DNA from: Tissierellales bacterium
GTDB lineage: Bacteria; Bacillota; Clostridia; Tissierellales; VENL01
Assembly: GCA_028280805.1 (NCBI GenBank)
Contig: JANQLB010000118.1
Coordinates: 1 to 64,000 of the forward strand
Length of the DNA stretch: 64,000 nucleotides
Direction of reading: 5' to 3'
The notes beneath the pieces are model-generated. The model did not search any database. It worked only from the letters and a program-made list of their open reading frames with translations, and was not told the origin of the DNA. Both the position numbers and the translations under genes were made by a program. This document shows positions 1 to 64,000 of the stretch, in pieces. Position 1 is the stretch's first letter; every line of letters starts with the position of its first letter.

Positions 1-175
1 TTATAACCATTACTAGATGATAATTCAACAAGAACACTGAATGATTATTATTATTTAGTTTTATTTGTATGATTGACTTTCAGTATAATCTACTGAATAC
101 AGTTTGTCACAAATTTTCCCTATCAGCAATTGCTATCCATCTCCCACTTATAGAAGATGGGAGAATTTCGCACAT
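1..175. mobile_element. Possible IS200/IS605-type element end
   Basis: This stretch lies immediately after the premature end of the HepT gene. It contains a short hairpin with 7-bp arms, TCTCCCA (140-146) and TGGGAGA (158-164), close to the point where HepT homology stops. Hairpins of this kind sit near the ends of IS200/IS605 elements, which insert without target duplication. No transposase reading frame is visible within the 175 bases, so only an end or a scar can be proposed. The rest is AT-rich and holds nothing else recognisable. Confidence 0.3.
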
Positions 176-409
176 TTAAGTTAAAACATCCCTTAATCCA
201 GCCATTTCTTTCCAAGGTAGTTCAGAGTTAATTTCTCTAGTATCAGTTGATAACTTTTTTGTGGCTTCACCAATGATTTCTAGATTCCTAATTACTGCAT
301 CTTGGATTAATGTTGAATTCATGAACTGATTCTTCCCATCAATTGTGTAAGTATGTATATTTTCTATAGATTCTAAAATATGATTTAAATATAACTTATC
401 ATTTTTCAT
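176..409 (-). pseudogene. HepT-like toxin (DUF86/HEPN), truncated
   Basis: The product is the N-terminal 77 residues of a HepT family protein, the HEPN-fold toxin partner of MNT nucleotidyltransferases; full-length members are about 110 residues. Family signatures are visible: the start MKNDKLYLNHILESI, then RNLEIIGEATKKL, then PWKEMAGLRDVL. In intact HepT the Arg of GLR begins the catalytic RX4-6HXY motif. Here the frame stops one residue after DVL, so the His and Tyr are missing. The start ATG overlaps the stop of the upstream nucleotidyltransferase gene (ATGA), a normal toxin-antitoxin arrangement. Loss of the active site coincides with an IS-like hairpin downstream, so insertion probably removed the 3' end. 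Likely an inactive toxin. Confidence 0.75.
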
Positions 410-696
410 ATTTCAACAACCTCTCTCTGAATACTTTCTCTAATGCTGTGGTGTATCGAATCTTTTGTTACTATATCTACCCGTCTATTGAAAAATTTTT
501 CCAATTCGTTTTTTAAAGCTATCAAGTCAAATAATGTTCTTCCTTCTTCAAAAACCACTAAAAAATCAATGTCGCTATCTTTGTTTTCTTCTTTCCTAGC
601 AACAGAACCGAAAATCTTAATACTTTTAACTCCATGTCTAGATGTTATTTGCATAATCTGTTCTTTTCTATCTTGAATGAATTTGCTTATTGACAA
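406..696 (-). CDS. MNT-family nucleotidyltransferase (MntA-like antitoxin)
   Basis: A small (about 96 aa) minimal nucleotidyltransferase. The catalytic signature GSVARKEENKDSDID near residues 30-45 matches GSX10DXD, and a third acidic strand is seen in RRVDIV. Proteins of this family pair with HepT and neutralise it, in characterised systems by AMPylating the HepT Tyr. The start is taken as TTG at 696, because AGAAGGTGA lies 5 bases before it; the in-frame GTG at 705 is inside that ribosome-binding site. The gene is translationally coupled to the truncated hepT by a 4-base overlap. With a dead toxin the antitoxin may be a relic, though its frame and motifs look intact. Confidence 0.85.
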   Translation of the reverse strand: MSISKFIQDRKEQIMQITSRHGVKSIKIFGSVARKEENKDSDIDFLVVFEEGRTLFDLIALKNELEKFFNRRVDIVTKDSIHHSIRESIQREVVEI

Positions 697-805
697 ATAA
701 ATCACCTTCTTTTTTCTTTCATTATATTTATTATTAACAATTAATTAAACCAATAAAACTATATTAAACCTTTGATGAAATTTTATCATTTGTAGTCTGT
801 CGTCG

Positions 806-887
806 TCACCATAGAGCCGATGGCACCCATCTTGGCGAACCTTGAAATTCGCCCTACCCAAACGAACATAAACACATTGTTAGGTGA
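806..887. repeat. 82-bp structured palindromic element
   Basis: A GC-richer island inside AT-rich intergenic DNA. The outer arms TCACC (806-810) and GGTGA (883-887) pair. Inside are a GATGG/CCATC hairpin around 819-831 and a GGCGAA (834-839) / TTCGCC (848-853) hairpin. No reading frame fits. The CCATAG...GATGG...CCATC portion closely resembles the 3' end of the group II intron remnant at 2223-2245. The rest of the 697-925 gap shows nothing else. Confidence 0.5.
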
Positions 888-925
888 TATAACACAATTA
901 CATACTTTTTTCATACTACAACATT

Positions 926-2146
926 TTAATTCCCAAAAGGTGTAGTAGCTTTTGAATCTCTTATCATAACTAAGTATTGAAAATATTCATTGATATGTTC
1001 ATCTCTTTTAGCTCCAGTATAAAAATCTATCATTTTTTCTTTACGAAAAGGGGAATTTTTGCCATTTAGTTTATATATATTAATATCCCCTCCTACCTGA
1101 TCATTAACCTCTTTAAAAACAGGAAAATACACAAAACTTATTTTTTGATTAGGCTTACTTACTCCTATTTCCATTCGCTCACAGTTATCATAACTCAACA
1201 CTATACTAAGTATCTTATTCTTAAATTGAGAAGAATCTGAATTCAACATTGAAGCAAACCAATTCACTTCACTTTCCTCCATTTGAAATACGTGATTTAA
1301 CCCCCATTGTCCAAAATACTTTCCCTTTGGAAGTACGTTATTAAGAACTAGAAAATTATCATACATCATCTTATCTCTAGTGCTGTTCCATTCTACTTTA
1401 CAGCCTTTTTTTCTATATGCCTCGTACTTATTAATAACGTTTTTATTTACAAGTGTAAAGCCTATGAAATCTTCTTTAAGATACTCCATGTAGAGCTGTT
1501 CATTTTCTTCTATACTCTTTTCTAGCAATCTGAAAAACTCCGTGTTTATTACTGGTTTATAATTAAAGATATCTTGAACACCTTCAATCATTTTTTCAAT
1601 TTCTTTAGGGGGATCAGTATCTGGCAAGACTTCTATATTATAATAGTATGAAGTAACTGGATTATGTTCTATATCTACACCAACAACTTTTATCTTTTCA
1701 TCTTCATTAAATCCCTTGTTATATTCGTACATATTTTTCCAAAAATTATAACTCTCTTTTGTCCAAGCATATGTTCCAATACAACTATGATAGACTATAC
1801 TCAAATAATCATCGTCTCCAGTTTCTAAATATTTATTTATAAAAAAAGTATTACTATATGAGTTTTCTGCTAAGATATATCTTATATCTATTTTTTCCTT
1901 AAAATATTTCAAGAAAAGCATTTGTAATTCACTATTTACTTTTATACCATGAACCTCTCCTATAAGTATAATATCATTTCTATGTAAGTCGTCATTTAAA
2001 ATATCTAGTTGATGTTGATCTTGGCTTTCAATTTGTAGATTATTATAATTTTCTAATAAATATTTTTTCGTATCTTCAACAGTATTTGAGCAACCTGAAA
2101 TAATTAATATACTTATGATCCATATAAACCATCTTATAAATTTCAA
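926..2146 (-). CDS. Lipoprotein with EreA/ChaN-like GExHG fold
   Basis: A 406-residue predicted lipoprotein. The N-terminus has a hydrophobic segment ending in the lipobox LIISGC, so it should be anchored outside the cytoplasmic membrane. Residues about 60-66 read LIGEVHG, the GExHG signature of the erythromycin esterase/ChaN/TIKI metal-binding superfamily. Later it has GVDIEH and GQWGLNHVFQ, which occupy the places of the second and third conserved His/acid sites. The substrate cannot be predicted; the superfamily includes esterases, heme-binding proteins and peptidases. TTG start with GAGGTGA at good spacing. Standalone gene between two mobile-element scars, so possibly accessory. Confidence 0.6.
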   Translation of the reverse strand: MKFIRWFIWIISILIISGCSNTVEDTKKYLLENYNNLQIESQDQHQLDILNDDLHRNDIILIGEVHGIKVNSELQMLFLKYFKEKIDIRYILAENSYSNTFFINKYLETGDDDYLSIVYHSCIGTYAWTKESYNFWKNMYEYNKGFNEDEKIKVVGVDIEHNPVTSYYYNIEVLPDTDPPKEIEKMIEGVQDIFNYKPVINTEFFRLLEKSIEENEQLYMEYLKEDFIGFTLVNKNVINKYEAYRKKGCKVEWNSTRDKMMYDNFLVLNNVLPKGKYFGQWGLNHVFQMEESEVNWFASMLNSDSSQFKNKILSIVLSYDNCERMEIGVSKPNQKISFVYFPVFKEVNDQVGGDINIYKLNGKNSPFRKEKMIDFYTGAKRDEHINEYFQYLVMIRDSKATTPFGN

Positions 2147-2222
2147 AACTTCACCTCATTATATAAATGTATTTTATCCTAAAAAACTACTCTGAAATAA
2201 TTGTGACTATTTCACCGTAACC

Positions 2223-3000
2223 ATAGATTCGATGGTTATCCATCAATCCTAGCACAGGTCCAAGCGTGCGGATTTCCCACACTAGGCTCCTCAGTTGTAT
2301 ATATCTACTTTCGCACTCTGACTATATAAGTAGCTCCATTTGTTCATTTCTGCTTTCTATGAAAGGCTTCTGTATTGGATGCCTGTCCATAACCTTTTCT
2401 TAAAATCCCTCCAACTAAAGCTTCGCCTCTGACTCCTTCGGTTTATCCATTTATACAACAATCTTTTAACTATCAAATTCATCTTTTCTAGCATCTTATA
2501 GTTTCCTATGACTCCATAATAATTGTAACAACCTTTTAATTTGATATTCAGCATGTAGACAGCTTTCTTGTCCTCAGAGTAGTATGAGGAAATCCAACTT
2601 CTCACTGCCTTTAAAATACCTTCTTTTTGGTTGTATATTGCTTCTTAATCTCTTAAGTGGCTGTGAGATCTCCCAAGTTCCTGACATTACTCTTTATACA
2701 TACCACGTCCTCTGACCCCGACAAACCCTCCAGAATCTTGCCATTTTGATTCTTTCGTTTTGACTTCCGTATCCATTAAAAACGTCGTCATCTGCATTTT
2801 GTTCCTTTCGGAACTACGATTAACGGTGCTGAATATGCTTCAGGGATTGCGATCTCCCCTGTGGTCTATATAATTCTCTGTGTACAGCTTTACTATCACT
2901 GTCGCCAATAACAGCACAACACTTGATAATGGTGGTTGGCTAGACCTTACCATACAGGGACTCTCACCCTGCCAGTAATGCCAAGCTTTGCTTGGCGCAC
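2223..3000 (-). mobile_element. Decayed group II intron remnant
   Basis: Read on the minus strand, the element begins GTGCG at 3000, the consensus 5' end of a group II intron. Domain I-like sequence follows, including GGGTGAGAGTCCC and AAGGTCTAGCCAACCACC. It ends near 2223 with a domain V-like stretch (GAGGAGCCTAGTGTGGGAAATC) and a domain VI hairpin with a mismatched A (AGGATTGATGG / CCATCGAATCT) closing on CTAT. Only the C-terminal part of the intron-encoded protein remains (2357-2605), so most of the reverse transcriptase has been deleted. Domain V pairing is imperfect, implying a dead intron. The flanking bases TA and GG would rejoin as GTTAGGT. Confidence 0.75.
2357..2605 (-). pseudogene. 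Group II intron maturase/RT, C-terminal fragment
   Basis: Eighty-two codons matching the extreme C-terminus of LtrA-like group II intron proteins: the segment LKGCYNYYGVIGNYKM followed by LYKWINRRSQRRSF corresponds to the conserved ...YYGV.GN... and ...W.NRRSQ..SF maturase tail. The polymerase palm (YADD region) is absent. The remaining sequence joins almost directly to intron domain I DNA, so this is an internal deletion derivative rather than a gene. The apparent GTG start is not meaningful. Confidence 0.8.
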
Positions 3001-3195
3001 TAACGTCTAGCGTCTGCGATGTCGTTGAACTTACAATCTCTGCTCATGGCTGTGAGTTTACGAACGCCTAATGCAGAGGTGCCTCGGTGTGCGAGGACTT
3101 GACCCAAGAGGAATGCTTTGCTCAAGCCTTGTGCAGATGCCTTGTTATCTGATTTACATACCCAGCCGAAGCCATGGGCGACGTAGGCGACATCT
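3001..3195 (-). pseudogene. GC-rich open-frame fragment at the intron's 5' exon
   Basis: The 195 bases upstream of the intron are visibly GC-richer than the surroundings and stay open in one minus-strand frame for over 60 codons. The frame includes HGFGWVCKSDNKASAQGLSK and MSRDCKFNDIADARR, then TA and the intron boundary, where G completes a TAG stop. There is no in-frame start: a TAA lies just upstream in AT-rich DNA at about 3200. I do not recognise the protein. It may be the tail of a transferred gene, or a non-coding repeat with fortuitous coding potential, since parts of the plus strand are also open. Confidence 0.35.
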
Positions 3196-3276
3196 TTTAG
3201 TTAATAATTTTATTATCTTCTGTTTATTTTTATACTACATTGTTTTTTAGCATATATATTAATTAATATACTTTAA

Positions 3277-3597
3277 CTATTTGTTTTCTAAATAATTAAT
3301 TTTCTTACCTATTTTTTTAGCATATTCTATTTCACTTTTTGTACTACTACCAATATAACCATCTTTATTAATAACAAATATTTCATCACTCATATCAATT
3401 CTTCTTTTATGCATATCATCCAACATAATTTTTACATCTTCAGTTATGATTGTATTATATTCGCTATCCACAGATTCAAAAAATCCTACAGTTAGCACAA
3501 TATTTCCTTTAAGTGTAAGTTCTTTTTGGGCTTTTATAAATTTATCTTTAAACTTTGTACTACCACATAATGTTATTACTTTATATTTTCTTACCAT
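3277..3597 (-). CDS. Nucleoside 2-deoxyribosyltransferase-like protein
   Basis: A 106-residue Rossmann-like protein of the nucleoside deoxyribosyltransferase-like superfamily. It opens KVITLCGSTKFKD, the CGSxxF signature, has DMHKRRIDMSDEIFVIN in the middle (the D-MHKR-ID-SD motif) and ends GYIGSSTKSEIEYAKKIGK, where the conserved Glu of the family sits. It is shorter than characterised deoxyribosyltransferases, as is usual for this small-protein branch, whose substrates are mostly unknown. ATG start with AGAAGGAG six bases upstream. Single gene between the intron relic and a long empty stretch. Confidence 0.75.
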   Translation of the reverse strand: MVRKYKVITLCGSTKFKDKFIKAQKELTLKGNIVLTVGFFESVDSEYNTIITEDVKIMLDDMHKRRIDMSDEIFVINKDGYIGSSTKSEIEYAKKIGKKINYLENK

Positions 3598-4185
3598 TTT
3601 AACTCCTTCTATTATTCATATATACCTTTTTGTATTTTACAACTCTTATTGTAATTTATAAATTATTTATCATACATACAATCTAATATTATATAAATAT
3701 TTATTACCTATTTAGATAAAGAAGTATCTTTACCTTTACTCAAACTTTTAAATTTCTATTAAATAATATTTTCTCTAAATCTATTTGATTTCTCCGTCCA
3801 TGGACGGGCGGATGAATTTTGGGTATGTATTTCATATAACTAAAGAATTCACAACTATACTTTGTCTCTAATACTTCCATATAAGTATGTTATACGACTA
3901 ATTGTGTCGGTAATACTTTTCTATATCTGTATACTTTTTTAGTTTTTTGTTTAAACATTAACTATTTATTTTTAATATTCTATCTAAAAAACTTTTTATT
4001 TTTCTCTATAATTTAGAATCATATTTAAATGAAACTGCTATTTCAATCTTATTAATTTTTTCTATCTTTATTTATTGCATTAGATTATCATTTAAAAGTT
4101 TAAATTATTTAATTTATTTATGATAAATTAAAATTACCCTGCAACCCATAACTGCTTAAAACAGTTCCTTATAACTTGTATGTTT
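3598..4185. other. Gene-free AT-rich interval with one palindrome
   Basis: No credible coding frame, tRNA or repeat was found in this 588-base stretch. Its only notable sequence is the perfect 14-base palindrome CCGTCCATGGACGG at 3794-3807, within a short GC-rich patch that ends in a run of AT. It could be a transcription terminator stem or a mobile-element scar. Confidence 0.5.
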
Positions 4186-4839
4186 TTATAATTCAAGTTC
4201 TAATATTCCCTCATATTCTGACATTGATATGATTTTATTTTCATCTATATATGTACTAAAACCTATGTTTTTGTCTGAAATTATACTGCTAGCTAATATA
4301 GGTATTTTCTTTTCTCTAATAATTGTCTTTAACTCAGAAATCCGTTTTTTATAGTTATCTTGTGTAAAATGGTAAATCCATAAAATGAAATCTAAACCTT
4401 TAGTATCAATTCTATTCCAATGTTTAAGATCAGAACAAATTAGTATTTTAAACTTTTTGTTTAATAAATCAATAACTTCATGTTTCTCTCCAGAAATAAT
4501 GCCTTTACTTTTTTCAGTATCATCAGGATGCACTTTCATTTGCTTTATTCCAGTAGGTAATAATTCACAGCAATTATATATTATTTTATTTTTTTGAATT
4601 AATGAGTTTAATAATAATACTTTTTCTTCCGGTATTCTGATTTCTTTCTTAGCTTTATTACTTTCTTCAATCCATTGACATAAATCAGCCTCACTATCTA
4701 ATACTAATGAACCTGTAAGAGCATATTCTGGTAACACCAATAAATCTCCAACACTTTTTTTAATTAATCTCTGAATTTTATTTAAATTGTGTTCTATATT
4801 TCCTCTTATAATTTTGGGTTGTATTAAGGATATTTTCAT
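4186..4839 (-). CDS. Carbon-nitrogen hydrolase (nitrilase superfamily)
   Basis: A 217-residue member of the nitrilase/amidase superfamily, which hydrolyses non-peptide C-N bonds. The catalytic triad can be placed: Glu in LLVLPEYALTGSL near residue 40, Lys in MKVHPDDTEKSKG near 110, and Cys in KFKILICSDLKHW near 140. It is shorter than the usual 260-300 residues, missing parts of the C-terminal region, so activity is not assured. Start chosen at 4839 (MKISLIQPK) because AAAGGAG lies four bases before it; the ATG at 4854 precedes that ribosome-binding site. Substrate unknown. Confidence 0.75.
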   Translation of the reverse strand: MKISLIQPKIIRGNIEHNLNKIQRLIKKSVGDLLVLPEYALTGSLVLDSEADLCQWIEESNKAKKEIRIPEEKVLLLNSLIQKNKIIYNCCELLPTGIKQMKVHPDDTEKSKGIISGEKHEVIDLLNKKFKILICSDLKHWNRIDTKGLDFILWIYHFTQDNYKKRISELKTIIREKKIPILASSIISDKNIGFSTYIDENKIISMSEYEGILELEL

Positions 4840-4896
4840 AAAAACTCCTTTCATTCTGTTACAATTTATAAACTTAAATGAAAATTGATAAAAGCA

Positions 4897-5076
4897 TCAC
4901 TTTTTACTCGATTTTTTAGCAAAATACACTATAATACTAATTATTAATATTATAAAACATGCAATGATACTTCTAAAAATCCAATCTTTCACACCAATGA
5001 AATCTAAAATTACTGATAATGCAAAATATGCTGTAAATCCTTTTATAAACCCTATAATTCCATTATTCTTAAACAA
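4897..5076 (-). CDS. Small membrane protein, unknown
   Basis: A 59-residue protein with two hydrophobic segments (around residues 7-24 and 32-50) separated by a short charged loop (DFIGVKDW), ending in KKSSKK. That suggests a two-pass membrane hairpin. A TTG start at 5076 is preferred because AGGAG sits nine bases before it; the earlier in-frame TTG codons abut the ribosome-binding site. No family recognised. Confidence 0.5.
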   Translation of the reverse strand: MFKNNGIIGFIKGFTAYFALSVILDFIGVKDWIFRSIIACFIILIISIIVYFAKKSSKK

Positions 5077-5225
5077 TAGCAACAACTCCTAAGATTTATT
5101 TTACATTTGTTATATTTCGCTATATTCATAATATTTCCTTTAAAAACATACGAGATTTTATTGTTTACACTTTTAATACTATCAATATATAGACAAAAAG
5201 TTAAGTTACTTAATCCTTTTATTTT

Positions 5226-5261
5226 AAAAGGTGAAAAAGCAGTTTTGCTTCTTCACCTTTC
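5226..5261 (-). terminator. Intrinsic terminator after addA
   Basis: Inverted repeat AAAGGTGAAGAAGC / GCTTTTTCACCTTT with a short loop, followed on the minus strand by TTTTAAAAT. It lies about 30 bases beyond the addA stop and closes the addBA transcript. Confidence 0.75.
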
Positions 5262-5289
5262 TTAACACAAACACATATTTAAATATAAG

Positions 5290-8200
5290 TTATATCCTCA
5301 CTTCTTCATCAATGTTAAATAAATAAATGTAACTTTCGGATACTTTCTTACCTGTAATCTTCTCCAAAGCTTCTTTATAAATACTCATTTGTACTTTATA
5401 TCTGTTTATTGTATTTTCAATTTTACCATCAAAGATATAGTCTGTTTTATAGTCAACTAAAATCAAATTGTCATTCTCATGAAAATAACAATCTATAATA
5501 CCTTGGATTAAAAGTTCGTCATCACATTCATCTAAGTCTTCGATTACTAAGCAAGCTTTTTTCCTTAAAACAAATGGAGATTCTCTGTAAACCCTACTAC
5601 TATTTAATATTCTCTTTCCAATATTACTTTCATAAAATTTCTTTATCTTTTGAATATCAACAACTTCTGCTTCTTCCTCAGTTAAAAGCTCTTTAATAAT
5701 CATTTCCTGAACCTGCTTTTTAATATTATCTTCACTTTCTATCTTATCTAAATCTAAATGCTGCATAACAAAGTGAATTATTGTCCCTCTTTCAGCACTA
5801 CTAAAACTCTTATCTTTTTCTATAAACTGTTGCATTTCACTTATTTTAGGTATGCTGTAATTTATAAAGTCAATATTCTTAGCTGAAGCCTTCTTAATAT
5901 CTGTTACAGAAAGCTTTGAAGGAATTTTTACGGCATTATTATGTCTATACTTCCAGTTAAATCTCTTTTCAATAGTTTCTCTATACTGTGAACACTCGTC
6001 AATACTAAAGTTTTTAAGATATTCTTTGTATTGATTCTTCAATGTTCTTTGTTCGTTTTTATCTAGCAGTATTTCTTCTCTATTGATTATTCTAATATTC
6101 CATCTTGATTCTTCTAAGTTATCCAGACTATATTTATCTATTTTAAGCTGTCCTAAATCTCTTATAACTTCACCATCAGGATGCTTTGAAACTGCACATA
6201 ATATCCAATCTATAAAGCACTTGAAATTAAGCAGGTTATATACTGTACTCTCTTTACACCATTTTTTACTTTCTTTAGAAACATCATTAACAGACCCAAC
6301 CAAAATAAGCTTATCAACAGCCCTTGTTACTGCAACATAAAGAATCCGCATTTCTTCTGAAAGACTCTCAATTTTCATCTTTCTTTTTATAGCCATCTGA
6401 GCAAAAGTTTCATTATATATTCTTTTCTCCACATCTACAAATTTAGGACCTAAACCTAAATCCTTATGAAGTAATATATCTTCATATGTATCTCTAAGAT
6501 TAAACTGTTTACCTAGACCAGGGCATATAACCACTGAGAATTCTAATCCTTTACTCTTATGAATACTCATAATTCTAACTACATTTTCATTTTCTCCAAG
6601 TGTTTTTGCCGTACTCATATCACTTCCACTCTTTGACAGCTTATCAATAAATCTTATAAAGTTAAATAACCCGTTGACGGTACTTTTCTCAAATTTTTCT
6701 GCTCTATCTACTAATATTCTTAAATTAGCTTGTCTTTGAAGTCCACCCGGCATAGCACCAATATAATGATAATATCCTGTATCTATAAGAATCTTCCAAA
6801 GGAATTCATCAAGTTTCATATAATTGACTTGTGTAGACCATAAATTTATTTTTTTTAGGAATTTCTCTAATCTATCTTTAAGTCCGTCATTTTTGTCCTC
6901 TAAGTATTTCTCTATAGCTTCGTAAAAACTTCCTTCCTTATGATTAACTCTGATACAGATTAAATCGTTAGTAGTAAATTTACCAATTTGAGACCTCATA
7001 GCAGATAAAAGGGGAATATCTTGTCTTTTATTATCTATAATCATTAATAAATCTAAAAATACTTTTACTTCTATTACATCAAAATATCCGGCACTGTCAT
7101 CACAATATACAGGAATACCTTCGTCTATAAAAACCTCCATAAATATAGGCGACCAATGCTTTGTTGCTCTTAGTAAAATAACTATATCCTTATAACTTAT
7201 CTCTCTATAGTCACCAAGCTTTGGGTCATAAGTTTTTTTCCCTAAAAGCTGTTTTATTCTACCGGCTACTGCTTTTGCCTCTACCTCTATATTAGACATT
7301 TCCTTTATATCGTCATCAATATCATCCAAATCATCACATTTTTTTTCAATAATATCAATATCTATACCAGCATCATCAATATCGCTAAAATCAATTCCTT
7401 TATTAAGAAAAGCTTCTTCGATATAATCTATTTCCCCTAATTCTTTAGTCATAATACTCTTAAAAACATAATTCACTCCTTGAAGAATCTCATTTCTACT
7501 TCTGAAGTTTTTAGATAATATTATCTTTGTATCTTTATTTCCATCTTCAGAAGAAAATTTCTCATATTTTTCAATAAATAAACTAGGGTCTGCCATTCTA
7601 AACCTATAAATACTCTGCTTTACATCACCAACTAAAAACAAGTTTTTATCTCTTTTTATTCTGCTAATAATTGTTTCCTGAACTATGTTGCTGTCTTGAT
7701 ATTCATCTACAAATATGTATTCAAAATGTTTACTAAATCTACTTTGAACATCTTTATTTTCTAATACCTTAAGAGCATAATGCTCTAAATCATTAAAATC
7801 TAAAATACCTTTTTCAAGTTTCTTTTCACTGTAAAGATGTGCAAAATCTTTTACTAATCCATATAAGTATCTCATCATTGGATACATATAGTTTAGCTGC
7901 TTAAGGTGTTCATCTACCCCTTTAGCTGATATACCACTCTTGATTGGAGAGATTATTTTTTCTTTATACTGATCTCTTAAATTCTTCACTTCTTCCAACA
8001 AAATTTCATCAATTTCTTGTTTCCGTTGTCCTTTAATAGATTTAAACCTGCTGTGAGATAAATTAGTTATATTTGTATAGAAATTATCAAGACTGATTTT
8101 TATACTTTTAAGTAAACCTTCTATATTTTCTAAATCTAATAACAAAGCATCTTTATACTCAATAGGTCCGTTAATACTATCACATATATTAACAGCTTCA

Positions 8201-8886
8201 TTGATAAGATTTCTTCCTGCATTTAATTCAATTACTATGCTTTTTTTTATAGTTTCGGTCCACACGCTGTTCTCTAACTCACTCTTGGTTATATTAAACA
8301 TTTCAGTCAATTCATCAAGCCATTTATCCGGATATGGCTTGCTTTGTATAAAGCTATATATTCTATATATAAGTTCTTGAAGCTTTACATCTTCTCTGTT
8401 TGAACCAAATGCTTCTACCAAATTAATAAAGCTTTCATCAGCTCTTTTATAGGATAACTCCATTAATTCTTCTAATGACTCCTGAATCATAATATTTCTT
8501 TCTGTGGTATCAGCTATTCTAAATGAAGGGTCAATATCTATTAAGTGAAAATTTCTTCTAACAACTTCAATACAAAAGGAATGTATAGTTGTAATATATG
8601 CCTTGTTTAATAATGTAATCTGTCTTCTTAAAAAAAACTCATTATCAGGCTTAGTTTTTATCTTTTCTATTAAAGCTTTTAATATCCTCTCTCTCATTTC
8701 TCCGGCTGCTGCATTTGTAAACGTAACAATGAGCAGTTTATCTATATCAATCATTTCCTCGGTAATTATTCTGATTATCCTTTCTACCAAAACTGCTGTT
8801 TTTCCAGATCCGGCAGCAGCTGATACCAGAAGATTTGAGTCTGATAATCCAATAGCTTTACTTTGCTCATGTGTCCAATTAGGCAT
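5290..8886 (-). CDS. addA: ATP-dependent helicase/nuclease subunit A (AddA)
   Basis: A 1198-residue SF1 helicase plus nuclease, the motor and 3'-strand nuclease subunit of AddAB, which processes double-strand breaks for RecA. The Walker A motif is AAAGSGKT (residues 23-30), motif II is FVDEYQDSN near 390, QSIYRFR follows, and motif VI is EEMRILYVAVTRA. The C-terminal RecB-type nuclease site is LVDYKTD around residue 1140, preceded by GTIIHFVMQHLD. Length is typical. The ATG follows directly after the addB stop, with its ribosome-binding site AGGAGTG inside the addB tail, so the two are coupled. Confidence 0.97.
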   Translation of the reverse strand: MPNWTHEQSKAIGLSDSNLLVSAAAGSGKTAVLVERIIRIITEEMIDIDKLLIVTFTNAAAGEMRERILKALIEKIKTKPDNEFFLRRQITLLNKAYITTIHSFCIEVVRRNFHLIDIDPSFRIADTTERNIMIQESLEELMELSYKRADESFINLVEAFGSNREDVKLQELIYRIYSFIQSKPYPDKWLDELTEMFNITKSELENSVWTETIKKSIVIELNAGRNLINEAVNICDSINGPIEYKDALLLDLENIEGLLKSIKISLDNFYTNITNLSHSRFKSIKGQRKQEIDEILLEEVKNLRDQYKEKIISPIKSGISAKGVDEHLKQLNYMYPMMRYLYGLVKDFAHLYSEKKLEKGILDFNDLEHYALKVLENKDVQSRFSKHFEYIFVDEYQDSNIVQETIISRIKRDKNLFLVGDVKQSIYRFRMADPSLFIEKYEKFSSEDGNKDTKIILSKNFRSRNEILQGVNYVFKSIMTKELGEIDYIEEAFLNKGIDFSDIDDAGIDIDIIEKKCDDLDDIDDDIKEMSNIEVEAKAVAGRIKQLLGKKTYDPKLGDYREISYKDIVILLRATKHWSPIFMEVFIDEGIPVYCDDSAGYFDVIEVKVFLDLLMIIDNKRQDIPLLSAMRSQIGKFTTNDLICIRVNHKEGSFYEAIEKYLEDKNDGLKDRLEKFLKKINLWSTQVNYMKLDEFLWKILIDTGYYHYIGAMPGGLQRQANLRILVDRAEKFEKSTVNGLFNFIRFIDKLSKSGSDMSTAKTLGENENVVRIMSIHKSKGLEFSVVICPGLGKQFNLRDTYEDILLHKDLGLGPKFVDVEKRIYNETFAQMAIKRKMKIESLSEEMRILYVAVTRAVDKLILVGSVNDVSKESKKWCKESTVYNLLNFKCFIDWILCAVSKHPDGEVIRDLGQLKIDKYSLDNLEESRWNIRIINREEILLDKNEQRTLKNQYKEYLKNFSIDECSQYRETIEKRFNWKYRHNNAVKIPSKLSVTDIKKASAKNIDFINYSIPKISEMQQFIEKDKSFSSAERGTIIHFVMQHLDLDKIESEDNIKKQVQEMIIKELLTEEEAEVVDIQKIKKFYESNIGKRILNSSRVYRESPFVLRKKACLVIEDLDECDDELLIQGIIDCYFHENDNLILVDYKTDYIFDGKIENTINRYKVQMSIYKEALEKITGKKVSESYIYLFNIDEEVRI

Positions 8887-11800
8887 TTATTTCTCACTCC
8901 TTTCGTTTAAAACGCTTGAAAGAACTTCTTTATCACTTAATTTAGTAATATTTCTGTATTCATTATCTTCAATTGTAATATCAAATTGACAGATTGAAGA
9001 AAACTTACAAAACTTACAAGCAGTTTTCTGATTTAATTTACATGGATGTATTTTTATATTTCCTTCTAATATTTCACCTGCTATTTTACATATTAACTCT
9101 TTAACATGCCTAATTAGTCCTTTGATTTCTTCTTCATCCGCTACAGCAGAATTTTTACTTAATTCTCCTTTATTAGTTATATAAGCAGGTATTATATTAG
9201 ACCGACCTCCAGTTTCAATTTCTTTGTCCATATTTTTAACTACATTTACATCTTTTAATACTAACCCATCCATCTTTAGTTTTTTCATTATTTCCAGTTC
9301 AATCACTTCATAATCTTCTCCATCTATATTTACCATTGGATCATCAATCTTAAAATAGAACACTCCTGCCGGGTATACATCATTCTTTGTTAATATATTT
9401 TTTTCAATCAATACATCTTTATTAGCTAAAAATACATCTAGATAAACTATAAGCTGTAATTGAAGACCATAATATACTTCTGATAGAGAAAATTTTTTAT
9501 TGCCGGATTTATAATCAATGATTTTAACATAATGACTTTTACCATCGTCTAAAATGTCAATTCTATCAATTCTACCTTCAATTTTTATTTCTTCTCCATT
9601 AGGTAATTGTAGTACAATTGGGGGAACATCATCATATTCTCCATCTCCAAAGCCAAACTCATGCTTATAAGGCAGAAAACTACCTTTTTTTATATGTTCA
9701 GTTAATGTCCATACAGCTCTTTTACAAACTCTTTTTAATTTCTGCGTTAGGTATTTATATCTATAGCTGCTTGATAAGACATTGTTCTCAAATGTAGGAA
9801 CAAGTTCTTCTGACATTTCTTCTACCAGCTCATCAGTAAGTTTTCTATCTAAATCATGCCAATTTTTCTTTTTTTCTTTTAACTTTCGTGCAAACCTTTC
9901 AACAGAGTAATGAAACAACGTTCCTATATCAAGCTTTTCAACCTTATATTCCTTGCGTTCTTTAGGTTTTAAACCATAATTAATAAAATGAGCAAATGGA
10001 CAGTTAATAAATTTCTCAAGTCGGGATATACTTGTCTTTAAAGGAGTATTGTATAATTCTTTAGCTAAATATGTACCTATATCTTCACTTTGATTATTAT
10101 GAAATAATCCTTCAATTATGTTATCAACTCTACTCTTCCACTCATAATTATTATAATACCAGTTATATACATCAGTCCAAGGACTCACCAGCTCATTACC
10201 GTCTACATACTTTCTTAAATATTCAATCAAATACTTAAATGTAGAAATAGGTGTTGATATTAAATGAAGCTGTTTTTCTGTATTCATAGTTATATCACTA
10301 CCAACTAAAATATCAGGAAATATACTCCTTAACCTATCAATATAAATAGATTTTCTTAAAGCCGCTCCCTCATTATCCGCTAAAGGATAACTAATATATA
10401 GTTTCTTAGATGGTTTTGAGAACATTGTATATACTGAAAATCTTTCTTCACAAGCTCTTGTTTCAATGTCTGATGTAATTTGTATACCTGCTTCTTTTAA
10501 TAATTGCTTTTCATCATCAAGAATAATTCCATCATCACTAATACCTCTCGGAAGCACTCCATCATTACTTCCAACCACAAATAATGCTTTAATATCATGA
10601 CTTTTAGACCTAGCCAAACTTCCCACCAATACTTGGTCCATGGTAGGAGGTATTATACCTAATTGATATTTAGCAAATCCGGCTTGAAGAACACTAATAT
10701 ATTCCTTTAATGTCATGGAAGAGTCTCCTAATATTTCAATGAGCTGATGAAAAACTTCCATAACGATATTCCAAATCTGAGTATTTTCGTTAACATATTC
10801 AAATGATTGCTTTTCTTTTAAAGAGTCTATCCAGTTGTTTAACTTTTCTTCAATATGTACATTATTTAAAAACTCTACTACAGCCATAGTCATCATGTCA
10901 ACTTTACTTTGATTTCTCAGTTCTTTTTTTAAAGTCTTAAAAGGTTTAATTATTCTCTTGCGAATTTCATTTAATTCAAGTATATTTATATCTTCGTACT
11001 CAAAATCTTTAAACCATTTTTGACCCTTTATACCATACCTCAAGCAATAATTCTCCAGCAGTTCAGTCTCATCTTTAGTAACATCACTAAATCCGGTTTT
11101 TAGGTGTCTAAATACATCCTCATACCTAAAGTTCTTACTTATCATATCTAGTGCTGATAAAATAAATTTAATTATAATGTTGTTCATTATACTTCTTTTT
11201 TCATCTATAAAAAATGGAATTTGATACTCTGTAAAAACTTTCTTTATAATTGATCCATATGTATCCATAAGAGGAGCAACTACAGCTACATCCTTCCATC
11301 TATAATTTTTATCTCTTACTAATGAAACTATCTCAGATGCTGCTCTCTCCATCTCATTATATGGATTTGTAGCAGTAAATATTTCTATGTTTTTACATTT
11401 TTGCTTATATGTATTAGAAGGGTAAGCGAAAAACTCTCTTTCCAAATGAATAAGTTCAGTAGATTTTATATTGTTACACTCTTTACAATCTAAAATTTCT
11501 CTTGTATAAGAAATATTATTTTTATTACATATTTCTCTAAGCTTATCATAAGTAAATAAGGTTGGATAAAAAAGATCTTTTTCTCTTAGACTATTTAATT
11601 CAATTGTTAAGCAGATATTAACTATTTCTGATTTTTTTAAAAGCTTTTCAATAATTCTTCGCTGCTGAGAAGTAAATCCTGAATATCCGTCAATCCATAT
11701 TTCTGATCCCTCAATAAAACCTGCATCTTCAAGCTTATCTATAAAAAGATTAAACTTATCCTCATCATCTGTATATCTTCCATCCATGTACTCATTAAAT

Positions 11801-12294
11801 TTTTCATAAACAAAAGAAATATCTTGAAGCTTTCTTTTAAACATACCTTCTTCACTAATTGACTCAGTTTTTTCTATCAATGATTGAGGCGTTATATCAT
11901 TTCTCTTAAACTCACATATCAGTTCAGAGAAATGATCTAAAAATCCCGGTTGTTTAGAAGCTTTTTTATACACAGACAGGTTATTAGAATATTTATCAAA
12001 AAGCCTTCTTAAAATCATAATCTTACCTAAATCATTGACAGCAGTCTTTTTTATTCCACCTATCTGTGTTAAAATCTTGTATGCAAGCCTTTCAAAACTT
12101 AAAACTTCTAATCCCATAATTCCTGATAAATCCATCTTTGAGATTAAATCGAATTCTGCCTGTAAAGTATATTGGTCCGGAACTATAAGAAACAGCTTTT
12201 TATCTTCTTTTTTATTTAATCTTTCTTTTATCTCATTAAATACCTTATAGGTCTTTCCACTTCCTGCCCTTCCCAATATAAATCTCATTTTCAT
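8887..12294 (-). CDS. addB: ATP-dependent nuclease subunit B (AddB)
   Basis: A 1135-residue partner of AddA, carrying the nuclease for the 5' strand and an Fe-S cluster that pins the nuclease domain. GRAGSGKT near residue 8 is a Walker A motif. The nuclease motif is IIDYKSG near residue 930. The four cluster cysteines are visible: one in INCPFAHF and three in ACKFCKFSSIC near the C-terminus. Length agrees with Firmicute AddB. ATG start with GAGGTGATTTAA before it. First gene of the addBA operon. Confidence 0.97.
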   Translation of the reverse strand: MKMRFILGRAGSGKTYKVFNEIKERLNKKEDKKLFLIVPDQYTLQAEFDLISKMDLSGIMGLEVLSFERLAYKILTQIGGIKKTAVNDLGKIMILRRLFDKYSNNLSVYKKASKQPGFLDHFSELICEFKRNDITPQSLIEKTESISEEGMFKRKLQDISFVYEKFNEYMDGRYTDDEDKFNLFIDKLEDAGFIEGSEIWIDGYSGFTSQQRRIIEKLLKKSEIVNICLTIELNSLREKDLFYPTLFTYDKLREICNKNNISYTREILDCKECNNIKSTELIHLEREFFAYPSNTYKQKCKNIEIFTATNPYNEMERAASEIVSLVRDKNYRWKDVAVVAPLMDTYGSIIKKVFTEYQIPFFIDEKRSIMNNIIIKFILSALDMISKNFRYEDVFRHLKTGFSDVTKDETELLENYCLRYGIKGQKWFKDFEYEDINILELNEIRKRIIKPFKTLKKELRNQSKVDMMTMAVVEFLNNVHIEEKLNNWIDSLKEKQSFEYVNENTQIWNIVMEVFHQLIEILGDSSMTLKEYISVLQAGFAKYQLGIIPPTMDQVLVGSLARSKSHDIKALFVVGSNDGVLPRGISDDGIILDDEKQLLKEAGIQITSDIETRACEERFSVYTMFSKPSKKLYISYPLADNEGAALRKSIYIDRLRSIFPDILVGSDITMNTEKQLHLISTPISTFKYLIEYLRKYVDGNELVSPWTDVYNWYYNNYEWKSRVDNIIEGLFHNNQSEDIGTYLAKELYNTPLKTSISRLEKFINCPFAHFINYGLKPKERKEYKVEKLDIGTLFHYSVERFARKLKEKKKNWHDLDRKLTDELVEEMSEELVPTFENNVLSSSYRYKYLTQKLKRVCKRAVWTLTEHIKKGSFLPYKHEFGFGDGEYDDVPPIVLQLPNGEEIKIEGRIDRIDILDDGKSHYVKIIDYKSGNKKFSLSEVYYGLQLQLIVYLDVFLANKDVLIEKNILTKNDVYPAGVFYFKIDDPMVNIDGEDYEVIELEIMKKLKMDGLVLKDVNVVKNMDKEIETGGRSNIIPAYITNKGELSKNSAVADEEEIKGLIRHVKELICKIAGEILEGNIKIHPCKLNQKTACKFCKFSSICQFDITIEDNEYRNITKLSDKEVLSSVLNERSEK

Positions 12295-12789
12295 TTAAAT
12301 CACCTCAAAAATATAACTAATCATAAGTTTATTAGATTTAGTGAGCTTAGATAATAATTATTAAAGCTCTAGTAATATCATTTCTATAAAAGATTTGTTT
12401 TTCCTCTTAGACTTATATTGATTATAACCTAAAATCCATGAAGAAATTTGTTTGTTTGAGCGTAGTGAGTTAAAAATTTTAGGGTTTTATATTTTTGTGA
12501 ATTTAAGGAGTTATTTAAGAAGAAAAATGTATCAAGTCTTTGATTGATTCTATATCCGTCATTAAGACTATTACTCTATTCAATGATGATTTTAGTTGAA
12601 TAGCAATTCTTATATCTAATCATAAAACTATTGTGAAGTTTTTTAAAGTTTTTCATAAAAATACTTACTCACTAAAAAAAGCTGTTTCTAAAATTAAAAA
12701 AGCAGAAGAGTCTAATTCTATGAAAATCCATACTTTTCACCACTCTTCTGCTATCTGAAAGATTTAAATTTTTAGGTTTTTGTACTAAA
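12295..12789. other. Gene-free interval with repeat copy and inverted repeat
   Basis: AT-rich sequence between addB and a broken gene. It contains one copy of a roughly 63-base repeat shared with the hydG 3' end (12375-12437) and an 11-bp inverted repeat, AGCAGAAGAGT (12701-12711) with ACTCTTCTGCT (12742-12752), which may be a terminator-like stem. No protein frame with homology was seen. Confidence 0.5.
12375..12437 (-). repeat. Copy of the hydG 3'-end repeat
   Basis: Matches 13727-13789 over the same length. The two ends are nearly identical (TATCATTTCTATAAAAGATTT at one end, ATTATAACCTAAAATC at the other) and the middle is diverged. In the other copy the right end is the last codons and stop of hydG, so this may be a relic of a duplicated hydG tail. 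The sequence beyond it is not hydG. Confidence 0.6.
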
Positions 12790-13057
12790 TCATATTATTA
12801 CTTCTTTTAACCATTCTTTTTCTTGTGTTTTAAGGGTTTTATATAATGCTTTTATTGTTTCAACATTTTTTAATAAATTTCTTAATCCATAAGCTTCATC
12901 ATTTATTATCCTTAATAGCATTTTCAATATCTTTTAAACTAAAATCATTACCTGTTTTTTGAACATGTGTCATAATTGTCTTAAATCCATCATTGCTTTC
13001 TAACTCGGTTTAAGAAGTAACGACATCATTTTCCTTACAACTCTCTGATTTTGAAAG
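12790..13057 (-). pseudogene. Broken small gene (stop plus frameshift)
   Basis: Minus-strand translation gives a protein-like sequence interrupted twice. The first part reads SESCKENDVVTS then a TAA, then TELESNDGFKTIMTHVQ and FSLKDIENAIKDNK. A one-base shift then continues INDEAYGLRNLLKNVETI and KTQEKEWLKEVII to a stop at 12790. Composition and codon use look like a former gene of about 90 residues. I do not recognise the family. Confidence 0.5.
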
Positions 13058-13066
13058 AATCAATCA

Positions 13067-13594
13067 TTATTCATTAGTCTTCAATATAAGTGTAGAAAAT
13101 GCAAATGAAGAATTGTTTACCTGACATCTAATTAATAGACAATGTACTAAATTTCCTTCAATAGTAAACTCAGAATATTTTTCTATATCTTTGCTCGTTT
13201 CAAACATAAATTCTGCACTTTTATTTTCTGCTAAGCCAATTTTAAAGGGTTCTACATTATAATTAGAGATAATATTGCATTTCTTATCTATGATATAATC
13301 ATAGATTTCAAATTCATCTGTTTCAAAGTTTAAAGCTTCTATTAGAATTTTATCTTCAAAATCAATCGTTGGTAAATCAGTAAACCTTTTACCTATCATA
13401 AAGTCTCTTAATCTTTCTTCAATTTCATTTTTATCTTTATTATGCCGATCACCATAATAAATTGGTTTTAAAACACCAGATTCATATGATATTTTGATTG
13501 TTGGCTCTTCTATACCACTTCCACAAGAACATAAAAATATAGTAACTAACATTAAGATACTCATGATAGCTAATCTTGTAAACTTTTTTAACAT
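13067..13594 (-). CDS. Putative lipoprotein, unknown function
   Basis: A 175-residue predicted lipoprotein: a basic N-terminus (MLKKFTR), a hydrophobic core, and the lipobox LCSCG. The mature part is a charged, soluble domain with no motif I recognise. ATG at 13594 is preferred because GAGGTG lies six bases before it; the in-frame GTG at 13603 overlaps that site. It sits alone between a pseudogene and a structured palindromic element. Confidence 0.65.
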   Translation of the reverse strand: MLKKFTRLAIMSILMLVTIFLCSCGSGIEEPTIKISYESGVLKPIYYGDRHNKDKNEIEERLRDFMIGKRFTDLPTIDFEDKILIEALNFETDEFEIYDYIIDKKCNIISNYNVEPFKIGLAENKSAEFMFETSKDIEKYSEFTIEGNLVHCLLIRCQVNNSSFAFSTLILKTNE

Positions 13595-13629
13595 ATTCAA
13601 CACCTCATCTAGTTCAATTATTGTTTTCT

Positions 13630-13715
13630 ATCGTTTCGCGAACATTTGCATCCAGTGGAAGGTGTGGTACACAATACTCCAAAGTCTGTCTTTAGTGCAC
13701 CCTTGCACAAACGAT
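13630..13715. repeat. 86-bp structured palindromic element
   Basis: A GC-richer island bounded by ATCGTTT (13630-13636) and AAACGAT (13709-13715). The second arm pair TTTGCA/TGCA and an internal GGTGT...GCACC pairing give a nested, hairpin-rich structure. No reading frame fits. It is like the 806-887 element in size and architecture but not in sequence. A MITE-like repeat or a small structured RNA are the options. Confidence 0.45.
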
Positions 13716-13726
13716 GTCTATATATA

Positions 13727-13789
13727 TTATCATTTCTATAAAAGATTTATCTTTCCTTTCGCTTTAGCATTAATTATAACCTAAAATCT
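13727..13789 (-). repeat. Repeat overlapping the hydG 3' end
   Basis: Second copy of the 63-base repeat also found at 12375-12437. It includes the final codons (DFRL) and stop of hydG and about 47 bases downstream. The outer 15-20 bases are almost unchanged between copies and the middle is diverged. Confidence 0.6.
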
Positions 13790-15189
13790 CTTTCTCCATT
13801 ATTCATTTTTTCAAGATATTCTCTAGTAATTTTTCTAGCAGCTTCACTAGGTATAGTGTTTATATATTCTTCTATCATTTTTGTACCTATTTCTCTTAAT
13901 TCTTCGTCACCATAATCTAATAAGAATTCATTGAAGGTCAAAAGTGCATTTGGCAGACAGACATTATGAATATTACCACTCTTGGCTAAATCCATAAACC
14001 TCTCACCAGTCCGTCCTTCACGATAACAGGCTGTGCAGTAGCTTGGAATATAACCCTGCCTACAGAGGTTTTTTAGTACTTCCAGCGGTGAACGATGATC
14101 TTCTACCTCAAATTGCGGTTTTTCCTTATGCTCATCTCCAATATATTCTTCATAATACCCACCTACACCTGTACAAGAACCGGCACTAATCTGCGATATA
14201 CCTAGTGCTAAAACCTCATCTCTATACTCTGGATTTTCTCTCGTTGATAATATCATTCCTGCATACGGAACTGCAAGTCTCAGCACTGCAACTATTTTTT
14301 TAAAATTTTCATCAGAAACTAAATATGGAAACCTCTCAATATCCACTCCTTCAGCAGCCCTCATTCTTGGAACAGATATAGTATGAGGACCTACTCCGTA
14401 GACCTTATCAAGATGTTCAGCGTGCATTAGCATGGCAATAGTTTCATAGATATGGTCATAAAGACCATAAAGCACCCCAATTCCTACATCATCTATGCCT
14501 GCCTTAAAAGCTCTGTCCATAGCAGTGGTATGCCAGTCATAGTAATGTTTTGGTCCTCTGGGATGAATTTTTTCATATGTCGGTTTATGATAAGATTCCT
14601 GAAACAAAATATATGTTCCTATATCAGCATCTTTAAGCTTTTTATAGTTTTCTACAGTAGTTGCTGCAATATTAACATTTATTCTTCTAATACTTCCGTT
14701 ATTTGATTTTACGGAATATATAGTTCTAATACAGTCTAATATATATTCTATTGAGCAGTTATTTGGGTCTTCTCCTGCTTCTAAAGCTAATCTCTTATGT
14801 CCAAGAGATTCTAAAACTTTTACTTCTTCTTCTAACTGACTCATTGTAAGTTTTCTTCTTAACATATCTTTATTGGAATGTTTATAGCCACAGTATTCAC
14901 AATCATTTACACAATAGTTACTAACATATAAAGGAGCAAACATAACTATTCTTTTTCCATATATCGTTTCTTTTATATACCTTGCTGTATTAAACATTTC
15001 TTGTAATATAGATTTGTCATCTATATTTAATAAAACTGCTGCCTCCCTATGAGTTAACCCTTTCCAATTTTTAGCCTTATTGATAATATTCCTCACGTAT
15101 TCTTTATCTTTAGCCTTCCTTTTTCCAAAGTCCATTGAATCAATTATCTCAGAATGTACTATAAAATCTTCCGCTTTATACTCTAACAT
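13774..15189 (-). CDS. hydG: [FeFe]-hydrogenase maturase HydG
   Basis: A radical-SAM tyrosine lyase of about 471 residues that makes the Fe(CO)2CN synthon of the hydrogenase H-cluster from tyrosine. The N-terminal SAM cluster motif is CVNDCEYC (CX3CX2C). The C-terminal dangler-iron cluster motif is present as CTAC followed 22 residues later by Cys (CX2CX22C), which separates HydG from ThiH. Start taken as the second ATG at 15189, seven bases from AAAGGGG; an ATG at 15195 is also possible. It follows the TM1266-type gene by a few bases in one operon. HydE and HydF are not in this window. Confidence 0.96.
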   Translation of the reverse strand: MLEYKAEDFIVHSEIIDSMDFGKRKAKDKEYVRNIINKAKNWKGLTHREAAVLLNIDDKSILQEMFNTARYIKETIYGKRIVMFAPLYVSNYCVNDCEYCGYKHSNKDMLRRKLTMSQLEEEVKVLESLGHKRLALEAGEDPNNCSIEYILDCIRTIYSVKSNNGSIRRINVNIAATTVENYKKLKDADIGTYILFQESYHKPTYEKIHPRGPKHYYDWHTTAMDRAFKAGIDDVGIGVLYGLYDHIYETIAMLMHAEHLDKVYGVGPHTISVPRMRAAEGVDIERFPYLVSDENFKKIVAVLRLAVPYAGMILSTRENPEYRDEVLALGISQISAGSCTGVGGYYEEYIGDEHKEKPQFEVEDHRSPLEVLKNLCRQGYIPSYCTACYREGRTGERFMDLAKSGNIHNVCLPNALLTFNEFLLDYGDEELREIGTKMIEEYINTIPSEAARKITREYLEKMNNGERDFRL

Positions 15190-15201
15190 ATCCATACCCC
15201 T

Positions 15202-15447
15202 TTACAATTTTGTCAATGCTGACTTAACATTTATACCTTCAATAGAACCTAATTTACCCGTAATAGCACTTACCTCATCTGATGTACCATCAATTATTAT
15301 AGATATTATACATATACCCTTTTCTTTATAGGGAACTCCTAATCTACCTACAATTATTGATGAATATTGATGCAAAATAGAATTAACTTTATCAACATTG
15401 TCTATATTCTTAACAACGATGCCTACAACACCTATTCTTTTATTCAT
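15202..15447 (-). CDS. Iron-only hydrogenase system regulator (TM1266 family)
   Basis: An 81-residue ACT-like/ferredoxin-fold protein of the TM1266 family, which co-occurs with [FeFe]-hydrogenase maturation genes and is proposed to be a regulator. Recognisable features are the start RIGVVGIVVKN, the middle IIVGRLGVPYKEKGICIISI and the end GKLGSIEGINVKSAL, where homologues have the same LGxLxGVxVK pattern. GGAGGTGATGGGAA precedes the ATG. First gene downstream of a leader with an intrinsic terminator, and coupled to hydG. Confidence 0.88.
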   Translation of the reverse strand: MNKRIGVVGIVVKNIDNVDKVNSILHQYSSIIVGRLGVPYKEKGICIISIIIDGTSDEVSAITGKLGSIEGINVKSALTKL

Positions 15448-15660
15448 TTCCCATCACCTCCAGCAAATAAAAAAGACCTCCAGTAAAAGATGGAGGCCTT
15501 AAAAGACATAATTACATAGAATACATACGTTTACAAGATAAACTTAGTAATCTATATTACCTATACATCTTCCCTTTTTACTCGGATATTCCTTATAATT
15601 AGGTTTGATTTTTAAGTATCCCCTATATCAGATAATTCCAATACAGCAGATGTAATTACA
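15448..15660 (-). promoter_or_regulatory. Long 5' leader with terminator before the hydG operon
   Basis: About 210 bases separate the promoter at 15666-15694 from the first start codon. The leader has a GGATAC...ATATCC pairing in its first half and ends in a terminator: GGCCTCC (15492-15498) pairs with GGAGGTC (15475-15481), followed by six U (15469-15474). The stem arm GGCCTCC could instead pair with the GGAGG of the ribosome-binding site just downstream. This is the layout of an attenuator or riboswitch. I do not recognise a known class. Confidence 0.5.
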
Positions 15661-15665
15661 ACTTT

Positions 15666-15694
15666 ATTATATCTTATTTTTATTTATTTGTCTA
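15666..15694 (-). promoter_or_regulatory. Sigma-A-type promoter for the hydG operon
   Basis: Minus strand: TAGACA (15689-15694), a 17-base spacer, then TATAAT (15666-15671). It lies just downstream of the aminotransferase stop. The -35 box is inside a Rex-like operator. Confidence 0.7.
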
Positions 15695-15705
15695 TAGTTT
15701 AACAA
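15688..15705. promoter_or_regulatory. Rex-like operator overlapping the -35 box
   Basis: Plus-strand TTGTCTATAGTTTAACAA matches the clostridial Rex consensus TTGTTAANNNNTTAACAA at all but two of the defined positions. Rex represses when NADH is low and is known to control hydrogenase and fermentation genes in clostridia. The position over the -35 box suits a repressor. The Rex gene itself is not in this window. Confidence 0.45.
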
Positions 15706-15713
15706 TCTTTTTA

Positions 15714-16967
15714 TTATTTTAAAGGATATTTTGCTTTTGCAACTTCCAAAGATTCTGAAACTGCATTTAAAGCATCTTTTAAATCCTTATCTGTATGTCT
15801 ATAGCATATATAACCATGATGATATGGTTGTATAAATAAATTTCTTCTAATAGTTTCTATATAGAAGCACGTTCTTCTTTCCTTATATTTATCATCAGCT
15901 TTATCAAAGGTTATATAAGGCATTGGCGGAATACCTGATACAGTAGCCGGAACTTTTGAATCCTTAACTATATCAGTCATACTCTCTAGGAAATCGGAAC
16001 CTCTAGTCCAAATATCTTCAATTACATTATCTCTTTCTAATATATCTATACATTTCATTGCTGCTACCATTTCAAGACTATTAGGGAAGAATGTTGAACT
16101 TATAAAAACTTTACTTTCCATAGCCTGCATTATTTCAGCTTTACCTACACAAGCACTAATCGGATAGCCATTTGCCATAGCTTTTCCAAATACTGCCATG
16201 TCAGGAGTAACTCCATATCTCTCTTGAGCACCTCCTATTGCAACTCTAAACCCAGTTCTAATTTCATCAAATATTAAAACAACGTTATACTTATCAGCTA
16301 ATTCACGTACCCCTTGTAAGTATCCTTCTGGAGGAGCGATTACTGGTTTAGCTAAAGGATGTCCAACAGGAGTCATAATGATTGCTGCTACTTCATCTTT
16401 GTTTTCTTCAAGTTTTTTCTCAAGTTCATCTAAATCTCCATATTCAAACTCAATAGTTAATTCCCTTATCTGCTTAGGTACACCTCCCGGCACTTCAACG
16501 CACCAGTCATGCCATCCATGATACCCGCAACGAAGTATTTTAGATTTATCTGTATATCCTCTTGCAATACGAACTGCAATACCAGTTACATCAGAACCGG
16601 TTTTAGCCAGAACTCCCATTTCAGCACATGGTATAAGATCAATTAATCTTTTTAGTAATTCATTTTGAATTTCCTGTACCAATGAAAAACAAAAGCCTTT
16701 CTGCATTTGTTCAATTACTGCTTGATTAATTTCCGGTTCTTCATATCCAAGAATAATAGGTCCATAGGCACAAAGCATATCAATGTAGTCGTTTCCATCT
16801 ACATCTATAATATGACCGCCATATCCTCTTTCTATATAAATTGGATATTCTCCCGGTACAAAATTATAAGGACGCCTTATACCCATTACTCCACCAGGGG
16901 AAAGTTTTTTGCCCTCCTCAAAAAGCTTTAATGACTTTTGAATGTTTAGTTTTGGTCTGCTGTTCAT
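15714..16967 (-). CDS. Class-III PLP aminotransferase (GSA aminotransferase-like)
   Basis: A 417-residue PLP enzyme of the class-III aminotransferase / glutamate-1-semialdehyde aminomutase group. The early signature LSPGGVMGIRRP resembles the FPGGVNSPVR region of GSAM. DVDGNDYIDMLCAYGPIILG is the class-III N-terminal strand. The cofactor Asp is in LIFDEIRTGFR and the Schiff-base Lys in FGKAMANGYP. The substrate cannot be read from sequence; neighbours give no heme-synthesis context, so an amino-acid-fermentation role is as likely as HemL. ATG with AAAGGAGTGATTAT. No obvious terminator follows; the hydG promoter begins right after its stop. Confidence 0.8.
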   Translation of the reverse strand: MNSRPKLNIQKSLKLFEEGKKLSPGGVMGIRRPYNFVPGEYPIYIERGYGGHIIDVDGNDYIDMLCAYGPIILGYEEPEINQAVIEQMQKGFCFSLVQEIQNELLKRLIDLIPCAEMGVLAKTGSDVTGIAVRIARGYTDKSKILRCGYHGWHDWCVEVPGGVPKQIRELTIEFEYGDLDELEKKLEENKDEVAAIIMTPVGHPLAKPVIAPPEGYLQGVRELADKYNVVLIFDEIRTGFRVAIGGAQERYGVTPDMAVFGKAMANGYPISACVGKAEIMQAMESKVFISSTFFPNSLEMVAAMKCIDILERDNVIEDIWTRGSDFLESMTDIVKDSKVPATVSGIPPMPYITFDKADDKYKERRTCFYIETIRRNLFIQPYHHGYICYRHTDKDLKDALNAVSESLEVAKAKYPLK

Positions 16968-17059
16968 ATAATCACTCCTTTTGTATATTTTGTTTAAAGT
17001 TACTACAAGTTAGTATATTCAATGTCAAAGATAAAATTCCTGCTAATTATAGAAAATTA

Positions 17060-17932
17060 TCATTCGAAAATGTAATGGCTGCTAATACTATCTATCTTAT
17101 ATCGACCTTTTTCATAGCTAAGTCCAAAGTACCGAGTCTGATCTTCTTTCATTTTATCCTTATTATAATAAATTGTGGAATGTATAGTAACAATTATTTC
17201 CTCATCGTATTTTGTAAATAAATAATTATTTATCTCATAATTATACACGTTACTTTGTAGTTCTTTATAAGAAGGTATAAAAAATCTTCTTTGAATATCT
17301 CTCTTATCTTCACCAAACAGAATAAGAATATCTTCATAGTTATTAGAAGCCAAAGCTTCATAATATTGAAGTATAACATAAATAGGACTTTGATATGTTT
17401 TATCTACAATTATAGAAGAATACTCTTGAGGGTATGAGATTGAATATCTTTTATATAATAAATCCTTAATTTCTCCTTCAATTAATATTTGAACTTTATT
17501 AATATCTTCTCTTTCTGTTAATGTATTTACTATTGAATACAAAATAAAAGCCTCTTCTATTTCAGAATATTTCTGCAAAATTAACTCTTTAGAAAAACTA
17601 ACATATGCAATACTATTAACAACATCTAAAGATAATAACTTAGTATCTTTAGGTATGATACTACGTCTTTCAAAATTATTACTTCCCTTTATAAGCTCAT
17701 TAATAATAATATTGTTAAGTTTATTTTTTTCAGCTTTTATAACTCTTGACTCCTTCTTAAGACTTGTCATGTCTTCATTGGGAAAATACAAATTAATCTT
17801 CTCATAGACTTCAGCAGAAAAAGGACTTATAGGCTTAATATTTTCACCTTCAATAGAATTATCATCATATCTATTACATCCAGCTGTTAAAGAAATTAAG
17901 ATTAAAAAGATAATAAACAATTTGCTCATCAT
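17060..17932 (-). CDS. GerMN-domain lipoprotein
   Basis: A 290-residue lipoprotein (lipobox LTAGC after a short signal) with a GerMN sporulation/germination domain at about residues 70-165. Its core SIIPKDTKLLSLDVVNSIAYVSF and the following INKVQILIEG strand are typical. The rest is a C-terminal domain with no recognised family. It is the third gene of a response regulator - kinase - lipoprotein operon (24 bases after the kinase), an order like mtrA-mtrB-lpqB of actinobacteria, where the GerMN lipoprotein modulates the kinase. A role as extracytoplasmic accessory to the kinase is therefore inferred. Confidence 0.8.
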   Translation of the reverse strand: MMSKLFIIFLILISLTAGCNRYDDNSIEGENIKPISPFSAEVYEKINLYFPNEDMTSLKKESRVIKAEKNKLNNIIINELIKGSNNFERRSIIPKDTKLLSLDVVNSIAYVSFSKELILQKYSEIEEAFILYSIVNTLTEREDINKVQILIEGEIKDLLYKRYSISYPQEYSSIIVDKTYQSPIYVILQYYEALASNNYEDILILFGEDKRDIQRRFFIPSYKELQSNVYNYEINNYLFTKYDEEIIVTIHSTIYYNKDKMKEDQTRYFGLSYEKGRYKIDSISSHYIFE

Positions 17933-17955
17933 GAAATTCCTCCAAAATAATATTA

Positions 17956-19353
17956 TTAATTAAGATTTTTCGGTATTTTTACATAAAAGGTACTTCCCTC
18001 TCCAACCTTACTTTCAACCTCTATACTTCCTTGATGTAATAATACGATTTGATAAGCAATTGATAGACCTAATCCAGTCCCTCCTGTATTTCTGGACCTA
18101 GACTTATCTACTCTGTAAAATCTATCAAATATATGTTCCAAAGAATCCTTAGAGATTCCAATACCATTGTCTTTAACCTTAATTACAGCTAGATTGTTTT
18201 TCTCATAAAGTTCTACAAGCACTTTTCCATATTGTGGTGTATATTTAATAGCATTATCAATAACATTAATAATAGCTTGCTGAATCTTATTTGAGTCAAC
18301 CTTTATTTCAATTGAATTCCTAAAAATCATATTCAAATAAATATTTTTTTTAACCGCTAAAACTGTCATTCTTGATACAATTTTCTTTAATATAAAGTTA
18401 ATAGAAGTAGTTTTCAAATTTAGATTTAATTTTTCTTTATCAAGGTCAACATGGATTAATAAGTCATCAATAATATTATTTAATCTATCTACTTCAGAAG
18501 TAATGTCGCTTAAGAATTCCTTATAAATGTTTATATCTTTCTCATTTTGATGAATAAGAGATTGTGATAGTAGTTTTATTGAACTAAGAGGAGTTCTTAA
18601 TTCATGGGAAACGTTTGCAACAAAATCCTTTCTTTGATTATCTACTTGATTTAATTTGCTAATCATTAAATTAAAAGCATTTCCCATTATTTTAAATTCA
18701 TCTTTAGTATTTATTTTAACTCTTTGATTTAGCTGGTTATATGAAATTCTGTTAATTATTTCTATAAACTTCTTAATTGGTTTTGTTAGAAAATTTGCAA
18801 AGAAAAATGCCAATATAGCAATAAAAAAAATACTTATCACAGAGATTATCATTAAGCTATAGCTTATCTGGTTAGTTTTTTCATATATCAAATTTAGAGA
18901 ATCAGATATTAAAATTACACCTTCAGTTTTATTGTCAATCAATACTGGTACTGATGTATATAAGACATGTCCATATTCTCTGAAGTTGTAAACCCCAAAG
19001 TCTGTTTTTCCTGCTAATGAAGATTGAATTTCTTTATGTTTTAATACTTTGCCAATATATTCATTATTAGAATCTGCAAGAACAACTTTATATTTATTTG
19101 TAATAATAACCCTAGAACCGATATTTTTACTATATGCTGTTATATATCTGTTAAAATATTCATCAAACTCTAAGACTCTATCAGTAAATAAATATAATTT
19201 AATATTATTAGAAAGAGTATTAGCTTTAGTCAAAATTTCAATTTTCTTTTCATCTAAGTATATATTAAGTACAGTTTGACCAATAAAAATGTTTATAACC
19301 ATAATTAAAATAATTACTAATAATAAATAGGTGGAAACAAGCTTCCACCTCAC
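17956..19353 (-). CDS. Sensor histidine kinase (HAMP, class I)
   Basis: A 465-residue membrane sensor kinase. TM1 is around residues 7-29, a 130-residue extracytoplasmic sensor follows, then TM2 at 165-188, HAMP (190-240), and the phospho-acceptor His at about 250 in NVSHELRTPLSS. The ATPase boxes are DNAIKYTP, DNGIGISKD and GGTGLGLSI. It is of the PhoR/WalK type. The GTG start has a poor ribosome-binding site; the upstream in-frame residues NNLFIS resemble the N-termini of homologues, so the true start may be a non-standard codon a few residues earlier. Partner of the adjacent OmpR-type regulator. Confidence 0.93.
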   Translation of the reverse strand: MRWKLVSTYLLLVIILIMVINIFIGQTVLNIYLDEKKIEILTKANTLSNNIKLYLFTDRVLEFDEYFNRYITAYSKNIGSRVIITNKYKVVLADSNNEYIGKVLKHKEIQSSLAGKTDFGVYNFREYGHVLYTSVPVLIDNKTEGVILISDSLNLIYEKTNQISYSLMIISVISIFFIAILAFFFANFLTKPIKKFIEIINRISYNQLNQRVKINTKDEFKIMGNAFNLMISKLNQVDNQRKDFVANVSHELRTPLSSIKLLSQSLIHQNEKDINIYKEFLSDITSEVDRLNNIIDDLLIHVDLDKEKLNLNLKTTSINFILKKIVSRMTVLAVKKNIYLNMIFRNSIEIKVDSNKIQQAIINVIDNAIKYTPQYGKVLVELYEKNNLAVIKVKDNGIGISKDSLEHIFDRFYRVDKSRSRNTGGTGLGLSIAYQIVLLHQGSIEVESKVGEGSTFYVKIPKNLN

Positions 19354-19375
19354 GCTAATAAACAGATTATTACTT

Positions 19376-20068
19376 CTAAGTATTTTTCCTAAAATAATAA
19401 CCCACTCCCCATTTGGTCAAAATGTATTCGGCTTCACTAGAGTTTTTCTCAATTTTTTCTCTTAATCTTCTAATATGTACATCAACAGTTCTTAGATCTC
19501 CAAAATGGTCATAGCTCCAAATTTTTTCTAATAATTCCTGTCTTTTGTAAACTCTTCCGGGATTAGAAGCAAGTAGTATCAAAAGATCAAATTCTTTTGC
19601 AGTTAAACTTACTTCTCGACCTTCAACAGTTACTTTTCTGCCTAATGTATTTATAGTAAAATTATCAACTTTAATAACGTGTTCTCCCATATTAGGATTT
19701 TGATTGATGTATCTCCTAAGAATAGCCTTAATTCTAGCTTTAAGTTCTAATATATTAAATGGCTTTGTTAAATAGTCATCCGCACCATATCCTAATCCCA
19801 GTATTTTATTTATATCCTCTCCTTTTGCTGTTAACATTATAATTGGAACTTGAGACTGTTCACGAATTTTTCTACAAACCTCCAATCCATCAATTCCAGG
19901 AAGCATTAAATCTAATATAATAAGGTCATACTTCTCTTTAGTAGCTTTTTCAAGAGCTTCATTACCGTCAAAGGCTGAATCGGTTTTATATCCATCTTGT
20001 TCTAAGCTATATTTTAATCCCTTAACTAATAAAGTTTCATCATCTACAATTAAAATCCTGGTGTTCAT
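19376..20068 (-). CDS. OmpR/PhoB-family response regulator
   Basis: A 230-residue two-domain regulator. The receiver domain has the acidic pair in VDDE, the phospho-Asp in LIILDLMLPGIDG (about residue 53), Thr in IIMLTAK and Lys in DDYLTKPF. The winged-helix DNA-binding domain (about 130-228) has LTAKEFDLLILLASNPGRVY and RTVDVHIRRLREKI. The second ATG (20068) is preferred, five bases after GGTGAT; ATG 20071 is adjacent. It heads the operon with the kinase and the GerMN lipoprotein. Target genes unknown. Confidence 0.95.
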   Translation of the reverse strand: MNTRILIVDDETLLVKGLKYSLEQDGYKTDSAFDGNEALEKATKEKYDLIILDLMLPGIDGLEVCRKIREQSQVPIIMLTAKGEDINKILGLGYGADDYLTKPFNILELKARIKAILRRYINQNPNMGEHVIKVDNFTINTLGRKVTVEGREVSLTAKEFDLLILLASNPGRVYKRQELLEKIWSYDHFGDLRTVDVHIRRLREKIEKNSSEAEYILTKWGVGYYFRKNT

Positions 20069-20210
20069 CATATCACCTCTTAATTATTATGACCATAAAG
20101 CATCAAAAATAGTTAATTCTCATACTTCAACTATTCTACAAACATTAATTAAATCCTTTATTAATTATATAAATCTCTAAGTTATAAAGATTTTTATATT
20201 TATAATATTA

Positions 20211-22118
20211 TCAATTTAGTACTCTTTTATCTTCAACTCTTCTGGTTATTTTTCTTTCATCAAAATCTTCAAGAAGTGCTACAGCATACTTTCTACTGGT
20301 ATTAATTACATCCCTGAATTCGCTCAATGTTATTGAACCATTTTTTAATATATATTTTTTTGCTTCATCTAAGCTATTTAAATACACATCTTTATGAATT
20401 ATAATATCTTCCTTTAACAATACTAGAATTCCTGTATCTATTAAAGCGTCTAAAACCTGCTTAGAATCATTATTATTATAATCTAATGATTCTATTAATT
20501 CTTCTTTACTTAAATTAATAAATTTCTCTTTTGTATATATACTTTCAATCTTATCTCTTATTTCTTTATGTAACTGGCTAAACTTAACAGTAAAATCAAT
20601 TATTGAAACCTTATCATTATTTTGTTTGATAATTTTATCATTTATTAATAAATCAATACAAGATTCTCCTAGTTTCGGTTTTATACTACCTAAAAATCTA
20701 CTTCTAATTTCTTCTTTAGGAATTCCAAATTTTAAAGGATAAGTTCTATGAAATTTAATTAATTGATTTTGAATATCTTGTATTAATTTTTTATAATAGT
20801 CAATATGGATGACATATATATCATTTAACAGATAAAATATTATAACTTTTTGATTATCACTAAGTTTTTGTAATATATTTTTAACTTTTTCCTTAGGTAT
20901 TACAGTTGATATGGACAACTGATTTAAGCTGGGGAATTGACTGCTTTTATCTTTTATAATCCTTTCAACAACATTTTCTGTACTACCTTTTTCCTTTATT
21001 TTTAGTTCTTCAATTACTTTCTCATCAAATCTTTTTCTCTTTGAAGGATTTGGTTCTAATATTTCTCCTCCTCCAATGGTTATCACAGGAGAATAAAATC
21101 TTATTATAAATTTATCTCCTCTTTTAGCTACAACTTTTTCTTCTAGTCTTAACTGAGCATATGAGCTTTCACCGGGAGTTAGAAATTCTCTATCTAAAAA
21201 AACTACTCTACATAATATCTCCCTTGTTCCCAAGTGTAGTCTAATCCTAGTTCTATTTTCCAGAATTCTTTGACAATCTTTTAAAAGTTTTAGCTTAACA
21301 TCTAATTTCATTGTTTCTTCCATAGAATTTAAAGGTGCTATTATATCGCCCTTATTAATATCATGTTTTTTTATTCCAGAGATATTGAGTGCAGTTCTCT
21401 GACCTGCATAAGCATGGTCACTATCTTCTCCATGTACTTGAATAGACCTTATTTTACCTTTTTTGTCTCCCGGATAAGTTTGAATTTCATCACTAATAGA
21501 CATTTTTCCTGAAATCATTGTTCCTGTTACAACAGTTCCAAAGCCTGTTATAGTAAAAACTCTATCTACAGGCAGCCTTGCAGTATCACTTATATCTCTG
21601 CTTTTTGCTTTCTGTGACATTGACTCAATAGTTTCAATGGTTTTATCTAATCCTCTCTTACTTATGGAGTCAATAGGGATTACAGGGCTGTTTTCTAAAA
21701 ATGTATCTTTAAGGCTTTCCTTAATGTCTTCTGTAATCATCTCAAGCCATTCTTCATTAACTAAATCACATTTAGTTAACACAACAAATCCTAAATCTAT
21801 ATCAAGTAAGCTTAAAATATTTAAGTGTTCTCTGGTCTGAGGCATAATACCTTCGTCAGCAGCGATAACTAACATTACCATATCCATTCCTATTACTCCG
21901 GCAAGCATATTTTTAACAAACTTCTCATGACCCGGAACATCAATAATTCCGGCTCTTTTACCACTAGGCAGATCAAAATACGTAAAGCCCAGTTCAATTG
22001 AAATACCTCTCTCTTTTTCCTGCTTTAATCTATCTGTTTCTCTGCCTGTTAATGCTTTTATTAAAGTAGTTTTACCATGATCTATATGTCCCGCTGTACC
22101 TATAATAAGATTATTCAT
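20211..22118 (-). CDS. selB: Selenocysteine-specific elongation factor SelB
   Basis: A 635-residue GTPase that delivers Sec-tRNA to UGA codons next to a SECIS hairpin. The G1 motif is AGHIDHGKTTLIKALTG at the N-terminus, G3 is DVPGHEKFVKNML and G4 is LTKCDL. Domains II/III follow, then four winged-helix repeats in the C-terminal half that bind SECIS RNA. The start is placed at 22118 (MNNLIIGTAG) with GAAAGGAG upstream; the longer frame to 22169 runs back into selA. Overlaps the selA stop by eight bases, so it is translationally coupled. selC, the Sec tRNA gene, was not seen nearby. Confidence 0.96.
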   Translation of the reverse strand: MNNLIIGTAGHIDHGKTTLIKALTGRETDRLKQEKERGISIELGFTYFDLPSGKRAGIIDVPGHEKFVKNMLAGVIGMDMVMLVIAADEGIMPQTREHLNILSLLDIDLGFVVLTKCDLVNEEWLEMITEDIKESLKDTFLENSPVIPIDSISKRGLDKTIETIESMSQKAKSRDISDTARLPVDRVFTITGFGTVVTGTMISGKMSISDEIQTYPGDKKGKIRSIQVHGEDSDHAYAGQRTALNISGIKKHDINKGDIIAPLNSMEETMKLDVKLKLLKDCQRILENRTRIRLHLGTREILCRVVFLDREFLTPGESSYAQLRLEEKVVAKRGDKFIIRFYSPVITIGGGEILEPNPSKRKRFDEKVIEELKIKEKGSTENVVERIIKDKSSQFPSLNQLSISTVIPKEKVKNILQKLSDNQKVIIFYLLNDIYVIHIDYYKKLIQDIQNQLIKFHRTYPLKFGIPKEEIRSRFLGSIKPKLGESCIDLLINDKIIKQNNDKVSIIDFTVKFSQLHKEIRDKIESIYTKEKFINLSKEELIESLDYNNNDSKQVLDALIDTGILVLLKEDIIIHKDVYLNSLDEAKKYILKNGSITLSEFRDVINTSRKYAVALLEDFDERKITRRVEDKRVLN

Positions 22119-23559
22119 GGTAATTTTCACTCCTTTCGGAGTATTCAATGTTTGCAAGAGCATAATCAAATCCCTTTACCACTATATCATAATCATCTTC
22201 AAGTATGGTTCTAACATCTATATATAAACTCTCCTTATATAATCGAGTTATTATAGGAATGTCATACAATCTAAGATATTTTTCAAGTTTTGTGATACTG
22301 CCTGATTTAGCAGAAATCATTATAGCTTTTGTAGGAATTTCTTCTAAGGGCATTGAACCTCCTCCAACTTGAGAAAACTCATCAACTATTTGTATATTAT
22401 ATTTATCTAGAAGCTTTTTATTTATCATATCAAATAATTTATCCGCTCTCTTTTCCAATTCTGCCAATGACATAGTTATCATCCTAAGTGTAGGTATATT
22501 TTCTATAGCCTCGCTTTCACTTAAAAATAGTTTAAGAGTAGCCTCTAATGCAGCAATAGTAAATTTATCTACTCTAAAAGCTCTATTAAGCGGATTTTTT
22601 CTCATTACATCAATATATTTCTTTTTACCTACAATTATCCCTGCTTGAGGACCCCCTAACAGCTTATCTCCACTAAAAGTAACTATATCTGCTCCTGCTT
22701 TTAATGATTCTTGTACAGTCGGTTCATACTGAAGTCCATATTTGCTTAAATCTAATAAAACTCCACTTCCTAAGTCCTCTATTACAGGTATGTTATACTT
22801 TTTTCCCAGTTCAACCATCTCATCTAACTTGACACTGGAAGTAAATCCAAGGATTCTATAATTACTTGTATGAACTTTTAGAAATGCTTTTGTATCTTCT
22901 CCTATTGCATTTTCATAATCCCATAAATGTGTCTTGTTAGTAGTTCCTACATCTACTAACTTAGCTCTGCTCTGCTCCATAACATCAGGAATCCTAAAAG
23001 AACCTCCTATTTCAACCAGTTCTCCTCTAGAAACAACAACCTCTTTATCTTTAGCTATACTACTTAAAACAAGTAATACTGCCGCAGCATTATTATTAAC
23101 CACAATTGCTGATTCAGCACCTGTTACTCTAGTGATTATGTCCACTAAATGACTGTATCTCGAACCCCTTTTACCACTTTCTAAATCAAACTCTAAATTT
23201 GAATAATTAGTTATAACATCAGTTATATTGTCAATTACTTTTTTACTTATAACAGATCTGCCAAGGTTAGTATGAATTATTACTCCTGTTGCATTTATAA
23301 CTTTCTTAAGTTTATATTTGAGCTTATTAGCAGTTTTTATTGTTATTATGCTCACAATTTTATTTATAGTCTTATCTAGTTCTTCAGGTTTAATATTATT
23401 AAGAGATATTTGTTTTCTCAATACATCTATCTCTTCTCTAATAGATTCTACCATAATATCTCTAGGCATATTAGATAATAAATTTGTATCTTTTTCAATT
23501 TGAGAAATTATCTCATCTACTTTAGGTAATTTACTATATAGATTAGTTTTTTTATCCAA
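22111..23559 (-). CDS. selA: L-seryl-tRNA(Sec) selenium transferase SelA
   Basis: A 482-residue PLP enzyme converting Ser-tRNA(Sec) to Sec-tRNA(Sec) with selenophosphate. Family landmarks are INATGVIIHTNLGRS near residue 90, GSRYSHL, VNNNAAAVLLVL, and the PLP Lys in FSGDKLLGGPQAG near 295. The length matches bacterial decameric SelA. TTG start at 23559, preceded by AAAGGAATG. It lies 14 bases after the selD stop, giving the order selD-selA-selB. Confidence 0.97.
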   Translation of the reverse strand: MDKKTNLYSKLPKVDEIISQIEKDTNLLSNMPRDIMVESIREEIDVLRKQISLNNIKPEELDKTINKIVSIITIKTANKLKYKLKKVINATGVIIHTNLGRSVISKKVIDNITDVITNYSNLEFDLESGKRGSRYSHLVDIITRVTGAESAIVVNNNAAAVLLVLSSIAKDKEVVVSRGELVEIGGSFRIPDVMEQSRAKLVDVGTTNKTHLWDYENAIGEDTKAFLKVHTSNYRILGFTSSVKLDEMVELGKKYNIPVIEDLGSGVLLDLSKYGLQYEPTVQESLKAGADIVTFSGDKLLGGPQAGIIVGKKKYIDVMRKNPLNRAFRVDKFTIAALEATLKLFLSESEAIENIPTLRMITMSLAELEKRADKLFDMINKKLLDKYNIQIVDEFSQVGGGSMPLEEIPTKAIMISAKSGSITKLEKYLRLYDIPIITRLYKESLYIDVRTILEDDYDIVVKGFDYALANIEYSERSENYHE

Positions 23560-23573
23560 TACTTATCATTCCT

Positions 23574-24614
23574 TTATTCTACAATTATTGAGTATTCTTG
23601 TTTTTTAAGTACCTTTCCTATTACACTAAACTCAGTAGGACTTTCCTTTAGTTCTTCGAGCAGCTTATCCAGTTTATGCTGTGAAACTGATATTAACAGA
23701 CCTCCAGAGGTTTGAGGATCGAAAAGAATATCTATTACCTCTTGAGATATTTGTTCATTAAACTTCACCTTTTCTCCTATAAACTGCATATTTGAATATG
23801 CTCCGGCAGGTACTAATCCCATTGCGGCAAATTCTGCTGCTTTTTTAATTATAGGTATTTTACTGCTTTCAAACATTATGGTAACATCACTTCCATTAGC
23901 CATCTCTAAGCTATGTCCTAATAACCCGAATCCTGTTATATCAGTACAACTGTTTACTCCAACTTTAACCATAGCATCTTTAGCAAATTTATTAAGAGTC
24001 CTCATATTATTAACAGCTAGATTGTAAATTTCATCATCAGCCATTTGAGCTTTAATCGCCGTATTTATAATACCTATTCCTAAAGGCTTAGTAAGAACAA
24101 GAAAATCTCCATGTTTTGCATTACAATTAGTCAAAACCTTATCAGGATGTATAAAACCACTTACCGATAATCCATACTTTGGTTCATCATCTTCAACAGT
24201 GTGACCGCCTACCAGTAAAGCACCTGCTTCATTAATTTTATCATATCCACCTCTAAGTATTTCTGCCATTACATCAGGAGATAAACAGGTGGGAAAGCAC
24301 ACAATATTCATTGCAAGTTTTGGTTCTCCACCCATAGCGTATATATCACTCAAAGAATTAGCTGCTGCTATCTGCCCAAATATATAAGGATCATCTACTA
24401 CAGGAGTAAAAAAGTCTACAGTTTGTATCAATGCTGTAGTTTCATTAATCTTATATACCGCAGCATCATCAGAAGTATCTATTCCCACAATAAGTTTCTC
24501 ATCATAAGTCTTTGGTAAATGGCACAGAACCTGTGCCAAGGTCTCAGGACCTATTTTAGCCGCTCAGCCGGAGCTTTTTGTCAATTCAGTCAATCTTTTT
24601 TCTTTCTCGGACAT
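23574..24614 (-). CDS. selD: Selenophosphate synthase SelD, a selenoprotein (UGA = Sec17)
   Basis: Makes selenophosphate from selenide and ATP. A plain reading starts at an internal Met at 24539 and gives 321 residues lacking the catalytic N-terminus. Reading upstream through an in-frame TGA (24564-24566) restores it: ATG at 24614, with GAGAGGGG before it, encodes MSEKEKRLTELTKSSG, then Sec at codon 17, then AAKIGPETLAQVL. Sec/Cys at this place, followed by a Lys, is the family active site. Later landmarks are GIDTSDDAAVYK, TVDFFTPVVDDP and DITGFGLLGH. A SECIS-like hairpin follows the UGA. Total 346 residues, a normal SelD length. Heads selD-selA-selB. Confidence 0.93.
24520..24566 (-). promoter_or_regulatory. 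Sec codon and bacterial SECIS-like hairpin in selD
   Basis: The UGA is at 24566-24564. Twenty-five bases later a strong hairpin forms: TGGCACAG (24538-24531), loop GTT, CTGTGCCA (24527-24520). A smaller GGTCCTGAGACC stem lies between. Bacterial SECIS elements are hairpins at this distance inside the coding sequence, with a G/U in a small apical loop, which fits. Confidence 0.75.
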
Positions 24615-24635
24615 CTTACAACCCCTCTCATTTTA

Positions 24636-24692
24636 CCGATAATTTTATTATTAGGACTTTTTGTATTTGTTAAACTTAAAAGATTCAAGAAA
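24636..24692 (+). pseudogene. Orphan copy of the dacF 3' end
   Basis: Plus-strand sequence that encodes IILLLGLFVFVKLKRFKKIR, matching the C-terminal anchor of the intact dacF (IILLLGLFVFVRLKRFKKIR, near 27376-27434). The nucleotide differences are mostly synonymous (TTG/TTA, TTG/CTT, TTT/TTC) plus one Arg/Lys change. No other part of dacF is present. It lies between the start of selD and the end of the VOC gene. Confidence 0.75.
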
Positions 24693-24707
24693 ATCAGAAT
24701 TTTAATT

Positions 24708-25112
24708 CTATCTACTAACCTTTTTAGCAAATGCTACAATATGACCATCCGGATCAAAGCCATACGATACATAATCTCCCCACGACCTAATAGCAGCTTT
24801 ACTTATTCCTATACCTCCGGCTTTCTCCAGCTTATTGTAATAATTATCAGGACTATCGACAAATAAATATATTTCGCTTCTTGGTATTCCATTGGCATTT
24901 TGAGGGTGAGGTATACTGCCTTCAAGTACTCTTACAATTCCTTCCTCTGGCATAATACCTAATGTAGCATTACCAGCAAGCTTAAACTCAGTCATTCCCG
25001 GAACATCTAATAAAGGTTCAATCTCTAATAGTTCTTTATAAAAACACTTAGATCTTTCTTGATTTTTAACATATATTATGAACATTACATTGCTATCTTT
25101 AGAAATACTCAT
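24708..25112 (-). CDS. VOC-family (glyoxalase/bleomycin-resistance) protein
   Basis: A 134-residue vicinal-oxygen-chelate protein built of two beta-alpha-beta-beta-beta repeats. VMFIIYVKNQERSKCFYKEL is cut here for length but is the typical opening, and YVSYGFDPDGHIVAFAK is the closing DPDGH signature. Members bind a divalent metal and act as lyases, dioxygenases or drug-binding proteins; no specific substrate can be given. Start at 25112 (MSISKDSN), nine bases after GGAGAG. It sits between two copies of the selD 5' end and beside the dacF fragment, so it probably arrived with them. Confidence 0.8.
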   Translation of the reverse strand: MSISKDSNVMFIIYVKNQERSKCFYKELLEIEPLLDVPGMTEFKLAGNATLGIMPEEGIVRVLEGSIPHPQNANGIPRSEIYLFVDSPDNYYNKLEKAGGIGISKAAIRSWGDYVSYGFDPDGHIVAFAKKVSR

Positions 25113-25182
25113 ATCTTTAAACACTCTCCATTTAATTCGTATTATTCCATAACAGACAAAGGGACAGGAATTTGACTTTTTT

Positions 25183-25247
25183 AACTGCTCAACCCGAACT
25201 TTTTGTTAATTCGGTCAATCTTTTTTCTTTCTCAGACATCTTACAAC
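25183..25247 (-). pseudogene. Truncated second selD 5' end, including the UGA codon
   Basis: Minus strand: ATG, then codons for MSEKEKRLTELTKSSG, a TGA and AVK, after which homology ends. The encoded 16 residues are identical to intact SelD, yet the DNA differs at third positions (Ser, Thr, Leu, Ser, Ser, Gly, Ala codons all changed). It keeps the upstream ribosome-binding region (GAGAGGAGTTGTAAG) just after the comEA stop. The SECIS hairpin is absent. It looks like the original resident selD start left behind by recombination. Confidence 0.85.
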
Positions 25248-25252
25248 TCCTC

Positions 25253-25924
25253 TCATTCTATAGTTATTAGATCCTTTATTGATTCATATTTTTTAATACC
25301 TATGCCTTTAACATTTTTTATTTCATCAATATTACTAAATTGATCTTTTGTTCTGTAGTCAATAATTCTATCAGCTATAACTTCTCCAATTCCCGGAAGC
25401 TTCGTAAGAATTTCTCTGGATGCTTTGTTAATATTTATTTTTCCATTATCGGAAAAACCTCCATTCTCATCTGAATTATCAGGAAAAACATATATCTGAC
25501 TATCTTCTAATTCTTCTCCAATTTCAGGAATATATATCCAAGCTTCATCTGTTAATCTTTTCGCTAAGTTAATTCTTTCTAAATCTGCTGAACCTTCTAT
25601 ATGACCTCCGGCAAGTTCTATACCATCTTGTAATATAGAACTTTTTGGAAGCTTAACAACTCCCGGTTTATGAACTTGTCCGCAAATATGAACATTAATA
25701 ATTTGATCTTCCATATCTTCTATTACATCATCATCTTTTTTTTTATCAGTATCACTTTCATAGTTTTCCGATGTTGTTTTTAAACCTATCTCTACATTCC
25801 CTTTTGCATCCTTACTTAAAATAGTTATATCTTCACTGGTAAGAAAACTATATCCCATAACACATAGTATAACTATAACCAATAATAGTATAACTATTTG
25901 CTCTTTCTTTGTAAAGAAACTCAT
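25253..25924 (-). CDS. ComEA-like membrane-anchored DNA-binding protein
   Basis: A 223-residue protein with an N-terminal membrane anchor (about residues 10-27), a SLBB domain (INVHICGQVHKPGVVKLP around 85-105) and a C-terminal double helix-hairpin-helix (NINKASREILTKLPGIGEVI then IKNVKGIGIKKYESI). ComEA is the DNA receptor for transformation; in clostridia the same architecture is common even where competence is unproven. The second Met (25924) is chosen, with GGGGGTAAATTTA before it. It ends five bases before the relic selD start, so it was probably once directly upstream of selD. Confidence 0.88.
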   Translation of the reverse strand: MSFFTKKEQIVILLLVIVILCVMGYSFLTSEDITILSKDAKGNVEIGLKTTSENYESDTDKKKDDDVIEDMEDQIINVHICGQVHKPGVVKLPKSSILQDGIELAGGHIEGSADLERINLAKRLTDEAWIYIPEIGEELEDSQIYVFPDNSDENGGFSDNGKININKASREILTKLPGIGEVIADRIIDYRTKDQFSNIDEIKNVKGIGIKKYESIKDLITIE

Positions 25925-26142
25925 TAAATTTACCCCCATTTAAATTATTTACTCGATTTGTGCAATTATTAAACCCTGTTATTTAAGCTTAAATATATTT
26001 AAATTTTATTTAATTTTAATATGAATTTTTCACAACTAAAGTTATTTATCTACCACATTCTACTAACTTTCGTTATTTCCTTTTTTTTAGAAAAATAATT
26101 TATTTACCATAATATAGACTTAAAATATAGTTAAAAGTTTGG

Positions 26143-26148
26143 TATACT
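26143..26148 (+). promoter_or_regulatory. Possible extended -10 element of dacF
   Basis: TGGTATACT, an extended -10 (TGnTATact), lies about 33 bases upstream of the TTG start of dacF. No convincing -35 box is present, consistent with an extended -10 promoter, though a sporulation sigma factor cannot be excluded. Confidence 0.35.
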
Positions 26149-26180
26149 AGAAACTATAATAATAAGGAAGGTGATACTCT

Positions 26181-27458
26181 TTGAAAAGATTTATTGCAAT
26201 AATTACAGTAATAATTTTTATAATTAATGCTTCAATCATATCCTTTGCCGATAAACCTGAAATACTTTCTGAAGCAGCTTTAGTAATGGATGCGGAAACC
26301 GGTGAAGTACTGTACGAGAAAAATATGGACAAGACTTTATATCCTGCCAGTACAACAAAGATTTTAACAGCAATTTTAGCTATTGAAAATAGCAGCTTAA
26401 ATGATAAAGTTGTAATTGACCGTGAGGCAACCTTAGGTATTGACGGAAGTCATATTGCTTTAGAACCCGATGAAGTTATAAGTATGTATGATTTACTCAA
26501 TGCTTTACTTATCGAATCTGCTAATGATGCGGGCAAAGCTATAGCTATCCATATTTCAGGTTCTGTTGAAGAGTTTACAAAATTAATGAATGAAAAAGCT
26601 AAGGAGCTGGGAGCGGAAAATTCAAATTTTGTTAACCCACATGGTCTTCCTGACGATGAACATGTTACTACTGCTTATGATTTAGCAGTTATAGCACAAT
26701 ATGCAATGAAAAATGAAGTCTTTAAAGATATAGTTATCAATTATCTTTATACAATAGACCCTACTAATAAGAAATCTGAATCAAGATATTTAAAATCCAG
26801 TAACAAATTGTTATACAGCAGTCAAGAAATATACGTTAATAATGAATATGTGCCAATGAAATATTTTGGAGCTATAGGAGTTAAGACCGGATATACGATG
26901 AAAGCCCAAAATTGTTTAGTTTCAGCTTCAACAAGAAATAATCAGACTTTAATAGCTGTTGTTTTAAAAGCTAATGGAAGAAATGTATATGTTGATACTC
27001 ATAATTTGTTTAACTATGCTTTTGAAAACTATGAATTAAAAAGCCTGGGACATGAAAATGAATATATTGGAAATATTAATGTAGAAGAAGGAGATCAGCC
27101 TTTCGTAGCTGCTGTAGTTGAAAATGAAATTAAAAAAGTACTTCCAAAAGATAGTCAAAGAAATATTACCAAAGAAATAAATGTTCCTCAAAACATTCAA
27201 CCACCTATTAAAGAAGGACAAGTGTTAGGTAATATTGATTATAACTTTGAAGGAGAAAAGATTGGAACAGCTAATATAATTTCAACTATGACAGTTAATA
27301 AAAAGCCGCTGCCTCTTTATTTAGATATAAACAGTGATTCTTTTATCCTTAGAAAGTGGTGGTCATGGTCGATAATTTTATTATTGGGATTGTTTGTATT
27401 TGTTAGACTTAAAAGATTTAAGAAAATCAGAAGAAAAAGAAGTTCTATGTTTTCTTAA
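26181..27458 (+). CDS. dacF: D-alanyl-D-alanine carboxypeptidase (DacF-like PBP)
   Basis: A 425-residue low-molecular-weight penicillin-binding protein trimming the terminal D-Ala of peptidoglycan stem peptides. A signal peptide (residues 1-23) precedes the catalytic domain, with SxxK in PASTTKILTA, SxN in ESANDAGKAI and KTG in GVKTGYTMKA. A PBP5-type beta domain follows and a C-terminal hydrophobic anchor (IILLLGLFVFV) ends in basic residues. TTG start with AAGGAAGGTGA. Sporulation PBPs of this type occur in spore formers. One of only two real plus-strand genes; its 3' end also exists as a relic at 24636-24692. Confidence 0.93.
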   Translation: MKRFIAIITVIIFIINASIISFADKPEILSEAALVMDAETGEVLYEKNMDKTLYPASTTKILTAILAIENSSLNDKVVIDREATLGIDGSHIALEPDEVISMYDLLNALLIESANDAGKAIAIHISGSVEEFTKLMNEKAKELGAENSNFVNPHGLPDDEHVTTAYDLAVIAQYAMKNEVFKDIVINYLYTIDPTNKKSESRYLKSSNKLLYSSQEIYVNNEYVPMKYFGAIGVKTGYTMKAQNCLVSASTRNNQTLIAVVLKANGRNVYVDTHNLFNYAFENYELKSLGHENEYIGNINVEEGDQPFVAAVVENEIKKVLPKDSQRNITKEINVPQNIQPPIKEGQVLGNIDYNFEGEKIGTANIISTMTVNKKPLPLYLDINSDSFILRKWWSWSIILLLGLFVFVRLKRFKKIRRKRSSMFS

Positions 27459-27808
27459 AATAAAACTCTCTTTGCTTATATTTTTATAAGTTTAAATATC
27501 TCTTTTAAGTTATAAGTATCATATTAAACTAGATAATATTAGTAAGTAACTGATATTCTCTAAATTTCTAAATTATTTTACTTTTTATGTATTGAGATTA
27601 ATAATAAACAGCTTTTAAAAAAAGAAAAAAGGACAAAATGTCCTTTTTTTCATTACATTATAGAATACTACTATATAAAAATAGAACTTTTATTTCAAAT
27701 TAAACAATATCAATATAAAAAATCAACTAACAAAATAAGTTAATTTAAGTATCATTATAAAAATTTCTCTAATTTAAAAACAGTTTTTTAGTATTCACTT
27801 TATTATTT
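27459..27808. other. Gene-free interval between convergent genes
   Basis: AT-rich spacer between the convergent dacF and rsfS genes. The only feature is the terminator at 27625-27652. Nothing else is recognisable. Confidence 0.6.
27625..27652 (+). terminator. Bidirectional terminator after dacF
   Basis: AAAAAAGGACAAAATGTCCTTTTTTT: a 5-bp GC stem flanked by A and T runs, usable from both strands between the convergent dacF and rsfS transcripts. Confidence 0.8.
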
Positions 27809-28159
27809 TTAGACTGTAGCTGCGTCAATTTCTTCTGCATCAACCCATAATCTCTCTAGATTGTAGAAATCTCTATCCTCTTTATGAAATACGTGAACTA
27901 CGATGTCGGCATAGTCAAGTAATATCCATCTACCATTTCTATAGCCTTCTTTATTCTTTAATTCACATCCAGCTTCTTTCATCTTCTCCTCTATTTCATC
28001 AGAAATTGCCATAACCTGTCTTTGAGAATTGCCGCTAAGGATTACAAAATAATCTCCAATACTTGTCAACTCAGATATATTTAATACTCTTATATCATAA
28101 GCTTTTTTGTCTTCAGCAGCTAAAATAATAGTTTTAAGCCTATTATTAAAACCTGTCAT
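27809..28159 (-). CDS. rsfS: Ribosomal silencing factor RsfS
   Basis: A 116-residue RsfS/Iojap protein that binds ribosomal protein L14 and blocks subunit joining in starvation. Typical sequence: ISELTSIGDYFVILSGNSQRQV, EGYRNGRWILLDYADIVVHVF and FYNLERLWVDAEEI. The ribosome-binding site is GGAGGTAGGTTA. Last gene of nadD-yqeK-rsfS, a standard Firmicute order. Confidence 0.95.
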   Translation of the reverse strand: MTGFNNRLKTIILAAEDKKAYDIRVLNISELTSIGDYFVILSGNSQRQVMAISDEIEEKMKEAGCELKNKEGYRNGRWILLDYADIVVHVFHKEDRDFYNLERLWVDAEEIDAATV

Positions 28160-28163
28160 TAAC

Positions 28164-28751
28164 CTACCTCCTATTTTTCACTAAATTAATCATTAAATGA
28201 TTTCTTGCATTAACTGTATCATTATGTAGTAACAATTTATTTTCTATAACATACATTATTGTGTCTTCAATTGCAATCAAAAGAGCTTTATCTATATCCT
28301 TGTACGCAAGTTCTCTAATCTCTTCTACTCCGGAAAAACATCTATTAGGTTCTATGTAATCAGACAAATATATAATTTTATCTAAAAGAGTCATATTGGT
28401 TCTTCCGGTAGTATGGTATCTAACAGCTTGGAGTATCTCTTCATCTTTTATACCATATGTATTCTCAGCTATAAAAGCTCCTAATGGTGCGTGTAATAAA
28501 TTGATATTATTAGCCATAATATCATCTTGAATTATACCAGTCTTTTGAGCAGTTTTCAATATTTCCTCATTATTCTTTAGTTTTCCGCAATCATGTATTA
28601 ATCCGGTTAAAGCGGCCTTGTCCGTATCATAATTATACTTACTGGCTAATTTTATAGCCGTATCCATAACTCCTAAGCAGTGTATATAGGTCTTATCGCC
28701 AATTGATTCTTTTAATAATTTTTGAATATGTTTAATTTCTAACTGTTTCAT
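28164..28751 (-). CDS. yqeK: HD-domain hydrolase YqeK (Ap4A hydrolase)
   Basis: A 195-residue HD-domain protein of the YqeK family, which symmetrically hydrolyses diadenosine tetraphosphate to ADP. Metal ligands are visible: His in THIHCLGV-type YIHCLGVMD, then GLIHDCGKL, HAPLGA and AVRYHTTGR, plus the Asp in DKIIYLSDYIEP. The start is MKQLEIKH at 28751, one base after the nadD stop, whose last codons carry AAGGA; the longer frame overlaps nadD. Operon with nadD and rsfS. Confidence 0.92.
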   Translation of the reverse strand: MKQLEIKHIQKLLKESIGDKTYIHCLGVMDTAIKLASKYNYDTDKAALTGLIHDCGKLKNNEEILKTAQKTGIIQDDIMANNINLLHAPLGAFIAENTYGIKDEEILQAVRYHTTGRTNMTLLDKIIYLSDYIEPNRCFSGVEEIRELAYKDIDKALLIAIEDTIMYVIENKLLLHNDTVNARNHLMINLVKNRR

Positions 28752-28752
28752 T

Positions 28753-29394
28753 TTACCAACATTCCTTATAATTTTTTTTGAAATACAATTTATTTTTATA
28801 AATATAATCCTCAACAGATTCTGGAAGTAAATATTTTACACTATGTCCGTCTCTTATTCTATTTCTTATATCTGTTGAAGAAATTTGAAGAGCTGTTACT
28901 ATAATTGTATAAATATTTTTATTATGTAATTCTTCTAATTCCTTAATTTTTTCTTCCATTTTTTTTAATTTAAATCCCGGTCTTGTAGCAGCAACAAATT
29001 TACATAAATGCAAAAGTTCATTTACATTCTTCCAATTAGGTAAATCCAGTATCGAATCTGCTCCAGTAATAAAATAAAACTCAGCATTTGTTTTACATTT
29101 TTGTCTTAACTCTTTAATAGTATCTACTGTATAAGTTTTGCCTGTTCTATCTATTTCAACAGACGAAATTTCAAAATTAGGATTACTGATAGTTGCAAGT
29201 AAGGTCATTTCATATCTATGTATAGGTTCTGTAACATTTTTACTATCTTTATGCGGAGGATTACCTGAAGGAATAAAAATTATTTTGTCAAGGTTAAGTT
29301 TATTACGCACTTCTTCAGCTAATACAAGATGTCCAATATGTATAGGATCAAAAGTTCCTCCCATAATACCATACTTAATAGTGGATTCTTTCAT
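28753..29394 (-). CDS. nadD: Nicotinate-nucleotide adenylyltransferase NadD
   Basis: A 213-residue enzyme converting nicotinate mononucleotide to deamido-NAD in NAD synthesis. The HxGH nucleotidyltransferase motif is GGTFDPIHIGHL near residue 12, FIPSGNPPHK follows, and the C-terminal ISSTDIRNRI is the conserved ISST.IR signature. GGAGGTAAATAAT precedes the ATG. Confidence 0.96.
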   Translation of the reverse strand: MKESTIKYGIMGGTFDPIHIGHLVLAEEVRNKLNLDKIIFIPSGNPPHKDSKNVTEPIHRYEMTLLATISNPNFEISSVEIDRTGKTYTVDTIKELRQKCKTNAEFYFITGADSILDLPNWKNVNELLHLCKFVAATRPGFKLKKMEEKIKELEELHNKNIYTIIVTALQISSTDIRNRIRDGHSVKYLLPESVEDYIYKNKLYFKKNYKECW

Positions 29395-29529
29395 ATTATT
29401 TACCTCCAGATTTATTATCTTATCATATTATATATTATTACAGCAGGTATTGTCCAAGTTTTTTGCATAATAAACGAAACTTGTATATATTTTTTTGAGT
29501 TTTTATGGTTATTGGAGATAAAAAAATAG

Positions 29530-29724
29530 TTAATAATAATTGTCAATATAATGCTTTATTCTTATAATTTCGTCTTTATCACTGCATACTAAACTATCAA
29601 TTTTTTCATCCTTAAAATTTTTAAAAAACACTCTAAATTCACCATTTTCAACATCTTCATACTTTATACATCTAAATCCTTGTTCATATAGCTTTATTAC
29701 TCTATCAAATTCCTTCTCAATCAC
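29530..29724 (-). CDS. Small hypothetical protein
   Basis: A 64-residue, highly charged soluble protein (EKEFDRVIKLYEQGF, ENGEFRVFFKNFKDEKI) with alternating strand-like segments. It lies between yhbY and nadD on the same strand. No family recognised. It is flanked by a hairpin upstream at 29748-29778. Confidence 0.5.
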   Translation of the reverse strand: MIEKEFDRVIKLYEQGFRCIKYEDVENGEFRVFFKNFKDEKIDSLVCSDKDEIIRIKHYIDNYY

Positions 29725-29747
29725 TCTTATATCTCCCTTCTTATGTA

Positions 29748-29778
29748 AGTAAAGGATTGGAATATATCCAATCCTTAC
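29748..29778 (-). terminator. Hairpin after yhbY
   Basis: GTAAGGATTGGATATATTCCAATCCTTTAC forms a 12-bp stem with a small loop between yhbY and the small downstream gene. The U tract is weak (TTTAC), so it may terminate inefficiently or stabilise RNA. Confidence 0.5.
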
Positions 29779-29826
29779 TACTTTATATTTATTATTTACA
29801 TTTTATAATTTTTGTATAAGTTTTTA

Positions 29827-30120
29827 TTATTCAGGTAATTCAATCTTTTTATTTTCTTCAGATTCTCTATATATAACAAATTTATTGCCAATACTCTGTA
29901 CAAATTCTGCTTTAGTTTTACTGGCAACTTCATTTGCAGCTTCTTTGACATCCAAAAAGCTATTACTTAAAACATTTACCTTTATGATTTCTCTTGCTGT
30001 TAAAGCATCATCAACTTGTTGTAAAAAACTTTGGGTTATACCACTTTTCCCAAGTTGAAATATTGGTTCTATTTTATTTGCTAGTCCTTTAAGATAACTA
30101 CGTTGTTTTCCTGTTAACAA
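29827..30120 (-). CDS. yhbY: YhbY-type CRM-domain RNA-binding protein
   Basis: A 97-residue CRM-domain protein associated with pre-50S ribosome particles. Hallmarks are LTGKQRSYLKGLANKIEP, the GKSGIT loop (the GxxG RNA-binding turn) and EFVQSIGNKFVIYR. The start is set at TTG 30120, eight bases after AAGGAG; the GTG at 30129 abuts that site. It follows obg and a small Cys-rich gene in the same direction. Confidence 0.92.
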   Translation of the reverse strand: MLTGKQRSYLKGLANKIEPIFQLGKSGITQSFLQQVDDALTAREIIKVNVLSNSFLDVKEAANEVASKTKAEFVQSIGNKFVIYRESEENKKIELPE

Positions 30121-30144
30121 TAGATACACTCCTTAGTATACGCT

Positions 30145-30330
30145 TTATTCTGCTTCTACTTCTTTTCTTGATTTTCTACGTTGAATTTCATACTCTTTAG
30201 TACCTTTTTTCCATCCAGTTCTATTTCTTTCACTAGGCTGATACTTCTCATTAATAACAAAGTCTCCCTTTGAGATACAATAATATGTTGGTTCATTAGT
30301 TTTGCAATTGCCACACTCTAAACAGTTCAT
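30145..30330 (-). CDS. Small Cys-rich protein, unknown
   Basis: A 61-residue protein with a CLECGNCKTNEPTYYC cluster at the N-terminus (CX2CX2C...C, a possible zinc or Fe-S knuckle) and a basic tail (RRKSRKEVEAE). It lies between obg and yhbY, so a ribosome-linked role is possible but unproven. ATG at 30330 with GCAGG before it; a GTG at 30348 is an alternative. Confidence 0.55.
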   Translation of the reverse strand: MNCLECGNCKTNEPTYYCISKGDFVINEKYQPSERNRTGWKKGTKEYEIQRRKSRKEVEAE

Positions 30331-30351
30331 TTTTTTCCTGCCCTCCACATT

Positions 30352-31632
30352 TTAATCAAAGAACTCAAATTCCATACCACAAATGCTTACTATCTCTTCT
30401 TCATTAATTCCAAGCTCCTTAAGTCTATCAATTACCCCCTTCTTTCTAAGCATCTCTTGAAAGTGTCGTAAAGAATCTATATCTTGAAAATTTGTTGAGT
30501 CAACTAACCTTTCCATAGAATAGCCTTCAACAATAAAAATATCATCTTCTTTTCTAACTATTATATCTTCTTCTTTATTTTCAAACTCATAAACCTTTCT
30601 TTCATCTACTTCATCAAATAATTGTTCAGGTTCTTCTATAGTATGTAATTTATCCCAAATACCGTACTTTAATTTTTCTATCCCTTCTTTTGTAGCTGCC
30701 GAAATAAAGTATACCGGGTACTCTAAGCCTTCAGCAGTCTTTTTAAGAGGTTCTAAGTATTCTTCAGAAGATACTAAATCTTTTTTATTTCCAACTAAAA
30801 TTTGCGGTCTTTCAGCTAATTTAGAGCTATATTTAGTTAACTCTTCATTAATCTTATAAAAATCATCAATTGGATTACGACCCTCTTGACCTGATATATC
30901 AACTACATGAACCAATAATCTGGTTCTTTCTATATGTCTTAAAAACTCATGACCTAGTCCTACGCCTTGATGTGCTCCCTCTATAAGTCCGGGAATGTCA
31001 GCTGCAACAAAACTTTCACCTTCTCCAATTTTAACAACCCCTAGATTGGGAGTTAATGTTGTAAAATGGTAATTAGCTATTTTAGGTCGTGCATCAGATA
31101 TGATTGATAATAACGTTGATTTCCCTACATTAGGAAAACCTATTAATCCTACATCTGCAATAAGCTTTAATTCTAATATTATCCAGCCTTCTTGACCCTT
31201 CTCTCCGGGCTTTGCAAATCTAGGTGCCTGTCTAGTTGAGGTAGCAAATCTAGTATTGCCGTAACCTCCTTTACCTCCCTTAGCAACAACAAACTCTTGA
31301 TTTTTATCCTTTAAATCAGCAATTACTATATCTTTTTCTGCATCCTTAACTATGGTACCGGGAGGAACTCTTAATATAAGGTCTTCACCCTTTTTTCCAA
31401 ACTTGGTCTTACTCTTTCCATCTTCACCTGACTGAGCTTTAAAATGCTTTTTATATTTAAAGTCCATTAACGTTTTTAATCCTTCATCTACTATAAGTAT
31501 AACACTACCGCCGCGACCTCCGTCTCCTCCTGCCGGACCTCCGGACGGCTCATATTTTTCTCTTCTAAAAGCAACTGCTCCATTTCCGCCTTTTCCACCT
31601 TGTACAAAAACTTTAACTTTATCTACAAACAT
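30352..31632 (-). CDS. obg: GTPase Obg/CgtA
   Basis: A 426-residue ribosome-assembly and stress GTPase. Glycine-rich Obg fold at residues 1-158 (GGPAGGDGGRGGSV, KGGKGGYGN), G domain from about 159 (G1 GFPNVGKST, G3 DIPGLIEGA, G4 GNKKDL), and a C-terminal OCT domain (about 345-426). The second in-frame ATG (31632, MFVDKVKV) is chosen, five bases after AAGGATGAGG and matching family N-termini. Next to rpmA and a Spo0B-like gene, as in Bacillus. Confidence 0.97.
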   Translation of the reverse strand: MFVDKVKVFVQGGKGGNGAVAFRREKYEPSGGPAGGDGGRGGSVILIVDEGLKTLMDFKYKKHFKAQSGEDGKSKTKFGKKGEDLILRVPPGTIVKDAEKDIVIADLKDKNQEFVVAKGGKGGYGNTRFATSTRQAPRFAKPGEKGQEGWIILELKLIADVGLIGFPNVGKSTLLSIISDARPKIANYHFTTLTPNLGVVKIGEGESFVAADIPGLIEGAHQGVGLGHEFLRHIERTRLLVHVVDISGQEGRNPIDDFYKINEELTKYSSKLAERPQILVGNKKDLVSSEEYLEPLKKTAEGLEYPVYFISAATKEGIEKLKYGIWDKLHTIEEPEQLFDEVDERKVYEFENKEEDIIVRKEDDIFIVEGYSMERLVDSTNFQDIDSLRHFQEMLRKKGVIDRLKELGINEEEIVSICGMEFEFFD

Positions 31633-31721
31633 TAACCTCATCCTTACTATAATTAATAATTTAATTATACTGATATAAGTACACTTGTCAACTATTAATA
31701 TTATTCCAAAAAAGATTTTAG

Positions 31722-32564
31722 TTATAAGTAATCACTTAAATTTATAGTTTTATATTCCATTTCTTTAGAGTTTAGAGGTTCAGTAATAGTTAAATATAAT
31801 CTTCTCGGATTCTCATACTTAAACTTGATTTTTATAATATTGTATTCTATAACAGCATAAGGATATGAATTTTTAATATGCTCAGTTATAAAATTTAGTC
31901 CATCACTTTTAAATATAAAAGTAATATTGTCACCATATTCATAAATATCAACGGCTATAATATTTTTCTCGTTTCGTTTATGTAATTTTTGAATTATTAT
32001 ATCAAATATCTCATCTATCTTCTCAATTATCTGGTTTTGGTTTTTTACTGTTCTTAAACTTTCCTTTAATTTACTATATACATTATATTCTAACTGAACG
32101 GAATAGTTGTCTGCTTTCTTGATTTTCTCCTCTAACAGCATTGATATAGAAAATATTGAAATTCTGTATACCTTAATGATGCTTAATGACATAGAATTTA
32201 TCCATTTAATCTGCATTAAAGCTTTATCTTTTTTATTAAGATCAAGGTAATCATATATAGTTTGAAATAGATTGATATAATCATACCTTTGATGCTTTAG
32301 TAAGTCTTTAGAGTTCTTCATGATATAGCCATTAATGATGTTTTCTTTTTTAAGCAACATATCTATGTGAAGTTTATATTCCAAAGATTTAAAAAATGCC
32401 ATGATACTAAAGGAAAATATTATAGTTATAAAAAACATATAAAACAGATTAAAATTTTTAAGACTTAATATGAGTATCAAAAAATATATGATTATTACTA
32501 TGATTTGTGCAAGTATATATTTAGCTGTTTTATTATTTTTTAAAACTTGTAGTATTTTAATAAT
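31722..32564 (-). CDS. Spo0B-like phosphotransferase, probable AUU start
   Basis: Lies exactly where spo0B sits in Bacillus (rpmA-spo0B-obg). The helical segment LLKHQRYDYINLFQTIYDYL resembles the Spo0B four-helix-bundle motif, with His as the likely phosphorylated residue; a degenerate C-terminal ATPase-like domain follows. The first standard start (TTG 32480) would cut into the membrane region. The frame stays open upstream to GGGA at 32574-32571, with ATT codons at 32564 and 32561 in good spacing and a sensible N-terminus (IKILQVLKNNKTAKYILAQ). I therefore infer an AUU start and two N-terminal transmembrane segments, unlike soluble Bacillus Spo0B. Confidence 0.6.
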   Translation of the reverse strand: MIKILQVLKNNKTAKYILAQIIVIIIYFLILILSLKNFNLFYMFFITIIFSFSIMAFFKSLEYKLHIDMLLKKENIINGYIMKNSKDLLKHQRYDYINLFQTIYDYLDLNKKDKALMQIKWINSMSLSIIKVYRISIFSISMLLEEKIKKADNYSVQLEYNVYSKLKESLRTVKNQNQIIEKIDEIFDIIIQKLHKRNEKNIIAVDIYEYGDNITFIFKSDGLNFITEHIKNSYPYAVIEYNIIKIKFKYENPRRLYLTITEPLNSKEMEYKTINLSDYL

Positions 32565-32630
32565 ACCACTTCCCTTTTTAAATAATTTTTCTCTATATTG
32601 TATATTTTACCATATATGCTTATAATGTAA

Positions 32631-32661
32631 ATAAAAAACCTACCAAATCTGGTAGGTTTTT
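32631..32661 (-). terminator. Terminator after rpmA
   Basis: AACCTACCA (minus strand) pairs with TGGTAGGTT around loop GATT, followed by a T run. It separates the rplU-prp-rpmA transcript from the Spo0B-like gene; the flanking A/T tracts are usable in both directions. Confidence 0.8.
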
Positions 32662-32677
32662 TTACTTAAAATTATTA

Positions 32678-32974
32678 TTATACATCAGCAGTTTCTGCAA
32701 CAGGGTGAATACTTACCTGTTTTCTGTTTTTTCCTTTTCTTTCAAATCTAACAATTCCATCAGCTTTAGCAAAAAGAGTATCGTCTCCTCCTCTTCCTAC
32801 ATTAAGTCCTGCATGGATTTTTGTCCCTCTTTGTCTTACCAAAATATTTCCTGCTAGTACAAACTGACCGTCTGCTCTTTTTACACCAAGCCTTTTAGAT
32901 TCACTATCACGACCGTTTTTTGTACTACCAACTCCTTTTTTATGAGCAAAAAGCTGTAGATTTAACTTTAACAT
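32678..32974 (-). CDS. rpmA: 50S ribosomal protein L27 (with cleavable N-terminus)
   Basis: A 98-residue L27. The start [14 protein letters not shown] carries the Firmicute N-terminal extension, which is cut after LQLFA by Prp to expose the AHKKG end that reaches the peptidyl-transferase centre. The body [21 protein letters not shown] is canonical. Encoded directly after prp. Confidence 0.97.
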
Positions 32975-32976
32975 AA

Positions 32977-33324
32977 TTACACCTCCTCATATTTCAGAGT
33001 TATATAGTGAGAATATGATTCTATCAATTCTTTAATTCCAATTTCCATTATCTGAAATACTATTTGACTTTTTTCTATTTTCTGGCTGTCAATATACTTA
33101 GATAAAGTAACTGACAAATATCCTTTTTCCTCACAGACATCAATAAATAAATCATCTTCACTTATCTTGCATACTTTAAGTAATGATAAATAAGTTGTAT
33201 GAGCAAGAATTGACACAGCAGAACATACTATGTCTTTGCCGTATTCAGCAAAACCTGCATGCCCATTTACTGTATATTTAAGAATATTATCATTATCATC
33301 CTTAAAAAAACTTACTGTAATCAT
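32977..33324 (-). CDS. prp: Ribosomal-processing cysteine protease Prp
   Basis: A 115-residue YsxB-family protease that removes the N-terminal extension of L27. The catalytic His is in [13 protein letters not shown] and the catalytic Cys in [10 protein letters not shown]. It sits between rplU and rpmA, as in Bacillus and Staphylococcus, and its substrate cleavage sequence is present in the adjacent L27. Confidence 0.93.
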
Positions 33325-33332
33325 AACTACGA

Positions 33333-33644
33333 CTACCTAACTATAGAATTAATTTTTAACTTAGTGTAAGGTTGACGATGTCCTTGTTTTTTTCTATAAT
33401 CTTTTTTAGGCTTATATTTAAAAACAATAATCTTTTTTGCTTTGCCTTGTTCTAAAATTTCTGCTTCAACCTTAGAACCTTCCAGGTATGGTTTTCCAAC
33501 ATCAATGTTTCCATCATTAGAAACCAAAAGTACTGTGTCTATAGTTACTTTGTCACCGTCATCACCTTGAAGTTTTTCAACAAAAACAGTATCGCCTTCC
33601 TGTACCCTGTATTGTTTACCACCTGTTTCTATTACAGCATACAT
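33333..33644 (-). CDS. rplU: 50S ribosomal protein L21
   Basis: A 103-residue L21 beginning [18 protein letters not shown], with the C-terminal [16 protein letters not shown] signature. GAGGAGGTGCTAGAAGT gives a strong ribosome-binding site. First gene of rplU-prp-rpmA, preceded by an L21-type leader and a strong promoter. Confidence 0.98.
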
Positions 33645-33649
33645 ACTTC

Positions 33650-33722
33650 TAGCACCTCCTCAATCCAGTCTCGCCAATGTCAGGTACATTGTTTTAAAAC
33701 CTGCATTGTGCGGCTACTTACA
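33650..33722 (-). promoter_or_regulatory. L21 leader RNA
   Basis: Between the promoter and rplU, the RNA reads GCCGCACAATGCAGG...ACAATGTACCTGACATTGGCGAGACTGG, the conserved sequence of the Firmicute L21 leader thought to mediate autogenous control by L21. Identification is by recall of the consensus. Confidence 0.6.
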
Positions 33723-33729
33723 GAACTTA

Positions 33730-33758
33730 ATTGTATCAAATTAAGCTTTAATTGTCAA
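33730..33758 (-). promoter_or_regulatory. Sigma-A promoter of rplU operon
   Basis: Minus strand TTGACA (33753-33758), a 17-base spacer, then TACAAT (33730-33735). It matches the consensus almost perfectly and lies just upstream of the L21 leader. Confidence 0.9.
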
Positions 33759-33913
33759 CAAGCTATTTTAAAAAATGTTTTCATTTTTAGTTACTTTTTT
33801 TAAATACAATATTTTCGTACAAATCTTTAAATTCTTAACTTTAAGTGTCCATAAAAAAGATAAAGGTAAGTATTCTAAACAGTACTCACCCACATTATTT
33901 AACAAACTCTAAT

Positions 33914-35413
33914 TTAAATATCCTGTATATATTTTTCTATATCTTTAATTTTACCTATTCTCCTAATTTTTATTTCTTCAATCATAATCTTTTCATTACT
34001 GTTAATAAAAACTTTTATATCATATCTTTTTTCAAGCTCATTCAAAAGACTATTGTTGTTTTTAATAAGTAAATCATTAATAGATGGATTTACATCTATT
34101 AGTATCGCTTGTGCATTGGTATGAAGTCGTGTTCTTTGTAACTCTTTCCTTAAAATATTCAATACAAAATCTTCAGAATATACTGTTCCTCTACCTTCAC
34201 AACATGGACACGTTTTTAAAAGTTTGGATGACAACCTGCTTCTGACCTTTTTTCTTGTCATTTCAACTAATCCAAGACGGGTTATACCTAAAACACTTGC
34301 TTTAGTTCTATCTTTTAAAAGTTCATTTTCCAGAATTTTTATTACCTGCTTCTCATCATCAGGAACATTCATATCTATAAAATCAATTATAATGATACCT
34401 CCGATATTTCTAAGTCTTAGCTGTTTAGCAATCTCTTTAGCAGCTTCAATATTGGTTTTAAGTATTGTATCTTCCAGATTAAGTTTCCCTACATACTTGC
34501 CGGTATTTACATCAATAGAAGTCAATGCTTCAGTCTCATCAATTATAATATAGCCCCCGCTTTTTAACCATACTTTTTTAGCTAAGGCATTATTTATTTT
34601 AGATTCAATCCCATAATAGCCAAATATGTCGTGACTGCCGTCAAATAAGTTTACTCTATCAAGTAAATGAGGTGAAACAAACTCTACTAACTCCAGTATA
34701 CTATTATAAGTTTCTATATCATTAACAATTAGCTGGTCAAAATCATTAGTAAATAAATCTCTAACAGTTCTATGTACTAAATCTAAATCTCTGTATATAG
34801 TTCTCGGAGCAAATCCTAGGTTTCGCTCTCTATCTATTTTACTATAAAGCTTAAGTAAAAATTTAATATCTGTTCTTAAATCCTCAGCCTCTTTCCCTCG
34901 GGCAGCAGTTCTAAGAATTATACCCACATTATCCGGCTTTATTTCATCTGCTATAGCTTTTAACCTTTCTCTTTCCAAAACCGAGGTAATTCTTCTTGAT
35001 ATTCCAAGATAGTTTGTATAAGGCATCAGTACAAGATTTCTGCCCGGTAAAGTTAGATGAGTTGTAATTTTAGCACCTTTAGTCCCATGAGGTTCTTTAA
35101 TGACCTGAACAATTAATTCTTGACCGACCTTAACCACATCTTTGATAGAAATGTTCTTAATATCTATACTATTATCTAATAAAACATCTCTTGGAATTGC
35201 ATCCTTTACATAAAGAAAAGCATTTTTTTTTTCACCAATATCTACAAATGCACACTCCATTCCCGGCAGCACGTTAATAATTCTACCCTTGTAAATATTG
35301 CCAGAAATTTTCCTGTCGTCCTCTTTCTCTATATATAGTTCCACAAGGTCATTTTCATCTAAAAGTGCTACTCTGTTTTCTTTAAATCCTATATCTACAA
35401 TAATTCTTTTCAT
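33914..35413 (-). CDS. rng: Ribonuclease G/E
   Basis: A 499-residue RNase E/G family endoribonuclease for rRNA maturation and mRNA decay. The N-terminal S1 domain (about 30-125) includes GNIYKGRIINVLPGMECAFV; the catalytic metal Asp residues lie in DETEALTSIDVNTG and IIIIDFIDM; the Zn-link is CPCCEGRG. The length fits the short RNase G type rather than RNase E. Transcribed with the radical-SAM pair upstream. Confidence 0.95.
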   Translation of the reverse strand: MKRIIVDIGFKENRVALLDENDLVELYIEKEDDRKISGNIYKGRIINVLPGMECAFVDIGEKKNAFLYVKDAIPRDVLLDNSIDIKNISIKDVVKVGQELIVQVIKEPHGTKGAKITTHLTLPGRNLVLMPYTNYLGISRRITSVLERERLKAIADEIKPDNVGIILRTAARGKEAEDLRTDIKFLLKLYSKIDRERNLGFAPRTIYRDLDLVHRTVRDLFTNDFDQLIVNDIETYNSILELVEFVSPHLLDRVNLFDGSHDIFGYYGIESKINNALAKKVWLKSGGYIIIDETEALTSIDVNTGKYVGKLNLEDTILKTNIEAAKEIAKQLRLRNIGGIIIIDFIDMNVPDDEKQVIKILENELLKDRTKASVLGITRLGLVEMTRKKVRSRLSSKLLKTCPCCEGRGTVYSEDFVLNILRKELQRTRLHTNAQAILIDVNPSINDLLIKNNNSLLNELEKRYDIKVFINSNEKIMIEEIKIRRIGKIKDIEKYIQDI

Positions 35414-35447
35414 AAAATCTCCCCTAAAACATTACAAAATTTACATT

Positions 35448-36149
35448 TTAAATAGGCGGTATTATATTTCCGTCATTTTCTATAAATAGTTCTAATCTCT
35501 GAATTTTGATACTATCTTTATTTAACTTTATATTAGTGTACTCATCAATTGAATTAATAAGCACAGTCGGCTTCAAATTACCTTCGCTTCCAGTCTTTAA
35601 AGTAGTCTTAAAAATAATCTTTTTATCATCATAATCTAAAATATCTAATTTTTTTATAAGTTCTCTAATGTCTATTCTAGTTTTTTTAGTCCTGCCTTTT
35701 TTCTGTTTTTCTTTAGTAATTAATATTTCTTCTAAGTTCATAAAATAATCAATCTGTTTAACTAACTCTTGTTTAGACATTTTATTTATAAGCTTAACTT
35801 CTGCTATATAAGTTGACCATTTAATCAATGCCATTATAGATTTCTTATCTTCTACATAAACTGCCTTTAAAATTTTTATACAGTCCGGTAATTGATTGTT
35901 TAAAGCATTTATAAATTTAATTATGTCCATTTTTTCCTTTAATTCAACATCAAAATATTCTCCATAACTTTCTACTCCTAACGGAAGAGCAGTTGCAAAT
36001 GAAATCTTAGGCTGAGGATTAAATCCTTGACTATATGAAATAGGAATATTACTACGCCTAAAAGCTCTATCAAATAATCTCATCATATCTAAATGTCCAA
36101 TATATTTAAGGTGTTTCTCTTTAATAAATTTTCCTCTTATCTTTATCAT
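35448..36149 (-). CDS. TIGR03936/DUF2344 radical-SAM-linked protein
   Basis: A 233-residue protein almost always found next to the TIGR03960 radical-SAM enzyme. Typical opening: RGKFIKEKHLKYIGHLDMM then RAFRRSNIPISYSQGFNPQP. Function unknown; a tRNA or rRNA-linked role has been suggested from the rng neighbourhood. Start placed at ATG 36149, which overlaps the stop of the preceding gene (ATGA) at normal spacing from GGCGGTG. Confidence 0.88.
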   Translation of the reverse strand: MIKIRGKFIKEKHLKYIGHLDMMRLFDRAFRRSNIPISYSQGFNPQPKISFATALPLGVESYGEYFDVELKEKMDIIKFINALNNQLPDCIKILKAVYVEDKKSIMALIKWSTYIAEVKLINKMSKQELVKQIDYFMNLEEILITKEKQKKGRTKKTRIDIRELIKKLDILDYDDKKIIFKTTLKTGSEGNLKPTVLINSIDEYTNIKLNKDSIKIQRLELFIENDGNIIPPI

Positions 36150-37990
36150 TTGCATACACCGCCTGTAAAAGTAGTGCTTATACCACAGTTTGTGCATCCA
36201 AGTCTACAGTCTTTAGTTAATTCTTCATTCATAGCTTTCTCATTTTCCTTTATCAAATATTCTTTGGTAACACCTACATCAATAAAATCCCAAGGCAGTA
36301 TCTCATCATAATCTCGTTGTCTTACAGCATAGAACTCAGGATCTATATCTGCTTGTTTAAAAGATTCTATCCATTTATCATAATCAAATAATTCTGCCCA
36401 GCCGTCAAATCTGCATCCATTTTCCCAAGCTTTATATACAGCCTTTGATATTCTCCTATCTCCTCTTGCAATAACAGCTTCTAAATAACTTAATTTAGGA
36501 TCATGATAATTATAAGTAATTTTTCTGTCTTTGATGTTGTTCTTGAGCATATGTATTTTTTCATAAAATTCCTCAACACTATTTTGCCCAAACCACTGAA
36601 AAGGAGTAAATGGTTTTGGTACAAAGCATGATGAACTAGCTGTTATTTTTAAATTGCCTTTTTGTTTTTCTTTAGGTAAATTAAAAAATACATCTTTAAC
36701 TTTATAAGCTAAATCTTTAATTCCCATAACATCATCTTTATTTTCAGTGGGAAGACCAATCATAAAATAAAGCTTTACAGTTGACCATCCCAAGCCAAAA
36801 GCATCTTTAACCGATCTTATCAAATCATCTTCATTAATTCCCTTATTAATAACATCTCTAAGTCTTTGACTCCCCGCCTCCGGAGCAAATGTTAATCCTG
36901 ATTTTCTAATCTTTTGAATTTCTTCTATTACCTCAAGTGAAAATGTATCTAATCTTAATGACGGAAGAGATAATGCAACATTTTTATCCTTAAATTCTTC
37001 CATAAGTGTTTTTACTAACCTGTCTAACTGTGAATAGTCTCCTGTACTTAATGAAGAAATGGATATTTCATCATATCCGGTGACTTCTACAAGCTTTTTA
37101 GCTAACTCAACAAGGTTATTAAAACTTCTTTCTCTGACTGGTCGATATATCATACCGGCTTGACAAAACCTGCATCCTTTGGTACAACCTCTGAAGACCT
37201 CTAATACAACTCTGTCATGTACCGTTTCAATATAAGGAACTATCATCTTTTCAGGATAATATATATCATCTAAATCTTTTATTATTACTTTCTTAATCTT
37301 TTTAGGATAGGTTTCTTTTTTAGGTTCCATATATTCGATTGTATTGTCAGTTTTATAACTTACATCATAAAGTGAAGGGACATATATACCTTCCAATTTA
37401 CTTACTCTATCTAAAAAATCTTCCTTATTTTTATTTTCTTTCTTCCATTCTCTATAAAGCTTCAGAATTTCAAGAGTTGATTTTTCACCTTCACCTATTA
37501 CAAAGAAATCTATTATATCCCATAAAGGTTCAGGATTATAGGCACACGGTCCTCCAGCAATAATGAAAGGATGATGTTCTTTTCTATTCTTTGATAGAAC
37601 AGGTATATTTGCTAAATCTAACATGTTTAAAATATTAGTATAGCTCATTTCATATTGTAAAGTGAATCCTATAAAGTCAAATTCATATAATGGAGTTTTA
37701 GTCTCTAAAGAATATAGAGGAATATTATTTTTTCTCATTAAATCTTCCATATCAATCCAAGGTGCAAATACCCTCTCACAATATATATCGTTTTCCTTAT
37801 TTAAAAGATTGTATAATATATGTAATCCTAAGTGAGACATACCTATCTCATAAATATCCGGAAATGCAAAAGCAAATCTTGTATCAACTTTATTTAAATC
37901 TTTTACAATCGAATTCTGCTCATTACCAATATATCTTGCAGGTTTTTCTACTTTAAGCAGTATGTCATCTAGTATTTCCATTGAAATCAT
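36146..37990 (-). CDS. TIGR03960-family B12-binding radical-SAM protein
   Basis: A 614-residue radical-SAM enzyme. A B12-binding-like domain occupies residues about 60-200 and the radical-SAM domain about 230-460. The cluster motif is GCTKGCRFCQAG (CX3CX2C). A C-terminal region ends in CRLGCTNCGIS, which may bind another cluster. The reaction is unknown. The start at 37990 (MISMEILDD) follows GGGTGG. Translationally coupled to the DUF2344 gene downstream. Confidence 0.9.
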   Translation of the reverse strand: MISMEILDDILLKVEKPARYIGNEQNSIVKDLNKVDTRFAFAFPDIYEIGMSHLGLHILYNLLNKENDIYCERVFAPWIDMEDLMRKNNIPLYSLETKTPLYEFDFIGFTLQYEMSYTNILNMLDLANIPVLSKNRKEHHPFIIAGGPCAYNPEPLWDIIDFFVIGEGEKSTLEILKLYREWKKENKNKEDFLDRVSKLEGIYVPSLYDVSYKTDNTIEYMEPKKETYPKKIKKVIIKDLDDIYYPEKMIVPYIETVHDRVVLEVFRGCTKGCRFCQAGMIYRPVRERSFNNLVELAKKLVEVTGYDEISISSLSTGDYSQLDRLVKTLMEEFKDKNVALSLPSLRLDTFSLEVIEEIQKIRKSGLTFAPEAGSQRLRDVINKGINEDDLIRSVKDAFGLGWSTVKLYFMIGLPTENKDDVMGIKDLAYKVKDVFFNLPKEKQKGNLKITASSSCFVPKPFTPFQWFGQNSVEEFYEKIHMLKNNIKDRKITYNYHDPKLSYLEAVIARGDRRISKAVYKAWENGCRFDGWAELFDYDKWIESFKQADIDPEFYAVRQRDYDEILPWDFIDVGVTKEYLIKENEKAMNEELTKDCRLGCTNCGISTTFTGGVCK

Positions 37991-38049
37991 TATAACCACC
38001 CTTATCTAAAGTATTCTATCTTATTATTTGTCATATGATTACTATTTTA

Positions 38050-38934
38050 TCACTTTTCTTTTGTAATTAATAGTTCTTCTAATGTTATGTATATGCCATA
38101 TTGAACTATTCCGTTTACTAGATCGTTTTCATGAATTTTTCCCATGCAGTTACAATTATTGTCTATAACAATTATAATATGATATTTTTGCGGAAGAAAG
38201 CACTTTGTTATTTCCATAGCTGTTACAGTTTTAAGAGCCACTAAAAGATGAGTTTTCATTACCTTTTGCTTAAGAACTTCTGCTTTTTTTCCTATAATAT
38301 CATACATGAATATAAAAGCTACCATTTTACTTTCTTTTCTGGCAGCTAAAAACAAAAATATAGAAATTAATACTATATAAAGACCATAGTTATATTTAAT
38401 AAAAATTACCACCCCAATTATCACAGCTAAAATCGTTGATATGTAAGTCAGCATAATTAATCTTCTAGTAGCTGGTTTGAATCCTATAAATTTTGATAAA
38501 AAGGCCCTTATAATTCTACCTCCGTCTAAAGGCAAGAATGGAAGAAGATTAAACATTCCTATAATAAAATTTGCTTTTATTAATATTGATATTATATAGT
38601 TTTGATAAACTAAACTATATATTAGAAAGAAGAATAACGAAATTAAAAGACTTACAACAGGACCTGCTGCTGCAATGATTATCTCCTGATTAGGTTTAAA
38701 CCAGATTGATTTATCAGACCTTGCAACACTTCCAAAAGGGAATAATTCTAACTCTTTTATCTCTAGCTCGTACTTTATACAAAATAGAATATGACTTAAC
38801 TCATGTAGTAAAATAGAAATTAAACATACCGCTATTTCGATACCGTGTCCTAAATAAAAATATAATGGTATTAAAATTAACAATAATAGGTTAATTTTGA
38901 GCTTAATTTTCCTTAATCTTTTAAAAATAAGCAT
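38050..38934 (-). CDS. M50 site-2 protease, SpoIVFB-like
   Basis: A 294-residue membrane metalloprotease. The zinc motif is HELSH near residue 45 and the second site is NLLPFLPLDGGR near 140. Six hydrophobic segments and a C-terminal CBS-like domain (KTVTAMEITKCFLPQKYHII) match SpoIVFB, which cleaves pro-sigma-K in the mother cell during sporulation. It follows the SpoIVFA-like gene, its usual partner. Confidence 0.88.
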   Translation of the reverse strand: MLIFKRLRKIKLKINLLLLILIPLYFYLGHGIEIAVCLISILLHELSHILFCIKYELEIKELELFPFGSVARSDKSIWFKPNQEIIIAAAGPVVSLLISLFFFLIYSLVYQNYIISILIKANFIIGMFNLLPFLPLDGGRIIRAFLSKFIGFKPATRRLIMLTYISTILAVIIGVVIFIKYNYGLYIVLISIFLFLAARKESKMVAFIFMYDIIGKKAEVLKQKVMKTHLLVALKTVTAMEITKCFLPQKYHIIIVIDNNCNCMGKIHENDLVNGIVQYGIYITLEELLITKEK

Positions 38935-38949
38935 TACAGCACATCCCTA

Positions 38950-39669
38950 TTATCTCAATACCGGTTGGTTTGAAAAATCTTTTATTATATCAAGCGGGTT
39001 TATTGGATTACCTTTTTCTCTAACCTCTAAATATAATATCTTTTTTTGGTTATCAGAATTATTTAATCTTCCGATTTCTTGTTCTTTTTTTACTGTCTGA
39101 CCTTCAGATACTAATGTTTCGTTTAAATATCCATAGATAAATGATATTTCATCATGAATAATTACTATAGTCTTTCCCAAAAGCTTATCATCTCTTACCT
39201 CTGATACCAAACCATCTTGAATAGACATTACTGTTATATCTAATGTCATAATTTTTATTCCGGGATTAAATATTACAATTTCATTAGACTTTCTTACTTC
39301 ACCAAAAGGTTGATAAATTTTTCCTGAAACAGGCATGATGTATCCTTCAATTATATCATCATTGTTGTTAAAAACTGGAATGAAATTTCTAGTATCATCA
39401 ATAAGACCCTTGATAAAATTTAAAGCAGCAGTACTATCTTTTTTTATGTCTACAGTATAGTTAACAGCATTCTTAACTATTTTTATAGCTTCTTCAGTTG
39501 GTTTAGTATTTATTGATTTAATTATAACTATAACCAGAACAATAATAATACAGATTATAATATTTCTAAGCTGTCTTTTAAAAAAATTTCTGTTTTTGTT
39601 TTTTAAATTATAACCCGTCCTTGCCTTAAGTTTATATCTAATGTTTCTCCAAAGGCTTTTAGTCCTCAT
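38950..39669 (-). CDS. SpoIVFA-like membrane protein with degenerate LytM domain
   Basis: A 239-residue protein with a basic N-terminus, one transmembrane segment (about 33-50) and a C-terminal M23/LytM-like fold (GKIYQPFGEVRKSN ... IVIIHDEISFIYGYLNETLVSEGQTVKK ... LYLEVREKG). The zinc ligands of active M23 peptidases (HxxxD and HxH) are replaced, for example NPGIKIM and LEV. SpoIVFA is likewise a non-catalytic LytM protein that inhibits and stabilises SpoIVFB. Adjacent to the SpoIVFB-like gene. Confidence 0.82.
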   Translation of the reverse strand: MRTKSLWRNIRYKLKARTGYNLKNKNRNFFKRQLRNIIICIIIVLVIVIIKSINTKPTEEAIKIVKNAVNYTVDIKKDSTAALNFIKGLIDDTRNFIPVFNNNDDIIEGYIMPVSGKIYQPFGEVRKSNEIVIFNPGIKIMTLDITVMSIQDGLVSEVRDDKLLGKTIVIIHDEISFIYGYLNETLVSEGQTVKKEQEIGRLNNSDNQKKILYLEVREKGNPINPLDIIKDFSNQPVLR

Positions 39670-39728
39670 ACCTTATCACCTTCTTAAAGTTTACTATATA
39701 ATTATTTTGTCATTTGATTTTTTATTAC

Positions 39729-39772
39729 AAAAAAAACTATTTTAATCTAAGTTGCTTAGATTAAAATAGTGC
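39729..39772 (-). terminator. Strong bidirectional terminator
   Basis: CTATTTTAATCTAAGCAACTTAGATTAAAATAG forms a 14-bp stem flanked by A and T runs. It separates the polyprenyl synthase gene from the spoIVFA-like gene. Confidence 0.85.
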
Positions 39773-39794
39773 TTTTTTGTTTTTACTATAAAAA

Positions 39795-40766
39795 TTAGTT
39801 TTCTCTATTAACTAAATTAGTTATAATACCTTGTAAACTATCTCTATATTCATTATTAGGAAGTTTATTAATCCATTTCTCAGCTCTCTTAATGTATTCA
39901 TTTAAGAGTTTGATTGAGTAGTCTATTCCTCCACTTTTTTCTATTATTTTTATAATATGATTTAATCTCTCCTCGTTTAAACTTTCTGTTAAAAGATTTA
40001 CAAGTGATTCTCCATATTCATTGGAGTTTATGGCATATATAACAGGCAGCGTATAAACACCTACCTTAATATCATGGAAAATTGGTTTTCCAAGCTTGTC
40101 CTTCTTACCTTGAAAATCTAATAAATCATCTTGTATTTGAAATGCTGTGCCAAAAGCCATACCAAAATTTTTTAAATATTTAGTTGTTTTTTTATCACAA
40201 TCTGAAACCTCCGCACCTAACTGACAAGCTAAAGTAAAAAGAAGAGCTGTTTTATATTTTATTCTTTTTAAATACTGATTAATAGTAACATCTATCTTAA
40301 ATCTCGACTGATACTGCTCTACTTCACCTTCACATATGTTTTTTAAAGCACGGGCAATATATTTAGGACTAAAACCCTTAATATCTTTATGTGAATATTT
40401 TGAAAGGAGTAATACTGATTTAGTAACTAAAAAATCTCCTGTAAAAATTGCTATTTTGTTACCGTAAAGCTTATGAGTAGATTTGTCTCCTCTTCTTACC
40501 TCTGCCTCATCAACTACATCATCATGAACTAATGTAGCTAAATGTAAAAGTTCTAGTGCAACAGATAAATCTATGACTTTTTGTTCATCATATTGACCGA
40601 ATTTTGCACTGTTTATAAGAATTGCAGGTCTTAATCGTTTACCTCCAGCATTAATCATTCTTATACTTTCTGACTCTAAAAGAGAGTTTTTACTTTTTAT
40701 ACTATCTATTAAACCTCTTTCTACTTTATGCAGCTCTTGTAAAATCTCGGCTGAAAATAATTCCAT
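39795..40766 (-). CDS. Long-chain polyprenyl diphosphate synthase
   Basis: A 323-residue trans-prenyltransferase. The first Asp-rich motif is LVHDDVVDEAEVRRG (DDxxD) and the second is QIQDDLLDFQG. The pattern before the first motif fits a long-chain (heptaprenyl/octaprenyl) rather than farnesyl synthase. Directly follows apbE (13 bases), in an electron-transfer gene group, so a quinone side-chain role as in DmkB of flavin-based electron transfer is inferred. Strictly fermentative clostridia often lack quinones. Confidence 0.88.
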   Translation of the reverse strand: MELFSAEILQELHKVERGLIDSIKSKNSLLESESIRMINAGGKRLRPAILINSAKFGQYDEQKVIDLSVALELLHLATLVHDDVVDEAEVRRGDKSTHKLYGNKIAIFTGDFLVTKSVLLLSKYSHKDIKGFSPKYIARALKNICEGEVEQYQSRFKIDVTINQYLKRIKYKTALLFTLACQLGAEVSDCDKKTTKYLKNFGMAFGTAFQIQDDLLDFQGKKDKLGKPIFHDIKVGVYTLPVIYAINSNEYGESLVNLLTESLNEERLNHIIKIIEKSGGIDYSIKLLNEYIKRAEKWINKLPNNEYRDSLQGIITNLVNREN

Positions 40767-40779
40767 CTTAATCTCCTCT

Positions 40780-41808
40780 CTAAGGAATTATTAATTCTAA
40801 TTCCTCATCTGCTAATTCAAATTTCCCCTCAAGCTGGGAGGAAATATATATTTTATTATCTTTTGTTATATATACAACATCTAGACCCTCAATTCCTTCA
40901 ACTAAACTCATACCTTTTTCTACTCCTAAAATAAAAAGAGCTGTAGATAAGGCATCTCCATCTATTGATTTTTCAGATAATACAGTTACTCCTGTTACAT
41001 TATTTGAAGCAGGATACCCTTTACTTGGGTCAATTATATGGTGGTATTTTTTATTGTTTTCCTCAAAATATCTTTCATAATCTCCAGATGAAACAACAGA
41101 AACATCGGAGTTTATAATTACACCTATATGGTTTCCTCTGGGTTCAAACGGACTTTGAACACCTATTCTCCAATCTGTACCATCAGGCTTTGAACCAACT
41201 CCAAATATATTACCTCCTAAATCAATTATAGCACTTGTAACACCATTTTTCAGAAGTATTCTTTTAATTTCATCAGCAGCATAACCCTTGGCTATTCCAC
41301 CTAAGTCTAATATCATTCCTTCATCTTCTAAAAAGACTTTGTTATCATCTAATAGATTTAGCTTATTATAATCAACTCTTTTAATGCTTTCATTAATTTC
41401 TGAGTCAGAGGGTACAGTTCCTATTCCCCACAACTTTACAAGAGAACCAATAGTAGGTTCAAAAGCACCATTAGTAATCTCAGCATACTCTTTAGCTTTT
41501 TGGATAACATAATAAACGTCATCATGAACCTCAACCGGTTTTAAGCCGGCATTTTTGTTTATCATACTTACATCGCTATTTTCAATATTTATACTCATTC
41601 TATCTTCAATCTCTTTTAATCTATCAAAAACCTTTTCTAAAATTTCTTCATCTTTATTATCATATATTCTTATGACTACAAAAGTACCCAGCATAAAACC
41701 ATCCTTTGATATAGGACTTAAATCTTTATTATTTTCATTTGGTAAACAAGATGTTATACCGGTTAATATAAATACAGCTAAGATTAAAATAACTATTTTA
41801 TCTTTCAT
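40780..41808 (-). CDS. apbE: FAD:protein FMN transferase (ApbE/FmnB-like lipoprotein)
   Basis: A 342-residue predicted lipoprotein (lipobox GITSC) of the ApbE family, which attaches FMN covalently to Ser/Thr of exported flavoproteins. Landmarks are MLGTFVVIRIY, DLGGIAKGYAAD, HHIIDPSKGYPA and DGDALSTALFILG. Candidate substrates encoded in this window are the FMN-binding lipoprotein at 42866, RnfG and RnfD. Operon with the polyprenyl synthase. Confidence 0.93.
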   Translation of the reverse strand: MKDKIVILILAVFILTGITSCLPNENNKDLSPISKDGFMLGTFVVIRIYDNKDEEILEKVFDRLKEIEDRMSINIENSDVSMINKNAGLKPVEVHDDVYYVIQKAKEYAEITNGAFEPTIGSLVKLWGIGTVPSDSEINESIKRVDYNKLNLLDDNKVFLEDEGMILDLGGIAKGYAADEIKRILLKNGVTSAIIDLGGNIFGVGSKPDGTDWRIGVQSPFEPRGNHIGVIINSDVSVVSSGDYERYFEENNKKYHHIIDPSKGYPASNNVTGVTVLSEKSIDGDALSTALFILGVEKGMSLVEGIEGLDVVYITKDNKIYISSQLEGKFELADEELELIIP

Positions 41809-41880
41809 ATAAACACCTCTGGTTTTAATATTAACGTTATTAGTTTATCATATAATATATAATTTATATACAATTAGTAT

Positions 41881-41940
41881 GTCGAGGGAATGCTTTAGAT
41901 GTCATCTTCTTTTATTTAACATCTAAAACATCCCCTCGAC
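41881..41940 (-). repeat. Long stem-loop (22-bp arms)
   Basis: GTCGAGGGAATGCTTTAGATGT (41881-41902) and ACATCTAAAACATCCCCTCGAC (41919-41940), each shown complete at 22 bases, pair with only two wobble positions. It lies just downstream of the 41950 gene and upstream of apbE, with no U tract, so it is probably an RNA-stability or processing element rather than a plain terminator. Confidence 0.7.
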
Positions 41941-41949
41941 GTATGGCTG

Positions 41950-42600
41950 CTATTCATTATCCATAATTGATATAGGAACTTCAATAGAATCAGGATGGGC
42001 AATCTTTATACCGTTTCTTTCATCAGAACCTACTGCAATCATAAAATTTAATATCTCTGGTTGGTTTATTGAATCTTCATCAAGAACCAGATCAATCACA
42101 ACAGTTCCTGTGCCTCCTCCTGTTGGTATATACATCTTTCTTCCAATTTGAACCATAGAATTCCATTCATATTTAGTACTTCCGGTAATCCATGTAGATA
42201 CATAATCAGCAGGGATTGATTGAGTTTTATTTTCAGGATAGCTGCTCATTATGCTAGAAACACTCCATTTGCGTGGTATATAGAAAGTTACACCGCCCCA
42301 GTCATTAGGATCTATCTCAATCCAAGCAATAATCTTTATATTTTTAAGAATTCCTTCGACTTCTTTGAGATATATTGTTCCTTTTGCTGATGTATTCATT
42401 TCTGTAGAGTCTGAATTTATGCTAAAACTTCTCATCTTAATTATGTTTTCGTTCTCGGCTATATTCCCATCAAAAGAATTGTCTTGTTTTATGATAACCG
42501 AAAAATGTATGGTGAGTAGAGTTATGATTAATAAAACAAGCAATATATATTTGACTTTTATATTAATATGTCTTTCACCTATAGTAATTGTTATTAGCAC
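41950..42600 (-). CDS. Membrane-anchored protein, unknown
   Basis: A 216-residue protein with one N-terminal transmembrane segment (about 17-38, KYILLVLLIITLLTI) and an extracytoplasmic domain rich in beta-strand pattern (AWIEIDPNDWGGVTFYIP, MYIPTGGGTGTVVIDLVL). No known family recognised. GTG start with GGAGGTAATATTTT. It lies between the FMN-binding lipoprotein and apbE, so a part in the same electron-transfer group is possible. Confidence 0.6.
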   Translation of the reverse strand: MLITITIGERHINIKVKYILLVLLIITLLTIHFSVIIKQDNSFDGNIAENENIIKMRSFSINSDSTEMNTSAKGTIYLKEVEGILKNIKIIAWIEIDPNDWGGVTFYIPRKWSVSSIMSSYPENKTQSIPADYVSTWITGSTKYEWNSMVQIGRKMYIPTGGGTGTVVIDLVLDEDSINQPEILNFMIAVGSDERNGIKIAHPDSIEVPISIMDNE

Positions 42601-42794
42601 AAAATATTACCTCCTACATTATTTGTTTTATAATTTCTTATTAATTCATCTCCTTAATTATTAAATTTATTTTTTATGTATTATACATAGAATCTGTGAT
42701 TTAAACAGTTTTTTTGTCATCTATTATACAAGTATATTTAATAATTACAATACGATTTAATCATACTATAATTATCTTTTGAAATCAATACGTG

Positions 42795-42848
42795 AAGAGG
42801 ACGCTTCAAATGTTATCTTTTTCTAGATTACATTTGAAGCGTCCTCTT
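42795..42848 (-). repeat. Long perfect stem-loop (19-bp arms)
   Basis: AAGAGGACGCTTCAAATGT (42795-42813) and its exact reverse complement (42830-42848) with a 16-base loop. Located just after the FMN-binding lipoprotein stop. No U tract follows on the minus strand. Same design as 41881-41940 but unrelated in sequence. Confidence 0.7.
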
Positions 42849-42865
42849 GATATGATTATATTTAT

Positions 42866-43357
42866 TTATTTTGCACCTTTTAAAGCTTCTTCTGCTAATT
42901 CAAAAAACTTTTTAACGTTGATTGAAGCACCTGATATTGCGTCAGTACGTCCCTCATCATCAATATATTCTATGTCAGTTGGGTCTTGAGTCTCTACTAA
43001 GTATTCTTCAACTTTTTGAGCCTGTTCATGCCAAGGCCATTGTGCGTTACCATTTTGTACCATTCCATATTCACCATCTTCAGAACGTGTTTTCTTGTCA
43101 GTACCTCCATCTTTATGTGTAGCACTCCAGTTTACTTCTACTATTTTGCTATCTTCTACATTAACTGTTACTTCATACTTCCAACCAGTTTTCTCATCAA
43201 ATGAATCTTGCATAGCAAAATATTTCCCATCTTTATATTCTACCACCTCAGTATCTCCATTATCTTTTTTGTCTACTGGATTATCATTTCCCCCACAACC
43301 AACTGCAATTATAGAGATAACTAATAAAACTCCTAAAAATAATGCTAACTTCTTCAT
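42866..43357 (-). CDS. FMN-binding lipoprotein (PplA-like)
   Basis: A 163-residue lipoprotein: signal with lipobox IAVGC, a short Asp/Lys-rich linker, then one FMN-binding domain (about 45-160). The covalent flavin site is DAISGASINV near the C-terminus, matching the D..(S/T)GA(S/T) motif flavinylated by ApbE enzymes. Listeria PplA has the same layout with two such domains; this one has one. AAAAGGAGG precedes the ATG. Divergent from ndh2, with a Rex operator between them. Confidence 0.85.
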   Translation of the reverse strand: MKKLALFLGVLLVISIIAVGCGGNDNPVDKKDNGDTEVVEYKDGKYFAMQDSFDEKTGWKYEVTVNVEDSKIVEVNWSATHKDGGTDKKTRSEDGEYGMVQNGNAQWPWHEQAQKVEEYLVETQDPTDIEYIDDEGRTDAISGASINVKKFFELAEEALKGAK

Positions 43358-43384
43358 AATTAATATACCTCCTTTTATAATATT

Positions 43385-43402
43385 TGTTAATTAATTAACA
43401 CT
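43385..43402. promoter_or_regulatory. Rex operator between the FMN lipoprotein and ndh2
   Basis: TTGTTAATTAATTAACAC matches the clostridial Rex site TTGTTAANNNNTTAACAA at 13 of 14 defined positions, the last base being the only change. It is in the divergent region, 28 bases from the lipoprotein start codon, so repression by Rex at low NADH/NAD ratio is expected. Confidence 0.6.
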
Positions 43403-43570
43403 TTGCTACTATAATAGTTATTTTTTACTTTACTTTTTTATACCCAATCTTTTTTTTATTAATCTTATTTTTCATAAATTATAATTTATTTGATATGAAA
43501 AATATGGGTATGAATGAATTAGAAAATTAATTTAGATTAATTATAGACAAAATTTTAGGGGGTTATCAAT

Positions 43571-45403
43571 TTGAAGAAAATTTTAATTCTTGGAGCAGGA
43601 TATGGAGGTATCAGTGCTGCCAAAATGCTGCATAAAAAATTTAAAAAAAATAAAAACATACAAATAACAATTATTGATCAAAATCCACATCATACTTTAT
43701 TAACTGAATTACATGAAGTAGCCGGTAACAGAGTTAGACCAGAAAGTCTTTTAATTGATTTAAAAGAAATATTCAGGTATACAAAAGTAAATGTTGTTAC
43801 TGATAAAATCACTTCAATTAATTTACAAAACAACAACCTTAAATCTAAGACTAATAACTATAAGTTTGATTATTTGGTTTTAGGTATTGGGAGTGAACCG
43901 GCATACTTCAATATACCGGGAATGAAGGAACATTCGTTTACGCTTTGGTCTATGCAGGACGCTTCTAAAATTAAAAATCAAGTTATCAAAATGTTTAAAA
44001 AAGCCAGTTTGACAGATGATTTAGATGAGAGAAAAAAACTTCTTACGTTTGTCGTTGGCGGCGGCGGATTTACCGGTATCGAAGTATTAGGTGAACTGAT
44101 ACAGTGGACTAAGGTATTAGCTAAAGAATATAAAGTTGACTATAATGAAGTACAATTAAAGGTAGTTGAAGCAATGGACAAAATCTTGCCTGTATTACCA
44201 AATTCACTGGTTAAAAAAGCAACTAAGTTCCTTGAAAAGAGAAATGTCGAAATCCTTACTAATACTATGATAACAAGTGTATCTGACCAAGAAGTTGAAT
44301 TTAAGGATGGGGGATTTGTTGAAACTTATACATTAATTTGGACAGGTGGAATTAAAGCTAATAATTTTGCTAATGAAATTGGACTTGAGATTAATCGAAA
44401 AGGTAGGATTTTAGTTAACGAATATTTACAAACTAATTTTAAAAATGTTTATGCAATTGGTGATAATGCAGATTTTAAAGATACGAGTAAAAGTTCACTT
44501 ACTCCTTTAGTTGAAACAGCAATGCAGACTGGAAAATGTGCTGCTAAAAATATTTATTATGATATTACTAATAAAGAAAAAAAAGAAATGAAATTAAATC
44601 TTCATGGAGTAATGGTATCAATTGGTAGTAAATACGGTGTTGCTCATATTATGAGATTGAAAATATCAGGAATTTTGGCAATTATTTTTAAACATTTAGT
44701 TAACCTTCATTACTTATTTGAAATCGGGGGTTTTGGTATCTGCTTTAAATACATGATTCATCATTTTATTGAAAAAAACTATCAAACTAATATATTTGAA
44801 AAAGAATTAGTTAGAAATACTGGAACAAAAACATATGCTTTATTTTTACCGGCTGTTAGAATATTTCTTGGACTGATGTGGCTAAGGGAAGGTCTGCATA
44901 AACTTGGGTATAATTTTTTACAAATGACTGATAACGGATTTGTTTGGTTGATGCAAGATAGTTGGTTAACCAATTGGTGGAATACACTGGCGATAAATGT
45001 ACCAAATACTCCAGTCGATGTTACTTCAGGTGCATCATTAATGAATTTAATCTCAGACCATACTCCTGCATGGTATGAATGGTTTACTGAATTAACTGTA
45101 TTTAACACACCAATGTTTTTCCAAAAGATGGTTGTTATTATTGAGATAGGTCTGGGTCTTGCTTTTATATTAGGTGCATTTACTTTCCTTGCAGGTATCA
45201 TATCTACAATAATGATGATTAATTTTTCTCTTTCAACAGGCATAACCTTGGAGCAATCTTGGTTTATTTTCGCATCAATATCCTGTATGAGCGGATCTGG
45301 AAGAGCTTTCGGTTTAGATGTATACCTAATACCTTATTTTGAAAAGCAGTGGCGGTATTTCTCTGATAATAGAAGTATAAAACTTAATCCATTTAAATTA
45401 TAA
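43571..45403 (+). CDS. ndh2: Type II NADH dehydrogenase with C-terminal DoxX-like membrane domain
   Basis: A 610-residue flavoprotein. The FAD Rossmann motif is GAGYGGISAA at the N-terminus, the NADH motif is GGGGFTGIEV near residue 160 and YAIGDNAD is the C-terminal FAD motif. After about residue 410 a membrane domain with several hydrophobic segments is fused (RIFLGLMWLREGLHKLGY resembles DoxX). Ordinary NDH-2 enzymes are about 400 residues; Ndh2 of the Listeria electron-transfer locus carries a comparable extra domain. TTG start with GGGGG. Terminator at 45447-45491. Confidence 0.88.
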   Translation: MKKILILGAGYGGISAAKMLHKKFKKNKNIQITIIDQNPHHTLLTELHEVAGNRVRPESLLIDLKEIFRYTKVNVVTDKITSINLQNNNLKSKTNNYKFDYLVLGIGSEPAYFNIPGMKEHSFTLWSMQDASKIKNQVIKMFKKASLTDDLDERKKLLTFVVGGGGFTGIEVLGELIQWTKVLAKEYKVDYNEVQLKVVEAMDKILPVLPNSLVKKATKFLEKRNVEILTNTMITSVSDQEVEFKDGGFVETYTLIWTGGIKANNFANEIGLEINRKGRILVNEYLQTNFKNVYAIGDNADFKDTSKSSLTPLVETAMQTGKCAAKNIYYDITNKEKKEMKLNLHGVMVSIGSKYGVAHIMRLKISGILAIIFKHLVNLHYLFEIGGFGICFKYMIHHFIEKNYQTNIFEKELVRNTGTKTYALFLPAVRIFLGLMWLREGLHKLGYNFLQMTDNGFVWLMQDSWLTNWWNTLAINVPNTPVDVTSGASLMNLISDHTPAWYEWFTELTVFNTPMFFQKMVVIIEIGLGLAFILGAFTFLAGIISTIMMINFSLSTGITLEQSWFIFASISCMSGSGRAFGLDVYLIPYFEKQWRYFSDNRSIKLNPFKL

Positions 45404-45446
45404 AAAAATCGAGTAGATTAACTTACCTTAGCAATAAAAAATAAAA

Positions 45447-45491
45447 GTCCTATTAAAAGCTAGTAGTTTTAATAGAACTTTTATTTTTTTA
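45447..45491 (+). terminator. Bidirectional terminator after ndh2
   Basis: AAAAGTCCTATTAAAA pairs with TTTTAATAGAACTTTT, flanked by A and T tracts, between the convergent ndh2 and mgsA genes. Confidence 0.8.
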
Positions 45492-45503
45492 AATGTTCCT
45501 AAC

Positions 45504-45905
45504 TTATTTATCATGTATATTAACTCTCCAGTTTAAATCTCCTCTTTCTAATCCTTTAACTAATATTTCAGCAGTTCCTATGTTTGTAGCTAAAGGAATA
45601 TTGTGAACATCACACAATCTCATTAATGCTAAAATATCAGGTTCATGAGGCTGAGCTGTTAGTGGGTCTCTAATAAAAATAACTAAATCTAAATTATTAG
45701 TAGCTATTTCTGCTCCCATTTGCTGGTCACCACCTAAAGGACCAGATAAAAATCTATGTATTTCTAATCCTGTGGCTTCATGTATTACCTTTCCTGTAGT
45801 TCCGGTAGCAAAAAGTGAATGCTTCTTTAATACCTGAGTATATGCTACTGAAAAATTAACTAAAGCTTTCTTTTTCTTATCATGAGCAATCAGTGCAATA
45901 TTCAT
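45504..45905 (-). CDS. mgsA: Methylglyoxal synthase
   Basis: A 133-residue enzyme turning dihydroxyacetone phosphate into methylglyoxal. Motifs are [27 protein letters not shown] (catalytic Asp) and [15 protein letters not shown]. Start at 45905 (MNIALIAHD), after TTGGAGG. Follows minE directly, as in many clostridia, except that no rodA lies between them. Confidence 0.95.
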
Positions 45906-45918
45906 ATAAACCTCCAAA

Positions 45919-46203
45919 TCAATCCATCATTCTATCCTTCATTTTTATTATAGGTATATTAGCTATTAAAGCAGGTACCGGAGTATCATCACTTTCTCGT
46001 CTGGTTCTGGTGAATTTTATATCCAGTCCTTCTTCATCTATCTCTACATAGTCAGATATAACTCTAATAATATCTCCTTTAATCATATCTAAAAAACGTG
46101 ATGAAACATGTGCTCTATCGTGGATGAGTACCAGCTTTAATCTTTCTTTTGCTACATTTTTACTATTGCTTTCATTTTTATTTGAACTCTTTAAAAAAGC
46201 CAA
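45919..46203 (-). CDS. minE: Cell division topological specificity factor MinE
   Basis: A 94-residue MinE. The MinD-interacting helix is [14 protein letters not shown], and the C-terminal topological domain follows ([21 protein letters not shown]). TTG start with AAGGAGGAG. Last of minC-minD-minE. Confidence 0.94.
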
Positions 46204-46218
46204 TTTAACTCCTCCTTA

Positions 46219-47013
46219 TTATTTCCCAAATATTAATTTTCTGAGCTTGGTAAGTATAGTTTCATCTACGTCTAAATCCATTAATGGAACCTCTTCACCA
46301 AGTATTCTTTTAGTTATATTTCTAAATGCCTGACCTGACAATGCTACTTCATCAGAAACAACCGGTTCGCCTTTATTGGTAGATATTACTATTGCTTCAT
46401 CATCTGGGATTACTCCAAGTAAATCAATAGCTAAAATATCAATCATATCTTCGATGTTCATCATGTCTCCTCTTTTTACCATTTCTTGTCTGATTCTGTT
46501 TATAATAAGAAGAGGATCATGTAATCCTTTAGCTTCTAATAATCCGATTATCCTGTCTGCATCTCTTACAGCCGAAATTTCCGGTGTTGTTATAACAATT
46601 GCACGATTGGCACCTGCAATAGCGTTTTGAAATCCTTGTTCAATTCCTGCAGGACTATCAACTATTACATAATCAAAATGTTCTTTTAAGTCATTACAAA
46701 GTTGTTGCATCTGTTTGGGAGATACTGCCGTTTTATCCTTAGTTTGAGCAGCAGGTAAAAGGAATAATCCTTCATACCTTTTATCTTTTATAAGTCCTTG
46801 CTTTAGTCTGCATACTTTATTTACTATATCTACTATGTCATAAACAATTCTATTTTCTAAACCTAAAACCACATCAAGATTTCTTAATCCAATGTCTGCA
46901 TCAACTACTACAACTTTTTTTCCTAATTTAGCAAGTCCAGCACCTATATTTGCCGTGGCAGTAGTTTTACCTACTCCACCCTTTCCTGAAGTTATAACTA
47001 TTACCTCTCCCAT
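46219..47013 (-). CDS. minD: Septum site-determining protein MinD
   Basis: A 264-residue ParA-like ATPase that recruits MinC to the membrane. The deviant Walker A is GKGGVGKTT at residue 10-18, DADIGLRNLD follows, and the C-terminal amphipathic helix (ETILTKLRKLIFGK) is the membrane targeting sequence. AGGAGG ribosome-binding site. Confidence 0.97.
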   Translation of the reverse strand: MGEVIVITSGKGGVGKTTATANIGAGLAKLGKKVVVVDADIGLRNLDVVLGLENRIVYDIVDIVNKVCRLKQGLIKDKRYEGLFLLPAAQTKDKTAVSPKQMQQLCNDLKEHFDYVIVDSPAGIEQGFQNAIAGANRAIVITTPEISAVRDADRIIGLLEAKGLHDPLLIINRIRQEMVKRGDMMNIEDMIDILAIDLLGVIPDDEAIVISTNKGEPVVSDEVALSGQAFRNITKRILGEEVPLMDLDVDETILTKLRKLIFGK

Positions 47014-47033
47014 ATATTTTCCTCCTACTTTAT

Positions 47034-47648
47034 TTATTTTTTACGTAAATATGGTTCTATTAAAACTATATCTTCTTCAATCTTAGCTACTTCTGGCCAC
47101 TTAGAAACAGTGACATCATCATTGTCAGGTTTTCTTGCTATAATATGTGCAATTCTAAGCTGAGTGGGTTGAAGATCAAATGCAGCTACCATTGCTTTTA
47201 TATTGCCATCACATCCGGCATGAGCCATCCCTCTAAGAGACCCCATAACTAAAATATTACCATTAGCAATCACTTGTCCTCCTGCATTTACATCACCTAT
47301 CACAATTAAATTACCATCATATTTAATACATTGACCGGACCTAACTGTAGATCGAATAAATTTTGTTTTTCCTTCTTCAATTCCTTGGAAAAAATTTTCT
47401 TCTTCAGTTTGTTCATTGTAATTATCAACAGCAATACCATACTTTTTCTCTACAATGCTTTTAAGTTCATTTTCTTCTTTGCTATCTAATTGTTTTCCTT
47501 TAAAGTTTATAACATTTGAGCCAAAGAAAAAATTTCCTGCCTCATTGAGCTTACTTTGTAATTGCTGCTTTATGATTTCAAATTCGCCATCTTTAATATG
47601 AATATATATTCCTTCTCTGTTACCCTTAAATGATATTAAACTTTCCAT
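47034..47648 (-). CDS. minC: Septum site-determining protein MinC
   Basis: A 204-residue FtsZ inhibitor with an N-terminal domain (1-90, KGNREGIYIHI) and the C-terminal beta-helix domain (SGQCIKYDGNLIVIGDVNAGGQV, cut here, then GSLRGMAHAG) that binds MinD. ATG with GGTAGA. Confidence 0.93.
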   Translation of the reverse strand: MESLISFKGNREGIYIHIKDGEFEIIKQQLQSKLNEAGNFFFGSNVINFKGKQLDSKEENELKSIVEKKYGIAVDNYNEQTEEENFFQGIEEGKTKFIRSTVRSGQCIKYDGNLIVIGDVNAGGQVIANGNILVMGSLRGMAHAGCDGNIKAMVAAFDLQPTQLRIAHIIARKPDNDDVTVSKWPEVAKIEEDIVLIEPYLRKK

Positions 47649-47731
47649 AAATCTACCTCCATTACCGTACTGTAGATATTACTGTCTATTACTAAATTCG
47701 TCATATCTATTGTAATTCCTCCTGTGTTAAT

Positions 47732-47762
47732 AAAAAAATTGGCAAGATTACTATCTTACCAA
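47732..47762 (-). terminator. Terminator overlapping the PBP2 stop codon
   Basis: Minus strand TTGGTAAGATAGTAATCTTGCCAA followed by seven T. The left arm holds the last codons and the TAG stop of the PBP2 gene. It separates the mre-PBP2 transcript from minCDE. Confidence 0.85.
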
Positions 47763-50700
47763 TTTATTATCAAAAGAAATATTTTGATTTTGACTATTTA
47801 ATCCAAGATACTCTGCAATAATTTCCCTAGCTACAGGTGCTCCGTATCCACCGCTGCCTCCTTGAACTAATAAAGTAGTTACAGCTATCTGCGGATTATC
47901 ATAAGGAGCATATGCAACAAACCAAGAATAGTTATCGTATTCTCTGCCATCTGTTCCCGGTATCACACCATCTTTTTCTGCTGTACCTGTCTTTCCGGCA
48001 ACTTTAACAGGGAAGTTTCCAAAAGTACTATAAGCAGTACCCCATCTTTCTGTTACCTTAAGCATACCTTTTTGAACAGCTTCTAAATTATCTTGAATTA
48101 AACCTATATCTTCCATAACTCTGTCATATTTTAAAACCTCATGCTTATCATCATAACTTTTTATTCTATCTATAACACTTACTTTAGATTTATAACCATC
48201 GTTAGCCAGAGTAGCAATATAACTTGCCATTTGTATCGGAGTATAGGAATTCTCCCCTTGCCCTATTGATATATTAAGCCAGTTACCTATTTGAAATTTT
48301 GCATCTTTGAGGTAGGTAAAGGTAATATAATCACTCAAGGACAATTGTGTGGTTTCAGTAAATTTTAAAGGAGTATGAATTTGTAAACCTAATTCTAATT
48401 CATCAAGCTTTCTATTGATTCTACCTTTTGTATAATTTTTACCATCATTTGCCCATGCGTAAGCATGACTAATAATGAATTCAATTTCTTCATCAGTTAA
48501 ATCTCCATCTTCTTTAACAGCATTTCTATTATTTATTAAGAAATTTCTAAGGGTACTATTAGCAATCTTACCCTGACTTTCTTCACTTGGTACGTTTCCT
48601 GAGCTTTCTCCAGTAATCTCAATACCTGTTCTCTCATTAAGACCAAATCTTTTAGATAATTCTATTAGGTCACTTAACTCTAACTTTATAGGACTTTCAG
48701 TTTTATATCTATCACTTGTTCCTATCATTAGTGAAAAGAAATAATAGTTACATGAATCTCTTATGGCCTCATAAACATTCTCATATTTATGAGTTCTTCT
48801 CTGTGAATTCCATAACCAACATGCAGGTTGAGCTCCACCTAAGTCTATATATCCTTTATCGTATATTTTATATTCAGGATCTAACCCTTTTTCTAATGCT
48901 GCCAAAGCTGTAATCATTTTATAAATTGAACCGGGCTGAACAGCAGTTTGAATAGATACGTTATATAAAGGTCTTGGTGCTAATAAGTCTTCTTCATTTT
49001 CCGGTTGTAGACTTTCCCAATCATAAGTTGATATATAAGGTACAAACAGATTAGGGTCATAAGCAGGATAACTGGCTATAGCTAGAATCTCTCCTGTTTT
49101 AACATCTATAGCAACCACTGCTCCCGAAGTAGCATACGATAAATCGTTATCTTCTTTATAGTTATAATTACCCCATTTACTTTGAAACTCTCCATTTACT
49201 TGTATCTGCTCAAGTGCATGCTTAAGAGATTCCTCTGCTACTTTTTGAAGATGTGCATCAATAGTCAGGTAGACATTATCTCCGGGAACGGCTTTGGTCT
49301 CCTCTAGAACTGTTACTGTATTGCCATAGGCATCAACCTCAACTCTTTTAGTTCCGTCATCACCATTAAGGTATTCTTCAAATCTTTGTTCAATTCCAGT
49401 TTTTCCAATACTATCATTAAGAGAATAATCATCCCGTTCTGTTAAATATCTCTGTATTTCCCCAGGTTGAGAAATTTTACCCATATATCCTAATGTATGT
49501 GCTGCTAAATACCCGTGAGGGTAATATCTAGACGGTTCAACAGAAATTTGTATACCTTGAAGCTCAATATTGTTTTCTTCAATACGAGCTACTGTTTTAT
49601 TCTCAATCCCTTGTGCTACGTTTATAGGCTGGTATCCTTTGTATCCTTGCTCATTTAACTGTTCTATCATTACAAGTATACCTCTTGCTTCATATATACT
49701 TAATTGCTCATCAATGTTATATTTCTTTCTTAATAAATTGAATGCTTCTTTAGCATTACTACCAAAGTCAATTCCATATTCTTCCATCCAGTCTATTTTT
49801 TCTTTATAAGAAACATATTGAAAGTTTTTTGAAACTGATATTCTAGGATTTATATTTTTTTCTAAAATTAATCCCTGAACATATCGCTTAATGTCATTAT
49901 GGATAATAATATCATCTAATAAAGAATACTTTTCCCCTAATAAAAGTAACACTTTAATACAAGCATTTTTTTTATTTTCAAAGGATAAAATATTATCAAT
50001 ATCCTCTTTGTCAAATTTTTCGTTCTCTAAAAATGTTTTCATGGAATCTATACTTGCATAATTTAAAATCAACTCATTCTCATCTTGAGATAAGAAAACT
50101 TCAATAGGTACATGAATATCATTGTCTCCAAGCAGTTCTATTAAAATTTCTGCCGGGACTATGAAAGTATTGACATCCTTATCAGTCTTAACAATAACAG
50201 AATCCAATAATTCTTCTGCTGCTTCTTTCTTGGCAATCGTAATAAAATCTTCTTTTGCTGAAGTTGTTTCAGTTATATCTGCGTAAGCTTCTATTAATCT
50301 GTCTTTTATATCCCAATACTCATTATCATAAGTCAATGAATAATCTGACATATATACTTCAGTTGTAAGTCCATGTTTTTGAAGAGCTTCAAAGCCAAGT
50401 CTACGCACTATTGAGCTGGTAAACATTTTTTTCATAATCTGCTTATCATTAGAAACTAAGTTAACTAAAGCATCTTTTGGATTAGCACCAATTTCTATAT
50501 TGTTCTCACTTAACCAATTAACTATATTTGTATTTTTATCAAATAAAAACTCAGTATTACCATTATCGTTTAATACAACGTTTATAGGAACATCTACTCC
50601 ACTTTTTGATAAAACATTTTTTGCTCGCTGTCCAACTAAAAAATTATAGTTATGACCCTCTTTAGTATAAATATATCTGGATTCCAGCAGTTCTCCTATA

Positions 50701-51146
50701 AGCTCTCTTTCTATCAAAATATCAATCACCCTATCTTGTGGAGTTTGATCATTTTCTAGAAATTTGTAATCTTCATTATAAACAAAAGTATTAAACTTAA
50801 TCGGCATCTCATCTGTATAATTTTCTCCTTCTTCTTCTAAAATATTAACTAAATTTAGAAGAATATTATTTCTATTAATATTTCTACTGGTAAGCTCATC
50901 TTTTAGCAGCTGAACAGTAAAGCTTGGTTTATTTCCTGCTAATAACCTGCCGTATCTATCCCTAATCTCTCCTCTGGGAGCTGTAATGGATAATTCTCTA
51001 ACTCTCTTTTCGTCTGATTTCTTCCTAAGCTCCTCTCCTCTTGCTATTGTAAGGGTTGCAAGTTCGAATAAAAGTATAAAAATCATCAAAACAATAGCAA
51101 TAGTTAAAATATTATATCTATTCTTTAATTGATCTAAAAGTTTCAA
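47751..51146 (-). CDS. mrdA: Penicillin-binding protein 2, unusually long
   Basis: A class-B transpeptidase for cell elongation. Residues 16-36 are the membrane anchor and PRGEIRDRYGRLLAGNKPSF is the conserved dimerisation-domain start. About 400 extra residues follow before the family resumes at SVEPSRYYPHGYLAAHTLGY near 540. The transpeptidase boxes are intact: SxxK in QPGSIYKM near 740, SxN in RDSCNYY near 800 and KTG in VAGKTGTAEKDG near 1050. Typical PBP2 has 600-700 residues, this has 1131. The insert is rich in Asp, Glu and Lys. TTG start. Follows mreBCD. Confidence 0.93.
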   Translation of the reverse strand: MKLLDQLKNRYNILTIAIVLMIFILLFELATLTIARGEELRKKSDEKRVRELSITAPRGEIRDRYGRLLAGNKPSFTVQLLKDELTSRNINRNNILLNLVNILEEEGENYTDEMPIKFNTFVYNEDYKFLENDQTPQDRVIDILIERELIGELLESRYIYTKEGHNYNFLVGQRAKNVLSKSGVDVPINVVLNDNGNTEFLFDKNTNIVNWLSENNIEIGANPKDALVNLVSNDKQIMKKMFTSSIVRRLGFEALQKHGLTTEVYMSDYSLTYDNEYWDIKDRLIEAYADITETTSAKEDFITIAKKEAAEELLDSVIVKTDKDVNTFIVPAEILIELLGDNDIHVPIEVFLSQDENELILNYASIDSMKTFLENEKFDKEDIDNILSFENKKNACIKVLLLLGEKYSLLDDIIIHNDIKRYVQGLILEKNINPRISVSKNFQYVSYKEKIDWMEEYGIDFGSNAKEAFNLLRKKYNIDEQLSIYEARGILVMIEQLNEQGYKGYQPINVAQGIENKTVARIEENNIELQGIQISVEPSRYYPHGYLAAHTLGYMGKISQPGEIQRYLTERDDYSLNDSIGKTGIEQRFEEYLNGDDGTKRVEVDAYGNTVTVLEETKAVPGDNVYLTIDAHLQKVAEESLKHALEQIQVNGEFQSKWGNYNYKEDNDLSYATSGAVVAIDVKTGEILAIASYPAYDPNLFVPYISTYDWESLQPENEEDLLAPRPLYNVSIQTAVQPGSIYKMITALAALEKGLDPEYKIYDKGYIDLGGAQPACWLWNSQRRTHKYENVYEAIRDSCNYYFFSLMIGTSDRYKTESPIKLELSDLIELSKRFGLNERTGIEITGESSGNVPSEESQGKIANSTLRNFLINNRNAVKEDGDLTDEEIEFIISHAYAWANDGKNYTKGRINRKLDELELGLQIHTPLKFTETTQLSLSDYITFTYLKDAKFQIGNWLNISIGQGENSYTPIQMASYIATLANDGYKSKVSVIDRIKSYDDKHEVLKYDRVMEDIGLIQDNLEAVQKGMLKVTERWGTAYSTFGNFPVKVAGKTGTAEKDGVIPGTDGREYDNYSWFVAYAPYDNPQIAVTTLLVQGGSGGYGAPVAREIIAEYLGLNSQNQNISFDNKLVR

Positions 51147-51165
51147 ACTTAAGTCCCCTCTCTAG

Positions 51166-51666
51166 TTATCTGTTTTTAAAGCTTAAGCTGCGTACTCTAA
51201 ACAACTTGTTTATACCTTTAAAAATTGGTATAGAAACAATCATGTTATAAACTACTTCAATTAATATAACTTTTCTAAACATAGCAAAAAGCCTTATCTC
51301 TATTGATAAAAAATACATAATTATATAAAAGAATATGTGAAAAAAGATTGTTGATATTCCTGTAAAAAATAATACTACCCACATATTATCCTTAAATACT
51401 TTATTATCTACCGTCCCCACTAAATATCCTATAAAAAAGTATATAAGTGAATTTATTCCTATGACATTACTTAATATAATGTCTTGTAATAATCCCATAG
51501 AGATACCTAAAATTCCACCGATTTTCTTTCCTTTTAATAATGCTATAGTAACAAGGATAATAAGAGTAATATTTGGAATTACTCCGCCTATAGCAAAATA
51601 TTGTAGTATTGTCGTCTGAAACAGAAAATTAATAATTACAATAATTGAAATATAAAGTACCTTCAA
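51166..51666 (-). CDS. mreD: Rod shape-determining protein MreD
   Basis: A 166-residue multi-pass membrane protein with five to six hydrophobic helices. The conserved LLQDIILSNVIGINSLIYF segment matches the MreD core. TTG start with AAAGGGG. Between mreC and PBP2. Confidence 0.9.
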   Translation of the reverse strand: MKVLYISIIVIINFLFQTTILQYFAIGGVIPNITLIILVTIALLKGKKIGGILGISMGLLQDIILSNVIGINSLIYFFIGYLVGTVDNKVFKDNMWVVLFFTGISTIFFHIFFYIIMYFLSIEIRLFAMFRKVILIEVVYNMIVSIPIFKGINKLFRVRSLSFKNR

Positions 51667-51681
51667 TTTATTTACCCCTTT

Positions 51682-52524
51682 TTAATTAGTACCTGTAATA
51701 ACATATACTCTATAAATATTCCCAAAATCTATTGCCGAATTTAGTTCAATTCTTTGTACAAGTTCGTCATCCTTTTTCTCTACCTTTTTTATATCACCTA
51801 TATATAATCCTTCAATGAATACTCCTCCAAGACCAGAAGTTAAGAGCTTGTCTCCCTCAACAATGTCAGAGTTTTTGTCAAATAAATAACCGCTAACTTC
51901 ACCTTCTAAGCTTCCTTGAATTATTCCTCCATTTTGAGTTCTAATGGCTTTAAAGCTGACATTACTACCTTCATCAATTATTGATATAACCTTAGACCAA
52001 TTATCTCCAACTTCTATAACCTTGCCTATTAACCCTTCAATAACAATATCATTATCAATTTCTACAGCTTGTATAACCGCGTCTCCCTTTTTAATTCCAT
52101 GATTAACTCCATTATCTATTATAAACCTGTCAAACCAATTTCCCGGGTCTTTTCCGATAACTTGAGACGAAACAAGGGTAAATTTAGAATTATTTTTTAA
52201 CTTTGCTTCATTCCTTAAGAAATCAGTTCTCATAATTATATCTTCATATTTAATATTAACCTCTTGTAACTTAATAATTTCTTTTTTTAGTTTTTCGTTT
52301 TCATCTTTTAAGTTTCCAATATTTCCTACTGATTGAAAGGTATTTTCAATGACCTGACCTGTGTTATAAAAAAATTTTTGAGCAGGAGTTATAATCTTTC
52401 CTAATATATTTTCAATAGCCGTAATATTTTGACGACCATTAGCAGTAATTCCAATAATTATAATAAGAATGATAGTAACTACAGTCACTATCATCCTACT
52501 TCCATATTTTTTATAATTAAACAC
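51682..52524 (-). CDS. mreC: Rod shape-determining protein MreC
   Basis: A 280-residue bitopic protein: one N-terminal transmembrane segment, a coiled coil (about 65-105, LKDENEKLKKEIIKLQE), and a beta-rich domain with VIGKDPGNWFDRFIIDNG and GVNHGIKKGDAVI typical of MreC. The GTG at 52524 is taken as the start, four bases after GGTGAT; longer starts run into that site. Confidence 0.93.
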   Translation of the reverse strand: MFNYKKYGSRMIVTVVTIILIIIIGITANGRQNITAIENILGKIITPAQKFFYNTGQVIENTFQSVGNIGNLKDENEKLKKEIIKLQEVNIKYEDIIMRTDFLRNEAKLKNNSKFTLVSSQVIGKDPGNWFDRFIIDNGVNHGIKKGDAVIQAVEIDNDIVIEGLIGKVIEVGDNWSKVISIIDEGSNVSFKAIRTQNGGIIQGSLEGEVSGYLFDKNSDIVEGDKLLTSGLGGVFIEGLYIGDIKKVEKKDDELVQRIELNSAIDFGNIYRVYVITGTN

Positions 52525-52537
52525 AATTATCACCAAC

Positions 52538-53575
52538 TTATCCTATCTTTCTCCTATTTCCAGAAACCTTCTTCATCATATCAATATTATCTAATACCTT
52601 ACCAGTACCTAAAGCTACACAGTCCAGCGGATTTTCTGCAATTTGTACCGGCATTCCTGTTTCTCTTTTGATTAAAGTATCTAATCCATTTAATAATGCT
52701 CCACCGCCCGTTAGCATAATTCCCAGTTCCATAATATCGGAAGCTAACTCAGGAGGAGTTTTTTCCAAAGTATATTTAATAGCATCAATGATGCTTATAA
52801 CCGGCTCTCTCATTGCTTCGTGTATTTCAACCGAAGAAATATCAACAGTCTTTGGTAACCCTGTTATTAAATCACGCCCTCTAATATCCATTTTTCTTTC
52901 TTTTGATTCTTTATCAGCAGAACCAATAGTAATTTTGACTTGCTCGGCAGTTCTTTCACCAATCATTAAGCTATATGATTTTTTGACATATTGAACAATA
53001 GCTTCATCTAACTCATCTCCAGCTATTCTAATAGATTTACTGGTTACTATACCACCTAAGGATATAATTGCAACCTCAGTAGTTCCTCCACCAATATCTA
53101 CAATCATACTACCTGTTGGAGACTGTACAGGTAAATCAGCACCAATTGCAGCAGCCATGGGTTCTTCAACCAAATGTGCATGATTATCTCTTGCTCCTGC
53201 TCTTATAGTAGCCTCTTCTACTGCTCTTTCTTCTACTTCAGTTACACCAGATGGTACACATACAACTACTCTGGGGTGAATAAATGAACGTCTTGAATAA
53301 GCTTTTCGTATAAAATATTTAAGCATCTTTTCAGTTACATCAAAATCTGCTATAACTCCATCTTTTAATGGTCTAATAGCTACAATATTTCCAGGTGTCC
53401 TTCCTATCATTTTTTTCGCTTCTTCTCCTACAGCAAGGATTTCCTTGGTATTTGTCTGTATAGCAACAACAGATGGTTCTCTGATGATAATTCCTTTGTT
53501 TTTTACAAAAACTAATGTATTAGCTGTGCCTAAATCAATACCTATATCTTTAGAAAATAATCCGAATAGTCCCAT
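52538..53575 (-). CDS. mreB: Rod shape-determining protein MreB
   Basis: A 345-residue bacterial actin. Phosphate 1 region [13 protein letters not shown], phosphate 2 [18 protein letters not shown], and adenosine region [15 protein letters not shown] are all present. AAGGAGCAATTATT precedes the ATG. Heads mreB-mreC-mreD-PBP2. Confidence 0.98.
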
Positions 53576-53754
53576 AATAATTGCTCCTTCCTATTTCTCA
53601 TCGCTTAATAATTATTATACTATATTTTGTCCGATAGCTTACAATTTTAAAACTTATCTTCCTTGAGTCTTCGTTAAGAATTGTATAACTCCTTTATAAG
53701 ACGACTCTTCATTCAGACAAAAAGCATCATCTTCAATAAGTCCTACTTTATATA

Positions 53755-54450
53755 CTAGACCATATTTTTCTCTTTTAAACTAACAAATTGTCCATCTCCA
53801 ATAATCAAATGATCTAAAACTCTAATTCCTATTATATTGCCGCACTCAACCAGCCTTTTAGTAACTTTTAAATCTTCCTTACTTGGATTAGGGTCTCCGC
53901 TAGGATGATTATGAACTAAAATAATGGATGCTGAGCTTCTCTTAATAGCAATATTAAAAACTTCTCTAGGATGTACTATTGAAGCATTAAGACTTCCAAC
54001 TGATATATTCTCAATAGCTATCACTTGATTTTTTGTATCTAACAGTACTATTTTAAAAAATTCTTTTTTTAAATATCTCATCTCTTCCATTAGTATACCT
54101 GTTACATCTGTTGGAGATGTAACTTTAACCTTATTTCCTCCATTAGAGGCAGCCATCCTCTTTGCTAATTCTAATGCAGACAAAATCTGTGATGCCTTAC
54201 ATTTTCCTATACCTTTGATTTTAGTAAATTCTTCAAACGAAAGTTCAGTCAAAAACTTAAGTCCTCTTTTATCAATGGACAATAGATTTTGTGCAATTTC
54301 AATAGCTGTTTTTTGTTTATTACCTGTTCTAATAATTATTGCCAAAAGTTCTGAATCCGATAAGACCTTTGGACCATATTTAAATAATTTTTCTCTTGGT
54401 CTTTCATCTTCCGGTAAATCCTTAATAGTATAGTTTTGACTTTTAGACAT
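53755..54450 (-). CDS. radC: DNA repair protein RadC (JAB-domain)
   Basis: A 231-residue protein with an N-terminal helix-hairpin-helix (FTKIKGIGKCKASQILSALE) and a C-terminal JAB/MPN domain carrying HNHPSGDPNPSKED and an upstream Glu. Its biochemical role is unresolved despite the name. The start at 54450 (MSKSQNYT) follows GGGGGAAAAT. Confidence 0.93.
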   Translation of the reverse strand: MSKSQNYTIKDLPEDERPREKLFKYGPKVLSDSELLAIIIRTGNKQKTAIEIAQNLLSIDKRGLKFLTELSFEEFTKIKGIGKCKASQILSALELAKRMAASNGGNKVKVTSPTDVTGILMEEMRYLKKEFFKIVLLDTKNQVIAIENISVGSLNASIVHPREVFNIAIKRSSASIILVHNHPSGDPNPSKEDLKVTKRLVECGNIIGIRVLDHLIIGDGQFVSLKEKNMV

Positions 54451-54540
54451 ATTTTCCCCCAAAAATTTTTATTTTATATAAATAAATTATAAAGAATAAA
54501 ACAGGGAAATATCAAGAGAATATTTATATTTATTTAAATA

Positions 54541-55122
54541 TTATAATAATTCTAATCCAAAATACTTACCTAGCAAGCTGTCTACTTTTGCAATCGGAAG
54601 ACCTACAACGTTTGAATATGAACCCTCTACCCATTCTACCAGTACAGAGCCATATCCTTGTATAGCATAGCCTCCGGCTTTATCCTTGTATTCATCAGTT
54701 TTTAAATATGACTTTAGCTTGTCATGTGTCATATGCCTAAATCTAACCTTAGTTTCACAATAGTCAATAATTTTTTTATTAGTTCCTGCTTGAATAATAC
54801 ATATTCCGGTTATTACGGAATGAATACATCCATTTAAAATACCAAGCATATTAAGAGCATCGTCATAATCCTTTGGCTTGCCAAAAATAGTGTTATTCAT
54901 ATAAACAACAGTATCTGCTCCCAGAACTATTTCATTATTATTAAATCTATTTGATACATCTAAAGCTTTTTGGAATGCTAAAGACATAGAAACCTGCTTA
55001 GGATCTTCGTCGTTTCTAACTACTTCGTCAATATTACTTGTGCAAATATCAAAGCTTATATCAAATATACTCAAAAGCTCCCTTCTTCGTGGTGAAGCAG
55101 AAGCTAATATTAACTTACTCAT
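54541..55122 (-). CDS. maf: Maf-family nucleotide pyrophosphatase
   Basis: A 193-residue house-cleaning dTTP/UTP pyrophosphatase. The N-terminus LILASASPRRRELL is the Maf signature; ADTVVYMNNTIFGKP and GGYAIQGYGS complete the active site. Upstream of radC, as in Bacillus. Confidence 0.95.
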   Translation of the reverse strand: MSKLILASASPRRRELLSIFDISFDICTSNIDEVVRNDEDPKQVSMSLAFQKALDVSNRFNNNEIVLGADTVVYMNNTIFGKPKDYDDALNMLGILNGCIHSVITGICIIQAGTNKKIIDYCETKVRFRHMTHDKLKSYLKTDEYKDKAGGYAIQGYGSVLVEWVEGSYSNVVGLPIAKVDSLLGKYFGLELL

Positions 55123-55138
55123 ATAAATACCTCACAGC

Positions 55139-55390
55139 TTATATTTTTCTATACATTAAATAAGCCAAAATTAAACCTATTGCACTAGCTACATTAACGT
55201 CAATCTTTAAACCAAATACCAAACTTATAACACTTAGGTCTAAGTGTAAAGGAGCATCTAAACCAATAGGATAGCTATAAGATAAAAACGGTACCATATC
55301 TGCCAATAAGTCTCCTATAACGCCTCCTATTACAATCCCTATTGCAAGCAAAATTAGTAATATTAAAGTACTTTTACCATTTGACCTCAC
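55139..55390 (-). CDS. DUF4321 membrane protein
   Basis: An 83-residue protein with two transmembrane segments. The pattern GIVIGGVIGDLLAD...PLHLDLSVISLVFGL matches DUF4321, small membrane proteins common beside maf in clostridia. GTG start with AAGGAGGAG. Function unknown. Confidence 0.8.
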   Translation of the reverse strand: MRSNGKSTLILLILLAIGIVIGGVIGDLLADMVPFLSYSYPIGLDAPLHLDLSVISLVFGLKIDVNVASAIGLILAYLMYRKI

Positions 55391-55409
55391 TATTTACTCC
55401 TCCTTTTGT

Positions 55410-55925
55410 CTAAGTTATAATCTTAAAAAAATTTTTTTCAAAATTCTTACTTATAAATATGGAACTAAGTCCAACAAAATATCCTGTAAAAAGACTTACC
55501 AAAGACATTACAGGTAAGTAAGAAAATATCTTTATGTTCTCCATAATGATACTTGCAACTGCAATTTGTGCAAAATTATGACTCATGGCTCCGAAAATAC
55601 TAACTCCAATTAAACTAAAATAATTATTAAAATGTTTATAAACTATATACATTACAATAGAGCTTAGTATTGCACCTGATAAACTATAAAATAAGCCTGA
55701 AAAGCTTCCAGTAGCCATTGCAAAAGAAAGACTCTTTAATACCGCAACAGTAAATCCGGCTTTAAATCCAAATACAACTAAAGTTGTAAGAACCACTATA
55801 TTTGATAATCCAAGTTTAGCACCCGGAGCTACGAAAGGCACTGGAATAGTTGACTCAATTATGTTAAGGGCCAGTCCTAAAGATACTAATAAAGATAAAA
55901 AAACTATCTTCTTAATTTTATTCAT
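55410..55925 (-). CDS. Gx-transporter / heptaprenyl-synthase-component-I-like protein (EetB-like)
   Basis: A 171-residue integral membrane protein of the Gx transporter family, earlier called heptaprenyl diphosphate synthase component I. Recognised by LNIIESTIPVPFVAPGAKLG and SNIVVLTTLVVFGFKAG. Its fold resembles ECF substrate components. It directly follows the NusG-II gene. The same two families are, from memory, those of EetB and EetA in Gram-positive extracellular electron transfer. Confidence 0.85.
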   Translation of the reverse strand: MNKIKKIVFLSLLVSLGLALNIIESTIPVPFVAPGAKLGLSNIVVLTTLVVFGFKAGFTVAVLKSLSFAMATGSFSGLFYSLSGAILSSIVMYIVYKHFNNYFSLIGVSIFGAMSHNFAQIAVASIIMENIKIFSYLPVMSLVSLFTGYFVGLSSIFISKNFEKNFFKIIT

Positions 55926-55941
55926 CTATTTCACACTTTCT

Positions 55942-56334
55942 TTAATAGCTAATATAATCATAGTCTTTTTCTGTTTCATTTACACTAATAATCTGTACTA
56001 CAAATCTATTAGGTAAACATACTATAATTTCACCGGGACTCGAAATCCAACCTTGTTTTACGTCTAATTTGTCAGGGCAGTCTGCTTCTATTACCCTTAC
56101 TCTTTCTTCTCCAATTTCAATGACATTATGACCAAAATCAGTATTAAACTCAATAATCTTACCTACCATATTAGGACCAAAAGAAATTTTTTTATATTCC
56201 TCTCCATTAACTTCAACAACAATATACTTTTGACCTTCATTAAAAGCACTATATTTTACAAAATATAAACCTATTAAACTGGAGATTATTATAAAGATTA
56301 TTAAAAACTTGTCCCACTTAGTCATTTTTGTCAT
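55942..56334 (-). CDS. NusG domain II-containing protein (EetA-like)
   Basis: A 130-residue membrane-anchored protein: one transmembrane segment (about 8-26, KFLIIFIIISSLIGLYFV) then a NusG-II beta domain (IVVEVNGEEYKKISF, HNVIEIGEERVRVIEADCPDKLDVKQGWI, shown in parts) with the family's conserved CPDK.C-type core ending in ICLPN-like IVCLPNRFVVQI. ATG at 56334 is preferred, nine bases after GAGGGA. Lies just after the rnf terminator. Confidence 0.8.
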   Translation of the reverse strand: MTKMTKWDKFLIIFIIISSLIGLYFVKYSAFNEGQKYIVVEVNGEEYKKISFGPNMVGKIIEFNTDFGHNVIEIGEERVRVIEADCPDKLDVKQGWISSPGEIIVCLPNRFVVQIISVNETEKDYDYISY

Positions 56335-56456
56335 AAAATACATTCCCTCTTTGTCAATGAGCTTTTTTATCATATATTTAAAAATGGACATAAAGACCCA
56401 CAATCCTAGTTTAACACTTATGTTTATTATTTACAAGTTACAATTTTTTCATAATG

Positions 56457-56484
56457 AAAAAAATCGAGCAAGCTCGATTTTTTT
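56457..56484 (-). terminator. Terminator at the end of rnfCDGEAB
   Basis: AAAAAAATCGAGCTTGCTCGATTTTTTT on the minus strand: a 7-bp stem plus a T tract, overlapping the last bases of the rnfB stop codon. Confidence 0.88.
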
Positions 56485-57460
56485 ACTTCATTTCTATTGC
56501 ATCCTTAGGACATTTTTCATAACATACACTGCAACCAATACATTTATCATCCAATACCTTATGAAGTCCTTTTAATTCTCCCTCAATTGCATCTACAGGG
56601 CATTTCTTAGCACAGATAGTACATCCGATACATTTATCATCAATTATAACTGCTTTTTTTCTATTGTCGAAATCAGCCCAGATTGCTTTTGTTGGACACT
56701 TTTCAGCACATAACATACAGTTAGTACACTTTTCATAATCTATCTTAGCTAAACTATCTTCAAATTTTATAGCATCAAAAGGACATTTCTTAACGCATAT
56801 TTTACAGCCGATACATCCAACACTACACTTAACTTTAACCTCTTTACCAAACTCTTTACTGTTACAATCAACAGCTACTTTTTGGGAATGAGGAATCATT
56901 TCGATAACATCTTTAGGACATTCAACCACACATTTCTCACAGGCTGTACATTTTTCCTCATCTATCTTAGCTAATCCATTATCTATATATACAGCATCAA
57001 AAGGACAGACATCTACACATGTTCCAAGTCCTAAACAACCGAATTCACAGGCTTTACTACCACCTTGCACCATAATTGCAGCCTTACAGTCTTTCATGCC
57101 TTCATAATTAAATTTTTCACGTGCATTACAATCCGTACCGTTACAAATAACTCTAGCAATTCTTTTTTCTCCGGCTTCTGCATTTACACCCATTATATTA
57201 CCGAGGTTTTCAGTACAATCCGCTCCACCTACCGGACATCCATTTACAGGAGCTTTTCCAGCAGCTACTGCCTCGGCAAATGCACCACATCCCGGGTATG
57301 CACATGCACCACAGTTTGCCCCCGGTAAAGCTTTGTTAATTGCCTCAACTTTAGGGTCAACCTCAACAGCAAAAACTCTTGAAGCAATTGCAAGTCCTAT
57401 TCCAAAAACAAGCCCCAAACCAGCTAGGGCTAATACCGGATCTAATATAGTTTCAATCAT
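56483..57460 (-). CDS. rnfB: Rnf complex subunit RnfB
   Basis: A 325-residue Fe-S protein that takes electrons from ferredoxin into the Rnf complex. An N-terminal membrane anchor precedes the NCGACAYPGC motif (residues about 45-55). Six ferredoxin-type CxxCxxCxxxC motifs follow, including CTACEKCVVECP, CIGCKICVKKCP, CTNCMLCAEKCP, CIGCTICAKKCP and CIGCSVCYEKCP. This extended clostridial RnfB carries more clusters than the E. coli RsxB type. The second ATG (57460) is chosen for its spacing to GGAGGTGA. Last gene of the operon. Confidence 0.96.
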   Translation of the reverse strand: MIETILDPVLALAGLGLVFGIGLAIASRVFAVEVDPKVEAINKALPGANCGACAYPGCGAFAEAVAAGKAPVNGCPVGGADCTENLGNIMGVNAEAGEKRIARVICNGTDCNAREKFNYEGMKDCKAAIMVQGGSKACEFGCLGLGTCVDVCPFDAVYIDNGLAKIDEEKCTACEKCVVECPKDVIEMIPHSQKVAVDCNSKEFGKEVKVKCSVGCIGCKICVKKCPFDAIKFEDSLAKIDYEKCTNCMLCAEKCPTKAIWADFDNRKKAVIIDDKCIGCTICAKKCPVDAIEGELKGLHKVLDDKCIGCSVCYEKCPKDAIEMK

Positions 57461-57473
57461 TTCCATTCACCTC

Positions 57474-58052
57474 CTATAAAACTGACAGCCCTTGGAATCC
57501 TAGAAAAGCAACAGACATTAAACCTGCTGTAATCAATGCTATAGGAAAACCTTTTAAACATTCCGGAACGTCTGCCAGTGCTAATCTCTCTCTAATACCT
57601 GCAAACAATACTATAGCTATCATAAAACCTATAGAAGCTCCAATTGCATGAGTAATGGTTTTCATTAATGTATATTTTTCTTGAATATTTAATATTGCTA
57701 AACCAAGTACAGCACAATTTGTCGTAATAAGCGGTAAATAAACTCCTAAGGCGTCATATAAGCCCGGACTTGCCTTTTTAACAAACAATTCAACAAACTG
57801 TACTAAAGAAGCAATTACTAGTATAAAAGCAATGGTCTGTAGATATTCTATACCTAAATTAACTAAAACTAAACGATGTATTAAATATGTTATAATTGAT
57901 GCTAATGTCATAACAAAGGTTACTGCCATGCCCATCCCAAAAGCCGTTTCTACTTGTTTAGAGACTCCTAGGAATGGACATATACCTAAGAACCTTGCCA
58001 AAACAAAATTATTAACAAGTATAGCACTAACTAAAATCGCAACAAATTCCAT
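57474..58052 (-). CDS. rnfA: Rnf complex subunit RnfA
   Basis: A 192-residue, six-helix membrane subunit of the Rnf ion pump. The signature NNFVLARFLGICPFLGVSK near the N-terminus holds the conserved Cys of the membrane Fe-S site shared with RnfE. Follows rnfE by a few bases. Confidence 0.96.
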   Translation of the reverse strand: MEFVAILVSAILVNNFVLARFLGICPFLGVSKQVETAFGMGMAVTFVMTLASIITYLIHRLVLVNLGIEYLQTIAFILVIASLVQFVELFVKKASPGLYDALGVYLPLITTNCAVLGLAILNIQEKYTLMKTITHAIGASIGFMIAIVLFAGIRERLALADVPECLKGFPIALITAGLMSVAFLGFQGLSVL

Positions 58053-58064
58053 CTATGTCCCTCC

Positions 58065-58667
58065 TTAAGCTCTGGTAGCTTTTTTATTTTTAAACCAGTT
58101 TAATAACGCTACTAATATCCCTAGGGCTATAAAAGCACCCGGTGGTAATATCATAATAAGTGCAGGCTCAAAAGATTTTCCAAAAAGATCAAGTCCAAAT
58201 ACGCTTCCTGCTCCAAACAATTCTCTTACAATGCCTAAAATTGTAAGTGCAAGGGTAAACCCAATACCCATACCTAATCCATCAATTATTGATTTAAAAG
58301 GTTTATTTTTTGATGCAAAAGATTCAGCTCTTCCAAGTATTAGACAATTAACAACAATTAAGGGAATAAATAAACCTAATGATTTATAAAGGTTAATCGC
58401 ATAAGCATTCATCAACATATCTATTAATGTAACAAATGTAGCTATAACAACAATGAAGGATGGTATACGAATCTTATCAGGTATGAAATTTCTCATAAGA
58501 GATATAACCAGATTAGACCCCAATAAAACTGCTGTTGTAGCTAGACCCATACCCATACCGTCTATAGCCGTAGTTGTAACAGCTAATGCTGGACACATTC
58601 CAAGAAGCTGGACAAATACAGGATTTTCCTTTCCTATACCGTTCTTAAAAGTTTTTAACAAACTCAT
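58065..58667 (-). CDS. rnfE: Rnf complex subunit RnfE
   Basis: A 200-residue membrane subunit homologous to RnfA. NPVFVQLLGMCPALAVTT holds the conserved Cys paired with that of RnfA. The ribosome-binding site GGAGGTGAAATA is strong. Confidence 0.96.
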   Translation of the reverse strand: MSLLKTFKNGIGKENPVFVQLLGMCPALAVTTTAIDGMGMGLATTAVLLGSNLVISLMRNFIPDKIRIPSFIVVIATFVTLIDMLMNAYAINLYKSLGLFIPLIVVNCLILGRAESFASKNKPFKSIIDGLGMGIGFTLALTILGIVRELFGAGSVFGLDLFGKSFEPALIMILPPGAFIALGILVALLNWFKNKKATRA

Positions 58668-58693
58668 TATTTCACCTCCGACTTAAAGTAAAT

Positions 58694-59284
58694 CTATTTT
58701 AAAAGCCCAGTATTAAATACTTCTCTTGCAGTATTTACAGCCCTAATTACAGAATCACAGCTTATAGTTGCTCCGCCAAGGGCTTGAATTTCACTGCTAT
58801 CAGGTTTTGGCGATACTTTAGTTCTAATAATTTCTTCTTGAGTATTTTTCCCTTCAAACTGACTTTGAAAGCCTTCACCTGTAATATTAGCACCTAGACC
58901 CGGAGTTTCCTTATGATTAACAACTTTAACTGAAATTATCTTTCCATCTGTAGAAATTCCCGTAATAACTTCTATGGCTCCAGCATATCCACCAAAATCA
59001 ACGGTTTTTATTGCATACCCTGCAAGATTATTACCAGTATATCCCTCGTAAACTTCTAATACATTTTCATACTCAGCTTGAATATCTTTAAGACTTTGTT
59101 CATCTATTGATTTAACAATATCTGTATCAGACAATTTTAATACTCCTTTTCTAGCTTCACTACTAAGATTTTCTTCAACCTCTATAATGCCATCTCCTGT
59201 TAACCAATTAGTAAGTCCAAGAACTACAGCAGATACAGCACATATTAGAAGTAAAATCAGTCCTAACTTAATTACTTCACGCAC
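58694..59284 (-). CDS. rnfG: Rnf complex subunit RnfG (flavoprotein)
   Basis: A 196-residue subunit with one N-terminal transmembrane segment and an outside FMN-binding domain. The covalent FMN site is LGGATISCDSV, with Thr as the flavinylated residue. GTG start with GGAGGTGAAGTAA. The ApbE enzyme encoded at 40780 is the likely flavinylating partner. Confidence 0.95.
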   Translation of the reverse strand: MREVIKLGLILLLICAVSAVVLGLTNWLTGDGIIEVEENLSSEARKGVLKLSDTDIVKSIDEQSLKDIQAEYENVLEVYEGYTGNNLAGYAIKTVDFGGYAGAIEVITGISTDGKIISVKVVNHKETPGLGANITGEGFQSQFEGKNTQEEIIRTKVSPKPDSSEIQALGGATISCDSVIRAVNTAREVFNTGLLK

Positions 59285-60247
59285 TTACTTCACCTCCCCA
59301 AATACTTTGGGTTTAGTATATTTATCTATTAAAGGTGCAGCTAAATTCATTAATAATATTGCATATGATACACCTTCCGGATAACCGCCTTGAAGTCTAA
59401 TAACAATAGTAATCAATCCACAACCAATACCAAAAATAACCTGACCTCTTGCTGAAATCGGAGATGATGAATAATCCGTAGCCATATAAAAAGCACCTAA
59501 CATTAATCCACCCGCTAAAATATGATAAATCATTCTTGTAGGATCTAAATCTACTGCAAATGCTTCTCCGAATACTAAGGTAAAAACAGCTACGGTTGCA
59601 ATATAAGTGAAAGGAATTCTCCAATTAATAACGCCTCTATAAAGCAGATAAATACCACCGATTATCAGTAAAAATGCAGATGTTTCACCAAGACAGCCCG
59701 CAACGTTACCAAAGAAAACATCAGTTAAACTTGGTAATGCTGCTTTAGAATCTCCTGAAAGTATAGCCAGCGTAGTTGCAGAACTAACTGCATCAGCACT
59801 AACTTGAGTACCGGGCTGTATCCAATTAGTCATAGTAACAGGCCATGATGCTAAAAGCATTGCTCTAGCGGCTAAAGCAGGGTTCATAAAGTTATGCCCT
59901 AATCCTCCAAATAACTGCTTAACAATGATTATTGCAAAAGCTGAACCGATAACAGGAATCCACCACGGTGCAGTTGGTGGTATATTAAAAGCTACTAATA
60001 AACCAGTAACAGCAGCACTTAAATCATTTATTGAAACGGGTCTGTTCATTACCCTTTGACAAATCCATTCAGATATAACAGCAGCTCCTATAGCTAAACT
60101 TATAAGAATTACAGCATCTAATCCAAAGAACCAAATACTCCCTATGGCTGCCGGCAAAAGTGCAATTAATACATCTAGCATCACTCTGCTAATAGTTTCA
60201 TTAGACCTAAGATGAGGAGATGAAGATGCAATTAAATTATTATCCAT
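59285..60247 (-). CDS. rnfD: Rnf complex subunit RnfD (flavoprotein)
   Basis: A 320-residue polytopic membrane subunit. GHNFMNPALAARAML is a conserved loop, and SSATTLAIL holds the Thr that receives covalent FMN. Together with RnfG it carries electrons across the membrane part of the pump. The stop abuts rnfG. Confidence 0.95.
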   Translation of the reverse strand: MDNNLIASSSPHLRSNETISRVMLDVLIALLPAAIGSIWFFGLDAVILISLAIGAAVISEWICQRVMNRPVSINDLSAAVTGLLVAFNIPPTAPWWIPVIGSAFAIIIVKQLFGGLGHNFMNPALAARAMLLASWPVTMTNWIQPGTQVSADAVSSATTLAILSGDSKAALPSLTDVFFGNVAGCLGETSAFLLIIGGIYLLYRGVINWRIPFTYIATVAVFTLVFGEAFAVDLDPTRMIYHILAGGLMLGAFYMATDYSSSPISARGQVIFGIGCGLITIVIRLQGGYPEGVSYAILLMNLAAPLIDKYTKPKVFGEVK

Positions 60248-60266
60248 TTTATTAACCTCCCATCAA

Positions 60267-61592
60267 CTAGCTTTTCTTTCTTTTAGAAATAATCTCTCTT
60301 TTAGCCATTCGAATAGAGTGTAACAGTGGTCGTTTTGAGGGACATATATATGAACAAGAACCACATTCTATACAGGCTAAAGCTTGATAACCCTCTGCCT
60401 CATCGTACATTCTCTTCATTGAGAACTGACTAATGAACAACGGCTGTAAATTAACCGGGCATATATCAACACATTTTCCACACCTAATACAGGCCTGAGG
60501 ATTAGGAATATGAGCCTCTTTTTCGTTTAGTACAAGAATACCTGAAGTCCCTTTTATTACTGGAACTTCATCAGTGTATTGTGCAATACCCATCATAGGA
60601 CCTCCGGAAATTATCTTTCCGGGTTTTTGCTTATAGCCTCCACACTGTTCAATTATCTCTTTAAAAGAAGTACCTACCTTTACAATAAGATTCTTAGGTT
60701 CTTTTACAGCACTTCCGGTAACAGTAACAACTCTTTCAACCAAAGGCATACCTGTCTCTATGGCATCAGCAACAGCAAAAGCTGTACCAACATTGTTAAC
60801 AATAACACCAACATCCATTGGTAATCCCCCTGAGGGAACTATCCTTCCTGTAGCAGCGTTTATTAACCTCTTCTCGTCTCCTTGCGGATATTTAGTCTTT
60901 AAAACTACTACTTCAATATGAGGATCATTTATTGCTGCCTTTTCCATGATTTCAATTGCATCAGGTTTATTATCTTCAATACCAATATAGCCTTTTCTTA
61001 CACCTACAGCCTTCATAATGGCTTTAAGCCCGAGAACAATTTTTTTAGGACTTTCCAGCATAAGTCTGTGATCTGCAGTTAAATACGGCTCACATTCAGC
61101 ACCATTAAGAATGATTGTGTCTATAGTTTTTTCTGGTGGAGGAGACAGTTTGACAAAAGTAGGGAATCCTGCTCCACCCATTCCAGTAATCCCAGCCTCT
61201 TTAATTATCTCTAATATTTTTTCCTTGCTTAGAGAGTGAAGCTTGCCCTTTGGCTTAACATCCTCGTGTATCTCATTACTACCATCAGATTCAATAACAA
61301 TACTCATTGTATTTGAACCTGTGGAAGAAGGTAATGAAACAATTTTCTTTACAGTACCTGCAATACTTGAGTGAACCGGTGCTGATACAAATGCCTGTGC
61401 ACCACCTATTTTCTGTCCAATTTTTACTTTATCACCCACTTTTACTAAAGGTTCACAAGATGCACCTATATGCTGATGTAAAGGTATAGTTACAATTTGC
61501 GGTTCTTTAGCTCTTTCTACGGCAACGTTTTCCGTAGCTTCTTTAAAGTGCGGGGGATGAATACCACCTCTAAAGGTAAACCTTTTCTTCAT
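60267..61592 (-). CDS. rnfC: Rnf complex subunit RnfC
   Basis: A 441-residue peripheral subunit that binds NADH and FMN. GGAGFPTFVKLSPP and NGAECEPYLTADHRLM are conserved SLBB/Rossmann-like landmarks, and two ferredoxin motifs are present (CIRCGKCVDICP and CIECGSCSYICP). The start at 61592 (MKKRFTF) follows GAGGTGAGAACT. First gene of rnfCDGEAB. Confidence 0.96.
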   Translation of the reverse strand: MKKRFTFRGGIHPPHFKEATENVAVERAKEPQIVTIPLHQHIGASCEPLVKVGDKVKIGQKIGGAQAFVSAPVHSSIAGTVKKIVSLPSSTGSNTMSIVIESDGSNEIHEDVKPKGKLHSLSKEKILEIIKEAGITGMGGAGFPTFVKLSPPPEKTIDTIILNGAECEPYLTADHRLMLESPKKIVLGLKAIMKAVGVRKGYIGIEDNKPDAIEIMEKAAINDPHIEVVVLKTKYPQGDEKRLINAATGRIVPSGGLPMDVGVIVNNVGTAFAVADAIETGMPLVERVVTVTGSAVKEPKNLIVKVGTSFKEIIEQCGGYKQKPGKIISGGPMMGIAQYTDEVPVIKGTSGILVLNEKEAHIPNPQACIRCGKCVDICPVNLQPLFISQFSMKRMYDEAEGYQALACIECGSCSYICPSKRPLLHSIRMAKREIISKRKKS

Positions 61593-61898
61593 AGTTCTCA
61601 CCTCTTATTTTAAAAATTTTGTTATAAAACATAGAAGGTCATTGAGTTCTATTTCTTAGACATTAAGCTTTATAATAATACGTTTATAACCAAAAAAATA
61701 TGCCAAAGTATAGAATCTCAAATATAATAACTCCATAATATAATATCTTAATTAGTCAACACGGCATGTCCATAAAATATTAAAATTAAATAAGTCAAAG
61801 TACATAAATAATACAATCAATACATAATTATAACACAAAATAAAGAACCCAGCAAAGGGTTCTATTATGATTTGTGTGTTTAATTATCAATCTTAAGT
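61593..61898. other. Upstream region of the rnf operon
   Basis: About 300 bases with no gene. It holds the hairpin at 61844-61863 and AT-rich sequence that must include the rnf promoter. Several TTGACT and TATTAT-like hexamers exist but none at correct mutual spacing, so I do not assign one. No Rex-type box was found. Confidence 0.5.
61844..61863 (-). terminator. Hairpin after the ATPase gene
   Basis: AGAACCC (61844-61850) pairs with GGGTTCT (61857-61863) and is followed on the minus strand by TTATTTTG. A weak terminator for the hydrogenase-regulator cassette. Confidence 0.6.
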
Positions 61899-62447
61899 CT
61901 ATGTCAATCTTTTAATCTCTTTAGTATTAGAGTTTATATAATCTTTAATCCAAATTAATACCTCGGGACTCTTTATGCTGACACCATCGAGTATATCTTT
62001 AATTTCTCTGGTGTCTATTGTGAAGCTTTTATCATTGTATTGATGGGTATAAACAATCTCATTGTCCTGACATTGATTAATAATGGCTGTCATTGTTTTT
62101 CCCATATCACCTATAGGAACTCTATCTATATGACTATGTCTAAAACTGAAGTATACTTTTGTTCCAATATTTTTTTGTGATGATATTTTAAAATCCCCAT
62201 CACAGCTTAAGGCTGAAGCTTTTATAAGTGACAGCCCTAAACCAACTTTACGAGTAGTTCTAGTTGTAACAAAGGGATCATCTACCTTCTTTAAAAATTC
62301 TTTATCCATTCCGCTTCCATTATCCTCTATCTCAATAGTTAATATATCTTTTAATACGTTTTCTACAACAGTAATGATTATTAACTTAGCTTTAGCCCTT
62401 ATTGAATTCTCTACCAAATCCAAAATATGAAGTGACAACTCTTTCAT
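61899..62447 (-). CDS. Histidine-kinase-like ATPase (hydrogenase-cassette type)
   Basis: A 182-residue protein. The first half is a GHKL ATPase fold without a phospho-acceptor His domain: DLVENSIRAKA (N box), IEDNGSGMD (G1), TTRKVGLGLSLIKA (G2). The second half is an unassigned domain. Such small ATPases occur with PHP and DRTGG genes beside [FeFe] hydrogenases. Start overlaps the PHP stop (ATGA). Confidence 0.82.
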   Translation of the reverse strand: MKELSLHILDLVENSIRAKAKLIIITVVENVLKDILTIEIEDNGSGMDKEFLKKVDDPFVTTRTTRKVGLGLSLIKASALSCDGDFKISSQKNIGTKVYFSFRHSHIDRVPIGDMGKTMTAIINQCQDNEIVYTHQYNDKSFTIDTREIKDILDGVSIKSPEVLIWIKDYINSNTKEIKRLT

Positions 62448-63166
62448 TGTATATCCTCCGATGTAGATAAATAGTCTATTACAGAATTAATAGTTTTTTC
62501 CTTTGGGTATATAAAAAAATCTCTTTCGTTTATATCTTTTAAATAATGAGCATCAGAATTTCTCATAATTTTATAGTCTTTTAATTTAAATTTGCTGCAA
62601 ATAGATTTAATAAGTTCTTGATTAGAAATTTCAACTGATTTAATGTCTAAATCTATAGGAATAAAGCCTAAAGATGATAATATACTAAATGAGCTTCTAT
62701 CTATATGGGCAGGAATCATTATACCTCCCTTTTCTTTAACAAGTCTATATACTTCATTGATTGTATAAGAGGTACTACTAATTAGTAACTTTTCAACTTT
62801 CCCAAGATAATTGTCGTCTTTATCCATAATAATTTGAGGACCAAAAACCTTTTCATTATTGTATACCTTGGGAAGAGAATCATAAATTAATTCAGAAAAT
62901 TCCAGACCCTTATAAACATCTCTAAAATAACACAAAACATGAACTTCTTCTTTAGTTGTAACCTCCATACCGGGTATAACTATTAAATTATTAGCCTTTG
63001 CAAGCTCTATAACTGCTTTACAATTTAACATGCTGTTATGATCCGTTACGGAAATAACATCCAGTTCCTTTAAACAACACATATTGACTATGTTATTAGG
63101 TGTCATTTCGTCACCACCACAGGGAGACAACACAGAATGTATGTGTAGATCCGCAGCAAGCTTCAT
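62444..63166 (-). CDS. PHP-domain phosphoesterase
   Basis: A 240-residue PHP-superfamily protein. Metal ligands are in ADLHIHSVLSPCGGDEMTP, VTDHNS, IPAHID and RNSDAHYLKDI. PHP proteins are phosphoesterases or trinuclear-metal enzymes; the substrate here is unknown. The start at 63166 (MKLAADLHIHS) is one base after the DRTGG stop. Confidence 0.88.
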   Translation of the reverse strand: MKLAADLHIHSVLSPCGGDEMTPNNIVNMCCLKELDVISVTDHNSMLNCKAVIELAKANNLIVIPGMEVTTKEEVHVLCYFRDVYKGLEFSELIYDSLPKVYNNEKVFGPQIIMDKDDNYLGKVEKLLISSTSYTINEVYRLVKEKGGIMIPAHIDRSSFSILSSLGFIPIDLDIKSVEISNQELIKSICSKFKLKDYKIMRNSDAHYLKDINERDFFIYPKEKTINSVIDYLSTSEDIQ

Positions 63167-63167
63167 T

Positions 63168-63506
63168 CTAAACACCCAATTCACTTAATTTTGAAGCAAG
63201 TTCATAAGCACTTAACTTTGATTTGAATAACGGAACATTAACTTCATCTGCTTTTACTATGGTATCTTCATCAATCTCCATATCTTCAGCTATAATTATC
63301 GCAGATAACTCCATTAGACTAGCTACAGCTATTACGTTTACATGTGTCTGAATTGTAATCCAAATGTCAAGAGATCTAGACTTAGCCATTACCAGACTTA
63401 ATAAATCACATATAAAAACTCCCTCTGCTTTGTTATCTTCTTTAGTTTTATCATAACCTGCAATTATTTCTAAGTTTAATTTTTCTATAATTTTAGATAT
63501 TTGCAT
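63168..63506 (-). CDS. DRTGG-domain protein
   Basis: A 112-residue stand-alone DRTGG domain, recognisable by LEIIAGYDKTKEDNKAEGVF and the later hydrophobic repeats. DRTGG domains occur in Pta-like and CBS-containing proteins and may bind nucleotides or ligands. Coupled to the PHP gene and to the hydrogenase-like gene upstream. Confidence 0.8.
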   Translation of the reverse strand: MQISKIIEKLNLEIIAGYDKTKEDNKAEGVFICDLLSLVMAKSRSLDIWITIQTHVNVIAVASLMELSAIIIAEDMEIDEDTIVKADEVNVPLFKSKLSAYELASKLSELGV

Positions 63507-63522
63507 TAATATTCCTCCATAA

Positions 63523-64000
63523 TTAATTATCTTTATTAAGGTTTTCTCTCATTCTTAAGACGCAGTCATCTATTTTGCCGTATCCTCTTACAATGTCCTC
63601 AGCCAATGAAGTACATGTAGGAGAACCACAAGAACCACAATCCAGTCCCGGTAACATCTTGGCTATATATTTTATACGCTCGATTTTTTCCATAGCACGC
63701 TGCATGTTTTTATCTAATATCATAATATCTTTTGTATATATCTTTTCAGTCCATCCAATAAAACCTTGTTCATAAAGCCCTTTAACATATTCTTTAGTAA
63801 TATCTTTAGATTTTGTCTTATTCTTTGATAATTTTCTAATCCTACTTTTTGCTATAAAAGGATTTTCAACATTTAACGGACCTCCAACACAGCCCCCTGT
63901 ACAGGCTAGTCCCTCAAAAAAATTTAAATTACTCAGCTTACCTAATTCTATCTCCTCAAGAACGTTTATAACATTCTCTATACCATCTACTGCTATATAG
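63523..64000 (-). CDS. [FeFe]-hydrogenase-like Fe-S protein, 3' part (runs off window)
   Basis: The frame is open from the window edge to 63523. It contains ACTGGCVGGPLNVENPF, the H-cluster-type motif of [FeFe] hydrogenases near their C-terminal part, and then the terminal Fe-S module LDCGSCGSPTC, as in group C (HydS-like) sensory hydrogenases. The internal ATG at 63723 is not the real start. With DRTGG, PHP and ATPase genes downstream, this looks like a sensory hydrogenase cassette. The N-terminal part lies outside the window. Confidence 0.85.
   Translation of the reverse strand, partial: YIAVDGIENVINVLEEIELGKLSNLNFFEGLACTGGCVGGPLNVENPFIAKSRIRKLSKNKTKSKDITKEYVKGLYEQGFIGWTEKIYTKDIMILDKNMQRAMEKIERIKYIAKMLPGLDCGSCGSPTCTSLAEDIVRGYGKIDDCVLRMRENLNKDN

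Follow-up and report, generated by a model that had tools for sequence, protein, structure and literature searches.

Two diverged gene fragments and a VOC gene at the comEA-selD junction of a Tissierellales bacterium: a probable scar of cross-lineage recombination

Layout of the comEA-selD insert

The window, meaning the whole stretch of 64,000 nt that was analyzed (GCA_028280805.1, JANQLB010000118.1, positions 1–64,000, forward strand), carries on its minus strand a series of genes in which comEA (25253–25939) is followed by selD (23574–24614), selA and selB. The dacF gene (26181–27458, plus strand) lies beyond comEA on the opposite strand. A 625-base insert separates comEA and selD. It holds one gene that reads as acquired and two broken leftovers of the neighboring genes. 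From left to right, the order is selD (copy A), the last two codons of a comEA (copy A), a piece of dacF (copy A), the VOC gene, the start of a second selD (copy B), comEA (copy B) and dacF (copy B). Every fragment keeps its native order and native orientation, and the arrangement is that of a tandem merodiploid minus one redundant block. The resident comEA is intact and encodes HHH and SLBB domains (TIGR01259, E 9e-25, below the curated cut-off). The resident dacF, also intact, encodes a D-Ala-D-Ala carboxypeptidase (Peptidase_S11, E 2e-54; PBP5_C).

Copy A of selD is intact (TIGR00476, E 3e-120) and has both an in-frame UGA at the catalytic site and a SECIS-like hairpin just downstream, as a selenoprotein gene should. 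Its true start is the ATG at 24614. The listed ORF begins late, at 24539, because codon 17 is TGA (Sec). When this TGA is read as selenocysteine, SelD has 346 residues and begins MSEKEKRLTELTKSSGU... The UGA and the hairpin together span 24516–24566 (minus strand). The hairpin, GGCACAG-GUU-CUGUGCC, lies about 33 nt past the TGA and folds better than shuffled sequences (z -2.9). It is kept in relatives, with a compensatory change from CACAG/CTGTG to CACAA/TTGTG, and the selD of most relatives also has one internal TGA. Mechanical gene calling therefore yields a truncated selD here, with the true start upstream of the in-frame Sec codon.

The leader of copy A (24615–24636, minus strand) contains the ribosome-binding site that selD has retained and, directly upstream, GTAAAATGA, which reads V-K-stop. 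The resident comEA ends I-E-stop, and in several relatives comEA ends with TVK, IVK, IVN or TVE before the stop. Since V-K-stop is unlike the resident end, another comEA appears to have preceded the intact selD at one time; taken alone, two codons say little.

Next to this leader lies the dacF piece (24637–24699, plus strand), which matches 27370–27432 of the resident gene with 92% identity over 63 nt (E 1e-18). The initial annotation had placed a copy of the dacF 3′ end before the intact selD. That copy is real, but it is truncated at both ends and, lacking the final 8–9 dacF codons, stops short of the true 3′ end. The VOC gene (24708–25124, minus strand; probable ATG at 25112) is intact and is the only ORF of the insert. 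Between its start and the relic selD there is a filler (25125–25175) for which the rest of the genome offers no clear match. Derivation of the filler, ACAAAGGGACAGG, from a REP or insertion sequence was considered and rejected: it has one exact copy in the genome and no clear similar stretch.

A truncated second selD start after comEA had also been reported, and this was confirmed. Its limits are refined to 25176–25260, which matches 24551–24635 with 87% identity over 85 nt (E 2e-22). This segment holds the comEA stop, spacer, ribosome-binding site, ATG (25239) and 17–18 codons including the Sec TGA. The spacer and ribosome-binding site (25240–25252, minus strand) directly follow the comEA stop and represent the ancestral comEA-selD junction. 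The coding part (25176–25239, minus strand) runs from the ATG to just past the TGA and ends before the position of the hairpin. Because the SECIS-like hairpin is missing, decoding as a selenoprotein is not expected, and the relic most likely amounts to a dead stub of 16 codons. It should not be mistaken for a second selD; no second full selD or comEA was found across the genome.

Across 464 kb of the genome, no close-spaced diverged direct repeats are stronger than the selD and dacF pairs, which excludes chance. No other such scar was found in 400 kb sampled outside the window, where the only repeats were inside or between paralogous genes. A dacF-like match on contig C23 sits in an unrelated region. 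Rfam gave no credible match. Neither a recombinase gene nor dispersed element ends were found in the insert, and its filler has no dispersed copies. No terminator-like signal was found within the insert and selD has its own ribosome-binding site, so comEA-VOC-selD-selA-selB, now a same-strand series, is probably still co-transcribed as one expression unit.

Relatives, flanking genes and the VOC gene

In all 20 relatives examined, including the two members of the same family (G001 and G002), comEA and selD are about 14–31 nt apart with no insert. The unbroken junction that the initial annotation proposed to look for is thus universal among these relatives, and the comEA-VOC-selD arrangement is derived rather than ancestral. 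Maximum-likelihood trees of selA, selB, comEA, dacF, the response regulator and obg group the window with G001 and G002; those of selD, rsfS and nadD were poorly resolved. Separate trees of selD, selA, selB, comEA, dacF and the flanks revealed no discordance between the two sides. Where resolved, the flank trees make both sides look native at family level.

The VOC protein matches Pfam Glyoxalase_2 (PF12681) with 34.4 bits against a curated cutoff of 30.1 (E 2e-8). It was absent from 60 genomes of the order, and among 391 genomes of the class there were only three matches at 50–58% identity. The best matches are from Clostridium rhizosphaerae (68%), C. manihotivorum (65%) and Anaerosolibacter carboniphilus (63%), and in these three species the gene occupies three unrelated neighborhoods. 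A search of plasmids and viral contigs did not find it. A 31-nt VOC-like match in G001 falls within an unrelated gene and was attributed to chance. From its distribution, the VOC gene is best read as foreign to the order and horizontally acquired. With no counterpart in the 60 order genomes and the closest kin in Clostridium and Anaerosolibacter, it may differ in source from the DNA of the related lineage that the initial annotation had taken to bring it. The protein has only distant solved relatives and is probably a small binding or detoxifying VOC protein.

Divergence of the two copies and origin of the insert

The two copies differ by 8–13%. In selD codons 1–18, all seven differences are synonymous, and one nonsynonymous difference falls at codon 19. 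The first 16 codons encode identical amino acids in both copies, the start codon is kept and the ribosome-binding region is nearly identical. The dacF pieces differ by four synonymous and two nonsynonymous substitutions, one of them a conservative R/K change and one at the edge. The initial annotation had stated that the copies differ almost only at synonymous sites and encode the same peptide. This holds for 11 of the 14 substitutions and for the peptide of selD codons 1–18, but not for codon 19 or for the two dacF changes.

If the relics had decayed freely after duplication within the genome while the intact genes stayed constrained, 40–46% of the changes would be expected to be synonymous. 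The observed proportion departs from this with p of about 0.004–0.014, which rises to 0.04 under the most generous assumption tried. The fragments are short and the test therefore rests on 14 changes. The duplicate ends look to have diverged under protein-level selection, though the sites are few. The synonymous bias is support for recombination between related lineages, not proof of it. It fits such recombination better than decay after duplication, in agreement with the earlier proposal that the copies diverged as working genes and were then recombined.

We consider it probable that the comEA-selD junction carries the scar of a cross-lineage recombination, in which DNA of a close relative was integrated and a redundant block was then lost. 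The donor would be a close, unsampled relative of the same genus or family, about 10% diverged here and with the same gene order, whose DNA joined the resident chromosome, probably through homology on one side and through illegitimate joining on the other. The result would be a partial diploid with selD(A)-comEA(A)-dacF(A), the foreign VOC gene at or near the joint, and a truncated selD(B)-comEA(B)-dacF(B). Being redundant, comEA(A) may then have been deleted except for two codons, together with all but 63 nt of dacF(A). We infer this order of events and its route, which could be transformation with homology-facilitated illegitimate recombination. The initial annotation had taken selD to be the part replaced by DNA from a related lineage. 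Related-lineage recombination fits, but the data are symmetric: the part that came in may just as well be the comEA-dacF side, and replacement of selD is one of two equal options.

The recombination scar requires a deletion and no fewer than two illegitimate joints, and the agreement of the trees on both sides speaks against it too. Also against it, copies A and B are closer to each other than to the sampled relatives, as an old duplication would give and as the initial annotation had listed against its own reading: A and B differ at 7 of 54 positions and A and G001 at 9, with at least 9 of 54 for any sampled relative, and the closest comparison genomes, at family level with no congener among them, are too distant for this to be decisive. 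The same closeness favors a tandem duplication within the genome, running from the selD 5′ end through comEA to dacF, with the VOC gene inserted at the joint and one comEA-dacF copy deleted. The copies would then have diverged in place, without DNA from a related lineage. This explanation, which predicts the order and orientation of all fragments exactly, is a possible but rather unlikely one. Under it the selD stub would decay neutrally, contrary to the synonymous excess described above, and a tandem duplication that persists long enough to reach about 10% divergence would be unstable.

A chimeric contig that joins two co-occurring related strains is improbable. The assembly is fragmented, with 137 contigs and 89.5% completeness, and the two copies do look like two strains. 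However, there is no long exact overlap at the joints to confuse an assembler, the VOC gene is intact, contamination is 0.4%, and a further copy of selD or comEA is not present.

The unchanged start codon and 16 codons of the stub, with their nearly identical ribosome-binding region, could also suggest a short upstream reading frame that stops at the Sec UGA, controls the expression of VOC-selD and has its peptide kept by selection. This is very unlikely, as the SECIS-like hairpin is absent, the stub occurs in 0 of the 20 relatives, and the dacF relic, lacking its own start codon, shows the same synonymous bias, which such a frame does not explain. Less credible still is its more specific form, in which the ribosome-binding site, ATG, 16 codons and UGA without SECIS would sense selenium through termination or readthrough at the Sec codon and so tune the new VOC-selD unit.

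The proposed cross-lineage scar resembles several described processes. Transformation by DNA with as much as about 15% divergence has been discussed for Bacillus subtilis, as has homology-facilitated illegitimate recombination (PMC6382021). In the latter process, in transformable bacteria, diverged homologous DNA anchors the integration, and illegitimate joining elsewhere produces mosaic insertions next to duplicated gene ends (PMC6382021). The comEA-selD case differs in that a secondary deletion must be assumed. A merodiploid trimmed after acquisition of a foreign gene would likewise give an intact gene, a fragment, the foreign gene, a fragment and intact genes, all in native orientation; the divergence between the copies here, however, is above the level of a recent duplication. 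Insertion of a transposon or integron cassette also leaves one foreign gene between direct repeats. In contrast, this insert has no transposase or integrase gene, its filler is not dispersed, and its repeats are pieces of neighboring genes, much longer than target-site duplications. A scar of this type is an ordinary kind of genome evolution. The locus would offer a readable snapshot of the entry of a foreign gene into an old operon, in which fragments of the neighboring genes record two versions of the junction.

Other repeats and scars

The window also contains a weaker close-spaced repeat pair, located at hydG (12373–12436 and 13725–13788). At this HydG/ThiH-like gene (13774–15195), the 3′ end and the downstream region are duplicated with 85% identity around an insert of about 1.3 kb, forming a second, similar scar. 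The insert holds a lipoprotein-like ORF (13067–13603) and dispersed repeats, one at 12430–12515 with seven further copies at 80–92% and one at 12794–13006 that recurs with 94% identity on a different contig.

Between comEA and dacF, 25939–26013 is a short dispersed, partly palindromic, MITE-like repeat with 84–94% copies on contigs C95, C50, C75 and C79 of this genome. Long near-perfect intergenic palindromes are located at 42795–42848, 45436–45489, 39727–39780 and 32633–32662. The one at 42795 (GAGGACGCTTCAAATGT) is without the T-run seen in the other three and so may not be a plain terminator. In the relative G002, direct repeats of 171 nt (75% identity; L156, 10425–10593 and 13875–14045) flank a 3.3 kb ORF, possibly a cassette-like insertion.
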